50,258 nt of DNA from Anabaena sp. UHCC 0187 (GTDB taxonomy: Bacteria > Cyanobacteriota > Cyanobacteriia > Cyanobacteriales > Nostocaceae), in contig NZ_VILB01000018.1 of the NCBI RefSeq assembly GCF_009712035.1, forward strand, positions 1 through 50,258, in the 5' to 3' direction. Positions within the stretch are counted from its first letter, which is position 1. Each line of letters opens with the position of its first letter. The notes under the pieces were generated by a model. That model worked only from the letters and a program-made list of their open reading frames with translations. It was not told where the DNA came from and made no database searches. The translations under genes were made by a program, and so were the position numbers. Of this stretch, positions 1-50,258 are shown in pieces.

Positions 1-3
1 TTT

Positions 4-120
4 TCCGGAAAAAAATGGGTGTATGATATTGATTATGTTGTGCTAATCACAAAAAAGAAAAAACCCCTAGTGATTTTTACCAGTTAGGGGAGTTAAGTTA
101 TCAGGGTGCATCTACCAATT
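4..120 (+). ncRNA. nsiR1: NsiR1-like small RNA unit, copy 1
   Basis: A TCCGGA box at 4-9 sits in a -35-like position. It is followed by an A-rich leader (51-63), a stem CCCCTA (64-69) / TAGGGG (85-90), and the tail GGTGCATCTACCAAT (about 105-119). The same stem and tail recur at 344-399. In Anabaena/Nostoc, NsiR1 is a heterocyst-specific, HetR-dependent RNA of about 60 nt, encoded in tandem repeats directly upstream of hetF and driven by DIF+ (TCCGGA) promoters. The position upstream of hetF here and the matching box make this identification likely. The exact 5' and 3' ends cannot be read from sequence. More copies may lie left of the window. Confidence 0.6.
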
Positions 121-146
121 AACTGTTCATTGTTTTTAATTTATGC

Positions 147-255
147 TCCGGACAAAGTTACCCAAATATTGCTGTTTGTCACATCCTGAAAAAATTCCTG
201 TGGCTAGTGGCTGGGTAGGGGAGTTAGTTGTTAGGATCTCATCTACATCTACTTA
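147..255 (+). ncRNA. nsiR1: NsiR1-like unit, copy 2 (degenerate)
   Basis: A second TCCGGA box (147-152) precedes a diverged copy. The element shared with the other copies is TAGGGGAGTTA (216-226), followed by a CATCTAC-like tail (241-252). The left stem arm CCCCTAG is lost: the segment 200-208 reads GTGGCTAGT instead. The promoter box is intact but the hairpin is weaker, so this is either a sequence-divergent NsiR1 or a decaying copy. A terminator-like hairpin follows at 279-308. Confidence 0.4.
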
Positions 256-278
256 ATAGCTAATATATAAAAGCTTGC

Positions 279-308
279 AAACGTTCTTGTCAACCAGGAA
301 CGTTTTTT
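279..308 (+). terminator. Hairpin with T-run inside the NsiR1-like array
   Basis: AAACGTTC (279-286) pairs with GAACGTTT (298-305) over an 11-nt loop and runs into T303-T308. This is a standard Rho-independent terminator shape. It could end the transcript of the preceding NsiR1-like unit. Confidence 0.5.
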
Positions 309-321
309 ATTTGCGAAAATA

Positions 322-400
322 AAAAAAGAAAACCCAAAGAAAACCCCTAGTGAGTTTTAGCCAACTAGGGGAATTGAAGATCAAGGTGCATCTACCAATA
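322..400 (+). ncRNA. nsiR1: NsiR1-like unit, copy 3
   Basis: An A-rich leader leads into a perfect 7-bp stem, CCCCTAG (344-350) / CTAGGGG (365-371), and the tail AAGGTGCATCTACCAAT (383-399). The stem and tail closely match copy 1, and base changes in the stem are compensated so that pairing is kept. Unlike copies 1 and 2, no TCCGGA lies in the 40 bases upstream. It may therefore lack its own DIF+ promoter or be read from an upstream one. Confidence 0.5.
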
Positions 401-426
401 AAGAGTTCCCGACGGGAATTAGCCAA

Positions 427-432
427 TCCGGA
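427..432 (+). promoter_or_regulatory. TCCGGA (DIF+-type) box upstream of hetF
   Basis: A third TCCGGA occurs 344 bases before the hetF start, after the last NsiR1-like repeat. DIF+ boxes mark HetR-dependent promoters in differentiating cells. This one could drive hetF or a long leader overlapping its 5' UTR. No clear -10 hexamer was pinned down, so the promoter role is inferred. The rest of 400-776 shows no further gene. Confidence 0.35.
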
Positions 433-776
433 TAAAGTAAGTAGAAGCGGAACAGGGGTGAAAAACTAGATTAAGATCAATAGAGAAGAGAGCAATGTGG
501 ATCTGAAACATTAGAATGGCAAAATACATCTAAAGTATTAGCCGGACTAGCCACTTGTGACTTTATTCCCAACAGCAATACTGCTAATTCCTCTAAGTTT
601 CCTTGTGTAGCTTAAACAGGATCATGTTTACCGATGCCAGAACAGTTAATGTTTAGGGCATATAATCACAATGGATGGAAATTTTAATGTGGCTGATCAC
701 TTGTTGAATGTACAAAAGTTACGCCCGTGGAAAAGAAGTAGTCTTCTACCTTGGTGGAAACGGGAAATAAACAGCA

Positions 777-3338
777 ATGTATGGCTTGAGCCACACTGTG
801 CTATCAGCATTGTCTAAGTTTTATGGAGCAGAAGTTGTGACCCAGGAATTTCACCTTTCCGCAACTCCAGTAGGGCAAAATGACTACCTGGTGAGGACGG
901 AACAAGTTGCACCTGGGGTGCCATTGGCAGAAGAACTGGTGCATTGGCCTGTGGCTGAATGGTTAGCGGCCGCAGGACATTTGATGGATGACCCTTTGCA
1001 GTTAGTTTTGCAGGGGGATATGATCTCCAGAAACTCTGTTAACTTGGTGTCCTTGGGTCAAGAGTTGTATAACGCCCTGTTTCAAGGAACTCTCAGGGAT
1101 AGTTGGATTACTGCCCAAGGTATTGCCCAAAATCACCAACAGGTGCTGCGGCTCAGATTGGGACTCAAGGATACGAGGTTGGCGCGGTTGCCTTGGGAAG
1201 TGATGCACGCGGGCGATCGCCCTTTAGCTACAGGCCCTTATATTACCTTTGCCCGTTACCAAAGTGGTATTGCCCCACCATCCCGGTTACTGAGTCATAA
1301 TCTGCCCCCGTCGCCAGAAGCACGGGGGATAAAAGTGTTAATGGTGATTTCTTCGCCTACCGACTTAGTGCGGCTGGATTTACTCAAACAGGAAGCTATT
1401 AACCTAAAAGCGGAACTGCATCGGCAAGCATTAAGAGTGGTTGATGATCATCATCATCATCTCCCAGAAATTGAATTGACTGTTCTGGACGGCCCAGGTC
1501 GGGAAGAACTCACCCAAGCTTTAGAGCAGGGACATTACCATATTCTTCACTATTCCGGTCATAGCAACTTGGGCGCGAATGGTGGGCAAATTTATCTAGT
1601 CAGTAAAAAAACTGGTTTAACAGAAACTCTCAGCGGAGATGATTTAGCTGGATTACTGGTGAATAATAATATTCAAATGGCTGTGTTTAACTCCTGTTTG
1701 GGAGCATATCGGGCTAAGTCCGAGGCGTTGGAAGACTCAGGAGAACGGAATTTAACAGAAAGCTTGGTAAAACGCGGAATTAGAAGCATATTGGCGATGT
1801 CAGAACGCATTCCTGATGAGGTGGCGTTGACGCTGACACAATTGTTTTATCGCAACTTGAGTCAGGGCTATCCCTTGGATTTATGTGTAAGTCGGGTTCG
1901 TCAGGGTTTGATTTCTGCCTATGGTTCTGAGCAGATGTACTGGGCGTTACCGATTTTGTATCTTCAGCGAGAATTTGATGGTTGTTTGATACCAAAAGTT
2001 AACTTACCTGGCTACATGACTACGCCTAGCGGGCTATCGGAGTTATTGAACGAATATCAACCCCCTAAGCAGACAAATAGTTATAACTATTCTACTGGGG
2101 CTAGTAATTTAGAAATACCTTTAGCTATTGATGATATCCTCAATCCTAATTTGCCAGAGGATAGTGCCGGGGTAGACTGGCTAGGGGAAGATACTTGGGG
2201 CGATCTGGTAGATGAAATTGAGTATGATAATCCTAGCTATCATGAGGATTCGGCAATAGTTTCTGATTTATTTCGTCAACTTGGGACTCCGGTTAATAAA
2301 ACAGAAGAACCAAGTATGAAAGCCGAACTCATACCACAGGAGCATCATCTGTCGGAAATGCAAGTTGCCCAGACGAAACAAAATTTAGATTGGGGAAATG
2401 TACCCAGTCAGATTACCTCAACCTCCTCCAATATTGAAAAGCGTCAGGTAAATCCTCAGTTATCACCGTCACCTGTCCCTCCACAAGGTAATCGCTCTCG
2501 CCAGACAAAATCACCATTGTTGTTGTATGGCTTGGTGGGAGCAAGTGCAATTTCTGTCATTGTTGGTATTGGTTGGTGGTGGCATCAAAAACAAGCTCAG
2601 AAGTCTACTGATGTTCCGCAAATTCCCGGACAAAATTCCCAGAATCATCAGTATCCAAGTATTAATTTAGCTAATTCAGCTACAGGAATTGTCACGGCTA
2701 CAGCTATGGCACAGTTGAGTCAAGGCAATTTAAAGGCTGGCTTGGATGCTATTAATGAATTACTCAATCGTGGTGCTTTCGCCTCTGCGGAAACGGCTTT
2801 AAATTTGATTCCTGCTCAAGATGCTGAAAATTCATCTGTGAACTTTTTTCGCGGGCGATTAGCTTGGCAGTCAGTACAAACAAAAAATAATAAATACAGT
2901 ATTGATGATGCCCGTCGTTATTGGGCTAGGGCTGTACAAAATCAGCCAGATTCTCTTGTATATAATAATGCTTTAGGATTTGCCTATTATGCGGAGAATA
3001 ATCTTAATTATGCTAATGATGCTTGGTTTAAGTCTCTGAGTTTAGCATTAAAACCCCAGGAGAATAAAAGTTCTAGCCCGATGAAATATCCACAAATAGC
3101 TGGACAACCGGAAGCTTTAACAGCTTATGCTGGGTTAGCGTTGGGTTTATATAAATCTGCCAATACTCAACCTCCTGATAAACGCCAACAATATTTACGT
3201 GAAGCGATTAAACTTCGACAAATGGTGATTCAAAATGCACCCGCAGACTTTACTATTGAGAAATTGTCACAAAATTGGCTGTGGACGGAACAGGCGATCG
3301 CCGATTGGGGCGCACTCTTACAAGAAAATAGTCCATAA
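777..3338 (+). CDS. hetF: HetF, CHAT-domain heterocyst differentiation protein
   Basis: This 853-residue protein has a caspase-like CHAT domain in the N-terminal half. The His-Cys dyad is visible as HYSGHS (His262) and NSCLG (Cys307). A linker rich in acidic and polar residues follows, then one membrane segment at about residues 579-603, and a C-terminal TPR-like helical region (about 635-850). In heterocystous cyanobacteria HetF is required for heterocyst formation, limits HetR accumulation and takes part in cell division. The preceding NsiR1-like repeats match the known gene neighbourhood, which strengthens the call. A stop (768-770) lies in frame just upstream of the ATG, fixing the start. 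No strong ribosome binding site is seen. The length agrees with known HetF proteins (a little over 820 residues). Confidence 0.9.
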   Translation: MYGLSHTVLSALSKFYGAEVVTQEFHLSATPVGQNDYLVRTEQVAPGVPLAEELVHWPVAEWLAAAGHLMDDPLQLVLQGDMISRNSVNLVSLGQELYNALFQGTLRDSWITAQGIAQNHQQVLRLRLGLKDTRLARLPWEVMHAGDRPLATGPYITFARYQSGIAPPSRLLSHNLPPSPEARGIKVLMVISSPTDLVRLDLLKQEAINLKAELHRQALRVVDDHHHHLPEIELTVLDGPGREELTQALEQGHYHILHYSGHSNLGANGGQIYLVSKKTGLTETLSGDDLAGLLVNNNIQMAVFNSCLGAYRAKSEALEDSGERNLTESLVKRGIRSILAMSERIPDEVALTLTQLFYRNLSQGYPLDLCVSRVRQGLISAYGSEQMYWALPILYLQREFDGCLIPKVNLPGYMTTPSGLSELLNEYQPPKQTNSYNYSTGASNLEIPLAIDDILNPNLPEDSAGVDWLGEDTWGDLVDEIEYDNPSYHEDSAIVSDLFRQLGTPVNKTEEPSMKAELIPQEHHLSEMQVAQTKQNLDWGNVPSQITSTSSNIEKRQVNPQLSPSPVPPQGNRSRQTKSPLLLYGLVGASAISVIVGIGWWWHQKQAQKSTDVPQIPGQNSQNHQYPSINLANSATGIVTATAMAQLSQGNLKAGLDAINELLNRGAFASAETALNLIPAQDAENSSVNFFRGRLAWQSVQTKNNKYSIDDARRYWARAVQNQPDSLVYNNALGFAYYAENNLNYANDAWFKSLSLALKPQENKSSSPMKYPQIAGQPEALTAYAGLALGLYKSANTQPPDKRQQYLREAIKLRQMVIQNAPADFTIEKLSQNWLWTEQAIADWGALLQENSP

Positions 3339-3357
3339 TTGGAGATAATGAGAAAAA

Positions 3358-3373
3358 TGTGGAATCCAATACA
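3358..3373 (+). promoter_or_regulatory. Candidate NtcA site upstream of glnB
   Basis: TGTG-N8-TACA (3358-3373) differs at one position from the NtcA consensus TGTA-N8-TACA. It lies 100 bases before glnB, with AT-rich -10-like sequence (TAACTAT) about 20 bases downstream. glnB is a classical NtcA target in cyanobacteria. The site is inferred from pattern and spacing only. Confidence 0.5.
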
Positions 3374-3454
3374 TTAGTCCAAAGTTAAATAACTATGGCT
3401 ATATTTACAGCGTGAGACAACGAATCTGGTTAGATATATAAACGACGTTATTAG

Positions 3455-3811
<357 letters not shown>

Positions 3812-3847
3812 ATACTAAGTATTGGCTGTTGCATATCCAAAAAATGG

Positions 3848-3896
3848 GCGTTGCTGAGTCTGTAAAGATGAAAACAGAAAATCAGCAGCGCTTTTT
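3848..3896 (+). terminator. Rho-independent terminator of glnB
   Basis: GCGTTGCTGA (3848-3857) pairs with TCAGCAGCGC (3882-3891), with one G-T wobble, over a 24-nt loop. TTTTT follows immediately. It lies 36 bases after the glnB stop and ahead of the convergent hydrolase gene. Confidence 0.75.
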
Positions 3897-3926
3897 ATTG
3901 ACTATTTAAGCTAACCACAGGGGGCA

Positions 3927-4832
3927 TTAAATTTTAAATTCCCCAGTTTTGTGATATTTTTGCAATATTCCTATGACAACCGCTGGTATTTCTAAATGGG
4001 GGAGAATTCCCGCGTCTGGTATTTCCTGAAAGCCTTTAATTGCACCGGGATTTAAACTTGCTAACCGTCGTCCTAATTGAATATTGGTAAATTGTGCTTT
4101 TTCACCCCACAACATGACAGTTGGAACTTGAAGTTGCTGAATATATAAACTCAAATCAAAATAAAGATTTCCGCGTAAAAATGACAAAGCCGCAAATTTG
4201 GCTTGATATTGTTGTGCAGAACTTAAATAAGCTGATACCATTTCTTGGGTAACTCTTTCTGGGTTAGCAAACAGAAAACTTTGCAAAAAATTCCTAACGG
4301 CAATTTCATTTTCTGCACCCAAAGCGTAAATTAAATTATCTACCAACGGTGTATTAATTAAAGAAAGTGGTAATCTTCTTCCTGCACCTTCTCCAAAGTC
4401 ATTGAATCCCGAAGGACAAACTAAAAATAAAGCTTTGAATAAGTCGGGATAAGTGACAGCGAGACGAATAGTTAAAGCCGCTGTTAAAGAAGATGCTACT
4501 ACAGTTACAGGTTGATCACAAGTTTGAGTAATAAACTCAAGAATTGTTGTTAAATAATCTTCAATTTGATAATCTCGTACCGGGTGAGCAGATTTTCCCC
4601 AACCAATTAAATCTGGGGCTAAAATTCGATATTGTGACGCATAAGCTGGGTAAATTTTCGACCATTCATAAGCAGAAGCACCACCACCAAAATTATGTAG
4701 AAATAACAATGGTGGTAAATTTTGATCTTTGGCATTTTCCCAAGGGGAATTAATTTGGGTATAGTAAACCATTGACCCCAAAGATGTATGAATGAATTTA
4801 CTACCAAAACCAGGAGGTTGAAACTGAAGCAT
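3927..4832 (-). CDS. Alpha/beta-fold hydrolase
   Basis: This 301-residue protein has the alpha/beta hydrolase layout. There is an oxyanion loop LHNFGGGAS (about 45-53), the strand APDLIGWGKS, a nucleophile elbow, and a C-terminal His in ILPHLEIP (His279). The elbow reads VASSLTA, with Ser115 as nucleophile. Ala and Thr replace the usual glycines of GxSxG, which is uncommon. The substrate is unknown; relatives include esterases and haloperoxidase-like enzymes. Its ATG lies two bases beyond the stop of the HugZ-type gene (4835-5335, minus), so the two form an operon with HugZ first. The second gene has no room for a separate promoter. Confidence 0.75.
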   Translation of the reverse strand: MLQFQPPGFGSKFIHTSLGSMVYYTQINSPWENAKDQNLPPLLFLHNFGGGASAYEWSKIYPAYASQYRILAPDLIGWGKSAHPVRDYQIEDYLTTILEFITQTCDQPVTVVASSLTAALTIRLAVTYPDLFKALFLVCPSGFNDFGEGAGRRLPLSLINTPLVDNLIYALGAENEIAVRNFLQSFLFANPERVTQEMVSAYLSSAQQYQAKFAALSFLRGNLYFDLSLYIQQLQVPTVMLWGEKAQFTNIQLGRRLASLNPGAIKGFQEIPDAGILPHLEIPAVVIGILQKYHKTGEFKI

Positions 4833-4834
4833 AA

Positions 4835-5335
4835 TTATGAAAGTGAATCCTTGGTAATTTCGACAAGTTGATTTATATTATCACTACTAATATTATAAGC
4901 AGCCCCAAACCCAATGACAAAACGTCCGGTATTCGGTGTAAGTTGCAAAATCCGAAAATCGGGTAAACTGCGTAATGTCGTAATCAATTCTCCAAAACGA
5001 ATTTGAAATTTATCAACTATTTGCTGCCATTTCTCTGTTTCTCTGGCTATCAAACTTGCGGTACAATCAAAATTTAACCGCCGACGGGCAAAAATTTGTT
5101 GAGTTTTAACTTCATCATCAATAAATAGAACATTTACAAAAGGATGATCATGAATATTTTGGGTATGAGTAGCTAGTCCACTCACATAAATATAGATGTT
5201 TCTATCATCGTCCATAACAAAAGGAGCATAACTAGCATTAGGAATTCCCTGTTTATTTACCGTACTAATAATAATACTAGTAAATTCTTCAGAAAACTTC
5301 TCATATTCAGCTTGGGCTTTTTCAAATTGATTCAT
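4835..5335 (-). CDS. HugZ-family (pyridoxamine 5'-phosphate oxidase-like) protein
   Basis: The 166 residues form one split-barrel flavin/heme-binding fold of the HugZ type. Landmarks are the early strand TSIIISTVNKQGIPNASYAP, the acidic turn DDDRNIYIYVSGLATHTQN, and the late segment RFVIGFGAAYNI, where this family has its sugar/heme-facing loop. HugZ proteins bind or degrade heme; cyanobacterial members are mostly uncharacterised. It is the first gene of a two-gene minus-strand operon with the alpha/beta hydrolase. An AGGAT element precedes the ATG by about 7 bases. The family call is firm, but the heme role is by analogy only. Confidence 0.75.
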   Translation of the reverse strand: MNQFEKAQAEYEKFSEEFTSIIISTVNKQGIPNASYAPFVMDDDRNIYIYVSGLATHTQNIHDHPFVNVLFIDDEVKTQQIFARRRLNFDCTASLIARETEKWQQIVDKFQIRFGELITTLRSLPDFRILQLTPNTGRFVIGFGAAYNISSDNINQLVEITKDSLS

Positions 5336-5408
5336 CGCAATTATCCTATTTTAGGAATATTATACTACCCTTTTTAAGAACAATAAAAATTCCTCCTTAA
5401 ACTCTTCT

Positions 5409-5562
5409 CTCTGTGTCCTCTGCGCCTCTGTGGTTCGATGAATTACCTTTAAACCGCAGACGAGATATTTTTTGAGTTACATTAAAAAGGCTGTATAGCA
5501 ATTCTATTTGAGTTGTGAAGAATATTTTTTTAACCAACCGCAGAGGCGCAGAGTACGCAGAG
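5409..5562. repeat. Large inverted repeat of the GCGCAGAGG type
   Basis: A 27-base arm at 5409-5435 is nearly complementary (three mismatches) to 5536-5562, separated by 100 bases. The arms contain CTCTGCGCCTCTG / CAGAGGCGCAGAG. Related single arms occur at 10896-10928 and 15274-15307. This makes it a dispersed, possibly non-autonomous element filling most of the 330-base gap between the HugZ-type gene and the SDR-CIA30 gene. Nothing coding is seen in the gap. Confidence 0.6.
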
Positions 5563-5665
5563 GAAGAGGAAAAGGAGATATTATACCCAGGATTTTATCC
5601 TTTATCTACTATATCCATATAAAATTAATACAATAAGACTAAAATAGAGTGGTTAAATAGTAGTT

Positions 5666-7150
5666 ATGAATAACAACAATCGTTCTCAATGGGATTTGTG
5701 CAGGTTTCTCAAAACTCTAACTTATTTTGAAGTATTTCCAGTTCTTAACTGGATAGAAAAACTCTTTCAAGGTAGTCCAAAAGATAATCAAGATATATCA
5801 AAAGAAGGAAGAAATATGGCTGTAATTCTGGTAGCTGGTGCGACGGGTGGGGTGGGTAAACGTGTTGTTAAAAAATTGGTAGCACAGGGTTATAATGTGC
5901 GCTGTTTGGTTAGAGATATTGAAAAAGCGCGGCCAATTTTGGGTGATGATGTGGATTTGGTAGTTGGAGATATTACGAAACCAGAAACTTTGACAAATCT
6001 AGTTATGGCTAATATTCAAGCTGTAATTTGTTGTACGTCGGTGCGTGTTCAACCTGTGGAGGGAGACACACCAGATAGGGCAAAATATAATCAAGGTGTG
6101 AAATTTTATCTCCCGGAAATTGTCGGAGATACTCCAGAAAATGTTGAATATCAAGGTGTGAAAAATTTAGTCACAGCAGCCGCAAAATATTTAGTTTCTG
6201 TCGGAGAAAAACCCATATTTGATTTTACTAAACCATCAGATGAAATCAAAAATATTTGGGGTGCTTTAGATGATGTGGTTATGGGTGGTGTCAGTTCTAG
6301 CAGTTTCCAAATTAGAGAAAATACTGCAGTATTTACAGGTAATGTTTCTACGGCTAATTCTGGGGGTTTTGCTTCGGTAAGAACTAAGAATTTTTCACCT
6401 TTACTTGATTTATCTGGTTATCAAGGTGTGAAATTGCGGGTAAAAGGTGACGGTCAACGTTATAAAATATTTATCCGCACAGAGTCAAATTGGGACGGTG
6501 TTGGTTATAGCTATTCTTTTGATACTGTTGCTAATAATTGGCTAGATATTCAGATTCCTTTTACAGATTTAGTTCCGGTATTTCGTGCCAAAATTGTTAA
6601 AGATTGTCCAGCAATGGACGCGAGTAAAGTTTGTTCTGTGCAATTAATGTTGAGTAAGTTTGAATATGATGGTGCTTTAAATCCTGCATTTAATCCGGGT
6701 ATTTTTGTGCTGGAAGTTGCATCAATTCAAGCTTATGGTGGGGAAACTTTACCTCAATTTGTATTAATCAGTTCTGCTGGGGTGACTCGTCCCGGAAGAC
6801 CAGGAATTAATTTAGATGAAGAACCACCAGCAGTAAGATTAAATGACCAATTGGGAGGAATTTTAACTTGGAAGTTGCGAGGAGAAGAAAGTGTCAAAGC
6901 TAGTGGAATTCCTTATACAATTATTAGACCTTGTGCGTTGACAGAAACAGCAGGAGGGAAGGAATTAATCTTTGAACAAGGTGATAATATTAGGGGAAAA
7001 GTTAGCCGTGATGATGTTGCGGAAATTTGTGTACAAGCAATTAAATCACCAAAAGCTAGTAATCTCACTTTTGAAGTTAAGGAAAGTGAAGTAATTGCTG
7101 ATAGTTTAAATTGGACAAAGCTATTTTCTTCTTTACACTCTGATAAGTAA
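5666..7150 (+). CDS. SDR/NAD(P)-binding protein with inserted CIA30 domain (HCF173-like)
   Basis: This 494-residue fusion starts with a Rossmann fold (GATGGVGKRV at about residue 57, then CLVRD). It is interrupted by a CIA30 domain (about 187-345; start IFDFTKPSDE, with ALDDVVMGGVSSS), and the Rossmann part then resumes (VLISSAGVTRPGRPG, IIRPCALTE). The architecture is that of plant HCF173, a factor for psbA mRNA translation and photosystem II assembly, and of conserved cyanobacterial homologues. An alternative ATG at 5816 would trim the protein to the Rossmann start. The N-terminal extension (QWDLCRFLKTLTYFEV) resembles the conserved leader of these proteins, so I keep the upstream ATG. Activity is untested. 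Confidence 0.8.
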   Translation: MNNNNRSQWDLCRFLKTLTYFEVFPVLNWIEKLFQGSPKDNQDISKEGRNMAVILVAGATGGVGKRVVKKLVAQGYNVRCLVRDIEKARPILGDDVDLVVGDITKPETLTNLVMANIQAVICCTSVRVQPVEGDTPDRAKYNQGVKFYLPEIVGDTPENVEYQGVKNLVTAAAKYLVSVGEKPIFDFTKPSDEIKNIWGALDDVVMGGVSSSSFQIRENTAVFTGNVSTANSGGFASVRTKNFSPLLDLSGYQGVKLRVKGDGQRYKIFIRTESNWDGVGYSYSFDTVANNWLDIQIPFTDLVPVFRAKIVKDCPAMDASKVCSVQLMLSKFEYDGALNPAFNPGIFVLEVASIQAYGGETLPQFVLISSAGVTRPGRPGINLDEEPPAVRLNDQLGGILTWKLRGEESVKASGIPYTIIRPCALTETAGGKELIFEQGDNIRGKVSRDDVAEICVQAIKSPKASNLTFEVKESEVIADSLNWTKLFSSLHSDK

Positions 7151-7172
7151 AGATTGATAAAATCAAACATTT

Positions 7173-7197
7173 GTTGGGTTTCCTTCGTCAACCCAAC
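7173..7197. repeat. Dispersed GTTGGGTT hairpin
   Basis: GTTGGGTT (7173-7180) pairs with AACCCAAC (7190-7197) around TCCTTCGTC. Nearly the same hairpin with the same flanks occurs at 13067-13092. Looser relatives lie at 27370-27405 and 47509-47535, always in intergenic space at gene 3' ends. It probably serves as a terminator or transcript-stabilising repeat. Confidence 0.55.
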
Positions 7198-7218
7198 CTA
7201 CAATTTTAATTTGATAAT

Positions 7219-7569
7219 ATGATGTTGAGAAGATTGTTAATAACTGGGATATGTGTGATTATTGTTTGGAGTGGTGTTTTATTGAATTCTGCGTCACCTC
7301 AGCAAGTTGATTTCCGGGTAAATAATTTAGAATCTGATGTGAGAAGTTTACAATTGCGCTTACAACAACTTGAGTTAATGGTTAGTAAAAATAATCAATT
7401 ACCTGGTACTAACAATTCTCCAGTTTCTCCGAATATGAAACAGAATTTATCACAATCACAACAGGAGAAAATGTTTAAGAATTTGGCGACTTTAGTGGTT
7501 GAATTAAAAGAGAAAATTAACAAACTCACAATTCGCGTTAATCAACTGGAGAAACTTAATGTCAAGTAA
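7219..7569 (+). CDS. Exported coiled-coil protein, function unknown
   Basis: This 116-residue protein starts with a basic, then hydrophobic signal or anchor segment (RRLLITGICVIIVWSGVLL). The remainder is hydrophilic with heptad-like leucine spacing (NNLESDVRSLQLRLQQLEL and again near the C-terminus), indicating coiled coil on the outer side of the membrane. The gene overlaps the next one by 11 bases, so the two are likely translated together. I do not recognise a family. The signal region and the operon-like overlap make it a believable real gene. Confidence 0.6.
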   Translation: MMLRRLLITGICVIIVWSGVLLNSASPQQVDFRVNNLESDVRSLQLRLQQLELMVSKNNQLPGTNNSPVSPNMKQNLSQSQQEKMFKNLATLVVELKEKINKLTIRVNQLEKLNVK

Positions 7570-7951
7570 AGATAAATCCATTACTTATGACGGTGGTTGT
7601 CACTGTGGTGCGGTGCGGTTTCGGGTAGTAGTTAATAACCACAAAGTTGATGATTGTAATTGTTCAATTTGTGCTAAAAAAGGATTTTTACATTTGATTG
7701 TCACCAAAGAACAGTTCACTTTGCTACAAGGGGAAGATGTCTTAAAAATTTACAAATTTAATACGGGAGTCGCACAACATAAGTTTTGCAGTATTTGTGG
7801 AATTCATTCCTTTTATATTCCCCGTAGCCACCCTGATTGTATTGATGTTAATGTGCGGTGTTTAGATGGAAATGTCATTGGCAATTTTGAAGTTGTACCT
7901 TTTGATGGTGCAAATTGGGAGGAAAATATTCATAAGTTAAAAAGAGGTTAA
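7559..7951 (+). CDS. GFA-family zinc protein
   Basis: The 130 residues match the GFA (glutathione-dependent formaldehyde-activating enzyme / CENP-V) fold. There are zinc ligands GGCHCGAVRF near the start, CNCSIC in the middle, and FCSICG after the conserved GVAQHKF segment. Members are small carbon-sulfur lyase-like proteins; most bacterial ones have no proven substrate. The start overlaps the end of the upstream coiled-coil gene by 11 bases, suggesting translational coupling. The length is normal for the family and all Cys ligands are present. Confidence 0.85.
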   Translation: MSSKDKSITYDGGCHCGAVRFRVVVNNHKVDDCNCSICAKKGFLHLIVTKEQFTLLQGEDVLKIYKFNTGVAQHKFCSICGIHSFYIPRSHPDCIDVNVRCLDGNVIGNFEVVPFDGANWEENIHKLKRG

Positions 7952-8054
7952 ATAAATTAGTTTTTTTAATAGTTGGAAATTTAGCCTCTGAACTGTGATA
8001 TTTTAATCATGTCTATTCAATTGTCGAAAATGTTGTAATTACTAAATAACAAAT

Positions 8055-8489
8055 ATGATGGAAACTCAAGCACAGCAACCAGAGCAAGAAAAGTCTTCTG
8101 TACCACAAGATATCTTATCTTTTTCCGGTGGAGATAATCGCAATTTGCCAAAATTACCTGCTGCTAAGGAATCAGAATCGCAATGGCAGCAAATTATTAG
8201 ACAAATTGTTGAATTTTTAAATAACCTGCCAGATTATTTAGGCAGTATTTTTAACAACAATAAGCAGGGTTTAATCACCCTAGTTTTAATTTTATCAGCT
8301 TTTGTCACAGTTAAGGTAGCGATCGCATTACTAGAAGCTGTGAATGGTGTACCTTTGCTACAACCAATTTTCGAGTTAATTGGCATATCTTACTTTATCT
8401 GGTTTGCTTTTCGTTATCTCCTCAAATTTGAGACTCGGCAAGAATTATCCCAGAAATTTAACTCTTTTAAACAACAATCTTTAGGTTAA
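8055..8489 (+). CDS. CAAD-domain thylakoid membrane protein (CurT-like)
   Basis: This 144-residue protein has a disordered, Gln/Glu-rich N-terminus. A CAAD domain of about 90 residues follows, containing an amphipathic helix (NNLPDYLGSIFNNNKQ), two membrane helices (GLITLVLILSAFVTVKVAIAL and PIFELIGISYFIWFAFRYLL) and a C-terminal amphipathic helix. The same domain makes up CurT/CURT1, which bends thylakoid membranes, and is found fused to some cyanobacterial aminoacyl-tRNA synthetases. As a stand-alone protein it fits the CurT type. It is monocistronic, with a clear terminator at 8508-8548. Confidence 0.8.
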   Translation: MMETQAQQPEQEKSSVPQDILSFSGGDNRNLPKLPAAKESESQWQQIIRQIVEFLNNLPDYLGSIFNNNKQGLITLVLILSAFVTVKVAIALLEAVNGVPLLQPIFELIGISYFIWFAFRYLLKFETRQELSQKFNSFKQQSLG

Positions 8490-8507
8490 AGGTTTTTTAG
8501 AGTTAAT

Positions 8508-8548
8508 AAAATGTAGGCTAGGCAAAGTCCAACCTACATTTTATTTTG
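8508..8548 (+). terminator. Terminator after the CAAD-domain gene
   Basis: AAAATGTAGG (8508-8517) is perfectly complementary to CCTACATTTT (8533-8542), followed by ATTTT. It lies 18 bases after the stop codon. Confidence 0.75.
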
Positions 8549-8684
8549 GATTTGAGTATATAAAATATATCTATAGATAGAAAATTTTCATAAAAGTATT
8601 TTTGGCAATTATTCCCGAAGGTAGTAGATTTATTTGCTAGAAAATTCTAATCTAGTTTTTGTAATGCTGAAAAAGGCTAATTGT

Positions 8685-9059
8685 ATGAATGAGAAGATTA
8701 GCACAGATACCTATGATCGGGGCATAATTCCCGCTGAAACAGCAGCCCGAATGAAAAGAGAAGGGGTAAATTATAAACACTTGCCGACTGAAGAGGATCT
8801 TGCCAATGCTGCCACTGATGACCAAACTGATATTTACAGTATTCGGACAACGGACGGTTATACTGTGGATAAAGAGGGATTGTTGAATAATTATGCAGTT
8901 GAACCGGAAATGTATTATGAAGTTCCTGGTGATGCAGAAGAAGAGGTAGAACAAGAAAAAGCAGACCGAATAAAGGAATTGCGAGAAGTAAATGCAGATA
9001 AAACAGGTCTACTAACAGAGGATTTTGATAAGAGAGGTAAAGGACCAGGAATAATCTAA
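8685..9059 (+). CDS. Small acidic hydrophilic protein, function unknown
   Basis: From the ATG at 8685 the protein is 124 residues. Upstream alternatives are an ATG at 8664 and a TTG at 8634. I prefer 8685 because the sequence upstream translates into an unlikely leader. The product is highly charged, lacks hydrophobic segments, and is rich in Asp/Glu with a run of Glu in AEEEVEQEK. Its codon use is ordinary for the window. No family was recognised. It converges with the Uma2 gene, overlapping it by four bases. Confidence 0.6.
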   Translation: MNEKISTDTYDRGIIPAETAARMKREGVNYKHLPTEEDLANAATDDQTDIYSIRTTDGYTVDKEGLLNNYAVEPEMYYEVPGDAEEEVEQEKADRIKELREVNADKTGLLTEDFDKRGKGPGII

Positions 9060-9664
9060 TTTATCATTTCTTTGATTTTCTCCCGAAATTCTAAAGCTGC
9101 ATCTAAAGGGTCATCTGCGACTACATATTGCGCCAAAATTGACAAATCTAAGTTCGGCAATAATTCACTTTTTGCCACCAATTCATAACTTTCACCGCGC
9201 AGATGATAAACGGCAAATTGATTGTTTTGAAAAAACCAAACTTCTGCCACGCCTAATCTTTTGTAAACTTCTAATTTATCAATTCCCCCACTGGTGAGTA
9301 CAACTTCAATGGCAAGATCAGGAACTTCTTTTTCTGTGCCTAGACAGTAGGATTCATCTGGTTCTACTCCTCCTCTTTTCGCTTGTTTACGGAAGGTTGT
9401 AGAACCAAGGGGAAAATAGCGAATGCGTTTTTCTTTTAAATAGTCTTCTAATAAAGATCCAATCACAGTTTTTCGATTTTCATGGCGGCGACTTGGTGAC
9501 ATTAATTCTATGACTCCATCTAAATATGTAACTCTATATTGGAGGCTATCACCCAAATCATTGAGTAAAGCTTCATAATTTTTCCAATTAACACCAGTGA
9601 TAGTTTGCCGTTCTTCTGGATCTTCGGCTTGTAATAGTTCAGATAATTCTGGAAGTAAAAGCAT
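9056..9664 (-). CDS. Uma2 (DUF820) family putative restriction-like endonuclease
   Basis: This 202-residue protein belongs to the Uma2/DUF820 group, which is greatly expanded in cyanobacteria. Visible marks are YLDGVIELMSPSRRHE near the N-terminus, GGVEPDESYCLG, and the PD-(D/E)xK-like core PDLAIEVV followed by KLEVYKRLGVAEVWFF. Despite the nuclease fold, the biological role of this family is not established. It ends four bases inside the 3' end of the convergent upstream gene. The palindrome at 9718-9746 lies just beyond its start. Confidence 0.85.
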   Translation of the reverse strand: MLLLPELSELLQAEDPEERQTITGVNWKNYEALLNDLGDSLQYRVTYLDGVIELMSPSRRHENRKTVIGSLLEDYLKEKRIRYFPLGSTTFRKQAKRGGVEPDESYCLGTEKEVPDLAIEVVLTSGGIDKLEVYKRLGVAEVWFFQNNQFAVYHLRGESYELVAKSELLPNLDLSILAQYVVADDPLDAALEFREKIKEMIN

Positions 9665-9717
9665 ATAATTTCCTTAAAACCGAATTATTGCTAACTTGAT
9701 TATATTCTAATTTCCAG

Positions 9718-9746
9718 ATCCCCGACTGCTCAGAGAAGTCGGGGAT
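9718..9746. repeat. ATCCCCGACT palindrome (dispersed family)
   Basis: ATCCCCGACT (9718-9727) and AGTCGGGGAT (9737-9746) form a perfect 10-bp stem. Members of the same family occur at 30736-30764, 38939-38973 and 43606-43670, with arms of the form AT(A/C)CC(C/T)(C/G)GACTTCT. At the last two sites it serves as an obvious terminator. Here it lies between the divergent uma2 and hemC starts, where a terminator is not expected. Confidence 0.6.
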
Positions 9747-9886
9747 ATATTTCAAAAATTGTAAATAAATGTAAAGTTATTGGCAAATAAAATCTTCACA
9801 GAATTAGGTTAATCTAATCCGGTACGTCACTCCCTGCGGTAGTCTAGATAAATGTTAATTTATCGCCTGGTTTGACAAATAGTTTT

Positions 9887-10855
9887 ATGACTTCAGTTTC
9901 TAGTCCTGCACGCACTATTCGTATTGGTTCACGTAAAAGCCAACTAGCTCTAGTTCAAACATACTGGGTACAAGCGGAACTCCAGAAAAGCTTTCCCCAC
10001 ATTACTTTTGAAGTCCATACCATGTCTACCCAAGGGGACAAAATCCTGGATGTAGCCTTGGCTAAAATTGGCGATAAAGGACTATTTACCAAGGAACTGG
10101 AATTGGGCATGATCAATAAGGATATTGATTTTGCTGTGCATTCTCTCAAGGATCTGCCTACAAACCTGCCAGAAGGGTTGACACTGGCAGCGATTACAGA
10201 ACGGGAAAACCCCGCAGACGCGGTGGTGCTGCATGAAAAGTATAAAGGTGAAAAACTTGAGACTTTACCCCCAGGTGCGGTAATTGGGACTTCTTCTCTG
10301 CGAAGATTGGCACAGTTACGCCATAAGTTCCCTCATTTTACCTTCAAAGATGTGCGGGGAAACTTGATCACACGCATGGCCAAACTGGATGCAGGTGAGT
10401 ATGATGCTTTAATTTTAGCAGTAGCTGGTTTAGAAAGATTGGAAATGAGCGATCGCATCCATCAAGTTCTGACTCCAGAAGTCTCCCTCCATGCCGTCGG
10501 ACAAGGTGCTTTGGGGATAGAATGCCGGGCAGATGACACGGAAGTAATTAGCCTACTGAAAGCCATTGAACACCCGCAAACACGCGATCGCTGTTTAGCA
10601 GAAAGATCATTTTTACGAGTTTTAGAGGGCGGTTGTCAAGTTCCCATTGGTGTAAATACGGTAATTAATGGTGACGAATTAACTTTAAAAGGTCTGGTAG
10701 CCAGCGTTGATGGTCAACAAATCGTGAAAGATACCGTCACCGGTGCGGCTGCTGATGCTGAAAAGTTAGGCGCACAACTAGCCAGTATTTTACGGGAACA
10801 AGGCGCTACAGAAATCTTAGAAAAAATCTTTACCGAAGTTCAACGAGGATCATAG
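9887..10855 (+). CDS. hemC: Porphobilinogen deaminase (hydroxymethylbilane synthase)
   Basis: The enzyme joins four porphobilinogen units into hydroxymethylbilane for heme, chlorophyll and bilin synthesis. Landmarks are [17 protein letters not shown] at the start, the catalytic region [10 protein letters not shown], the ring-binding [12 protein letters not shown] and [10 protein letters not shown], and EGGCQVPIG, whose Cys carries the dipyrromethane cofactor. The ATG at 9887 gives 322 residues. A TTG at 9872 would add five residues but is less likely. The gene stands alone, followed by a repeat-rich gap. Confidence 0.97.
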
Positions 10856-10895
10856 GGTGACAGCAATTTTCAGGTAAATGAACTACATTTAATTT

Positions 10896-10928
10896 CGCGC
10901 AGAGACGCAAAGGAGCAAAGGCGCAAAG
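10896..10928. repeat. Dispersed GCGCAGAGACGCAAAG repeat arm
   Basis: This segment belongs to the same family as the arms at 5409-5435 and 5536-5562: CGCAGAGACGCAAAG, then GAGCAAAGGCGCAAAG. It lies between hemC and glgA. A further arm is at 15274-15307. Confidence 0.5.
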
Positions 10929-10986
10929 AAATACATTGATTCAGGCTTTGGGCTAAATATGTGAAATCTACTTTAATCACGTAATC

Positions 10987-11028
10987 ACCAATCACCAATT
11001 ACCAATTACCAATTACCAATTACCAATT
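10987..11028 (+). repeat. ACCAATT heptamer array abutting the glgA start codon
   Basis: Six tandem 7-base units (one ACCAATC, five ACCAATT) end three bases before the glgA ATG. The repeat therefore occupies the place where a ribosome binding site would be, and none is visible. Confidence 0.8.
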
Positions 11029-11031
11029 ACC

Positions 11032-12471
11032 ATGAAAATTTTATTTGTAGCAGCGGAAGCTGCTCCCATTGCCAAAGTTGGCGGTATGGGGGATGTTGTC
11101 GGTGCATTACCCAAGGTCTTAAGAGCAATGGGTCATGATGTGCGGATTTTCATGCCTTATTATGGCTTTGTTCCTGACAAAATGCCAGTTCCCAAAGAAC
11201 CCATTTGGAAAGGTTCAGCCATGTTCCAGGAGTTTGCAGTTTACGAAAGTGTGCTGCCTGGTACTGATGTTCCTTTGTATTTATTTCAACATCCATCTTT
11301 TTCACCTCGGCGGGTTTACGGTGGAGAAGATGAAGATTGGAGATTTACTTTATTTTCCAATGGTGCGGCGGAATTTTGCTGGAATTACTGGAAACCGGAA
11401 ATTGTCCATTGTCATGATTGGCACACAGGAATGTTGCCTGTCTGGTTGAATCAATCTCCAGATATTACCAGTGTATTCACCATTCACAACCTCGCTTATC
11501 AAGGTCCTTGGCGGTGGTATTTAGAGAAAATTACTTGGTGTCCCTGGTATATGCAAGGACACAATACAATGGCGGCCGCAGTCCAGTTTGCCAATAAAGT
11601 CAATACAGTTTCTCCCACCTATGCCGAGCAGATAAAAACACCTGCTTATGGTGAACAAATAGAAGGGTTATTATCTTTTGTTAGTGGCAAATTATCAGGG
11701 ATAATTAACGGCATAGATACCGATATTTATGATCCTAGTAATGATAAATACATCACCCAAACCTTTACCATAGATACCCTTGATCAACGTAAAGCTAATA
11801 AAATAGCCCTGCAAGAAGAGGTGGGTTTAGAAGTTAATTCTAATGCCTTTCTTATCGGCATGGTGACAAGGTTGGTAGAACAAAAAGGGATGGATTTAGT
11901 ATTACAAATCCTTGACCGTTTCATGGCTTATACAGATGCTCAGTTTGTTCTTTTGGGAACAGGCGATCGCTATTATGAAACCCAAATGTGGCAACTAGCA
12001 TCCCGTTATCCCGGACGCATGGCCACCTACCTCCTGTATAATGATGCCCTCTCCCGTCGCATTTATGCTGGTACTGATGCCTTCCTAATGCCTAGCCGTT
12101 TTGAACCCTGCGGAATCAGCCAAATGATGGCTTTGCGTTACGGTTCTGTTCCCATTGTTCGTCGCACAGGGGGATTAGTTGATACTGTCAGCCACTTTGA
12201 TCCAGTCAATGAAGTAGGTACAGGTTATTGCTTTGACCGCTATGAACCTCTGGACCTCTTTACCTGCATGATTCGGGCTTGGGAGGGTTTCCGTTTCAAA
12301 CCTCAATGGCAAGAATTACAAAAACGGGGGATGAGTGAAAACTTCAGTTGGTATGAATCCGCTAAGGAGTACGATAAACTTTATCGTTCTATCTATGGTT
12401 TACCAGATCCAGAACCAACACTAGAAGCAAAACCAATACCAACACCAAAACTAATACAAAAATCAGTTTAA
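11032..12471 (+). CDS. glgA: Glycogen synthase (ADP-glucose type)
   Basis: This 479-residue GT5 glycosyltransferase transfers glucose from ADP-glucose to glycogen. Visible marks are the N-terminal ADP-glucose loop KVGGMGDVVG (Lys15), the segment CHDWHTG, TIHNLAYQG, the C-terminal domain GMVTRLVEQKGMDL, and the catalytic SRFEPCGISQMMALRYG followed by RRTGGLVDTV. Length and motifs are complete. The C-terminus ends in a short Pro/Thr/Lys-rich tail. There is no Shine-Dalgarno: the ATG sits at the end of a heptamer array. A terminator-like hairpin follows at 12509-12536. Confidence 0.97.
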   Translation: MKILFVAAEAAPIAKVGGMGDVVGALPKVLRAMGHDVRIFMPYYGFVPDKMPVPKEPIWKGSAMFQEFAVYESVLPGTDVPLYLFQHPSFSPRRVYGGEDEDWRFTLFSNGAAEFCWNYWKPEIVHCHDWHTGMLPVWLNQSPDITSVFTIHNLAYQGPWRWYLEKITWCPWYMQGHNTMAAAVQFANKVNTVSPTYAEQIKTPAYGEQIEGLLSFVSGKLSGIINGIDTDIYDPSNDKYITQTFTIDTLDQRKANKIALQEEVGLEVNSNAFLIGMVTRLVEQKGMDLVLQILDRFMAYTDAQFVLLGTGDRYYETQMWQLASRYPGRMATYLLYNDALSRRIYAGTDAFLMPSRFEPCGISQMMALRYGSVPIVRRTGGLVDTVSHFDPVNEVGTGYCFDRYEPLDLFTCMIRAWEGFRFKPQWQELQKRGMSENFSWYESAKEYDKLYRSIYGLPDPEPTLEAKPIPTPKLIQKSV

Positions 12472-12508
12472 GGTGTTTTAGGAAGTTGGAATTGTAAACA
12501 ATATTGAT

Positions 12509-12536
12509 GGGGTATTTATCTGGAATGCCCCTTTTT
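12509..12536 (+). terminator. Terminator of glgA (repeated element)
   Basis: GGGGTATT (12509-12516) pairs with AATGCCCC (12524-12531), followed by TTTTT. Nearly the same sequence (TGATGGGGT..TT.ATCTGGAAT.CCCCT) follows aroC at 15199-15221, so this is a repeated terminator module. Confidence 0.75.
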
Positions 12537-12640
12537 AATAGAATTAAAGATCAACAAGATATTTAAGAAGATGTTTTAAAGGTATTTTTTGTCAGAATCA
12601 GGATTTCCAGGATTTAAGGATTTACAGGATGGGAATTTTT

Positions 12641-13009
12641 ATGATTAAAGATGTAAATATTGATAGTCATTTCAATTCTGAGGTAGATTGGAAATATCTG
12701 GAAGCATCCCAACAGTTGCAGCTAGATAAACAAAATTATGGTGCTGATTATATTCATCTTTATGTTGATGATATAGAAGGTGATTGGCTGGAAAATTGGG
12801 ATTGGGAAGATGATTTAACAGATTATATTGATGCTTTTTATCATCATTGTGAACAGGGGAATTATCAATTTGCTTTTGATACTTTAAAAGCTGGTGATGA
12901 TTTGTTGAATCAGCCAGAGAATTATAAAAAATGTTTAGAACTTTATGATTATTTGCTTGAACGATTAGAAATAAACTCTGCAAAACAAGCAAAAATAAAA
13001 AATCAATAG
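12641..13009 (+). CDS. Acidic hypothetical protein
   Basis: From the ATG at 12641 this is 122 residues; an in-frame ATG at 12629 lies in a repeat-like stretch (CAGGATTT motifs) and is less likely. The product is acidic and rich in Trp, Asp and Tyr (GDWLENWDWEDDLTDYID). Its C-terminal half is helical and looks like a single TPR-type helical pair. I recognise no family. Codon usage is in line with its neighbours. A dispersed GTTGGGTT hairpin lies at 13067-13092. Confidence 0.5.
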   Translation: MIKDVNIDSHFNSEVDWKYLEASQQLQLDKQNYGADYIHLYVDDIEGDWLENWDWEDDLTDYIDAFYHHCEQGNYQFAFDTLKAGDDLLNQPENYKKCLELYDYLLERLEINSAKQAKIKNQ

Positions 13010-13066
13010 ATTTTGAATCTAGCTAAACAACGGATTTTTGTTTTGTAAAATACTTGATACTGTAAT

Positions 13067-13092
13067 GTTGGGTTTCCTTCCTTCAACCCAAC
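13067..13092. repeat. Dispersed GTTGGGTT hairpin
   Basis: GTTGGGTT (13067-13074) and AACCCAAC (13085-13092) flank TCCTTCCTTC. This is the second copy of the element at 7173-7197. It lies between the convergent hypothetical gene and the pseudogene and may terminate both. Confidence 0.55.
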
Positions 13093-13108
13093 CTACTACT
13101 AGATAAAA

Positions 13109-13920
13109 TCACACAACTCGATGGTATGTAATTATATGTTCTAATTCATCTTCTGGATCTGCAAGCCATATCTGATCAACAATAGGTGGAATGTTTGCAT
13201 TTTCGATAATTTCTATGATTTTCTCAGGAAAAAGAAAATCACCACCTATTTCTATAATTAGAATCTTTACACAATCTGTATATTCCTGAAATTTTTTTCT
13301 GTAGCTGCTAAATGTCTAGCTAATTCTTGAGCTATTACTGGTTCAGCTTCCATCATCTCTTTATAATAAACTCCAATATCTTTCCAAGAGCCAGATAATT
13401 TCAGACCAGATTTATCTGAAGTATCATCACGTTCATTGTCTGGAATACGACGAAAGCAACAACGAATAGGTTTATCAATAAAAATGATCTCAGAAATTAA
13501 AAAGTCTTCAAGATTATTTTTAATGTAAAGTGTTATTTCTCTCGATAAACCATCTAATTTACTTTTGGAATTCTGATAAAGAATACTTTCATCGATGGTA
13601 ATTTGATATAAATCTTCAGGTAGAGTCTCCCTTAAATCTATTTTAAAAGCTTTTTGAAAAGAACTAAAAAAATCATAAAAATGTCTATGCTTTTGATAAT
13701 AATCTTTAGGATAAACTATCTGTTTGCATTCAATGACCATTGATTGATCACCGGATGCTTCTAGTAATACCTATGGTTGCTTTGTCTCTTTCTTGGAAAT
13801 ATCAAGACATTTAGAAAGACTATAATTTTTTCCATAAGTCTCATTAAATTGATCAGCAAAATCTTTTAATCCCTTGTTCCACTCGCATTTGCCATCACGA
13901 AAACAATGAAAGGACACCAT
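13109..13920 (-). pseudogene. Broken PD-(D/E)xK nuclease-like gene (stop codon plus frameshift)
   Basis: Reading minus from the ATG at 13918-13920 gives 49 good codons ending KKETKQP, then a TAG at 13771-13773. The same frame continues as VLLEASGDQSMVIECKQ for another 168 codons. In the homopolymer T13292-T13298 (A7 on the coding strand) the frame must change by one base. The other frame then runs KFQEYTDCVKILIIEIGG... to a TGA at 13109-13111. Together they make a protein of about 270 residues. The segment LLEASGDQSMVIECK resembles the E-x(n)-ExK core of restriction-like nucleases. A 157-residue open frame (13267-13740) is only the middle of this gene. The nuclease assignment is inference from the motif. 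Confidence 0.65.
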
Positions 13921-14064
13921 ATTATTTTATGATGCAAGAGTTTACCTTTCAATCATAGTCTCAAAATTTACATGATGCAAGAATAAGTAAAGTATAAATA
14001 TGAAACAACATTATCATTTATGTGCTAGTACCGAATAGTGGTGTTTTTGTCCCAACACCATGTA

Positions 14065-14088
14065 AAATACAGATTCCGGTCTGTATTT
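14065..14088 (+). promoter_or_regulatory. Perfect 9-bp inverted repeat ahead of aroC
   Basis: AAATACAGA (14065-14073) and TCTGTATTT (14080-14088) flank TTCCGG. The repeat ends ten bases before the aroC ATG. It could be an operator or a translation-controlling hairpin. No regulator is known for this motif. Confidence 0.45.
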
Positions 14089-14098
14089 CCTCAACATC

Positions 14099-15187
14099 AT
14101 GGGTAGCACTTTTGGTCATCTTTTCCGAATTACAACTTTTGGCGAATCTCACGGCGGCGGTGTGGGAGTTATTATTGATGGTTGTCCCCCACAACTGGAA
14201 ATTTCCGCTGAGGAAATTCAATTTGAACTAGACAGAAGACGGCCAGGACAAAGTAAAATTACCACCCCTCGCAAAGAAGCAGACACCTGTGAGATTCTAT
14301 CTGGGGTGTTTGAGGGGAAAACTCTGGGAACACCAATTGCAATCTTGGTCAGAAATAAAAATACCCGTCCTGAAGATTATGATGAGATGGCGCAAAAATA
14401 CCGCCCTTCTCACGCAGATGCTACTTATGATGCTAAGTATGGATTCAGAAATTGGCAAGGTGGCGGCAGATCGTCAGCCCGTGAGACAATTGGTAGAGTA
14501 GCAGCAGGTGCGATCGCTAAAAAGATTTTACATCAAGTTGCAGGTGTAGAAGTTATCGCTTATGTAAAGCGAATTAAGGATTTAGAAGGTGTTGTTGATA
14601 CGAATACCGTCACTTTGGAAGATGTAGAAAGCAATATTGTCCGTTGTCCAGATGGCACAATTGCTAATACTATGATTTCCTTAATTGAACAAACCGGTCG
14701 AGATGGTAATTCCATCGGTGGTGTGGTTGAATGTGTAGTGCGGAATGTTCCCAAGGGTTTAGGAGAACCAGTTTTTGATAAATTAGAAGCAGATTTAGCA
14801 AAAGCGGTGATGTCACTTCCCGCAAGTAAAGGTTTTGAAATCGGTTCAGGTTTTGACGGAACTTTGTTAACAGGTTTTGAACATAACGACGAATTTTATA
14901 TTGATGAAAATGGCGAAATTAGAACAGTAACTAACCGTTCTGGGGGAATTCAAGGGGGAATTTCCAACGGTGAAAATATCATTATCCGCGTGGCTTTTAA
15001 ACCAACTGCAACTATTAGAAAGGAACAAAAAACCGTAACTAAGGAAGGTGAAGAAACGGTTTTAGCGGGTAAGGGAAGACATGATCCTTGTGTTTTACCC
15101 CGCGCTGTGCCTATGGTTGATGCTATGGTGGCTTTGGTTTTATGTGATCATCTCTTACGTCATTATGGACAATGTAAGGTGTTGTAG
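14099..15187 (+). CDS. aroC: Chorismate synthase
   Basis: This 362-residue enzyme converts EPSP to chorismate using reduced FMN, the last step of the shikimate pathway. Family marks are [18 protein letters not shown] at the start, the central [20 protein letters not shown], and [12 protein letters not shown] followed by KPTATI near the C-terminus. All conserved blocks are present and the length is normal. No Shine-Dalgarno is visible: a perfect inverted repeat occupies the leader. A terminator-like repeat follows at 15199-15221. Confidence 0.97.
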
Positions 15188-15198
15188 TTAATTTTGAT

Positions 15199-15221
15199 GG
15201 GGTGTTGATCTGGAATACCCC
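15199..15221 (+). terminator. Hairpin after aroC (same module as after glgA)
   Basis: GGGGTGTT (15199-15206) pairs with AATACCCC (15214-15221). The surrounding TGATGGGGT...ATCTGGAAT is shared with 12505-12531. The T-run here is interrupted (GTTTGG), so termination may be weaker. Confidence 0.5.
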
Positions 15222-15325
15222 TGTTTGGTATTGTTGTTATACTGGTACACTCTTTTTTCCAAAACTTTTTTGTCTCACGCGGAGTCGCAGAGAAGAGCGC
15301 GGAGAAGAGAAATTTTGTTGTAGGT

Positions 15326-16411
15326 ATGATTAATATGAATTCAGAGTACGAAATTCAGTGCCAACATTTTGCTGCTTTAAAAGATAAGTATCAAGCTAAT
15401 AACCATCAAGATTCTTCTCCTTCTAGTCCACTTTATTTCATTCTCAGAAAAGCTGATTTAGGCGTTGAACTTACTGATTTTGAATCTATTTACTTGCAAA
15501 AAGAACAACTTTCAACAACGTTCAATAGTATTCAAAAAGAACAGCAGCATAGAATGAAAACAAGAGTAACTTTAGATGTTGAATTTACAAAGTTAAAATC
15601 AAAATATAAAGTTGAGAACTATAATATTTCTTGGATAACAAGCCCTTTATATTTTATACTTTGTAAGATTGATTCAGGGGATTTTCTCTCCGAAAAAGAA
15701 TTGAATTGGTTAGTATCACATGGTTTTAAACAAGCCAATTCAATTGGTATTGAAACTCGAAGATTTATTAATTTAAAATCTAAATACAAAGCTACTGAAT
15801 ATCAAGATTCTCATCCTGATATTCTACTTTATTCTATTCTAAAAAAGATAGATATCTCAGAACGCTTAATTGAGTCAGAATATAAATGGTTGCAAGATAA
15901 CCAACTATCAGAAACTTTGGGATTTGTTAAACAAACTGGTAATAAATGGAATTTAGCAAATGCTAGTAGTCATTTACGCAAAGCAGATAAATCAGAATTA
16001 GCATTACAGTTAACCAATAATTTACCACTCAACAACATTAAAGATAATAAACTCAAGTCAGCTTTATTAACTACTAGGGGTGGAGCATTTCGAGATATTG
16101 ATAAATTAGGTGATGCAGAAATTTGCGCTCGTGAAGCAATGAATTATCAACCAGATAGTCATCACCCTTACACATTAATGGGAGCTATTTGTTTTGAAAG
16201 ACATCAATATGCAGATGGTGAATATTGGTTTAATGAAGCAATTAAACGAGGTGCTAATCCAAGAGATACTGATTCAGAAATTAAATCAGTTTTGAAAAAG
16301 ACGAAGGATGAAAAACAGCGTCATGAGTTAGTTTATTATCTCTTGAGAAAAGATTCATACCGTTATGCTTGGGCTAAAGATTATCTGAAAAAACAGAAGG
16401 ATAAAAAATAA
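15326..16411 (+). CDS. Triple-repeat protein with C-terminal TPR-like region
   Basis: This 361-residue soluble protein contains three copies of a unit of about 50 residues (roughly 13-62, 84-134 and 145-197). Each has the pattern F..LK.KY followed by LY.IL.K.D and a closing E..WL or E..YL element. A TPR-like helical segment follows (about 215-340) with ALLTTRGGAFRDIDKLGDAE and HPYTLMGAICFERHQYADGE. No known family was recognised. The repeat plus TPR build suggests a binding or scaffold role. The start at 15326 is followed by a second Met three codons on. An arm of the dispersed GCGCAGAG repeat lies just upstream. Confidence 0.65.
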   Translation: MINMNSEYEIQCQHFAALKDKYQANNHQDSSPSSPLYFILRKADLGVELTDFESIYLQKEQLSTTFNSIQKEQQHRMKTRVTLDVEFTKLKSKYKVENYNISWITSPLYFILCKIDSGDFLSEKELNWLVSHGFKQANSIGIETRRFINLKSKYKATEYQDSHPDILLYSILKKIDISERLIESEYKWLQDNQLSETLGFVKQTGNKWNLANASSHLRKADKSELALQLTNNLPLNNIKDNKLKSALLTTRGGAFRDIDKLGDAEICAREAMNYQPDSHHPYTLMGAICFERHQYADGEYWFNEAIKRGANPRDTDSEIKSVLKKTKDEKQRHELVYYLLRKDSYRYAWAKDYLKKQKDKK

Positions 16412-16524
16412 CATTCTTGTGGGGTGGGCATCCCTGCCCGCCCAAATATGCAAATTAGGTACATTTTCCCTTATTATAATAGTACAGCCTGGCGTTAGTT
16501 ATATTCTTATATTCCATTTTATTT

Positions 16525-16821
16525 ATGAGATCCAGAATTGAAAATAACATTTTATTCATTCACAAGGAAGACGTACCAGAATTTAAAAAAGGCGGTTCTG
16601 TAGTTAGGAATTCCTACTTTTGGGCATTACGTTCCATTGCTGGACGTGCTAAACGTTATAGTGATTGGGAATATGAATCAGAAGTTTGGGTTGCAGTAGA
16701 ACGAATGCTTTTATCCTTTACTGAATCAGGCTATTTAGGTTATCGAGAAACAATGTTAGAATTTCCCCTATCACAAGGTGAAATTCCCAGTGTGTTGCGA
16801 AATGTAGCTACCTGGGAATAA
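16525..16821 (+). CDS. Small conserved-looking hypothetical protein
   Basis: This 98-residue protein is soluble, mixed alpha/beta in character and rich in aromatic residues (VVRNSYFWALRSIAGRAKRY, then WEYESEVWVAVERML). There is no signal peptide or membrane segment, and no family was recognised. Its stop lies five bases before the 3' end of the convergent diguanylate cyclase gene, so there is no room for a terminator between them. Codon usage is normal. Confidence 0.55.
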   Translation: MRSRIENNILFIHKEDVPEFKKGGSVVRNSYFWALRSIAGRAKRYSDWEYESEVWVAVERMLLSFTESGYLGYRETMLEFPLSQGEIPSVLRNVATWE

Positions 16822-16826
16822 TTAAA

Positions 16827-18368
16827 TTAAATAGAAGTATAAACACAATAGGTGTTACGTCCTTCATCTTTAGCTCTATAAAGTGCTTTATCGGCTAGGG
16901 TAATAATACTTTCTGCTAAATTGTCTTTATTAGGAATAATGCTAGTAACACCCATACTCAGTGTGACATAACTATTTACTAATGAACATTGATGAGGAAT
17001 AGCCATATTAGCAATGTGATTTTGAACCTGTTTAGCAACATGAACTGCTCCTTCTAAATCAGTATTTGGTAATAGTATCACCAATTCTTCACCACCATAA
17101 CGAGCCACTAAATCCGCAGAGCGTTTACAAGTTTGTGCAATTGTTTGAGCTACCTCGTATAAACATTTATCTCCTGCTTGATGACCATAATAATCATTAT
17201 ATAATTTGAAATAATCTATATCACACATAATTAGTCCTAGAAATGATTGTTCTCGGCACATTCGTCGCCATTCATTACTAAGATTTTCATTGAAACACCG
17301 ACGATTAGCAACTTGGGTTAAGCCATCTATATTTGCTAATTTTGTTAATTCTTCATTGGCTTTTTTGAGAGCTTCTTCAGTTTGTTTATATTGAATAAAT
17401 CCACTTAACTCCAGAGCCACAGCATTTATTAACTCTAGAAGTTCTAAATTATAGGGTATAGGTAATCGCTTGAAAAAGCACATGACAATTAGAGATTGTC
17501 CTTGCAAAGTGATGGGTACAGTCAATATAGACCTAAGTTGAGCATTTTTGGCTAATTCCCACCGCAAAAACGTATGTTCTTTCACTTGCAAAATATCTTC
17601 AATCCAGTCTGATTGTTGTGCTTCCCAAACCCTACCCTGTATTCCTACTCCATAAGGAAAAGTATATTTCTGACTAGCTTGTGCAAAGGAGGTTAAAAGT
17701 TGATCAGAATTATCATAAGAAGCTTTAATTAAATGCAATTCTGTATGTTCTGGATTAGTAATCCAAGCCTCACCATAATCCCAATCAATCACTTGTCGAA
17801 GTTCAGATAATACCGCATCTAGAGCTTGATCAAAATTAACAGCTTGACTGACTAAATTAATGGTTTTTAGCAATAATTGCAGTTTAGATTCAATTTGCTT
17901 TCTGCGATTAATTTCCTGTTGTAAATATTGATGTTGTTGATGAAGTTGTTGGCGTTGTGTGATAATGGTTAATTGATTCTCAACTCTCATTAATACTTCC
18001 TCTATTTGAAAAGGTTTAGTAATATAATCAGCACAACCTACCTTAAATGCTTTCACTTTATCAGCAGTTGCATCTAACGTACTTAAAAAAATCACAGGAA
18101 TATGGCGAGTATTATCGCTTTTTTTGAGGATTGAGCAAACTGTATAACCATCTATACCTGACATTTTAATATCTAGAAGAATAATATCCGGCAATTGCGT
18201 GCGGATATTCTCCAAAGCAACTTCTCCACTAATTGCTTTTCTCACTTTATAGCCTTGTTTGTTAAGAATTGCAAAGAGTGTCCGCAGGTTGTCTGGATGA
18301 TCATCAACAACCAATAAATTAGCTTTGAATTCGGATGTTCCTGTTTGTAATACTGAATTTGCAATCAA
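16827..18368 (-). CDS. Response regulator with REC, GAF and GGDEF domains
   Basis: This 513-residue signalling protein has three domains. The receiver (about 17-135) has the acidic pair VVDDHPDN, phospho-acceptor Asp66 in ILLDIKMS and Lys in ITKPF. A GAF domain (about 165-325) follows, then a short coiled link, and a GGDEF domain (about 345-510). The cyclase active site GGEEL (425-429) is intact. The product-inhibition site RxxD (Arg416-Asp419) is also present, so it should be an active, feedback-controlled diguanylate cyclase making c-di-GMP. No histidine kinase lies next to it. It is monocistronic, facing away from 18652. Confidence 0.9.
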   Translation of the reverse strand: MIANSVLQTGTSEFKANLLVVDDHPDNLRTLFAILNKQGYKVRKAISGEVALENIRTQLPDIILLDIKMSGIDGYTVCSILKKSDNTRHIPVIFLSTLDATADKVKAFKVGCADYITKPFQIEEVLMRVENQLTIITQRQQLHQQHQYLQQEINRRKQIESKLQLLLKTINLVSQAVNFDQALDAVLSELRQVIDWDYGEAWITNPEHTELHLIKASYDNSDQLLTSFAQASQKYTFPYGVGIQGRVWEAQQSDWIEDILQVKEHTFLRWELAKNAQLRSILTVPITLQGQSLIVMCFFKRLPIPYNLELLELINAVALELSGFIQYKQTEEALKKANEELTKLANIDGLTQVANRRCFNENLSNEWRRMCREQSFLGLIMCDIDYFKLYNDYYGHQAGDKCLYEVAQTIAQTCKRSADLVARYGGEELVILLPNTDLEGAVHVAKQVQNHIANMAIPHQCSLVNSYVTLSMGVTSIIPNKDNLAESIITLADKALYRAKDEGRNTYCVYTSI

Positions 18369-18651
18369 GTTTTTATGTTAATAATTATAATTGGAAATGA
18401 TTAATAACCTAAATCAACAATTTTTAACATTGTGTCACACAAACTTCTGTAACAAAAATCATAAATGATTTCTGCCTACAGTTCCGTATATAGTTAAATA
18501 TTATCAGGTAATACTCAGAAAATCACTTACCTGTACTTAAATTTTCACATTGCTTATCTTTCTTATCTTTATCCTGATCAGGGGAAATTTTCAACTAGAG
18601 TTCACTTCTTGATACAGTATTGATGCTGTTTCTGGACTAAAGGTGATAGAA

Positions 18652-18843
18652 ATGCAATGTTCTAAAACTCCCGGTGAATTGGCCTTGCTATTGGAGGAAA
18701 CTACCCTGATTACTGGGAATTTGGTGCGTTCACGTTCGGCAGGTAGCTTGACTTTGTTACCAGATGAAAAGCTGCTGAATCGGGCAGAGGCGATCGCTTC
18801 TGTTCGCAGCCTTGGAGAAGGTAGAAGCAGTTGGAGGAGTTGA
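18652..18843 (+). CDS. Possible short protein or gene fragment
   Basis: An open frame of 63 codons starts at ATG 18652; a GTG at 18643 is also in frame. The product begins MQCSKTPGELALLLEETT and carries a HIP1 octamer in its second half. No family was recognised. The well-formed codons suggest real coding, but the abrupt end in a basic Ser/Arg tail suggests it may be a gene fragment. Treat as tentative. Confidence 0.3.
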   Translation: MQCSKTPGELALLLEETTLITGNLVRSRSAGSLTLLPDEKLLNRAEAIASVRSLGEGRSSWRS

Positions 18844-18934
18844 TAGGGAGTTGGGGATGAAAATGGTATAAGTTACAGCAATATCCGGTAAGCGTAAAGC
18901 TTAGTCACTTCAGTGCTGAGATATAAGCGACACG

Positions 18935-18950
18935 GGCGGTTTTAACCGCC
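18935..18950. repeat. GGCGGTTTTAACCGCC palindrome
   Basis: A perfect 16-base palindrome, embedded in TCAGTGCTGAGATATAAGCG-type intergenic sequence. It lies between the short frame ending at 18843 and the 3' end of the gene at 19007-19345. It may act as a bidirectional terminator. Confidence 0.45.
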
Positions 18951-19006
18951 TTCAATCATATACTACCAAGTATTTGACATATTCATCATCACAAAACTAA
19001 AACCCC

Positions 19007-19345
19007 CTACAACTCAATTAACTTAAAACCCCAAATTTTTAGAACAGCACTCGCTATTTCGGGATCTACTCCATCATAAGCCTCCCATTCGGACTGCGGA
19101 TCTTTAGGATGTCCATCACCTACATGACCTGCAACTTTAATCACTGGAATATTCACTACGTAATCACGTTCCATCCCCTTGGGGATAGCTAGTTCGATTC
19201 TGCGGCCGACGAATTTCGATCCACTGGTTTTAGCTACAGATTCACGAACTAAACAAATATCACCAGCAGTCCCCCAAGTGGTTTGGTAGGTGTGGAGAAA
19301 CGATATATAACCTTCTGGCCTGATGGATCTTTTGAGAACTTGCAT
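19007..19345 (-). CDS. Hypothetical protein, 112 residues
   Basis: The product is soluble and begins MQVLKRSIRPEGYISFLHTY. It contains the basic patch SGSKFVGRRIELAIPKGMER and ends in a compact hydrophobic segment. Its features are those of a small folded beta-rich protein; I recognise no family. It follows msrB on the same strand, but a strong terminator (19433-19456) separates them, so it probably has its own promoter in the 90-base gap. Confidence 0.55.
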   Translation of the reverse strand: MQVLKRSIRPEGYISFLHTYQTTWGTAGDICLVRESVAKTSGSKFVGRRIELAIPKGMERDYVVNIPVIKVAGHVGDGHPKDPQSEWEAYDGVDPEIASAVLKIWGFKLIEL

Positions 19346-19432
19346 TATTTAATCCTTACTTATCCTTGTGGTTCAAGAATTTTATTTAAACACTACCTGC
19401 TATCTTCTAATTTCCTGCTTTTGAGAGAATAA

Positions 19433-19456
19433 AACAAGGGGTTTAAACCCCTTGTT
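19433..19456 (-). terminator. Perfect 24-base palindrome, msrB terminator
   Basis: AACAAGGGGTTT (19433-19444) is followed directly by its complement AAACCCCTTGTT (19445-19456). On the minus strand the hairpin runs into TTATT, as expected for a terminator 30 bases after the msrB stop. Confidence 0.75.
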
Positions 19457-19486
19457 AGAGTTTAAAAAGTGAACTGTCTTAGTAAT

Positions 19487-19984
19487 CTATACAGGTGTGA
19501 ACTGCAATGATACACCGTTCATACAGTAGCGGAGACCAGTTGGCTTAGGCCCATCCTTAAATACATGGCCTAAATGTCCACCACAATTACTGCAATGAAC
19601 TTCAACTCTCGTCATGAACAATGATCGATCTGTAGTAGTAGCGATCGCTCCCTCAATGGGGTTAAAAAAGCTTGGCCAGCCAGTACCACTATTAAACTTA
19701 GTATCTGAAGTAAATAAAGCCTGTCCACAACCAGCGCAGACATAAGTACCCGGTTCATATTGTTTATCGAGGGGACTGGTATGGGAGGGTTCTGTACCAT
19801 GTTGCCGTAACACCCGAAACTGTTCTGGTGTGAGGATACTCTTCCACTCTTCCTCGGTTTTGGTCACTGCAAACTCTGTATTAGAAAGTGCCATCGTTTC
19901 TGAACTCCAATTGATATAGCGGGAAAAAAAGGCTGTACCGACCAATACGGCACCGATTTGCAAAAAATAGCGTTTGTCCATCAT
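19487..19984 (-). CDS. msrB: Peptide-methionine (R)-S-oxide reductase
   Basis: This 165-residue enzyme reduces methionine-R-sulfoxide in oxidised proteins. Two zinc CxxC pairs (YVCAGCGQALF and VHCSNCGGHLGH) and the catalytic Cys in LRYCMNGVSLQF are present. GTGWPSF, typical of the family, is also seen. The N-terminus (about 30 residues) includes a hydrophobic segment (YFLQIGAVLVGTAFFSRYI), so the enzyme is probably membrane-anchored or exported rather than cytosolic. The gene is monocistronic with its own terminator. Confidence 0.95.
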   Translation of the reverse strand: MMDKRYFLQIGAVLVGTAFFSRYINWSSETMALSNTEFAVTKTEEEWKSILTPEQFRVLRQHGTEPSHTSPLDKQYEPGTYVCAGCGQALFTSDTKFNSGTGWPSFFNPIEGAIATTTDRSLFMTRVEVHCSNCGGHLGHVFKDGPKPTGLRYCMNGVSLQFTPV

Positions 19985-20253
19985 TTTATTATTTGCTATT
20001 TTTCTCTTCCACGGACAAGAAACTTCAATAAATTTCTAAATTCTCTCGGAGAAATTGATGAAAATTATCTAAAAACGTCTTGCCTAGTTGAAAAGAATAT
20101 GTGATACTCTTAAATTAGCATCTGGCAAATGGGCTTTGAAGAAGTTCTCTAAACAGGTGCTTATTAATATTTGATAATTAAATGTAAGAATTACAGCGAT
20201 CGCATTATAATTAATCAGTTATTCTTAAGTTTATCGTTACAACTAAAATACCA

Positions 20254-21027
20254 ATGTGCCAACTCCTAGGAATGAATTGCAACGTACCCACGGACATTTG
20301 CTTTTCCTTTGAAGGATTTTCTGCCAGGGGAGGAAAAACAGATGAACATAGCGACGGTTGGGGAATTGCTTTTTTTGAAGGGAAAGGATGTCGGATTTTT
20401 TTAGATGCTGAAGCCTCTATTGCTTCACCAATTGCCGATTTTGTGCGTCAGTATCCCATTCATTCTACTCATGTTATTGCCCATATTCGTAAAGCCACCC
20501 AGGGTGAAATAGCCCTAGAAAACTGTCACCCTTTCCGTCGGGAACTTTGGGGAAGGTATTGGGTATTTGCTCATAATGGCAACTTACCAGATTTTAACCC
20601 AGAAAATAATGGTATTTTTCAACCTGTGGGGACTACGGACAGCGAAAAAGCATTTTGCTTAATTCTCAATACTTTGCGATCGCATTTTCCAGCAGGACAA
20701 CCACCTTTAAAGGAACTTTATCAGACATTACATGAAATTACCAAAGAAATAGCAGCCTTTGGATCTTTTAACTATATATTATCAGATGGTGAGCATTTTT
20801 TCACCTATTGTTCAACTAAACTTTGCTACATTATTAGACAAGCCCCTTTTGCTGCGGCTCATTTAATTGATGAAGAGATGACTGTAGATTTTAGTGAATT
20901 GACTACACCTAAAGATCGTGTGGCTGTGATTGTGACTACACCCCTAACTGATAACGAAGTTTGGACACAGATTCAACCGGGAGAATTGCTCATATTTCAG
21001 GATGGTTCACCCCTAAAATTTGCCTAA
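20254..21027 (+). CDS. Class II glutamine amidotransferase (YafJ-like)
   Basis: This 257-residue Ntn hydrolase has the catalytic Cys right after the initiator Met (MCQLLGMNC). Other marks are HSDGWGIAFF, AHIRKATQG with the substrate Arg, and FAHNGNLPDF. The amidotransferase domain fills the whole protein with no synthase domain attached, as in YafJ/Gat1-type enzymes. The acceptor of the ammonia is unknown. A HIP1 octamer lies within the gene. It converges with the PatA-like gene (18 bases between stops). Confidence 0.9.
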   Translation: MCQLLGMNCNVPTDICFSFEGFSARGGKTDEHSDGWGIAFFEGKGCRIFLDAEASIASPIADFVRQYPIHSTHVIAHIRKATQGEIALENCHPFRRELWGRYWVFAHNGNLPDFNPENNGIFQPVGTTDSEKAFCLILNTLRSHFPAGQPPLKELYQTLHEITKEIAAFGSFNYILSDGEHFFTYCSTKLCYIIRQAPFAAAHLIDEEMTVDFSELTTPKDRVAVIVTTPLTDNEVWTQIQPGELLIFQDGSPLKFA

Positions 21028-21045
21028 CTTTTGGCAACAAATCGG

Positions 21046-22221
21046 CTAACAAAACCAGGCAAAATTCTGTGGATGCTCAGTTTCACTTATTTGTAAATAC
21101 TTATTCAATATTTTCAATATCTGATCTTTTTCTACAGGTTTATTAATAAAATCAGTTGCCCCAAATACCTTAGCCCGAACTCTGTCAAAAGCTCCATCGC
21201 TACTTGTTAAAATGATAATTGGTGTTTGAGTGAAAATAGAAATACGCCGTAATTGTTCACAAATTTCATAACCATTAACTAATGGCATCATCAAATCCAC
21301 AAAAATCAAATCTGGCTTACTTTCGACTAGCATAGGTAGAGCTATTAAAGGTTCTTGAATACCAATAAACTTTATCCCCTCAGATGTAATAATTCTCTCT
21401 AGAATTTTAGATACTTGCAGACTATCATCAACGCAAGCAACAATAAAACAATTATCTTTTTGTACGGATTTTGAGGAAGAGTTTAGTTTAACTTTTTTGG
21501 TTGATAATTGCAGATCAGATACTTGTACAAATTCCGCAATCCCTTGATTTACAAAAGGACATAAGGAAGTAGTTATAGCCAAGGTACTTTGCTGCATTTT
21601 GGCGGCTAAATCCCAGAGAGTATGTTTACCATTAATCAACCGTTCAAAGTTTTTATAGACAGTATTATTTACTTGTTGTTTGAGCTTTTCTGGTTTTGTT
21701 AAAATCGGTGATAAGTGAGGAGAAAAATTTATTAACCCAGCTTTTGACCAATCATCCCAGGATTTTTTCATTTCCTGAATAAATATATTTGTAGTTGTAG
21801 AAGTGAGAATAGCTTTTAAAATTGTATCTTGGCTACATTCCCAAGTCAAACCACTAATATTTGCCTGTTGTGCTAAATCAAATAACTGTTCTCCTACGGT
21901 ATTTACTACAAAATCATTAAATTGTGCCTGATTGATTTCCTGTTTGTGATATAAATTTTCTAGCAGTAAATAATCCCAGTAATCTATTAAAATTTCTTCT
22001 TCTTGGATCAGGAGTTTATTTATATCAATTTGTGGACAAATTAAAGCTATATTTCGCAGCCAACGTCTATGAGGATTAATTCCCCCTGTAGCCCACACTA
22101 TTTGTCCTAAATTGTAATAAAAAGTCCATTGATTTCCTCGTATATCTTTAACATCCAACTTACCATTATATTGGAGTTGATTACATTTTGTAAATGCTCC
22201 CAGTAAATTATCTAATTCCAT
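21046..22221 (-). CDS. PatA-like response regulator (PATAN plus receiver)
   Basis: The 391 residues comprise a PATAN/DUF4388-type N-terminal region (about 1-250; YNGKLDVKDIRGNQWTFYY, GQIVWATGG). A C-terminal receiver (about 258-378) follows, with the acidic pocket CVDDS, Asp309 in IFVDLMMP and Lys361 in NKPVEK. The layout matches PatA, which controls heterocyst spacing, and PixG/TaxP1, which act in phototaxis. The N-terminus does not match PatA as I know it, so I call it a paralogue. No chemotaxis genes are adjacent. The 555-base gap beyond its start (22222-22776) is AT-rich and holds only low-complexity sequence. Confidence 0.85.
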   Translation of the reverse strand: MELDNLLGAFTKCNQLQYNGKLDVKDIRGNQWTFYYNLGQIVWATGGINPHRRWLRNIALICPQIDINKLLIQEEEILIDYWDYLLLENLYHKQEINQAQFNDFVVNTVGEQLFDLAQQANISGLTWECSQDTILKAILTSTTTNIFIQEMKKSWDDWSKAGLINFSPHLSPILTKPEKLKQQVNNTVYKNFERLINGKHTLWDLAAKMQQSTLAITTSLCPFVNQGIAEFVQVSDLQLSTKKVKLNSSSKSVQKDNCFIVACVDDSLQVSKILERIITSEGIKFIGIQEPLIALPMLVESKPDLIFVDLMMPLVNGYEICEQLRRISIFTQTPIIILTSSDGAFDRVRAKVFGATDFINKPVEKDQILKILNKYLQISETEHPQNFAWFC

Positions 22222-22776
22222 AAGTGTTGATTAAATTACAACTTGATTACTTGTGTCATTTACTTAATTGAGCATACTATATACTTGATTATTTTTTCAG
22301 TATAGCAACAAGGTTTTGTTGAAAATGGGTGACAAATATAAATGGATACAATTAGAATAAATATATATGAACAGAATCAGTATAAACTATATATAGATAT
22401 ATCTGATTTTAAATAGTTGTGTTAAAGCAATTAAATACGATTTGTATCGCATGAATAATATAAAATTTATTAGGTAAAAAGAAAACCCGTATAAACCCTG
22501 ATATTTGCACCCAGCAAAAATTCTCGATTTCTCTAGTACCAATTTGAAAAATGATGATGACAGATAAAAACTACAAACCTGACGCAGTAAGTCTTTTACC
22601 CTCAAAAATCTAAAATCCAAAATGATCTAAGAAACCGAGAATTTTTTTGTTTACGTTCACGCAGCTAAAGATTTTCAGAACATAAGCATATATATTCAGT
22701 CCTTGCCGAAAATCTCAGTAAAAATGCTGGTATTTGCCGAAATAGTCTAGGACAGAGCTATTAAAAACTGCTATAT

Positions 22777-23430
22777 TTACCGCCTTCCACCTTGAATTTT
22801 GTCAAAGATAGCACCATCGTCAAAGAACTTCTTCTGGACACCATTCCAACCTCCCAAACTATCTACAGTGTAGAGTCGGGCAATCTTGGGGAATTTACTT
22901 TGTACTTCTTTGGCTACAGTAGCGTTAACTGGCCGAAAACCAACTTTAGCAAATTCACGTTGTGCTTCGGGAGTGAACAGGAACTTGACGAAAGCTTCGG
23001 AAACCTGACGATTTCCGTGCTTATCAACATTTTTATCCACAACTGCGACAGGTCCTTCTATGGAAATATTGACTGGAGGAACTTCGTAAGAAATATCTGT
23101 TTTTCCTTGCTGTGCCGCTAAAATGACTTCATTTTCATAGTTTAGTAATACGTCACCCTGACCTTTTTTGTAAAAAGCATCACTTGATTCCCGTGCATCT
23201 TTGGGTAATACAACCACATTCTTAAACACATCAGTGACAAATTTTAAAGCCTGGGTTTCATTTCCGCCATTTTTCACCAAAGCACCCCACAAAGCGAGGA
23301 AATTCCATCTAGCACCACCCGATGTTTTGGGATTTGCGGTAACAATCTTCACCCCAGGTTTTGCTAAATCTGTCCAAGTTTTGATCTTTTTAGGATTACC
23401 TGCGCGAGTTTCCAGCGCAACTACTGAACG
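22777..23430 (-). pseudogene. Truncated sulfate-binding protein (3' half of an sbpA paralogue)
   Basis: This sequence is the last 60 percent of a sulfate ABC transporter substrate-binding protein. It is clearly homologous to the intact copy at 24041-25153 from SVVALETRAGNPKKIK to the C-terminus (FDDGAIFDKIQGGRR). The first 150 or so residues, including the signal peptide, are missing. Homology stops at about 23430. Upstream in the same frame there is no start codon, and a TAA is soon met. At the junction another frame begins (23421-23516). Lacking a secretion signal, the product cannot serve as a periplasmic binding protein. The call of deletion rather than assembly error cannot be proven here. 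Confidence 0.8.
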
Positions 23431-23516
23431 GGTAACATTGTTGCCAAGAATAAAGCAGGAAATAACGGCTTTGTTATTTGAAGGAATTTTGCAGGGTTTG
23501 AAGAATTATCTGTCAT
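23421..23516 (-). pseudogene. N-terminal gene fragment at the sbpA deletion junction
   Basis: An ATG at 23514-23516, preceded by AAGGA at a proper distance, opens 31 codons (MTDNSSNPAKFLQITKP, then a hydrophobic FPALFLATMLPV). They stop at TAG 23421-23423, exactly where sbpA homology begins in another frame. It looks like the start of an unrelated membrane or exported protein cut off by the same deletion that removed the sbpA 5' half. The identity of the lost gene is unknown. Confidence 0.4.
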
Positions 23517-24040
23517 GGGATGTCCTTAAATTGGTTTGAACATAATCTACGGTAACTCTGTCGAGATACAGTATTTACTCTCTAGAAAAAGAGCGTACCA
23601 GATGTAATAAATAAAATCAATAGTTTTTTTTACTTAAAAACAACTATTTTCCTATCGAGTATTGTATGTATTTAATTTTTGAATTATTTTTGTAATGGTT
23701 TAATTGCCTATACAGGTTTCATAGACTATATTTTGGCAAATTAAATTCTAGATTTTTTTCTCAAATACTTATTTCATAAAGTATTTAAACTAACAATATA
23801 TATAAGCGAATTTATTTAGTTAACCAACATAAAGATGATCAAAAATTGATACTTGTCAATTAGAGGCGTTGTAATTTGTCCTGAAACTGGTAAAATCTCC
23901 ATATTCCCTATCGTCAATATGCTGTTTTAGCTGGTATTGATTACTAAATACCTGCAAGCGGCTAGTAATTAAAATTATGTATTGAAGCGCAATTATAAAC
24001 TCAAAGATTAATTAACCGTAGTTTCACAGGAGGAAAAAAA

Positions 24041-25153
24041 ATGAATTTGTGGCAAAAATTACTGAAAGGACTGCAACTGAGGTTTAGTCCAAATTCGCTC
24101 AAAGGCTTTGTATCACTTGTTTTAGTAGGAACGCTATTGAGTGTATCTCTTGCTGCTTGCTCCGGGACAAACAACAGTAATTCCCCTAATGCAACTACTG
24201 ATACGGGTAAAAAACAGAATGTAGAATTAACCCTTGTATCCTTTGCTGTTACTAAAGCTGCTCACGCCGCTATTATTCCCAAATTTGTGGAAAAATGGCA
24301 AAAGGAACATAACCAAACTGTGGTTTTTAAACAAAGCTATGGTGGTTCTGGTTCGCAAACTCGTGCGGTAGTTGATGGTTTAGAAGCAGATGTTGTTCAC
24401 TTAGCTCTGGCTCTGGATACGCAAAAAATTGAAAAAGCGGGATTAATTGAGCCTGGGTGGGAGAAAAAATTTCCTAATAATGGTATTGTTTCTAAATCTG
24501 TTGCAGCTTTAGTAATTCGTGAAGGCAACCCCAAAGGGATTAAGAATTGGGCTGATTTAGCGAAAGATAATATTAAAGTAATTACCGCAGATCCGAAAAC
24601 TTCTGGGGTAGCGCGGTGGAATTTTCTCGCACTTTGGAATTCAGTCATTAAAACTGGTGGAGATGAAACTAAAGCCATTGATTTTGTGACTAAGGTTTAT
24701 AGAAATGTTCCGGTGTTAACAAAAGATGCTCGTGAAGCCACAGACGCATTTTTTAAACAAGGACAAGGTGATGCTTTGATTAACTATGAAAATGAAATTG
24801 TTTTAGCAGCAGATAAGGGCGAAAAAACAAATTATATTCTCCCTGATGTCAATATTTCCATTGATAATCCTATTGCTGTTGTGGATAAAAATGTTGATAA
24901 ACATGGTAATCGTGAAGTAGTGGAAGCTTTTGTTAAATATCTATTTACTCCCGAAGCACAACAGGAATTTGCTAAAGTAGGATTTCGCCCTGTTGATGAA
25001 ACAGTAGCAAAGAGTAAAGAATTTGTTGACAAATATCCCCAAATAAAAACTTTAAGTACAGTTCAAGAATTAGGCGGTTGGGATGCTGTTCAGAAAAAGT
25101 TCTTTAATGATGGGGCAATTTTTGACCAAATTCAAGCTAAAAATAAACGGTAA
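24041..25153 (+). CDS. sbpA: Sulfate ABC transporter substrate-binding lipoprotein
   Basis: This 370-residue periplasmic protein delivers sulfate (or thiosulfate) to the CysT-CysW permease. It has a basic N-terminus, a hydrophobic signal segment and the lipobox LAAC (Cys at about 40). The family blocks SFAVTKAAHAAIIPKF, GGSGSQTRAV, DVVHLALALD and ADPKTSGVARWNFLALW are all present. A very strong ribosome site (AGGAGGA) precedes the ATG by about 7 bases. It heads the sbpA-cysT-cysW-NIL series. The 524-base region upstream (23517-24040) is AT-rich and must hold its promoter. I could not identify an operator there. Confidence 0.92.
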   Translation: MNLWQKLLKGLQLRFSPNSLKGFVSLVLVGTLLSVSLAACSGTNNSNSPNATTDTGKKQNVELTLVSFAVTKAAHAAIIPKFVEKWQKEHNQTVVFKQSYGGSGSQTRAVVDGLEADVVHLALALDTQKIEKAGLIEPGWEKKFPNNGIVSKSVAALVIREGNPKGIKNWADLAKDNIKVITADPKTSGVARWNFLALWNSVIKTGGDETKAIDFVTKVYRNVPVLTKDAREATDAFFKQGQGDALINYENEIVLAADKGEKTNYILPDVNISIDNPIAVVDKNVDKHGNREVVEAFVKYLFTPEAQQEFAKVGFRPVDETVAKSKEFVDKYPQIKTLSTVQELGGWDAVQKKFFNDGAIFDQIQAKNKR

Positions 25154-25332
25154 TTGATGATTGTCTGATAGCGTAGCGTGGCGCAAGCCATATCAGGATG
25201 TCCAGGATTAGAGGATAAACAGGATTAAAACAGTAACTTTATTACCCATTACGATCTTCACTTTTGCCTTTGCTTTGCCATAACGATAATTTTCAACGCC
25301 AACCTACTTCTTCTTCAAAAACTAACTAAATT

Positions 25333-26202
25333 ATGGCTGTATCTTCTTCTGTACAAACTCATATTAAACCTCCAATTTGGAAGATGTTTCTAGATAATTT
25401 GATTCATCTTCCTTGGACTTGGCGGATTACTTTGGGATATTTAACTGTAATGTTATTTATCCCCATTGTGGCCATGTTTCTCAAGGCTAGTACGGTAGCT
25501 CCCGCAAAGTTTTGGGAAATTGCCACCAGCGAGTTAGCATTGGCAACTTATAATGTTACCTTTGTGACTTCATTATTTGCAGCTTTGCTCAATGGCGTAT
25601 TTGGAACTTTGATTGCGTGGGTACTGGTAAGGTACGATTTTCCTTTTAAACGGATTATTGATGCCACAGTAGATTTACCCTTTGCTTTGCCAACTTCCGT
25701 AGCGGGTTTAACACTGGCAACAGTTTACAGTGATAATGGTTGGTTGGGTTCATTATTAGCACCAATGGGGATTAAGGTATCCTTTACTCGCTTGGGGGTA
25801 GGAGTGGCAATGATATTTATATCTTTACCTTTTGTGGTGAGAACTGTGCAACCGGTACTACAAGAAATGGAATCGGAAATTGAAGAAGCAGCTTGGAGTT
25901 TAGGTGCTTCTGAATGGCAAACTTTTTGGAAGGTTATTTTACCCCCTTTATTTCCGACAATTTTAACTGGTGTAGCTTTGGGTTTTTCCCGCGCAGTGGG
26001 GGAATATGGTTCAACAGTAATTATTTCTTCTAATACACCGTATGAAGATTTGATTGCACCTGTGTTAATTTTCCAGCGGTTGGAACAATATGACTATGCT
26101 GGTGCAACTGTCATTGGTGTGGTTTTATTAGGAATTTCCTTGGTGATGTTATTAGCAATTAATTTCTTACAAGCTTGGGCAAGAAGATATGACAATAGAT
26201 AA
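25333..26202 (+). CDS. cysT: Sulfate ABC transporter permease subunit CysT
   Basis: This 289-residue inner-membrane subunit has about six transmembrane helices and the permease EAA loop ([21 protein letters not shown]). The loop docks the ATPase CysA, which is not in the window. The N-terminus starts [16 protein letters not shown], followed by the first helix ([18 protein letters not shown]). It is followed by cysW with a 14-base overlap, so the two are translationally coupled. The 180-base gap from sbpA contains dispersed intergenic repeats (GCGTAGCGTGGCG and CAGGAT-type motifs). Confidence 0.93.
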
Positions 26203-27028
26203 AATCAGAAAACCAAAAAAACAAAGTTGGGTGCCAGCAGTTTTAATTGGGATTGCGATTGCTTACTTATTTCTGGTTCAATATATTCCAGCTATTAATG
26301 TTTTTTTTGAAGCTTTCAAAAAGGGAACTGGCCCATTTTTATCTAACCTGACAAAACCAGAATTTCTCCATGCAGCTTGGTTAACTCTATTACTAGCTGT
26401 GATTTCTATCCCTGTGAATGCAGTATTTGGATTATGTGCGGCTTGGGCGATCGCTCGGCATAAATTCCCAGGACGCGCTATAGTTCTCAGTATCATTGAT
26501 TTGCCCTTTTCCATCTCTCCAGTCGTCGCCGGGTTAATGATAGTCTTGCTGTACGGCAGACAGGGCTGGTTTGGGCCTTGGTTGGAAGCCCATGATATTA
26601 AAATCATCTTTGCCTTTCCAGGGATGTTTATGGCTACCGCTTTTGTGAGTATGCCTTTTGTGGCCAGAGAAGTAATTCCTATTTTAGAAGAATTTGGTAA
26701 AGACCAAGAAGAAGCTGCGAGGACATTAGGTGCAAACGATTGGCAAACTTTTTGGCGGGTAACTTTACCGAGTATTCGTTGGGGTTTACTCTACGGTTTA
26801 ATCTTAACCAATGCCAGAGCTATGGGTGAATTTGGGGCAGTTTCTGTGGTATCTGGTAACATTGCTAATACAACCCAAAGTTTACCGTTATTTGTGGAAG
26901 ATGCTTACAAACAATATGAAACAGAAGCTGCTTTTTCTGCTGCTGTATTGTTAGCATTTCTGGCAGTTATCACCTTGATTCTGAAGGAAATTATAGAACG
27001 AAAAACCGAAATTAAAGAAGTTGAATAA
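26189..27028 (+). CDS. cysW: Sulfate ABC transporter permease subunit CysW
   Basis: The 279-residue partner of CysT has the same membrane topology and its own EAA loop ([21 protein letters not shown]). The start lies inside the 3' end of cysT. The conserved [11 protein letters not shown] and [17 protein letters not shown] segments identify the CysW type rather than CysT. It ends 66 bases before the NIL-domain gene. Together with SbpA it forms the transport channel. The missing CysA must be encoded elsewhere. Confidence 0.93.
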
Positions 27029-27094
27029 TGGGTAATGGATAATTGGTAATTACCAATTTTTAGACAACTATTAAATTACATCTTAGGAGTTGTT

Positions 27095-27361
27095 ATGAGT
27101 AATGAAAATACCCTGACAAATAAACGAATTCGCGTCAGAATCCCGCAAAATTATCATCAAGAACCTGTAATTTCTCGCCTAGTTTCAGAATACGGCTTGA
27201 CTGTAAATATCAAAGCCGCAATTCTCGGACAGAATGCTATAGGTGATGGTTGGTTTGACTTAGATTTACAAGGAACAGAAGCACAAATTGAAAATGGGTT
27301 AAACTATCTTCAAGAATTGAAATTACAGGTTTGGGACGAGAATAACATTAGTGATTGGTAA
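27095..27361 (+). CDS. NIL-domain protein
   Basis: This 88-residue protein consists of a single NIL domain, the ferredoxin-like regulatory domain known from the C-terminus of the methionine transporter ATPase MetN. Characteristic parts are KRIRVRIPQNYHQEPVISRL, LTVNIKAAILGQNAIGDGWF and DLDLQGTEAQIENGLNYL. Stand-alone NIL proteins follow sulfate transport genes in many cyanobacteria and may sense a sulfur compound. An AGGAG site lies before the ATG. It is the last gene of the sulfate cluster. Confidence 0.85.
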   Translation: MSNENTLTNKRIRVRIPQNYHQEPVISRLVSEYGLTVNIKAAILGQNAIGDGWFDLDLQGTEAQIENGLNYLQELKLQVWDENNISDW

Positions 27362-27405
27362 AAAAAAATGATAGGTTGGGTTAACGTAAGGAAACCCAGC
27401 CTATC
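27361..27405 (-). terminator. Terminator for the CsbD-family gene (minus strand)
   Basis: GATAGGTTGGGTT (27370-27382) pairs with AACCCAGCCTATC (27393-27405), with one mismatch. On the minus strand it runs into a long T-run (A27361-A27368 on plus). It therefore terminates the stress cluster transcript. On the plus strand there is no T-run. Confidence 0.65.
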
Positions 27406-27454
27406 CCTTGACAATCAAGATAGTCGCTACAAATTTCCAAATATTAATTAAGGA

Positions 27455-27904
27455 CTATTTAAAAGTATTGCGAATCTCATCTTTCATTTGATTTGCTGGG
27501 TTACGCGATTCGCTCCTTATGTCATCAGTTTTGCCGCTAGGTAGATAATTAGGGTTGACAATACTATTATCTATGGCTTTTTCAGTTTTAATTTCCATCT
27601 TTTTTATAGCTGCCTTTGATTTTTGGTTCAAACTTGCATCTTTTATATCTTCAACTGCATTACGAACTTTACTTTCGGCTTGCTTGGCTTTGCCCATAAA
27701 TTGATCTTTTTTGTTTCCTGTAACATTACCCACAGCTTCTTGGACTTTACCTTCAATATTTTTAGTTGTTGCTTCCACCCGATTCATACTAGCAATTTGA
27801 GTCTGAGCTAAACTATCCTCAGCAGCAAAAGCTGTGAAAGTTCCCAGTAATAGAACTAAACTGATAATGAGAAAAAACTTGCGAAATTTTTGCAATAAAA
27901 TCAT
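27455..27904 (-). CDS. Exported CsbD-family protein
   Basis: This 149-residue protein starts with a signal peptide (FFLIISLVLLLGTFTAFA, cleavage near AAEDS). A CsbD-like domain follows (EATTKNIEGKVQEAVGNVTG), then a long charged tail with KSKAAIKKMEIKTEKAID. CsbD proteins are general stress proteins; the extra signal peptide and tail are unusual, as most are about 60 residues and cytosolic. Its core matches the 60-residue CsbD gene at 29287-29469. It is the last gene of a five-gene stress cluster on the minus strand. Confidence 0.8.
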   Translation of the reverse strand: MILLQKFRKFFLIISLVLLLGTFTAFAAEDSLAQTQIASMNRVEATTKNIEGKVQEAVGNVTGNKKDQFMGKAKQAESKVRNAVEDIKDASLNQKSKAAIKKMEIKTEKAIDNSIVNPNYLPSGKTDDIRSESRNPANQMKDEIRNTFK

Positions 27905-27949
27905 TGAATTGTCCCCATTTATAAGTTGTTAATTAATAAATGCCATCGG

Positions 27950-28420
27950 TTATAGTTTTGGATTTGGTGCGGCAGAGGCAATTTTAACGGAAACTTTCAC
28001 ACTTTTCACACCCTTGATTTCTTTAGCAAGAGCATCTATTTTGTTCAGTTGATCTTGATTTTGTACAGTTCCGGCTACGACAATCGCCCCATCTTTAGCA
28101 ACCACCGTTAATTGACTAGAGGGAATATTAGCTTCCAACTTAGAGCGAACTTCATTAGCAAGATCACTATTGGCGCGAGTTGTATTTCCTCCAGTTAGTT
28201 GATTGCGTTGCTCACGGGCGCGAATATCTGCATTAAGTTGATCTCGACGGACTTGGCTAGTCGCATCTTTTTGATTGGCTAAAATTGTTTTGTCTGTGGG
28301 AACTTCACCAGTTTTCTCAGTAGAATCCGGCGCACTGCTGCTAGTTTTGGCCTTATTGTCACAAGCAACTGTTCCCAGAAGTAAAATGCTACTGAGGACT
28401 AAAAGCGTAATTTTTTTCAT
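27950..28420 (-). CDS. BON-domain lipoprotein
   Basis: This 156-residue protein has a lipoprotein signal with lipobox LLGTVAC (Cys20), a Ser/Thr-rich and charged linker, and a C-terminal BON domain (about 85-148). The domain contains LANEVRSKLEANIPSSQLTV, DGAIVVAGTVQNQDQ and VKSVKVSVKI. BON proteins bind phospholipid or protect the envelope under osmotic stress (the OsmY type). It sits 45 bases from the CsbD gene and is oriented with the rest of the stress cluster. Confidence 0.85.
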   Translation of the reverse strand: MKKITLLVLSSILLLGTVACDNKAKTSSSAPDSTEKTGEVPTDKTILANQKDATSQVRRDQLNADIRAREQRNQLTGGNTTRANSDLANEVRSKLEANIPSSQLTVVAKDGAIVVAGTVQNQDQLNKIDALAKEIKGVKSVKVSVKIASAAPNPKL

Positions 28421-28486
28421 AGTTTAAATCCCCAAAAATAGACCTGACAAGCGAAAGCATCTGTGTATGGTCTAAGTTATATATGT

Positions 28487-29116
28487 TTACACACGAGAGG
28501 CAACAGGATGAGCCGAACGGGTAATAGTTGGGCTTTCATAAACTTCCCATTCACGCATTCCCTTATTCTTCAAAATTGTTTCTGCTCGCAGGATTTCCGC
28601 CTCTGTCCCATCAATAATCACCAGATAATCTCCATCAACTACATAATCGTGATAGACTTCCGCCCGATGTTCGGGAATCCCTAAACCTACTAGCCCCCCA
28701 ATCAAACCACCAACCACTGCCCCAATCGCTCCACCAGCAAGAGTTGTAGCGATTGCAGTGGCCGTTGCTCCTGCCAACATAATTGGACCAATTCCCGGAA
28801 TAGCTAGAGTTCCTAAGCCAACCAGTAACCCTGTCAGCCCCCCAACTGCCCCTCCTGCCTCGACTCCAGTTTTCGCTCCTTCCTCTACATGAGTGGTTTC
28901 ATAGCTGGTTTCATTGGTGGTTTCATGGGTTCCCATGGGTTCCTGAACTCGTGTGTCACCAGTTCGGTATCGCTGATTTAAGTCTTCATCATGTTTAGCA
29001 ATCACAGATACCTGATTCATGTCAAATCCGTTATCTCGCAGCCCGTTTAGAGCATTTTCTACGTCTTCGTGGCTAGAAAATACTCCTACTGCTCGTTTAT
29101 TATTAATCAAAGTCAT
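28487..29116 (-). CDS. Glycine-zipper general stress protein (GSP17M-like N-terminus)
   Basis: From the ATG at 29114-29116 (preceded by GAGAGGA) the protein has 209 residues. A frame with a TTG further upstream adds a spurious leader. The N-terminus (RAVGVFSSHEDVENALNGLR) is of the general stress protein 17M type. An acidic linker with repeated THETTNETSYETTH follows, then a glycine-zipper membrane-like segment (AGGAVGGLTGLLVGLGTLA through GGAIGAVVGGLIGGLVGLG). A small C-terminal domain ends the protein. The build suggests membrane insertion or oligomerisation. The exact role is unknown. Confidence 0.8.
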   Translation of the reverse strand: MTLINNKRAVGVFSSHEDVENALNGLRDNGFDMNQVSVIAKHDEDLNQRYRTGDTRVQEPMGTHETTNETSYETTHVEEGAKTGVEAGGAVGGLTGLLVGLGTLAIPGIGPIMLAGATATAIATTLAGGAIGAVVGGLIGGLVGLGIPEHRAEVYHDYVVDGDYLVIIDGTEAEILRAETILKNKGMREWEVYESPTITRSAHPVASRV

Positions 29117-29196
29117 TTTTTTATCCTCTCCAAAAGGGAATAAATAGCAGGCAGATGACAAGGGTAATTAAGAACTAGATTGAAAGATCAAAACAA

Positions 29197-29283
29197 TTTG
29201 TAAGCATTCAGCCAAGAACAGAAATAGCAAAGAAAAGGAAGTTTTAATTACCTGTATTTCCCCGAAGGCTGAATGCTTACAAA
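29197..29283. repeat. 17-bp perfect inverted repeat in the stress cluster
   Basis: TTTGTAAGCATTCAGCC (29197-29213) recurs in inverse orientation as GGCTGAATGCTTACAAA (29267-29283), with a 53-base spacer. It fills the gap between the CsbD gene and the glycine-zipper gene. The element may be a small mobile repeat or a terminator. The spacer is purine-rich. Confidence 0.6.
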
Positions 29284-29286
29284 AAT

Positions 29287-29469
29287 CTACTCAATCAGTT
29301 CCCTGGCTTGATCTTTCACATCTTCAACTGTGTGGCGAACTTTGGCTTCTGCTTGTTTTTCTTTGCCTTCTGCTTGAGTTTGTGGATCTCCAGTTAAATC
29401 ACCTACGGCTTCTTGAACCTTACCTTCAATGTTTTTGGCAGTTGCCTTAGCTCTATTTTTCATACTCAT
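29287..29469 (-). CDS. CsbD-family stress protein (short form)
   Basis: This is a typical 60-residue CsbD protein: a hydrophilic helical protein with KATAKNIEGKVQEAVGDLTG and EAKVRHTVEDVKDQARELIE. These proteins accumulate in general stress; their molecular function is not established. A good AGGAG precedes the ATG by seven bases. It lies 47 bases from the PRC/DUF2382 gene, with which it may be cotranscribed. It is close in sequence to the N-terminal core of the exported CsbD protein at 27455-27904, which suggests duplication. Confidence 0.9.
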   Translation of the reverse strand: MSMKNRAKATAKNIEGKVQEAVGDLTGDPQTQAEGKEKQAEAKVRHTVEDVKDQARELIE

Positions 29470-29516
29470 AATCCGCTCCTAATTGAGAAAAAACTTACTT
29501 CTACAGAATCTGGCTT

Positions 29517-30434
29517 TTATCTTCTCTCGACATTCGGATGTTCTTGGGTGTTCACATCCAATTCTTCCCGACGCAGAGTTTCTTCCGCTTCAATCGTTTC
29601 GTGATCTACAATTTTATTGACTCTGACTTCTTCACGTAAGAAAGCTTCTTTATGAATGTCCGCAGTTTCTTCATAAAGATCGATATGAGCCACTTCAGTT
29701 GTGCCAAAGCTATCAGCACCCAAGGTTACTGTTTCTCCAGCCCCAGTAGGAGTTACTCGTTCAATGACAACTCTTTCTTTGTCTATGGGGACTGAAACCC
29801 GCGCCTTTTCTGTTTCTGTATGCTTACCAACAATGACTTCTCCTGTCTTAGCCCGGTTTTTGTTGGCAATTAATCTTTCTTGATATAGTTTGAAAGTTTG
29901 ATGATCCTGATCATTGAGTGCATATAGACCAGGTTCTTGTTGATAGTCATAGCCATTGCCGTTACCAGACTTTCTCGGTGGGGCTATGGGGGGGGCTACC
30001 ATAGTAGCTCCAGCAGGTCTAGAACTAGCCTTATCCACAGAACCAGAACTTTCTACAGAACCAGAACTTTCTAAAAATGCTTCTGAACGATATACTCCCC
30101 TGACCTGTTCTTCATAGTTATAATCAATTTCTTTGTGGTCGTTAAATTCAGGTAAATTCTCCGCTTGTTGTTTGGTCATTCCCACTGTATAAATCCGTTC
30201 GGAGGTATGATCAATGCGCGAACGACCGACCGGTAACAAAACCTTTTTTCCGAAAATCCATAAGCCTAAGTCAACAACAAAATAGCGGAAATGTCCTTGT
30301 TCATCTACTAAAATATCGCTGACTGTACCAATCTTTTCCTCTACGCTGGCATAGACACCCATACCTTTGATGTCTTTGCCTTCAAAAGTTTCCCGATAAT
30401 TTGGATCAAATTCTTTGATTTTTAAAAGAGACAT
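29517..30434 (-). CDS. PRC-barrel plus DUF2382 stress protein (YsnF/AvaK type)
   Basis: The 305-residue protein has an N-terminal PRC-barrel-like domain (KGMGVYASVEEKIGTVSDIL through KKVLLPVGRSRID). A low-complexity linker with SSGSVESSGSVD and APPIAPPRKSG follows. The C-terminal DUF2382 (about 190-300) includes KLYQERLIANKNRAKTGEV and HKEAFLREEVRVNK. This is the YsnF/AvaK family; AvaK is a marker of akinetes in a heterocystous Anabaena, and relatives respond to stress. It is the first gene of the minus-strand cluster, so its upstream region (30435-30600) is the likely promoter site. Confidence 0.85.
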   Translation of the reverse strand: MSLLKIKEFDPNYRETFEGKDIKGMGVYASVEEKIGTVSDILVDEQGHFRYFVVDLGLWIFGKKVLLPVGRSRIDHTSERIYTVGMTKQQAENLPEFNDHKEIDYNYEEQVRGVYRSEAFLESSGSVESSGSVDKASSRPAGATMVAPPIAPPRKSGNGNGYDYQQEPGLYALNDQDHQTFKLYQERLIANKNRAKTGEVIVGKHTETEKARVSVPIDKERVVIERVTPTGAGETVTLGADSFGTTEVAHIDLYEETADIHKEAFLREEVRVNKIVDHETIEAEETLRREELDVNTQEHPNVERR

Positions 30435-30524
30435 ACTACTTCCATCTCCACTTTTTACGAATGTGGCAGGTAACAGGTTGACAATCTTGCTCCTGTGGCA
30501 GTTTCATCATCAGTTGATGTCATC

Positions 30525-30558
30525 AACTGTCAAGGGATTACAACTGTCAAGGGATTAT
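30525..30558. repeat. Tandem CAACTGTCAAGGGATTA duplication
   Basis: CAACTGTCAAGGGATTA occurs twice head-to-tail (about 30525-30541 and 30542-30558). It is preceded by the near-palindrome CAGTTGATGTCATCAACTG. It lies in the 675-base gap (30435-31109) upstream of the PRC/DUF2382 gene and could be an operator. No coding sequence was recognised in this gap. Confidence 0.5.
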
Positions 30559-30735
30559 TATTAACATTAGAACCTGGTAAAATTGAGTTATTAGTTTTTA
30601 GTGTTTTTGTTCTAATATCTATACATTAGATATTTTTATGATTAAGACCGTCCATCAAAGGGTTGATTATGCTTATACCCCGCAAGAGGGAGATTCTCAA
30701 GCAAATAAGTACGTATAAATAAGTACGATCTTTAA

Positions 30736-30764
30736 ATCCCTCACTTCTTGAAGAAGTCAGGGAT
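30736..30764. repeat. ATCCCTCACTTCTT palindrome (dispersed family)
   Basis: ATCCCTCACTTCTT (30736-30749) pairs with AAGAAGTCAGGGAT (30751-30764), with a single mismatch and almost no loop. It is related to 9718-9746, 38939-38973 and 43606-43670. Confidence 0.55.
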
Positions 30765-30981
30765 CTATGTCCTAAAAGTTTTATCTAAAAATTACTCTTT
30801 GGGAAAATCGCAAATAATACACTCAGTGTCAAAAAAATGCACTAAAATCACTACGACGGTAATCTTTGGGTGTGAGGTGTGAGGTATTTTTAAGTCAACT
30901 TGACGATAACACCATAAGTCCCTAGGTGATTTATCCCTTGCTTCGGGAACGCTGAACGCGGACATCCCCGGCTTAAAAGAC

Positions 30982-31020
30982 ATTAACAGCTAAAAATCCC
31001 CAAAGTTTTTAGCTGTTAAT
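30982..31020. repeat. 15-bp perfect inverted repeat upstream of the 31110 gene
   Basis: ATTAACAGCTAAAAA (30982-30996) and TTTTTAGCTGTTAAT (31006-31020) flank a nine-base loop. Just left of it lies GCTTCGGGAACGCTGAACGC, which looks like repetitive intergenic DNA. The hairpin could terminate transcription from the left or belong to a decayed mobile element. Confidence 0.5.
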
Positions 31021-31109
31021 TCCGAGGTTTTCAGCCTATTTTCTTATAAAATTAATCCACTTCCTCCGTCCTCTAGGCTTACGTCCCTAAAAAATTAGAG
31101 AGTTAATCT

Positions 31110-31793
31110 ATGTTTCAGTTGTTAAGCCGGGTTTTGCTATGGCTCTTAATTGGTGTCGTAGCCTACTCTTTGTTTCAAAGATTCTATCCATCAATAACTT
31201 TTGTCGGCAAATTTCTTTTAGGTCTGGTTCTAGTTGTTTTAGCCTTAGCATTTCTCAATCCTAGTGAACCAGCGGTGTCTTCCTTGTGGCGGTTTATCTC
31301 CTTTCCCCTCAAGCCTTTGGGAGCAGCGGTTTTAATGTTGTTTTTGGCTGCTCAAAAAATTAAAGGGGGTGGCATTGATAAACCAGGAGGTTTCTTATTA
31401 GGATGGGCGCTAACGGTTTTACTCCTATCCAGCACCCCAGCGATCGCTTACTTCTTAGTCAGATCACCAGTGGCTACAGTTGAGGGGATGAACCTAAATC
31501 AGCAAACTGCCTCAACCTTAGTCGCCTTGGGTCCAGCAAATCCTAATTTCACAATCTCAGATATTGGGCAAAATATCATCCCACCTATGGGAGAGATAAA
31601 TTCCCCAACCGTAGCTTTCAATAGTCTCAATGTGAATATTCCTTCCTATCTACTCCAAAATCCTCAAGCAATTAGGACACGGGGGTTACGAGTAGAAGAC
31701 TTTGTTCCTAATGCGGAAACTCTGCAACTTACTACCCAAGTATGGGAAAGTTATCTCAACCAGATTTATATTTTCTTACGTGGCCGGACGTAA
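31110..31793 (+). CDS. Integral membrane protein, function unknown
   Basis: This 227-residue protein has four likely transmembrane helices in its first half: LLWLLIGVVAYSLF, FLLGLVLVVLALAFL, a third around PLGAAVLMLFLAA, and LLGWALTVLLLSSTPAIAYFL. A soluble C-terminal part of about 110 residues follows. The membrane part resembles the N-terminal region of YdcF-type cyanobacterial proteins, but the YdcF catalytic domain is absent, so it may be a truncated or split relative. The stop is followed within 20 bases by a large heptamer array, which may have caused a truncation. Confidence 0.6.
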   Translation: MFQLLSRVLLWLLIGVVAYSLFQRFYPSITFVGKFLLGLVLVVLALAFLNPSEPAVSSLWRFISFPLKPLGAAVLMLFLAAQKIKGGGIDKPGGFLLGWALTVLLLSSTPAIAYFLVRSPVATVEGMNLNQQTASTLVALGPANPNFTISDIGQNIIPPMGEINSPTVAFNSLNVNIPSYLLQNPQAIRTRGLRVEDFVPNAETLQLTTQVWESYLNQIYIFLRGRT

Positions 31794-31812
31794 GGAAAGA
31801 GACAGGGAAGCA

Positions 31813-31931
31813 GGGGGCAGAGGGCAGAGGGCAGGGGGCAGGGAGCAGGGAGCAGGGAGCAGGGAGCAGGGAGCAGGGAGCAGGGAGCAGGGAGCAGGGA
31901 GCAGGGAGCAGGGAGCAGGGAGCAGGGAGCA
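31813..31931 (+). repeat. Heptanucleotide array (GGGAGCA)n
   Basis: Seventeen tandem 7-base units: four variants (GGGGGCA, GAGGGCA, GAGGGCA, GGGGGCA), then 13 perfect copies of GGGAGCA. This is a short tandemly repeated repetitive sequence (STRR) of the type known from filamentous cyanobacteria. Open frames through it encode only GAGSREQ-like repeats and are not genes. Confidence 0.9.
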
Positions 31932-31957
31932 GGGGGAGAAATTTCCTTCTTTCTTCT

Positions 31958-32009
<52 letters not shown>

Positions 32010-32053
32010 CCTCCTGTAATTACCCATTACTAAAAAGTTACATAATTGCTGGC

Positions 32054-33805
32054 ATGGCCAAATCTCACAGACTTGCTAAAATCGCCGATTATTTACGCCC
32101 CCATTGGCGAGAAACTATATTGGGTATTATTGCCTTATTCGTTGTTAATGGGCTAGGTGTTTATATACCTTTGTTAATTCGGTCAGGGGTAGATACTCTT
32201 TCTAAGAGTTTTAGTTTTAATCAGGTCATCCATTATGTAGTCATCATCGCTCTACTTAGTTCCGCTATGTGGATGATGCGAATGGCTTCTCGGATTTGGA
32301 TATTTGGTGTGGGCAGACAGGTAGAATTTGACCTGAAACAGCGGATTTTTCAGCACTTATTGCAATTAGAACCCGCTTATTTTACGGTTAATACTCCTGG
32401 GGATTTAATTAGTCGCGCCACCAGCGATGTAGATAATATTCGACGGTTGTTAGGTTTTGCTGTTTTGAGTTTGGCAAATACTTTGTTTGCCTATACTTTG
32501 ACATTGCCAGTTATGCTGTCTCTAAGCGTGGAACTGACATTGGCATCACTAGCAGTTTACCCGTTCATGTTTCTGATGGTGCATTTGTTTAGCGATCGCT
32601 TGCGTAACGAACAAACCGTTGTCCAAGAGCAACTTGCAGAAATCAGTGAACTGGTGCGCGAAGATATGAGCGGTATGGCACTGATTAAAATTTACGCCCA
32701 AGAAGACAATGAGCGTCAAGCATTTAATCAGAAAAATGAACAGCTATTAACAGCTAACCTCAAACTAGCGAAAAGTCGTAATACCCTATTTCCGCTGATT
32801 GGTGGGTTAGCAAATCTCAGTTCTTTGATCATTATCTGGTTAGGTACAGCCAGGATATCTAGTGGTTCTCTGGCCATTGGGGATTTTTTAGCGTTGCTAA
32901 TTTATGTAGAACGGTTAGTTTTTCCTACCGCTTTGTTAGGCTTTACCATTACTGCTTATCAACGGGGTGAAGTTAGTATTGACCGCTTAGAGACTATTCT
33001 CAGTGTAACTCCCAAAATTCAAGACACACCAGATGCTATCCATGTGGAGGCAAGCAAACTCAAAGGGGAACTGACAGCAGTAAACTTTAGTTACACATAC
33101 TCCGGCGTAAATACCCCAGCTTTAGAACATCTTAATTTTACGATTTCCCCTGGGGAAGTGGTGGCCATTGTTGGTCCCATTGGTTCAGGAAAATCAACCT
33201 TAGCCAATGCTCTACCACGGTTATTGGATATTCAGCCAGGACAGTTGTTTTTAGATGGCTTAGACATTACTAAACTAGCTGTGAGTGATTTACGGGGAGC
33301 GATCGCCTACGTACCTCAAGATAGTTTTTTATTCAGTACCACAGTCAAAAATAATATCCGTTATGGCGATCCCATTACAGCAGAGGAAGATGTGGTTTAC
33401 GCCGCAAAAATGGCGCAAATTGATGCAGAAATCCAGAATTTCCCCCAACAGTATGAAACCTTAGTTGGTGAGCGTGGGATTACTCTTTCTGGTGGACAAA
33501 GACAACGCACAGCTTTAGCAAGAGCAATGTTAATTGATGCCCCGATCTTACTGTTAGATGATGCTCTTTCCAGTGTAGATAATCAAACTGCTACACAAAT
33601 TCTGAATAATCTTTCTACTGGCACAAAAAGAAAAACTGTAATTTTCATTACTCATCAACTTTCCGCCGCTGCCTCATCTGACCGCATTTTGGTGATGGAT
33701 CAGGGTAAAATTGTCCAAATTGGTCATCACTCAGAATTAGTAGCACAGCCGGGACTTTACAAAACTTTGTGGAATCAGCATCAAGTAGAAGAACTATTAC
33801 GTTGA
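32054..33805 (+). CDS. ABC exporter, fused membrane and ATPase domains
   Basis: This 583-residue half-transporter has six transmembrane helices in its first 310 residues (for example TILGIIALFVVNGLGVYIP). The nucleotide-binding domain carries Walker A GPIGSGKST (about 375), the ABC signature LSGGQRQRTALARAML, Walker B ILLLDDALSSVD and the His switch in THQ. It belongs to the MsbA/lipid-multidrug exporter group and should act as a homodimer, or pair with another half. The substrate is not deducible. The start sits beyond two STRR arrays. A 76-base gap separates it from the HupE gene. Confidence 0.9.
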   Translation: MAKSHRLAKIADYLRPHWRETILGIIALFVVNGLGVYIPLLIRSGVDTLSKSFSFNQVIHYVVIIALLSSAMWMMRMASRIWIFGVGRQVEFDLKQRIFQHLLQLEPAYFTVNTPGDLISRATSDVDNIRRLLGFAVLSLANTLFAYTLTLPVMLSLSVELTLASLAVYPFMFLMVHLFSDRLRNEQTVVQEQLAEISELVREDMSGMALIKIYAQEDNERQAFNQKNEQLLTANLKLAKSRNTLFPLIGGLANLSSLIIIWLGTARISSGSLAIGDFLALLIYVERLVFPTALLGFTITAYQRGEVSIDRLETILSVTPKIQDTPDAIHVEASKLKGELTAVNFSYTYSGVNTPALEHLNFTISPGEVVAIVGPIGSGKSTLANALPRLLDIQPGQLFLDGLDITKLAVSDLRGAIAYVPQDSFLFSTTVKNNIRYGDPITAEEDVVYAAKMAQIDAEIQNFPQQYETLVGERGITLSGGQRQRTALARAMLIDAPILLLDDALSSVDNQTATQILNNLSTGTKRKTVIFITHQLSAAASSDRILVMDQGKIVQIGHHSELVAQPGLYKTLWNQHQVEELLR

Positions 33806-33881
33806 ACCAAAATGGATTAATTTTTGTAATAATTAGCAGTAATATTAATTACCAACAAAACTAATTTGACATAATCTAAAG

Positions 33882-34553
33882 ATGTTTAAAAATTCACCAT
33901 CATTAGCTTCTGAGTCCAGTAGTTTGCCCAAATCTAAACAGCAGCGTCTTCTAGGGGCAATAGGTATTTTAGTTGTCATTAGTTTGCTGACTTCAGCCGG
34001 TGGATCACCCATTGAACACAATGTTTCCAATGGCTGGGAAGGGTTTATTTGGGGCATAGCCGATCCAGTGATTAGTTTAGACCGTTTTGCGGGTATTGTG
34101 GCACTGGGTTTATTCTCCGCTAGATTCGTCCGTGGTAGTTGGTTAAATATAACCTTTGTGATTGCTGCTATTTGTGGACAACTAATTAACTTGTCTCCAG
34201 TAATCTTACCCGGATCATCAATAGCTATTGCTATTTGTACTATCGCTTTAGGGATGATGTTAGTTACACCAATTTCTATGAATTGGTTAGCTATCGCCAT
34301 ATTAAGCGTTACTGCTGGCATATTTCAAGGTTACGCTGATGCAGCCCATATTATTGGTGCGGAAATATTCACCGTAATTACTTACGTGATTGGTGTTACT
34401 CTATCTCAATCAATAATTATCATGAGTTCCAGAGAAATAGGTGTAACTTTTGGCATCAATGAATTTAACGAAATCTTACCTAAAATTGCTAGATTTGCTG
34501 GGTTTATATTTTGTGCAATTGGTATCGTATTTTTGGGATACTCAATAATTTAA
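33882..34553 (+). CDS. HupE/UreJ-family membrane protein
   Basis: This 223-residue protein has about six transmembrane helices. The family segment HNVSNGWEGFIWGIADPVIS is near residue 50 and DRFAGIVALGLFSARF follows. HupE/UreJ proteins transport nickel or cobalt; cyanobacterial members often lie with cobalamin or hydrogenase genes, but none is adjacent here. No metal riboswitch is visible in the 76-base gap upstream. The stop is followed by an AT-rich stretch with a possible coding remnant (34602-34685). Confidence 0.75.
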   Translation: MFKNSPSLASESSSLPKSKQQRLLGAIGILVVISLLTSAGGSPIEHNVSNGWEGFIWGIADPVISLDRFAGIVALGLFSARFVRGSWLNITFVIAAICGQLINLSPVILPGSSIAIAICTIALGMMLVTPISMNWLAIAILSVTAGIFQGYADAAHIIGAEIFTVITYVIGVTLSQSIIIMSSREIGVTFGINEFNEILPKIARFAGFIFCAIGIVFLGYSII

Positions 34554-34703
34554 CTGAGGGATTGGGGAACAGGTATTGGGATTGCTTAATTAGGAATTAA
34601 AAATTACATTCATCTAGCTATAACGGAGGAATTATTACCAATTACTTTATTTATTAATGATGCTGATTATGAAACTATTGGATGAATATTTAGGAATATT
34701 AGT

Positions 34704-35033
34704 GTGATGATTTTTTCCCAAGATTGGAGCAGGCCAGAAATGATTGCAACTGGAGTAGAAGCAAAAATCAGTCGCTTAGAATCTCTTGTTGAACAAATTG
34801 GAGACGCTGTACTCTCGACAACCGAGACAATTGAACGTCTTGCTCAAAGAGTAGATGCCCTAAGTCTACAAGTAGAAGCTCAAGGAAAACAAGTACAGCA
34901 GCAAGGTTATCAGATTTTTGCTTTGTGTGACGCTGTGCAAAGTTTAGCTGACTCTCAAAAAGATTCCATGCAACAAATTACTCAGTTATCACAAACCTTA
35001 GATGGGCTTGTATCCTTATTACAAGATGAATAA
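34704..35033 (+). CDS. Coiled-coil hypothetical protein
   Basis: The 109 residues are almost entirely helical. A long heptad pattern begins at EAKISRLESLVEQIGDAVL and continues through RLAQRVDALSLQVEAQGKQV to the Gln-rich C-terminal half. There is no signal or membrane segment. A second ATG lies one codon on, and another at residue 12 (EMIATG). Small coiled-coil proteins of this type are common in cyanobacteria. I know no function. A short STRR follows (35042-35092). Confidence 0.55.
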   Translation: MMIFSQDWSRPEMIATGVEAKISRLESLVEQIGDAVLSTTETIERLAQRVDALSLQVEAQGKQVQQQGYQIFALCDAVQSLADSQKDSMQQITQLSQTLDGLVSLLQDE

Positions 35034-35041
35034 TGATGGAA

Positions 35042-35092
35042 GGAGTCAGGAGTCAGGAGTCAGGAAGAAGAAGGAAGAAGAAGGAAGAAGAA
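35042..35092 (+). repeat. Mixed short tandem repeats
   Basis: Three copies of GGAGTCA (35042-35062) are followed at once by three copies of GGAAGAAGAA (35063-35092). The heptamer is the complement of a rotated form of the CCTGACT units at 31961-32009. The repeat separates the coiled-coil gene from surE. Confidence 0.8.
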
Positions 35093-35131
35093 GGAATAAT
35101 CTAGAACCTGAATTAGTAAGTCCTAATTGTC

Positions 35132-35812
35132 TCAAACCCTTAATTTTGTCACCGCGATTTTTCCAGAAAAACATATATCAACATCACTATCAGGAGTCCG
35201 TTCTCGTTTACCATATTCTCCTATGTAGTAAAAATCATCACCTTCTATTCGATAATTAACAGGTAAAGGTTTCGTACAAGCTTGACAAAATACCACTTCT
35301 GGATCTGCTTGTTGCGGTAATAGGTGCGGTAAATTGACATTCCAAAAACATCCAGGTTCTAGGGGAAGTTCCATCAAATTATCTAACAATGCAGATGTCC
35401 ATCTAATAGCCGCATCCCAATCATAATCACGTTTACCTTGACGATATTGAGAAACTGCAATTCCGGGAATTCCGTGCATTGCGGCTTCTCTGACAGCAGC
35501 CACAGTCCCAGAAATATACGCATCAACTCCCAAGTTTCCCCCAGCATTAATCCCGGAAATCACATACTTGACATCTTCTGTAATATGTGATATGGCAACT
35601 CGGATACAATCAGCGGGAGTTCCCGCTATTGCATATTCAAAATCAGAACGACGTTGCAGATTAATCGGTTGGTGGGTAGTAACTTGATGTCCACAGCCTG
35701 ATTGATGGGTTTGTGGTGCAGCAATAATTACCGATTTACCATTTACTGCTTTAAGTAAAGCTGCAATACCTGGTGCGTCTATACCGTCGTCATTGGTGAT
35801 AATTATAGTCAT
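35132..35812 (-). CDS. surE: 5'/3'-nucleotidase SurE
   Basis: This 226-residue phosphatase dephosphorylates nucleoside monophosphates in stationary phase and stress. It has the metal-binding N-terminus MTIIITNDDGIDAPG, the SGCGHQ loop, GTPADCIRVAI, and SGINAGGNLG. I place the start at the ATG at 35810-35812, since the fold begins there. An upstream in-frame ATG (35921) adds 37 residues of no fit. It is transcribed minus and is monocistronic. The divergent gene beyond is hicB. Confidence 0.93.
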   Translation of the reverse strand: MTIIITNDDGIDAPGIAALLKAVNGKSVIIAAPQTHQSGCGHQVTTHQPINLQRRSDFEYAIAGTPADCIRVAISHITEDVKYVISGINAGGNLGVDAYISGTVAAVREAAMHGIPGIAVSQYRQGKRDYDWDAAIRWTSALLDNLMELPLEPGCFWNVNLPHLLPQQADPEVVFCQACTKPLPVNYRIEGDDFYYIGEYGKRERTPDSDVDICFSGKIAVTKLRV

Positions 35813-36075
35813 GCTATGTTTTTTAATACTTATTATATTTATACTTTCGCAATAATTTACAAAAAGTACGGCTATGGGATAACTTAACTCCATGAAATTA
35901 ATTATACTGCATCTGCGATACAATCATAACTTGAACTGCTTTAAGTTATCCACAAGGACAGTAAATTAGCCTTATCTAACAGAACTTAGGTCAAGCCAGG
36001 ATATTTCACTGTGCTGATTTTTAGCAGGTGATCTGTTAAAATTTGTTCATATCAACAACTATAAATGTAAAAGCA

Positions 36076-36279
36076 ATGAAAATTAAAGCCATTATTTATC
36101 CTGCCGAAGAAGGTGGTTATTGGGCTGAAGTACCTGCTCTTCCAGGTTGTATAACCGAAGGAGATACAATGGAAGAATTGGTTAATAACCTTCAAGATGC
36201 GATACAAGGCTGGTTAGAAGTAGCGAATGAAATCCAAAAACCAGATCCTATCTCACAAATTATTGAAATTGCAGTATGA
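36076..36279 (+). CDS. hicB: HicB-type antitoxin
   Basis: This 67-residue protein is a degenerate RNase H-like HicB fold: MKIKAIIYPAEEGGYWAEVP, then ALPGCITEGDTMEELVNNL, and a short tail. It lacks a long DNA-binding C-terminus, as many short HicB proteins do. The ATG at 36076 is preferred; an in-frame ATG at 36043 adds 11 residues outside the fold. The TGA overlaps the ATG of hicA by four bases (ATGA), indicating coupled translation. HicB neutralises the HicA ribonuclease. Confidence 0.85.
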   Translation: MKIKAIIYPAEEGGYWAEVPALPGCITEGDTMEELVNNLQDAIQGWLEVANEIQKPDPISQIIEIAV

Positions 36280-36488
36280 AATCAATCTCAGGGAAAAAAT
36301 TATGTAAAATTATTGAGAAAAAAGGCTGGATTCTCAAAAAAATTACAGGTAGTCATCATATTTATGAAAAGCCTGATGAGACTAAAATTATCTCTATTCC
36401 TGTACATCGAAATCAAGATCTAAAGCTGGGGACTTTAAAATCAATAATGAAAATAGCTGAACTATTAGAAGATGATTTAATCGCTTAA
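36276..36488 (+). CDS. hicA: HicA-type toxin (mRNA interferase)
   Basis: The 70 residues match HicA: an N-terminal helix (SGKKLCKIIEKKGWILKK), the catalytic His segment GSHHIYEKP, and a short beta-hairpin and helix (LKLGTLKSIMKIAEL). HicA cleaves mRNA when not bound by HicB. The full length and intact His suggest an active toxin. It is coupled to hicB by a four-base overlap and ends 18 bases from the convergent subtilase gene. Confidence 0.88.
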   Translation: MKSISGKKLCKIIEKKGWILKKITGSHHIYEKPDETKIISIPVHRNQDLKLGTLKSIMKIAELLEDDLIA

Positions 36489-36506
36489 TCTGACAATTAC
36501 CAAATA

Positions 36507-38087
36507 TCACCTTTCCCCGACAGTCCACCAAGCCAAAGCATAAGGTTGAATAGCTTCATTAACCTGCTTTTTAAATTGCACCCGAATTTTATAATTACCA
36601 TTAGCGGGAACTGGACAAAAAATATGTTCCACACTATCAACCTCACTCACAGAATCACAAACAACAACTTCATTAGTTTTAACTAAATAAACATCAAGAT
36701 TATTTAATCCTTTATCTATAAATGTTTCACCTATATCATATTCCTGATTATTATCTTTATCATCCAACTCCACCAAACGATCCCAAATTAAAGTAATAGC
36801 CACAAAACTATTTTGTTTCAAACCCTTTTGCAAAGTATATTCCCTAGAAGAATTAGCATTAACAGTACCATAATCCCACCCAATAGGCGGAACTGGTGCA
36901 TCAGGTTTCCACTCACCACCATTCAATTGTTGATAAGCTCGGAAAGCATTTAAATGACCTGCCCCCATTTGAGCATCTAGAGGAATTTTTGCATTTTTAT
37001 AAGCGTCCGTTACTAACCAATCTTGATTTTGTTTATCAATTAACGTCCTCGTCATTCCCAACCGTAAACCATCACCACTATCTTTAATTTTATCGGCTGA
37101 ATTGAGTAATATTGCTTTCATGACTTGATGACGACGAGCATCAATAGTCCAATTTGGTTGTTTAGTTCGTAACTGTCTATCAACAAATTCCTGTAATAAA
37201 GCCACCGTAGCCGTAACTTGTGGTGCGGCAAAACTCGTACCCGTAGATTTATTTAATTGACCATCAGGATTAAGTAAAGGAATATTAGTCCCAGGAGCAA
37301 CTATATTAATTGCACTTCTCCCACCAATATTAAATTCTTTCCCAGCCAAACGATTTTCTATACCTTGATTAATACTCGCTAGATTAGAAACGTGAACTTT
37401 ATTAAAAATTCTCTCTCGTTCCGATGAAAAAGCCACATTAATTGCGTTAAAATTGTCTGTAGGAATGGGAATCCCGCCTTTGCCTTGATTGCCAGCAATT
37501 GAATATACAACATCATGAACCCGGCTAGACCAGTCAATACATAATGTTAATAAAGCATTACCATCTAAAACAGCTTCTGGTCGGGGATCACGTTCCAGAG
37601 TTTCACCAAAACTAAAATTAATCGCCCGCACATCACCACCATTTTGTAATGCAATATGTTGTGCTGATAAACACTCCTCCGGTTGACCAATTTTTTTTGT
37701 AGATCCTACAGCGGAAGAATATAAACGGGCGTTTGGGGCGACACCAGGAAAAGCCTTATCTTGACTTACCATGACACCAGAAACATTATAGGCATGAGGA
37801 TCAACGCCAACATTCGATTTAGCAGGGGCATTGCGTGAAAACACGGCAAATGGAGATACAGCCCGATTTTTAGATACGGCTTTATCCCAGCCAAACATCC
37901 CCGGACGACCAATTTCTACTTGACCAATGGCAATTTTTCGCCCAGTCAAATTATAAGGGGCTTGATGTAGTTTCAGCGCATCAATACCGTTAGCACCTAA
38001 AAAATTTGCAAACTTCACCCCAGCAAAGACGGGTAAAGTCAAGCAAGAAAAACCTACACTCCAAAAAATTAGCCAATTTTTGTTCAT
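36507..38087 (-). CDS. Exported subtilisin-family (S8) peptidase with unusual triad
   Basis: This 526-residue protein has a signal peptide (LIFWSVGFSCLTLPVFA). An S8 peptidase domain (about 45-310) follows, and then a C-terminal beta-rich domain (about 375-526). The Ser block GTSFAAPQVTA (Ser285) and the oxyanion Asn (AGNQG, Asn200) are intact. A His lies in DPHAYNVSG (His98), without the usual HGTH context. The position of the catalytic Asp (normally DTG) is occupied by VEIG, with Glu58. It could be an active variant or a degenerate protease homologue. There is no propeptide of normal length between signal and domain. It is monocistronic. Confidence 0.8.
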   Translation of the reverse strand: MNKNWLIFWSVGFSCLTLPVFAGVKFANFLGANGIDALKLHQAPYNLTGRKIAIGQVEIGRPGMFGWDKAVSKNRAVSPFAVFSRNAPAKSNVGVDPHAYNVSGVMVSQDKAFPGVAPNARLYSSAVGSTKKIGQPEECLSAQHIALQNGGDVRAINFSFGETLERDPRPEAVLDGNALLTLCIDWSSRVHDVVYSIAGNQGKGGIPIPTDNFNAINVAFSSERERIFNKVHVSNLASINQGIENRLAGKEFNIGGRSAINIVAPGTNIPLLNPDGQLNKSTGTSFAAPQVTATVALLQEFVDRQLRTKQPNWTIDARRHQVMKAILLNSADKIKDSGDGLRLGMTRTLIDKQNQDWLVTDAYKNAKIPLDAQMGAGHLNAFRAYQQLNGGEWKPDAPVPPIGWDYGTVNANSSREYTLQKGLKQNSFVAITLIWDRLVELDDKDNNQEYDIGETFIDKGLNNLDVYLVKTNEVVVCDSVSEVDSVEHIFCPVPANGNYKIRVQFKKQVNEAIQPYALAWWTVGER

Positions 38088-38204
38088 ATTTTTAGGGAAG
38101 AGGGGGAAGTTTTCTTAAAAATTTGAATTTTGAATTAATTTTTAATAATTTCTCCATATTTTGTTACAATGCCTACAGACGAAGACGCTTAAAACCCACT
38201 AGCC

Positions 38205-38912
38205 ATGACCCAAAATTCATCTCAAAAGCCTATAGTTATCGCTCCATCTATCCTATCAGCAGATTTTAGCCGTCTGGGTGACGATATCCGCGCCGTAGAC
38301 AAAGCGGGAGCAGATTGGATTCACGTTGATGTAATGGATGGACGTTTTGTCCCTAATATTACAATAGGTCCCCTGATTGTGGAGGCGATTCGTCCAGTTA
38401 CAACCAAACCTCTGGATGTCCACTTGATGATTGTGGAACCAGAAAAGTATGTAGAAGGGTTTGCTAAGGCTGGTGCTGATATTATTTCTGTCCACGCAGA
38501 ACATAACGCATCTCCTCACCTGCACCGCACCCTCGGACAAATCAGAGAACTCGGTAAGAAAGCTGGGGTTGTACTCAATCCGGGTACACCTTTGGAGTTA
38601 ATTGAATATGTCCTAGAATTGTGCGATTTAGTGCTAATTATGAGCGTTAACCCCGGTTTTGGTGGTCAAAGCTTTATTCCTAGCGTAGTTCCTAAAATCC
38701 GCAAGTTGCGTCAAATGTGCGATGAACGCGGTTTAGATCCTTGGATTGAAGTGGACGGGGGACTCAAAGCTAATAATACTTGGCAAGTTTTGGAAGCTGG
38801 CGCTAATGCTATTGTAGCGGGTTCGGCTGTGTTCAATGCCCCTGATTATGCTGAGGCGATTACCAATATCCGTAACAGTAAGCGTCCGACTCCAGAATTA
38901 GCTGCTGTTTAA
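38205..38912 (+). CDS. rpe: Ribulose-phosphate 3-epimerase
   Basis: This 235-residue TIM-barrel enzyme interconverts ribulose-5-phosphate and xylulose-5-phosphate in the Calvin and pentose phosphate cycles. Visible marks are [15 protein letters not shown], the catalytic Asp and metal ligands [33 protein letters not shown] and [10 protein letters not shown]. The length is normal for the cyanobacterial enzyme. It is monocistronic, with a terminator at 38939-38984. Confidence 0.97.
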
Positions 38913-38938
38913 TTTAATACTTGTGATTAATTGAAAGC

Positions 38939-38984
38939 TAGATCCTCGATTTCTTTCGGAAGTCGGGGATCTATTTTATTTTTG
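38939..38984 (+). terminator. Terminator of rpe (dispersed palindrome family)
   Basis: TAGATCCTCGATTTC (38939-38953) pairs with GAAGTCGGGGATCTA (38959-38973), with two mismatches, followed by TTTTATTTTT. This is the same family as 9718-9746, 30736-30764 and 43606-43670. Confidence 0.8.
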
Positions 38985-39159
38985 ATAAAATTTGATGCAC
39001 TCTGGAATTTGGTTTCAGGGTGATATTTGCGTAATTTTTCTTAATTTATTGTATATGAATATAAGATAATTTCAGTAATTTTGACGTATTAGTTATTTCT
39101 AATTGTGATTTAATGAGATTAGTTGAGTAGCTTAGTATAAAAATCGTTAAGGTGTCGAG

Positions 39160-39288
39160 ATGGGGCAGTTCTCAGACTGGATGATAGTTGGTGCATTTAC
39201 TTTTGGTGTTGGTATAACTGGTTCTTTTACAGGACAAGTCAGCGTGGCTTTGTTAGGTAGCTTACAGAAAAGCCACACAATTAAATAA
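39160..39288 (+). CDS. Small membrane peptide, 42 residues
   Basis: An ATG at 39160 with AAGG seven bases upstream opens 42 codons ending at TAA 39286-39288. The product starts MGQFSDW. It has one hydrophobic, Gly/Thr-rich stretch (MIVGAFTFGVGITGSFTG) and ends KSHTIK. It lies 144 bases ahead of the GrpE-like gene, which is also membrane-anchored, and could be part of that operon. The short length makes the call uncertain, but the SD and single clean membrane segment support it. Confidence 0.45.
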   Translation: MGQFSDWMIVGAFTFGVGITGSFTGQVSVALLGSLQKSHTIK

Positions 39289-39432
39289 GCTATTTATTGG
39301 AATAGGTATCTTCCAATATAAATATAGAATGTAATGATACTGATAGATAAGCTTAACGAGCAGTATTTACTCTAAATACGGCATTCTCACTCAATATCTA
39401 ACTTTCCGGCAATTTACAAAGGAGTTCTCTAA

Positions 39433-40197
39433 ATGCGTAAAACTACAAACCCTTTTAAAAAACATCCGCTTCTTTATGGCATTACTGCAATTATTTTCGT
39501 CATTTCTCTGATAGGTCTTGCAGTTATTCTTTTACCTAATCCCCTTAAAATTGGGCGCGATATCCTCTTCGTTATTTCAGCAATTTACCTTTTGGTATCT
39601 TTTAGCTTTTTCTTATGGATCTCACTGCGAGATCAGGATCAAGAATTGGTGGGTGTCTTGCCAAAAACAATTGAAGAACTCAAAAGAGTTGGCAGAGAGT
39701 ATTACAGAAATACTGCTGCTATTGAAGAAAATAGTGCGCGAGTTGATAAATTACATAACGGTATTGAACAGGAAATTGGAGAGCTTATAGAGAGTAACAA
39801 GTCTATTGCCAAAGAATTGATGGAACTGCGTCAAGAAAAGGGTAATTGCCAGCGTGAATTAAATAATTGGTACAAGAGTGCTATTGATTTTTTTCAAACA
39901 TTGGAACGAGGACTTGAAACTGAAAAAAATCATGAGCGTCTAGAAGTGATTGAGAAAAATATTCGAGAGTTTGAAATGCTTTTTAACAACCGGGGTTTAT
40001 ATCGCATCATTCCATCTATTAACGGTAAGTTTGATGAAACTCAACATGAGTTTAAGGGTGAAGAAATATCATCAGAACTAGAAGATGGATCTATTCTAAA
40101 ATGCAATCGTTGGGGATATAGATTAGGTGAAAAAGTATTACAACCAGCAGCAGTAATTCTCGCCAAAAAACCTGAATCCTTAGATTTTTCTGAATAA
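39433..40197 (+). CDS. Membrane-anchored GrpE-like exchange factor
   Basis: The 254 residues start with two transmembrane helices (about 13-34 and 44-65) joined by a short loop. A coiled coil (about 78-150) follows, then a C-terminal GrpE-like beta domain (about 185-245). The beta domain has GKFDETQHEF (Phe200, Asp201, His205), DGSILKC, and GYRLGEKVLQPAAVILAK, matching the FDP..HEA and GY.L.dRVLRPA.V..AK blocks of GrpE. Ordinary GrpE is soluble; an anchor of this kind is unusual. AAAGGAGT lies ahead of the ATG. With the next two genes it completes a GrpE-Hsp70-J protein operon. Confidence 0.7.
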   Translation: MRKTTNPFKKHPLLYGITAIIFVISLIGLAVILLPNPLKIGRDILFVISAIYLLVSFSFFLWISLRDQDQELVGVLPKTIEELKRVGREYYRNTAAIEENSARVDKLHNGIEQEIGELIESNKSIAKELMELRQEKGNCQRELNNWYKSAIDFFQTLERGLETEKNHERLEVIEKNIREFEMLFNNRGLYRIIPSINGKFDETQHEFKGEEISSELEDGSILKCNRWGYRLGEKVLQPAAVILAKKPESLDFSE

Positions 40198-40308
40198 GAA
40201 ACACCTGTAGAACCTCTTAAAGATATCAAGACTGATTCTTAGAGAGTATTATTCAAACTGTAACTTTAATTGCATCACTACGAAAGGTATTATCAGGAGA
40301 TTTCAAAA

Positions 40309-42045
40309 ATGACAACAAATTACGCCATTGGTATTGATTTAGGTACATCAACCTCAGAAATTTGTGTTTATAAAAATAATGAGTCTTTACCAATTTCTGA
40401 TCCGAGTACAAAAATTCCTATTATCCCTTCAATTGTTGCTATCAATGAGCGAGGAAAACTTTTAGTTGGAGAAACAGCAAGGGGAATTGTTGATCGTGCA
40501 GGTTTTGGTGTGAGAGAAAGCAAGCGAAAAATGGGAAAAGGTGAAGTAATTAGCTTACGAGAACAAGATTATCGTCCAGAAGAAATTGCCGCTTTGATTC
40601 TGAGGAAATTAAAGGATAATGCTGAAGAAGCCTTAGGACACCCAATTCAAGATGTAGTCATTTCCGTACCTGCTAATTTTCCAGATGCTGCTCGTAAAGC
40701 CACATATAATGCTGGTGAGATAGCTGGTTTGAATATACTCCGTTTGATCAATGAACCAACCGCAGCAGCATTAGCATTTGGCATTAAAAATATTAATTCT
40801 GAAGAACAACTTGTTGTGTTTGACTTTGGTGGTGGAACTTTAGATATTTCAGTTCTAGAAATGTTTGAAGGAGTGTTAGAGGTAAAAAGCAGTTTCGGTG
40901 ATGAGGAATTGGGTGGTAAGGATTTTGATGATGTGATGATTTTGCTGTTACTCAAAAAATTTGCAGCACAGCATCCAGAAGTTTCAGTTGATAACCGTGA
41001 AACGGAATTAAAGGAAAAAGCAGAACTAGCAAAGAAAATACTTTCTACAGAACAATCTTGTGATGTTCACTTTTCCAATTTTGCAACTAAAGATGGAAAA
41101 GCAATTGATTTAGATGTAGAAATTACTCGCACAGAATTTGAACAAGCGATCGCTCCACTTTTAGAAAGAGCAAGAACTTGTATCCGAGGAGCATTAAATG
41201 CTAAGAAAATCCGACCAAGTGCAATTGATAGAGTGTTGCTAGTTGGTGGTACAACCTATATTCCCGCAGTGCGGAAAATGGTAGCGGAAATGTTTGGAAA
41301 ACAACCAAAATTAGATGTTAATCCAGATTTAGCAGTTGGTATTGGTGCTTGTATACAAGCTGCTCTAGCCAATGGATTAATTAATGAAGAAAGCGGCATT
41401 ATTTTAACAGATGTATCCTCCCGTGGTTTAGGAATTGATGTGGTGAGCATCATCGGTGGACAAGTGATGTTGACTTATGAACCGTTGATTCAACCAAACA
41501 CTACTATCCCTTATTCAGTCAAAAAAACTTACACCTTACTTCATGCTGAACAACAGCAAGTTGAAGTGCGACTCTATGAAGATCGTACAGGCAAGGCTAA
41601 ACTGCCTGTAGATGCTGAAGATACGGGAATTGCTGGTCAGATTACTGATATCCCACCTGCACCAAATGGCAATCCTTATCCAATTGAAATTGAATTTTCT
41701 TACGATATTAATGGGCTTGCTACACTTACAGCCAGTATTCCCGATATTCGTAAAAGTGTTGAAATTGTCTATGGAAAGTCAGACAAACGCATGACTGATG
41801 AGGAAAAACAAGCCGCTACAAAACGTAATCAAGACTTATGGAAACAGAATGAACGAGCAAAAGAATTTGAAAGCTTGATCAATAAAGCTGAAGGCTTTAT
41901 GGCAGGTATTCCACCCCAGGAAAGATCGCCTCTTTCTCGCGCGGTAATGGATTTGAAAGAGGCTTTGATGACTGACAATTCTCATGAGATTGAAGTAGCA
42001 GGTGATCGCCTCATAGACATGATGTATGACTGGGAAAATCAATAG
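40309..42045 (+). CDS. Hsp70 (DnaK-like) chaperone, short form
   Basis: From the ATG at 40309 (AGGAG ten bases upstream) this is 578 residues. The ATPase domain (about 1-355) is complete: IDLGTSTSE at 9-17, NEPTAAALAFG, VVFDFGGGTLDIS (about 170), and VLLVGGTTYIPAVRKM (about 308). The linker region reads ILTDVSSRGLGID instead of the usual LLLDV-type sequence. The substrate-binding beta domain is present (about 380-500), then a short lid of about 75 residues. The disordered tail of DnaK is absent. It is flanked by a GrpE-like gene and a J-domain gene 12 bases downstream. Confidence 0.88.
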   Translation: MTTNYAIGIDLGTSTSEICVYKNNESLPISDPSTKIPIIPSIVAINERGKLLVGETARGIVDRAGFGVRESKRKMGKGEVISLREQDYRPEEIAALILRKLKDNAEEALGHPIQDVVISVPANFPDAARKATYNAGEIAGLNILRLINEPTAAALAFGIKNINSEEQLVVFDFGGGTLDISVLEMFEGVLEVKSSFGDEELGGKDFDDVMILLLLKKFAAQHPEVSVDNRETELKEKAELAKKILSTEQSCDVHFSNFATKDGKAIDLDVEITRTEFEQAIAPLLERARTCIRGALNAKKIRPSAIDRVLLVGGTTYIPAVRKMVAEMFGKQPKLDVNPDLAVGIGACIQAALANGLINEESGIILTDVSSRGLGIDVVSIIGGQVMLTYEPLIQPNTTIPYSVKKTYTLLHAEQQQVEVRLYEDRTGKAKLPVDAEDTGIAGQITDIPPAPNGNPYPIEIEFSYDINGLATLTASIPDIRKSVEIVYGKSDKRMTDEEKQAATKRNQDLWKQNERAKEFESLINKAEGFMAGIPPQERSPLSRAVMDLKEALMTDNSHEIEVAGDRLIDMMYDWENQ

Positions 42046-42057
42046 GGGTGTAATCAA

Positions 42058-43575
42058 ATGGCTTACGAACTTTACGAAACACTAAATCTCCCCACACAAG
42101 CATCTAGTGAAGAAATTCGCCGTTCATATTATCGTCTAGTACGCAAACATTCACCGGAGAAAGATCCTGAAAGGTTCAAACTTATTCGAGAGGCTTATGA
42201 GACCCTATCCGATCCTAAAGCCAAGCAAGGCTATGATTCATTACAGAAACATGGTGGAGAAATTATTCAACTCCTAAGTCAAGCCGAAGATAGAATCAAT
42301 GAGGAAAATTGGACTGAAGCAATTCGTCTCCTCAAACATACTCTGATACTTTCTCCTACTTCCGATCCAATTCGTAATCGTTTGGGATTATGTTATATCC
42401 ATAACAAACAATTAGATGAAGCTGGAAAACTGTATTATAGTTTAACTAAATCAAATCCTGATGTTGCTCTATATTGGTCGAATTTTGGTTGTACTTATAA
42501 AGAAAAAGCAGAATCTGTTTCAGAAAACGATTCTCAGCGTTCTGAACTCTATAAAGGAGCGAGAACTTGCTTTAAAAAGTCAATAGAGTTAGAGTCTTTT
42601 AACTCACAACCTTTCATGGTGATTGCCCAAACTTTTTTAGCTGAAGAAAATTACTCAGAAGCTGTCAACTGGACAGAGAAAGCTATAGGTGCAGATGGAA
42701 AAGTTGATTTTCAAGACTTTGATGCACTTTTCTCCCTTTGTATTATTTATTTACGCAGTAGTCAACTAGAACAAGTTACATCCACAGCAGAACGGATTAT
42801 TTCTTGTTTACCAGAAGATGAAGATGTACGCAATTACGTTGCATCTAAATTTGCCGTGATTGGATTTGAACTAGTTGAAGCTGGTGCAAAATACATAAAC
42901 CCCAACATATTAAAAGCTGCACTAACTTTCATGGAAGCAGCAAAAAGATTCAGTCCTGGTAATGGTGAAATTGGGAAAATACATAAGAGCATTTCAGAAG
43001 TTGTTAGTGCTTTCAGTCAATATGATATTCTCAAAGATGATTATCAAATTATCCCCGGCTTTAAAAGATTAGCAGCATTCGGCATTGTAACCGCATTGGG
43101 AGCAGAAGATTCTGCCTATGAACGAGAAAGAAATTTCAAAAGTATCATTGATGAAATTAGCAACTCACCTGATAACGAAGTTTTCGCATCTGCACAGCGG
43201 ATAAAGTCTAGATATCCTGCCATATATCAGTTAAATGCTGAATTTTTTGCTCGACTGGAAAAGATAGCTCTAGATATTTCTAAAAAGCAGCAGTATCAAC
43301 CACAATCTCAAACACAGTCTCAAACTACTAACAATTCTTCGGATTGCTTTGTTGTTACAGCCACTTACGGTACACCATACTCACCAGAAGTAATTAAATA
43401 TCGTTACTTCAGGGATGAATATTTAACTAAGAATATCTTAGGAAGGAAATTCATTGGTCATTATTATCGTTTTGGTCCGATAGCTGCAAGCTACATTAAA
43501 AAGCACCCAAATCTCAAAAAAATAATGGCGTTTTTGCTGGGTAATTTAGCTAAATACTTACCTAATCAAAATTAG
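42058..43575 (+). CDS. J-domain/TPR protein with C-terminal CFI-box domain
   Basis: This 505-residue protein starts with a J-domain (about 1-65: YELYETLNLPTQASSEEIRR, then AYETLSDPKAKQGYD). The invariant HPD is replaced by SPE in RKHSPEKDPERF. A long TPR region follows (about 75-300), with a helical stretch to about 420 and a Gln/Ser/Thr-rich linker. The CFI-box domain (about 430-505) has DCFVVTATYG, YRYFRDEYL and GHYYRFGPIAASYIKKHP. The ATG lies 12 bases after the Hsp70 stop. The protein is probably the co-chaperone of that Hsp70. A strong terminator (43606-43670) closes the operon. Confidence 0.8.
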   Translation: MAYELYETLNLPTQASSEEIRRSYYRLVRKHSPEKDPERFKLIREAYETLSDPKAKQGYDSLQKHGGEIIQLLSQAEDRINEENWTEAIRLLKHTLILSPTSDPIRNRLGLCYIHNKQLDEAGKLYYSLTKSNPDVALYWSNFGCTYKEKAESVSENDSQRSELYKGARTCFKKSIELESFNSQPFMVIAQTFLAEENYSEAVNWTEKAIGADGKVDFQDFDALFSLCIIYLRSSQLEQVTSTAERIISCLPEDEDVRNYVASKFAVIGFELVEAGAKYINPNILKAALTFMEAAKRFSPGNGEIGKIHKSISEVVSAFSQYDILKDDYQIIPGFKRLAAFGIVTALGAEDSAYERERNFKSIIDEISNSPDNEVFASAQRIKSRYPAIYQLNAEFFARLEKIALDISKKQQYQPQSQTQSQTTNNSSDCFVVTATYGTPYSPEVIKYRYFRDEYLTKNILGRKFIGHYYRFGPIAASYIKKHPNLKKIMAFLLGNLAKYLPNQN

Positions 43576-43605
43576 TCTTATGGATTTGTGAATATTTCTA
43601 AACCC

Positions 43606-43670
43606 AGATACCCGACTTCTATGATCAATTTACCATTTATTTACAGGCTAAAAAAAGAAGTCGGGTATCT
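43606..43670 (+). terminator. Terminator of the Hsp70 operon
   Basis: AGATACCCGACTTCT (43606-43620) is perfectly complementary to AGAAGTCGGGTATCT (43656-43670), with a 35-base spacer. TATTT follows. Its arms belong to the ATCCCCGACTTCT family seen at three other places. The 180 bases from here to the next ATG show no further feature. Confidence 0.7.
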
Positions 43671-43852
43671 TATTTCTAATGATTAATTTACGATAAAATA
43701 TAATAATACATAAGATGAATTATTTTGTAAATTCATCAAAATCAAATTTCATGACTATAATTTCTGTTAGTAAATAACACATAGTTATTACTCCCAAATT
43801 AACCGCATTTATGCTAAAATGCCATTACCGCACTCTGTAAGGAGTTTTCTGT

Positions 43853-44077
43853 ATGGCTAACGTTACTTACGATGAAATTTTTGGAGCAGTATTAACTTTA
43901 CCTCCTCTATACAGAGCGATGCTTGCTGAACATCTTCTCAAAAGTCTTGATGAAATTAATCCTGAAGTCGAGGCTGCTTGGGAAACAGAAATTGCAAATC
44001 GCATACAGGCAATAGATGAAGGTCAAATCGAGTTAATTCCAGCCGATGAAGTATTGCAAAGACTAAGGAATCGCTGA
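43853..44077 (+). CDS. Addiction-module antitoxin (ParE/RelE-type partner)
   Basis: This 74-residue protein is of the 'putative addiction module component' type. Such proteins have an N-terminal helix-rich part (LPPLYRAMLAEHLLKSLDE) and an acidic tail with AAWETEIANRIQAIDEGQI and IPADEVLQRLR. They neutralise RelE/ParE-like toxins. The usual toxin gene follows by a one-base overlap (TGATG), but it is reduced to 15 codons. It is preceded by AAGGAG. Confidence 0.8.
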   Translation: MANVTYDEIFGAVLTLPPLYRAMLAEHLLKSLDEINPEVEAAWETEIANRIQAIDEGQIELIPADEVLQRLRNR

Positions 44078-44124
44078 TGTTTCTTGAATTCCATCCTCAT
44101 GCACAAATAGAATGCCTTCCTTGA
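44077..44124 (+). pseudogene. ParE-like toxin remnant (15 codons)
   Basis: The ATG overlaps the antitoxin stop, as in intact antitoxin-toxin pairs. MFLEFHPHAQIE reads like the typical start of a ParE toxin (MxLEFHPxVQxE). A TGA follows at 44122-44124, and no further homology is visible. The toxin has evidently been deleted or shifted out of frame. Confidence 0.55.
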
Positions 44125-44168
44125 GAATAGCGCACTATAATCTAAATAGTCTTTTATCATTTATTTAT

Positions 44169-44393
44169 ATGACATTGACAGAAATATTGCCATCACTCCA
44201 AAAATTATCCCATCGAGAAAAAATCCAAGCCATTCAATTTTTAGCCATAGAATTAGCTAAAGAAGAACAAGATTCAGGTGTTATTGAAAATGGAAAAACC
44301 TATGAAGTTTGGTCACCTTATGATGCTTTCTCAGCAGAAAAAGTTTTAACCGATATGTTAGAACAACATTTATTACAAAAAGAAACAAAATAA
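44169..44393 (+). CDS. Small helical protein paired with an aspartic-protease-like gene
   Basis: From the ATG at 44169 this is 74 residues; an ATG at 44112 adds a hydrophobic leader with no support. Two helices (LTEILPSLQKLSHREKIQAI and the C-terminal EKVLTDMLEQHLL) flank a short acidic middle (VIENGKTYEVWSPYDA). Such small proteins precede DTGA-type proteins in several cyanobacteria as a two-gene cassette, and their antitoxin-like size has suggested a regulatory partner. The next gene starts nine bases on. No function is known. Confidence 0.65.
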   Translation: MTLTEILPSLQKLSHREKIQAIQFLAIELAKEEQDSGVIENGKTYEVWSPYDAFSAEKVLTDMLEQHLLQKETK

Positions 44394-44402
44394 AGCAATA
44401 AA

Positions 44403-44822
44403 ATGACATTGAAAAAACGCTTTAAATTTATCGAAAAATCAAACTCTTTAGGAGAAATTAGCTTCGTTCCCTATCTTCCTTTTAGCTTATCATCTCCAGA
44501 TAGTTCGATTTCAGTATCAGGATTATTAGACACAGGAGCAAGTGTCAATGTTTTACCCTATGAAATAGGATTACAACTAGGGCTAAATTGGGATAACTAT
44601 AATACATCTGTTACTCTGGCAGGTAATTTAGCCAATTTTCCCGCTAAAGGAGTTATTTTATCAGCCACAATTGATCCATTTGTACCTATTACCTTAGTTT
44701 TTGCTTGGACTCAAGCTAAAAATATACCTTTACTTTTAGGGAGAATCAATTTTTTTCAGGAGTTTGATGTGTGTTTTTATAGTTCTCAATTAGCTTTTGA
44801 ACTTGCACTTAAGTCTATATAA
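44403..44822 (+). CDS. Retropepsin-like (clan AA) aspartic protease homologue
   Basis: The 139 residues show the DTGA motif of retroviral-type aspartic proteases (LLDTGASVNVLPYEIGLQLG). The later hydrophobic-hydrophobic-Gly element is seen in LLLGRINFFQEFDV. A single domain of this size would function as a dimer. The gene follows the small helical protein by nine bases, so they form a unit. Bacterial members rarely have known substrates. The assignment rests on motif and fold order. Confidence 0.75.
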   Translation: MTLKKRFKFIEKSNSLGEISFVPYLPFSLSSPDSSISVSGLLDTGASVNVLPYEIGLQLGLNWDNYNTSVTLAGNLANFPAKGVILSATIDPFVPITLVFAWTQAKNIPLLLGRINFFQEFDVCFYSSQLAFELALKSI

Positions 44823-44972
44823 TTGGAAAGTTACACTGTAATCTCTCTTTGAATTTATGGCTGGAGAGGAATAGCGCGATCGCTAACTTATCATTTGCCT
44901 TTATTTTATTCCTTTGAAAAATCAGTTAAGATGATTTTGGTACAACCGCTCTAAATAATTGACTTCCCAAAT

Positions 44973-45977
44973 ATGACAACCAGCGCAACTATAAACAAAG
45001 TGGACTACCTCCGCATCAGTTTAATTGATCGCTGCAATTTCCGTTGTCAATACTGTATGCCAGCAGGTGCAGAACTTGATTATATCGTCAAGCAGCAATT
45101 ATTAACTGATGAGGAACTGCTTACCCTCATTCAAGAAGTATTTATCCCCGTTGGTTTTACCCGCTTTCGCTTAACCGGTGGTGAACCTTTACTCCGTCCT
45201 CATGTAGTTGATTTAGTCGCCAAAATTGCTCATCTTCCCCAAACCGAAGATTTAGCAATGACTACAAATGGGTTTTTACTCGCTCCTATCGCCCAAAATC
45301 TCTATAATGCAGGTTTAAAAAGAATTAATATTAGTTTAGACTCCCTAGATTCACATATATTTGAAGAAATTATCGGTAATCATGGACGTGGACGCTGGCA
45401 ACAAGTATGGCAAGGTATCCAGACCGCGTATAATGTGGGATTTGACCCGTTAAAATTAAATGTAGTCGTAATTCCTGGCGTTAATGACCATGAAATTTTA
45501 GATTTAGCAGCTTTAACCATTGATAAACAATGGCACGTTAGATTTATTGAATTTATGCCCATTGGTAACGGAGACTTATTTGGCGATCGCGGTTGGATAT
45601 CTTCCGCAGATTTGCGTCAATCAATCCGGCATCGTTGGGGCTTGACAGAATCTCAAATTCGTGGTAATGGACCGGCTGATGTATTTCAAATTCCTGGGGC
45701 TAAAGGCACAATAGGATTTATTAGCCAAATGTCAGAATGTTTTTGCGATCGCTGTAACCGGATGCGTCTGAGTGCCGACGGTTGGCTACGTCCCTGCTTA
45801 TTAAACGAAACAGGTCAAATTGACTTAAAAACCGCATTACGTGCAGGTATTAGCACCACCGAATTACAAGAACAAGTCAGACGAATTTTAAATATCAAAT
45901 CAGAAATAAACTTTAAACAACGCGACTCTGGTACTGTCGGCACTTATACCCGTACCATGTCGCAAATTGGCGGTTAG
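44973..45977 (+). CDS. moaA: GTP 3',8-cyclase MoaA
   Basis: This 334-residue radical SAM enzyme makes the first molybdopterin intermediate from GTP. The N-terminal cluster motif is CNFRCQYC (Cys21, 25, 28). The second iron-sulfur cluster near the C-terminus is in [10 protein letters not shown], with a third Cys in LRPCLL. The TGGEPLLR and MTTNG segments are also present. The C-terminus ends in [15 protein letters not shown], without the GG tail residues always required by MoaA being lost. It converges with rpsD across a 60-base gap. Confidence 0.96.
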
Positions 45978-46037
45978 TCATTAGTCAGTTGTTCGTTGTT
46001 TAATAACCACTAACTACTGACCACTGACCATTGACTA

Positions 46038-46646
46038 CTACGCTTGACGTGAGTAGTATTCCACCACAAGTAGTTCATTAACTTGTAGAGCTACCCATTC
46101 CCGTTCAATCACACTATTGACCTTACCAGACAACTTAGTTTTATCAAACTCTAGATGACTAGGCAGGTTAGCTAAACCGGGATATTGCAAGTTAGCTTCC
46201 ACCAACTTCTTAGAAACTTCTCTGTTTCTCACAGCGACTTCTTCACCAGGACGGCACTGATAGCTGGCAATATCTACTGGTTTGCCATTCACAGTGACGT
46301 GACCGTGATTCACCAATTGACGGGCGGCTGGAATTGTGGGAGCCATACCCATGCGGAAAACGGTATTATCCAGGCGCATTTCTAACAATTGCAGCAACAC
46401 CTGTCCGGTAGAACCAGCTACTCGTCTAGCTTTACGGACATAACGAAGCATTTGTTTTTCAGTTAAACCGTAGTTCATGCGGAGTTTTTGCTTTTCCTCT
46501 AAACGGATAGCATACTCAGAGCGCTTTTTACGGTTTTGACCATGTTGTCCGGGGGGATAAGCACGTCTAGCACTCTTCCGAGTTAAGCCTGGTAATTCGC
46601 CTAAACGACGGACAATTCTGAGGCGGGGTCCTCTATATCGGGACAT
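46038..46646 (-). CDS. rpsD: 30S ribosomal protein S4
   Basis: This 202-residue primary 16S rRNA-binding protein nucleates assembly of the small subunit. It starts [20 protein letters not shown], lacks the zinc-type Cys cluster of some S4 forms, and carries the S4 RNA-binding domain ([28 protein letters not shown]). The length and C-terminal VVEYYSRQA are typical of cyanobacteria. It stands alone rather than in a ribosomal operon. An AAGGAAA element precedes the ATG. Confidence 0.97.
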
Positions 46647-46741
46647 GAGTTTCCTTAATTTAATCCTTCTAAAATTTTATTCAGACCTACCATTATGGCA
46701 TAGTTCCCAAAAGCATAGACATTTTATAGCTAAATTGCCTT

Positions 46742-46891
46742 TTATTTACCGCTAATATTCAGAGAAATCAATCCGTTGAATTCACCAATTTTCGGTGGAT
46801 TTATGGTGATTGCACCGACATTCCTTGATGGTAGAAGATTGGGACTAAATTCTACGGTAGCATAACCTTGGTTGAATCGAAAACGGTTATG
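46742..46891 (-). pseudogene. Possible C-terminal remnant of a lost gene
   Basis: On the minus strand 49 codons without a start read into a protein-like sequence (RFNQGYATVEFSPN, then NVGAITINPPKIGEFNG) ending at TAA 46742-46744. The frame is closed by a stop at 46892-46894. It could be the tail of a deleted gene or chance open sequence. There is no start codon and no family is recognised. Confidence 0.25.
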
Positions 46892-46908
46892 TTAAAAAGC
46901 GAAAAAAA

Positions 46909-47448
46909 ATGAGTAACCTTGGGAACAAACAAACCAATTATGCCTTCAGGGCATTTACAGCATCATTTATAACCATAGGTGGATTAATAACCAGTAGTTT
47001 ACCTACTCTGGCTGTTACCGATTCCTATGGGAATGACTATCGGGTTTGTGCTGCTCAACTATTAAGCGTGGGAGTCACAGCTAAATCGGCATCTCAAAGT
47101 TGTGCCACTGCACTTCGACCACGAGAGTTATCCTCATGTGTAGCAAAAATTCATAAGCTTACACAAATCACACCTGTGGATGCCCTTTATTCCTGTCAGC
47201 AGGCTCGTCGTCCACAGGATCTAGCAACCTGTGTAGTTAGCATTAGTAAGAGTAATCAGGGTTCAGAAAATTCAGCTACTTTAACATCCTGTGGTCGCAG
47301 TTTGTTACCAGTAACTTTTGCTGAATGCGTAGTTGGTTTACGTCGAGAAATTGATTTAAGTCCTACTCAGGCATTAAATACTTGTATTGATGCCAGTGAG
47401 GGATCTAGCGGTTTTGGCGGGGTGTCTACAAAGCCATTGGGTTTGTAA
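46909..47448 (+). CDS. Exported cysteine-repeat protein, function unknown
   Basis: This 179-residue protein has an N-terminal signal (AFTASFITIGGLITSSLPTLA, cleavage near AVTDS) and a mature part with eight Cys. A unit of about 18 residues recurs three times: SCATALRPRELSSCVAKI, SCQQARRPQDLATCVVSI and SCGRSLLPVTFAECVVGL. Each has the pattern SC-x5-P-x3-C-V. The paired Cys could form disulfides in the periplasm. No family was recognised. It converges with hetR, with a hairpin (47509-47535) between. Confidence 0.65.
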   Translation: MSNLGNKQTNYAFRAFTASFITIGGLITSSLPTLAVTDSYGNDYRVCAAQLLSVGVTAKSASQSCATALRPRELSSCVAKIHKLTQITPVDALYSCQQARRPQDLATCVVSISKSNQGSENSATLTSCGRSLLPVTFAECVVGLRREIDLSPTQALNTCIDASEGSSGFGGVSTKPLGL

Positions 47449-47508
47449 CCCCAACTTGAAGACTTTCGCTTTGTCCATCAACTCCCATGAGTAAATAGAT
47501 TCATAACT

Positions 47509-47535
47509 GTAGGGTTGGTAAATATGCCACCCTAC
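47509..47535. terminator. Hairpin between the convergent Cys-repeat gene and hetR
   Basis: GTAGGGT (47509-47515) pairs with ACCCTAC (47529-47535) over a 13-base loop. AT-rich sequence lies on both sides (ATAAAAATTGTG to the right). It may terminate transcription in both directions. Confidence 0.5.
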
Positions 47536-47556
47536 CCAACATAAAAATTGTGTTTT

Positions 47557-48459
<903 letters not shown>

Positions 48460-48810
48460 CTACAGACAGATAAATGGCTCGTTTACAAGTGTGATATTCA
48501 AATCAAACTACGAATTATACACCCAGTTGGATACAAATATTTTAAATCTAAACCTAAAATTACTGGTTGACTCGGAAATTTTTAGGTGGTAAATGTTTGG
48601 GGCGTAAATTGGTAATTTCTCGCGTCTGACCAACTAACCCCTCCCCCTGGTATGACTAGAAAACTTTAGGTATCCAGGGTGTTGGGATGCAGGGATATAG
48701 AGAAGGACGTAAGAAACTAAAATGATTTGTGTTTTGTATCTAAGAGACCATTATAACTTTCTATTGCTGAAATATCTATACATTTTTAAAAAATTTTTCC
48801 ATGAATTTGT

Positions 48811-48816
48811 TCCGGA
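48811..48816 (-). promoter_or_regulatory. TCCGGA (DIF+-type) box upstream of hetR
   Basis: The palindromic TCCGGA occurs 355 bases upstream of the hetR ATG. Known hetR genes have several start sites, one of them HetR-dependent, a few hundred bases upstream. The box fits such a promoter for HetR autoregulation. No convincing -10 hexamer was located at the right spacing. The rest of 48457-48940 shows no gene; AACCCCTC at 48636-48643 resembles half of the HetR-binding palindrome described at hetP. Confidence 0.35.
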
Positions 48817-48940
48817 TCTAGCAAAAGTCAAGAGTGACAAGTAAAACACCGATGTGGATGCAGTTTTCCGATCAGTATGATCAATTGATGTCCTAACTGC
48901 GTTATTTACTAGTACACAACGGCGTAAGTCAATCAACCAT

Positions 48941-48987
48941 TAAAAATTTGACAAAAGCTTGTGTAATCTGCTTTTGTCAAATTTTTA
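48941..48987 (-). terminator. Long perfect hairpin, terminator of the DMT gene
   Basis: TAAAAATTTGACAAAAGC (48941-48958) and GCTTTTGTCAAATTTTTA (48970-48987) form a perfect 18-bp stem with an 11-base loop. On the minus strand it ends in a T-run. The stop codon of the DMT gene (48985-48987) lies within the stem. Confidence 0.8.
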
Positions 48988-50258
48988 ATTCCGCACTGCG
49001 GTACTAGGTTGTGGCTGATTGGGTGTTTTTCTCCAGCTAATACTTGCTGCACCAGCCGTAACCAAGATAACTCCTATCACTTGGACAATATTTAGGGATT
49101 CTTGCAGCATTAAACCAGCAAAAATTACGGTTAAAATTGGGACTGTAGCTCCAACTAAAGATGAAACAGGAGAGCCTAGTTTACGAATGCCAAAATTATT
49201 AAATAAGTAACCGCACAAAGTCAAAACGCCTAATATAAAAGCACTTAACACCAATTCCAGGATATTAGAAGAGCTAATTGCTAAACTTAAATTACTGGGT
49301 AAAGGAATTATTAAGCAGATAAAACTTAATAACAACATGGTAGTGAAATTAATTAAAGTCAAAGATACGGGATGTAGTTTGAGTTTAGTAGCGCATATCC
49401 TCGTCAGAATCACATAAATTGCAAATGCTATCCCAGACAGAATAGCTGTGGTGCTTCCTAAGGAAGTATTATTCACCCCTACAGACTGACTACCTAAAAC
49501 TAATAATTCACCGCAAAAAATTGCCGCCATTGCACCCGTAACGAATAACTTAGGACGTTCCTGAAATAGAAACCACGACAGGAACACACTCATAACCGGA
49601 TAGATAAAGAAAAGGGCGATCGCCATTCCTGTTGTTACTTCACCAATAGCAACGTAAATAAATACCTGGGACAAAAATAACAAACAACCGCTGATGACTG
49701 ATAAAAATAAAGCCTGTTTGGTTTTTTTCTGGCTAGGAGTTGCATTTGCCCGTAACGAAGCCAATAAATTTTCTAGTTCTTGCCAAATAGGGGGATGTAA
49801 TATAGGTGATAAAAGTAACATTAATGGTACAACCACTAATAAACGTAGCATTAAAATTAAGAAAATATTACCCAATGTAGGTAAAATCAACTGCTGTGTT
49901 TGCAATCCTGCCAAGGAATTAGAACCTGTATAGAAAATCGCTTTAATAGCAACATTGTAAAGGGATGAAACCACCGCAGACAGAAAAATCAACAGGAAAC
50001 CTATCTGCAACTCTGACCAGTTAGGAGATGTGCGGGATCTTTGTTGTCTGGGTGTTATTGGTTGCCTAGGAGTTGTTGGTTCTTTGGGTATTGTTTGTTG
50101 TTTGGGAGTTGTTTGTTGTTTGGGAGTTGCTTCCCGTCTTAATTTGGGCGATGGAGATCGTCCTGTTGATAAATTAGGAGTTAAAACTGAACGTGGTTCA
50201 GGTGTTGTCTCTCCTAAAGATGGTGCGGATAGTACGTTAGAACTAAGAACCGCACTAA
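48985..50258 (-). CDS. DMT-superfamily (EamA) transporter with repeat-rich N-terminus, partial
   Basis: The membrane part, beginning near 50010 (LQIGFLLIFLSAVVSSLYNV), is 341 residues with about ten transmembrane helices and two EamA halves (GVTTGMAIALFFIYPVMSV-like end; second half VSSLVGATVPILTVIFAGL). It exports or imports small metabolites, and the substrate is unknown. A TTG at 50008-50010 could start it. The frame stays open, without any ATG/GTG/TTG, to the window edge and encodes a Pro/Thr/Lys/Gln-rich stretch with hexapeptide units TPKQQT. The true start is therefore probably beyond the window. Confidence 0.75.
   Translation of the reverse strand, partial: SAVLSSNVLSAPSLGETTPEPRSVLTPNLSTGRSPSPKLRREATPKQQTTPKQQTIPKEPTTPRQPITPRQQRSRTSPNWSELQIGFLLIFLSAVVSSLYNVAIKAIFYTGSNSLAGLQTQQLILPTLGNIFLILMLRLLVVVPLMLLLSPILHPPIWQELENLLASLRANATPSQKKTKQALFLSVISGCLLFLSQVFIYVAIGEVTTGMAIALFFIYPVMSVFLSWFLFQERPKLFVTGAMAAIFCGELLVLGSQSVGVNNTSLGSTTAILSGIAFAIYVILTRICATKLKLHPVSLTLINFTTMLLLSFICLIIPLPSNLSLAISSSNILELVLSAFILGVLTLCGYLFNNFGIRKLGSPVSSLVGATVPILTVIFAGLMLQESLNIVQVIGVILVTAGAASISWRKTPNQPQPSTAVRN

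Follow-up and report, generated by a model that had tools for sequence, protein, structure and literature searches.

The window, by which we mean the whole 50,258-nucleotide stretch analyzed here, comes from contig NZ_VILB01000018.1 of Anabaena sp. UHCC 0187 and carries three ORFs at positions 39433–43575, all on the + strand. They encode a GrpE-like nucleotide exchange factor (254 aa; 39433..40197, +), an Hsp70 (578 aa; 40309..42045, +) and a J-domain/TPR/CFI-box co-chaperone (505 aa; 42058..43575, +). A sequence-only reading of this DNA had proposed such a three-part gene set, and all three products indeed score above their Pfam cut-offs. The Hsp70 ORF was listed from a TTG at 40270; the ATG at 40309 gives the 578-residue product, in agreement with homologues, and leaves intergenic gaps of 111 bp to the GrpE-like gene and 12 bp to the J gene. 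The genome further encodes three other DnaK-type Hsp70s of full length and has a canonical grpE-dnaK-dnaJ cluster adjoining pilB/pilT (G000:C4, ~300–309 kb, L180), bearing out the proposal that a complete Hsp70/J/exchange factor set exists here apart from the housekeeping one.

The GrpE-like protein matches Pfam GrpE over residues 94–245 (53.5 bits, cut-off 25.8; 39712..40167, +). In its AlphaFold2 model (mean pLDDT 81.5) the GrpE domain is built from a long helix (residues 71–163), a second helix (167–185) and a beta domain with strands within residues 189–245, and a Foldseek search of the PDB with this model returned GrpE chains at all of ranks 1–12 (1dkg, 9a81, 9blt, 9bls, 3a6m, 4ani, 8gb3). 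The C-terminus, on whose modeling as GrpE the sequence-only reading had hung its case, is thus modeled as such. Domain score and predicted fold together point to a GrpE, with dimerization and ADP release from the Hsp70 as putative activities. Two transmembrane (TM) helices are predicted at approximately residues 12–34 and 39–67 (39466..39633, +); 19-residue hydropathy peaks at 2.88 for the stretch starting at residue 16 and at 2.39 for that starting at residue 44–45, and the model places helices at residues 12–32 and 39–67, where pLDDT is just ~55–70. The first 12 residues hold four Lys/Arg, which suggests an N-in/C-in topology that would place the GrpE domain on the cytosolic side. In the literature searched, no GrpE with a predicted membrane hairpin was found described.

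The Hsp70 scores 381.6 bits against Pfam HSP70 (cut-off 20.6) and 386.3 bits against the TIGR02350 DnaK equivalog, below the cut-off of 822.55. It was rightly described as short with an altered linker: its 578 residues compare with the 638 of E. coli DnaK, and its interdomain linker reads IILTD (41398..41412, +), against VLLLD in DnaK and VILTD in E. coli HscC. An unrooted tree places it in its own 27-row clade (support 100/99), separate from HscC (100/99); both lie on one side of a 98/91 branch, with DnaK, HscA and L112 on the other, and the Hsp70 of the DnaK1-like cluster (L002) groups with DnaK. The GrpE-signature loop, equivalent to the DnaK 290–295 region, is kept (41083..41112, +); this region spans 29 residues in the window Hsp70 and in DnaK, versus 23–24 in 7/7 HscC proteins and 19 in HscA. 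The GrpE-linked group comprises 24 Hsp70s, each with the 29-residue form; an adjacent GrpE gene was found for 23 of them. The two clade members whose upstream gene is readable and not a GrpE both have a shortened region. At the sequence level, retention of the loop would fit the presence of a dedicated GrpE.

The window Hsp70 also bears traits of HscC, namely a length of 550–580 residues, the 76–101 deletion and an insertion in loop L1,2. The deletion is present in the DnaK-type protein L115 too, and occurs in some DnaK-type proteins according to excerpts of PMC8215388 (here and below, papers are cited from part of their text). Identity as HscC was rejected on the separate clade in the tree and the kept GrpE loop. 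The J-contact residues R167, T173, D393 and P419 are kept in 24/24 Hsp70s and N170 in 23/24, whereas Q378, which contacts the Asp of HPD, is Gln in just 10/24, and D477 is found in 0/24.

The co-chaperone matches Pfam DnaJ (53.9 bits, cut-off 27.8) and TPR_19 (43.5 bits, cut-off 25). The J helices are visible in its model (mean pLDDT 85.1), as is a helical solenoid at approximately residues 76–412 (42283..43293, +), which is TPR-type in its first part (Pfam TPR ~75–240; model helices to 412). Residues 430–496 match NCBIfam CFI_box_CTERM (NF041770; 74.7 bits, cut-off 40), the sole match in this genome, so that the J-protein carries TPRs and a CFI-box domain, as had been claimed. This C-terminal domain (43345..43545, +) is basic, with a net charge of +9, and has amphipathic helices with a top hydrophobic moment of 0.48; the term ‘CFI-box’ was not found in the literature, among the matches listed. 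In L092, L093 and L094, TM helices stand where the CFI-box would be, and we propose that the CFI-box may be a membrane-binding module.

Aligned with E. coli DnaJ, DjlB and DjlC, the J-domain has SPE (residues 32–34; 42151..42159, +) in place of HPD. HPD occurs in 0/27 aligned J-domains of relatives, most of which have SPE or PPE; the L107 HscC neighbor, which aligns with J-domains but lacks a Pfam DnaJ match, was left out of this count. Next to two other HscC genes, the annotated J-proteins carry RPD (L109) and DIE (L111), so HPD loss seems usual for partners of such Hsp70s. The dN/dS of the J-domain is 0.09–0.25 in seven of seven pairs (10 sequences; the pairs are partly non-independent) and below that of the rest of the gene in six, with motif codons differing by synonymous changes only; in the pairs tested, the J-domain, motif included, appears to be under purifying selection. 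In the excerpts cited, a 2026 J-protein review names HPE as the only HPD change that seems tolerated, and calls it enigmatic whether HPD deviations are accidents or selected (PMC13254874). When H or D was replaced with Q or N, stimulation was lost in all systems tested, as far as the cited parts of PMC8215388 and PMC13254874 report, and DjlC, which has HPE and a loop as short as that of the window J-domain, stimulates HscC (PMC8215388).

Co-occurrence of the three genes elsewhere, on which the sequence-only reading also depended, was found. The order GrpE-Hsp70-J is kept in 20 of 22 same-family loci, a set lacking five of the 27 J-matching family genomes, and in 5 of 12 loci of the phylum of L071; five of the 20 have a broken or fused gene. 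Since the order is kept in two phyla, a chance association is very unlikely. All genomes were drawn from these two phyla, that of the window and that of L071. The spread is patchy, with a J match in 27/192 family genomes and 15/56 genera and a full-length J in 2/291 phylum genomes; a scan of genome contigs with two short patterns gave at least two loci, a lower bound and not a measure of spread. The GrpE-like genes of L093 and L094 were detected by profile search, BLAST being too weak. Of the three cyanobacterial TM/CFI loci, two appear damaged (G282 has a stop inside the J gene, and a Nostoc MAG has a broken Hsp70 frame and a partly missing J), so the TM/CFI form may not be needed, or the assemblies may contain errors. 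The soluble-GrpE loci L166, L177 and L178 have a shortened, fused or split gene. Flanking genes differ between the window and G282, where the set is flanked by cas1 with a repeat array on one side and by a C-5 DNA methylase on the other. A role in anti-phage defense was dropped, as PADLOC matches were weak (best E 0.003) and none involved the J-protein. Among PLSDB plasmids, the TM-GrpE had no match at E 0.01, and 205 records matched the window Hsp70, none at 60% identity or above (top 37.7% among the best 40 of the 205); close Hsp70 relatives are thus absent from PLSDB plasmids, though distant ones are possible.

The two TM helices claimed for the GrpE-like protein are predicted in the window, but the tether belongs to a subset of loci: a hydrophobic N-terminal segment is present on GrpE in 8 of the 25 loci where a GrpE gene was found and absent in 17, and membrane work is therefore not a general property. 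In 7/7 readable loci where GrpE bears this segment, a CFI-box or C-terminal TM is found on the J-protein, counting L070, whose CFI-box lies past an internal stop; L172 has a soluble GrpE alongside a J-protein with a C-terminal TM. Striking as the raw count is, the changes in GrpE TM and J anchor amount, once mapped on the Hsp70 tree, to one independent pair, without significance, and correlated tethering was rejected as proof of joint membrane work. At the sequence level, a co-change of GrpE tether and J tail, in effect once, is suggestive.

We consider it probable that the three genes specify a dedicated, non-housekeeping Hsp70 cycle at the cytosolic face of a membrane, served by a non-HPD J-domain. 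This proposal builds on the gene set, the fold, the hydrophobic segments, the retained loop, the motif change and the selection on the J-domain, as read from sequence or models; to these it adds, by inference, the cytosolic topology and membrane-binding CFI-box suggested above, pairing of the three products, ATPase stimulation without HPD, and the clients. In such a cycle, the client would be chosen by the TPR part of the J-protein; the SPE/PPE J-domain would dock at the Hsp70 linker region via conserved Arg167/Asp393/Pro419-type contacts; docking would trigger ATP hydrolysis, and the Hsp70 would clamp the client. The membrane-anchored GrpE would then open the nucleotide-binding domain via the retained GrpE-signature loop, freeing ADP and client at the membrane. 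The Hsp70 itself would be soluble, and client capture and release would occur at the membrane because both co-chaperones sit there. More tentatively, and with somewhat less than even confidence, we envisage a third bacterial Hsp70 line beside DnaK/HscA and HscC, with its own nucleotide exchange factor and a J-domain that activates without the HPD His and Asp ([S/P]-P-E), HPD having been replaced by coevolution and not decay; in some lineages both co-chaperones would be membrane-fixed and the whole cycle confined there.

Absence of HPD from all 27 aligned J-domains would also suit a type IV (pseudo) J-protein, which would target or hold the Hsp70 by its J-fold and TPRs without stimulating its ATPase, leaving stimulation to housekeeping J-proteins or the client. 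The loss of stimulation upon conservative H or D changes, with HPE the sole tolerated change named in the excerpts of PMC13254874, favors this reading, which we nevertheless hold to be possible but rather doubtful: purifying selection covers the domain, motif included, in the pairs tested, the HPE-bearing, equally short-looped DjlC does stimulate HscC (PMC8215388), most DnaK-side contacts are kept in the Hsp70s, and the RPD and DIE motifs of L109 and L111 make HPD loss seem usual beside such Hsp70s. Somewhat unlikely, in our estimate, is a stress system of HscC type that would serve the cytosolic domains of membrane proteins, e.g., metal exporters, with GrpE gained here or lost by HscC. The window set and the HscC system share the short length, the 76–101 deletion, the L1,2 insertion, a linker with TD at its end, a short-loop J-domain without HPD and, putatively for the window, membrane-bound J-proteins, and HscC/DjlBC mutants are sensitive to Cd2+ (PMC8215388); the separate clade and kept GrpE loop of the window Hsp70 argue otherwise, the deletion extends to DnaK-type proteins (L115; PMC8215388), and no metal gene was recognized beside the window set.

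A role as chaperone to a type IV pilus machine, a type II secretion machine or the polysaccharide export linked to them has models in DnaK1-DnaJ3-GrpE of Nostoc and in SglK and StkA, which bear on Myxococcus motility and polysaccharide, and pilus motor proteins interact with DnaK1/DnaJ3 (PMC9239167, PMC12288463). In two genomes from the phylum of L071, a secretin and a PilB-type ATPase immediately precede a related Hsp70-J pair (L096 and L097), and in the J-only loci L098 and L100 a prepilin-type N-methylation motif is found in the gene that comes next downstream (33.0 and 32.1 bits). The two PilB-linked Hsp70s, however, sit on a long side branch, have no GrpE and carry a shortened GrpE loop; L098 and L100 have no Hsp70 in the stretch fetched; inspection by eye of the ORFs beside the window set and GrpE-bearing loci (L170–L175 partly covered) recognized no pilus gene; and the window genome has its separate grpE-dnaK-dnaJ set beside pilB/pilT. 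We regard this function as unlikely. Still less probable is a mobile accessory module without fixed role, e.g., on a defense or accessory island, drifting in cyanobacteria: the patchy distribution, the differing flanks with the cas1/methylase setting of the G282 copy, and the several damaged copies would suit it, but purifying selection in the tested pairs, the same gene order in two phyla and the lack of any PADLOC match of note do not.

The membrane-face cycle that we favor would matter for the reading of HPD itself. A natural set exists in two phyla in which a non-HPD J-domain, apparently maintained by selection, accompanies a dedicated Hsp70 and a dedicated exchange factor, and the accident-or-selected question is therefore directly testable with three purified proteins. 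There is also a natural contrast, as Hsp70s differ in whether they have a GrpE and in whether they retain the GrpE-signature loop, and the window adds an example of GrpE on a predicted membrane hairpin. Should a third Hsp70 line be real, HPD would be replaceable through coevolution, and its loss would not imply decay alone.

The earlier statement that no functional description of such a system exists holds for exactly this set, for which the literature searched gave none, but HscC-DjlB/DjlC and DnaK1-DnaJ3-GrpE are near in logic. The housekeeping DnaK-DnaJ-GrpE set shares the three functions, the GrpE fold and the GrpE-signature loop length; the window set differs in its short Hsp70 of another clade, below DnaK equivalog cut-offs, in a J-protein without HPD or Pfam matches to the later DnaJ domains, and in the TM hairpin of its GrpE. 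Myxococcus SglK (MxDnaK2), compared by description only, is likewise an extra Hsp70 sharing an operon with its own GrpE, GrpS (PMC11019930), and is a DnaK-family protein that complements E. coli dnaK (PMC8265645). The cyanobacterial DnaK1-DnaJ3-GrpE system, which acts at the type IV pilus motor (PMC9239167, PMC12288463), resembles the window set in its dedicated Hsp70, TPR-bearing J-protein, GrpE and link to membrane machinery; in Nostoc punctiforme, DnaK1 works with what the cited part of PMC9239167 gives as the only GrpE. Identity with this pilus set was rejected: the DnaK1-like cluster sits elsewhere in the same genome, beside pilB/pilT, and its Hsp70 falls in the DnaK clade. The closest known system is E. 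coli HscC with DjlB/DjlC. HscC is similarly short, with the 76–101 deletion, the L1,2 insertion and an ILTD-type linker, and is served by dedicated membrane-associated J-proteins whose motif is HPE instead of HPD and whose loop is short; these J-proteins are tail-anchored (PMC8215388, PMC13254874), and hscC and the djl genes lie near each other, as do the window Hsp70 and J genes. HscC differs in its clade, in its GrpE-signature loop of 23–24 versus 29 residues and, according to the excerpts of PMC8215388, in having no GrpE partner, and the window J-protein differs from DjlB/DjlC in bearing TPRs and a CFI-box in lieu of a C-terminal TM, and S for H in the motif.

Three plus-strand genes of the window match the parts of an Hsp70 cycle, as the sequence-only reading had proposed: a GrpE-like protein (39433-40197, +; Pfam GrpE 53.5 bits, cut-off 25.8), an Hsp70 (40309-42045, +; HSP70 381.6 bits) and a J-protein (42058-43575, +; DnaJ 53.9 bits) carrying TPRs and a CFI-box C-terminal domain (74.7 bits, cut-off 40). 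Nearby lie rpe, moaA and rpsD (Pfam Ribul_P_3_epim, Mob_synth_C and Ribosomal_S4 matches), and the nearest named relatives of the DNA are cyanobacteria. Directly upstream of the GrpE-like gene, reading by eye shows a short ORF (39161-39286, +; about 41 codons) that contains a single hydrophobic stretch.

An AlphaFold2 model of the GrpE-like protein, built from 19 related sequences, reached a mean pLDDT of 81.5; it presents two N-terminal helices (residues 12-32 and 39-67, at a low pLDDT of about 55-70), a 93-residue helix (71-163), and then a second helix and a beta domain. In a Foldseek search of the PDB, GrpE chains took the first 12 places (E 1.6e-8 to 1.3e-2), upholding the earlier assignment. 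The TM-scores are low (0.46-0.61 by target length, 0.29-0.37 by query length) and the rmsd is large; thus, parts of the model match GrpE while its overall posture differs. The first two helices are hydrophobic (19-residue peaks 2.88 and 2.39); with four Lys/Arg among residues 1-12 and only a short turn joining the helices, the predicted hairpin should leave the GrpE domain facing the cytosol.

The claim that this set differs from the housekeeping one also stands. The genome holds nine HSP70 matches (four full-length, the window Hsp70 included) and six GrpE-family matches, four above cut-off. A canonical grpE-dnaK-dnaJ cluster lies elsewhere in the genome (C4), adjoining pilB and pilT, and resembles the arrangement described for the cyanobacterial DnaK1 pilus chaperone (PMC12288463, PMC9239167). 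The window Hsp70 also falls short of the DnaK equivalog cut-off (386.3 against 822.55 bits).

Further unusual genes were encountered. On C4 (476-488 kb), a 1060-aa NYN-HSP70 fusion protein (L183 3804-6983, - strand) adjoins a 420-aa protein (L183 7265-8524, - strand) with a GrpE match of 19.8 bits, weak and below cut-off; the two are possibly another odd Hsp70/exchange-factor pair. Contig C2 encodes a 230-aa protein in which a Cro/C1-type HTH (PF13443) is fused with a GrpE domain (PF01025, 32.7 bits; L182 5384-6073, - strand), and contig C5 a short GrpE-like protein of 164 aa (60.7 bits; L181 6309-6800, - strand); one similar to the latter adjoins a degenerate J-like ORF at locus L019. A 40-kb plasmid of Nostoc sp. 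UHCC 0302 bears a different J-GrpE-Hsp70-TPR cluster, itself preceded by a TPR gene (L112 3824-7214), whose Hsp70 is placed by the tree on the same side as DnaK, and Rhodococcus plasmid pDK2 bears a DnaK-GrpE-J-CbpM-ClpB stress cluster (L114 2992-7701).

Within the family, the J-protein query matched 27 of 192 genomes at E 1e-30 or better, in 15 of 56 genera. We examined 22 of the 27 loci (the window, genome G282 and 20 fetched; the G613 contig equals the L072 contig in length and genes, so the two enter the count as one). In 20 of the 22, the Hsp70 and J genes come after a GrpE-like gene; at L165 no GrpE-like gene was found, and L168 breaks off within the Hsp70. Five of the 20 triads include a broken, shortened or fused gene: a stop in J (L070, the G282 locus), an Hsp70 in two frames with a shortened J (L159), a GrpE cut before its beta domain (L166), an Hsp70 remnant fused to J (L177) and a split J (L178). 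At L171 and L175, the contig start cuts GrpE. At L070 (1506-12430), the triad is flanked on one side by cas1 (283.4 bits), accompanied by what looks by eye like a CRISPR repeat array, and on the other by a C-5 DNA methylase (266.9 bits).

In a second phylum, that of L071 (labelled an Armatimonadetes MAG), the J-protein matched 12 of 201 genomes at E 1e-15 or better. Hsp70 adjoins J in eight of these 12 loci, and five also carry a GrpE-like gene (L091, L092, L101, L093, L094); L071 is truncated by its contig end, in L096 and L097 the Hsp70-J pair stands without a GrpE-like gene, and L095, L098, L099 and L100 have J with no Hsp70 in the stretch fetched. Among 291 cyanobacterial genomes sampled more widely, 24 matched the J-protein at 1e-8, only two at full length, and 73 matched the GrpE-like protein at 0.001, closely only in the same two (63% and 100%); the remaining matches were mostly confined to the J-domain, CFI-box or GrpE part. 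By these counts the set is patchy but real, and the three genes do co-occur elsewhere.

Hydrophobic N-terminal segments occur in the GrpE of eight loci: two in the window, L070, L159, L091, L092 and L101, and one in L093 and L094, where the start codon is uncertain. The two best hydropathy peaks reach 1.8-2.9 in the six two-segment proteins versus at most 0.92 in 13 soluble ones aligned. The J-proteins of these loci bear a CFI-box (window, L159 and L091, plus L070 past its stop) or a C-terminal TM segment (L092, L093, L094), that of L101 being cut, which suggests that the CFI-box serves as a substitute for a TM tail. The window CFI-box, the only one in its genome, is basic (net charge +9), and its top hydrophobic moment of 0.48 marks it as amphipathic. 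GrpE lacks a hydrophobic segment at 17 loci (L171 and L175 uncertain, their start being cut); their J-proteins have neither CFI-box nor TM, except L172 (TM), and L169, L170 and L177 bear another C-terminal extension. Since the change happened about once on the tree (GrpE TM once, J anchor twice, one independent pair), the association is a suggestion rather than a statistical result. The TM/CFI form is rare, and two of its three cyanobacterial copies look damaged. The J-proteins of L096, L098, L099 and L100, with no adjoining GrpE, terminate in short basic tails that include aromatic or aliphatic residues (e.g., GFMGWFKGKK) and may bind membranes.

Clients of the wider family could plausibly be secretion or pilus machines. 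In L096 and L097, genes for a PilB-type ATPase (with MshEN; PF00437 454.9 and 455 bits) and for a secretin (137.4 and 127.1 bits) stand ahead of the related Hsp70 and J genes, and an enolase gene comes after them (by Pfam in L096, by eye in L097); in two J-only loci, the gene after J has a prepilin N-methylation motif (PF07963; L098 3055-4041, 33.0 bits; L100 6994-8022, 32.1 bits). Precedents are DnaK1-DnaJ3 and Myxococcus chaperones (PMC9239167, PMC8265645, PMC4319316). No pilus- or secretion-type neighbour was seen at the window set, however, and that this set itself serves such a machine seems unlikely.

The window J-domain, aligned to E. coli DnaJ with no gap ahead of the motif, has SPE in place of HPD, followed by a shorter loop. 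HPD is absent from all 27 relatives aligned out of 34 loci (seven not aligned): SPE 12, PPE 6, PPD 2, PPQ 2, and CPE, RPE, RPQ, RPD and AVA one each. A His directly precedes the window motif (HSPE); a shifted HPD is unlikely, because this position is Tyr in 13 of 16 family members, as in DnaJ. Selection was gauged by Nei-Gojobori dN/dS over 63 codons, single values being rough: the J-domain gave 0.09-0.25 in seven of seven pairs (10 sequences, some reused), below the rest of the gene in six (exception L164-L167, 0.246 vs 0.226), and motif codons differed only synonymously in the pairs tested. The J-domain is therefore not decaying. On the partner side, most DnaK positions contacted by the J-domain are retained: R167, T173, D393 and P419 in 24 of 24 window-type Hsp70s and N170 in 23. 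Against such retention, only 10 of 24 have Gln at position 378 and, as in HscC, none keeps D477. A review names R167, Q378, L391, P419 and D477 as contacts (PMC8215388).

In an unrooted tree of 42 Hsp70 sequences (IQ-TREE, LG+C20+F+G4), the window-type proteins group in one clade (27 rows, 100/99) and HscC in another (100/99), and a 98/91 branch separates both from DnaK, HscA and L112; HscA, L112 and L111 are long rows of unsure placement. The GrpE-signature region (DnaK ~290-295) spans 29 residues in 24 of 24 window-type GrpE-linked Hsp70s (23 with an adjoining GrpE-like gene, plus L165), 29 in L071, 29 in L112, where GrpE is likewise encoded next door, and 29-30 in six of six DnaK. It is shortened to 25 in the two PilB-linked relatives without GrpE, 23-24 in seven of seven HscC and 19 in HscA. 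The loop and the exchange factor go together, although both short-looped relatives represent one lineage. The Mayer review notes the absence of this signature in HscA and HscC and suggests that they do not use GrpE (PMC8215388).

Taken together, the three products would pair in a dedicated Hsp70 cycle that has an exchange factor of its own and a J-domain maintained by selection despite lacking HPD; in the window lineage this cycle would run at a membrane surface. A literature search, thin on subscription journals, returned no recognised description of the three-gene set or of a membrane-anchored GrpE, and no experiment. From its clade, the window-type Hsp70 looks like its own line, in style nearest HscC by its length (578 residues), 76-101 deletion (also present in some DnaK), L1,2 insertion and linker ending in TD. 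HscC is stimulated by DjlC, per the Mayer review (PMC8215388), and in E. coli DjlB and DjlC the motif is HPE, followed by the same short loop as in the window J-domain. A 2026 review holds HPE to be the sole tolerated change of HPD and the meaning of other deviations enigmatic (PMC13254874). As RPD and DIE stand in annotated J-proteins adjoining two other HscC genes, loss of HPD is not confined to the window set.
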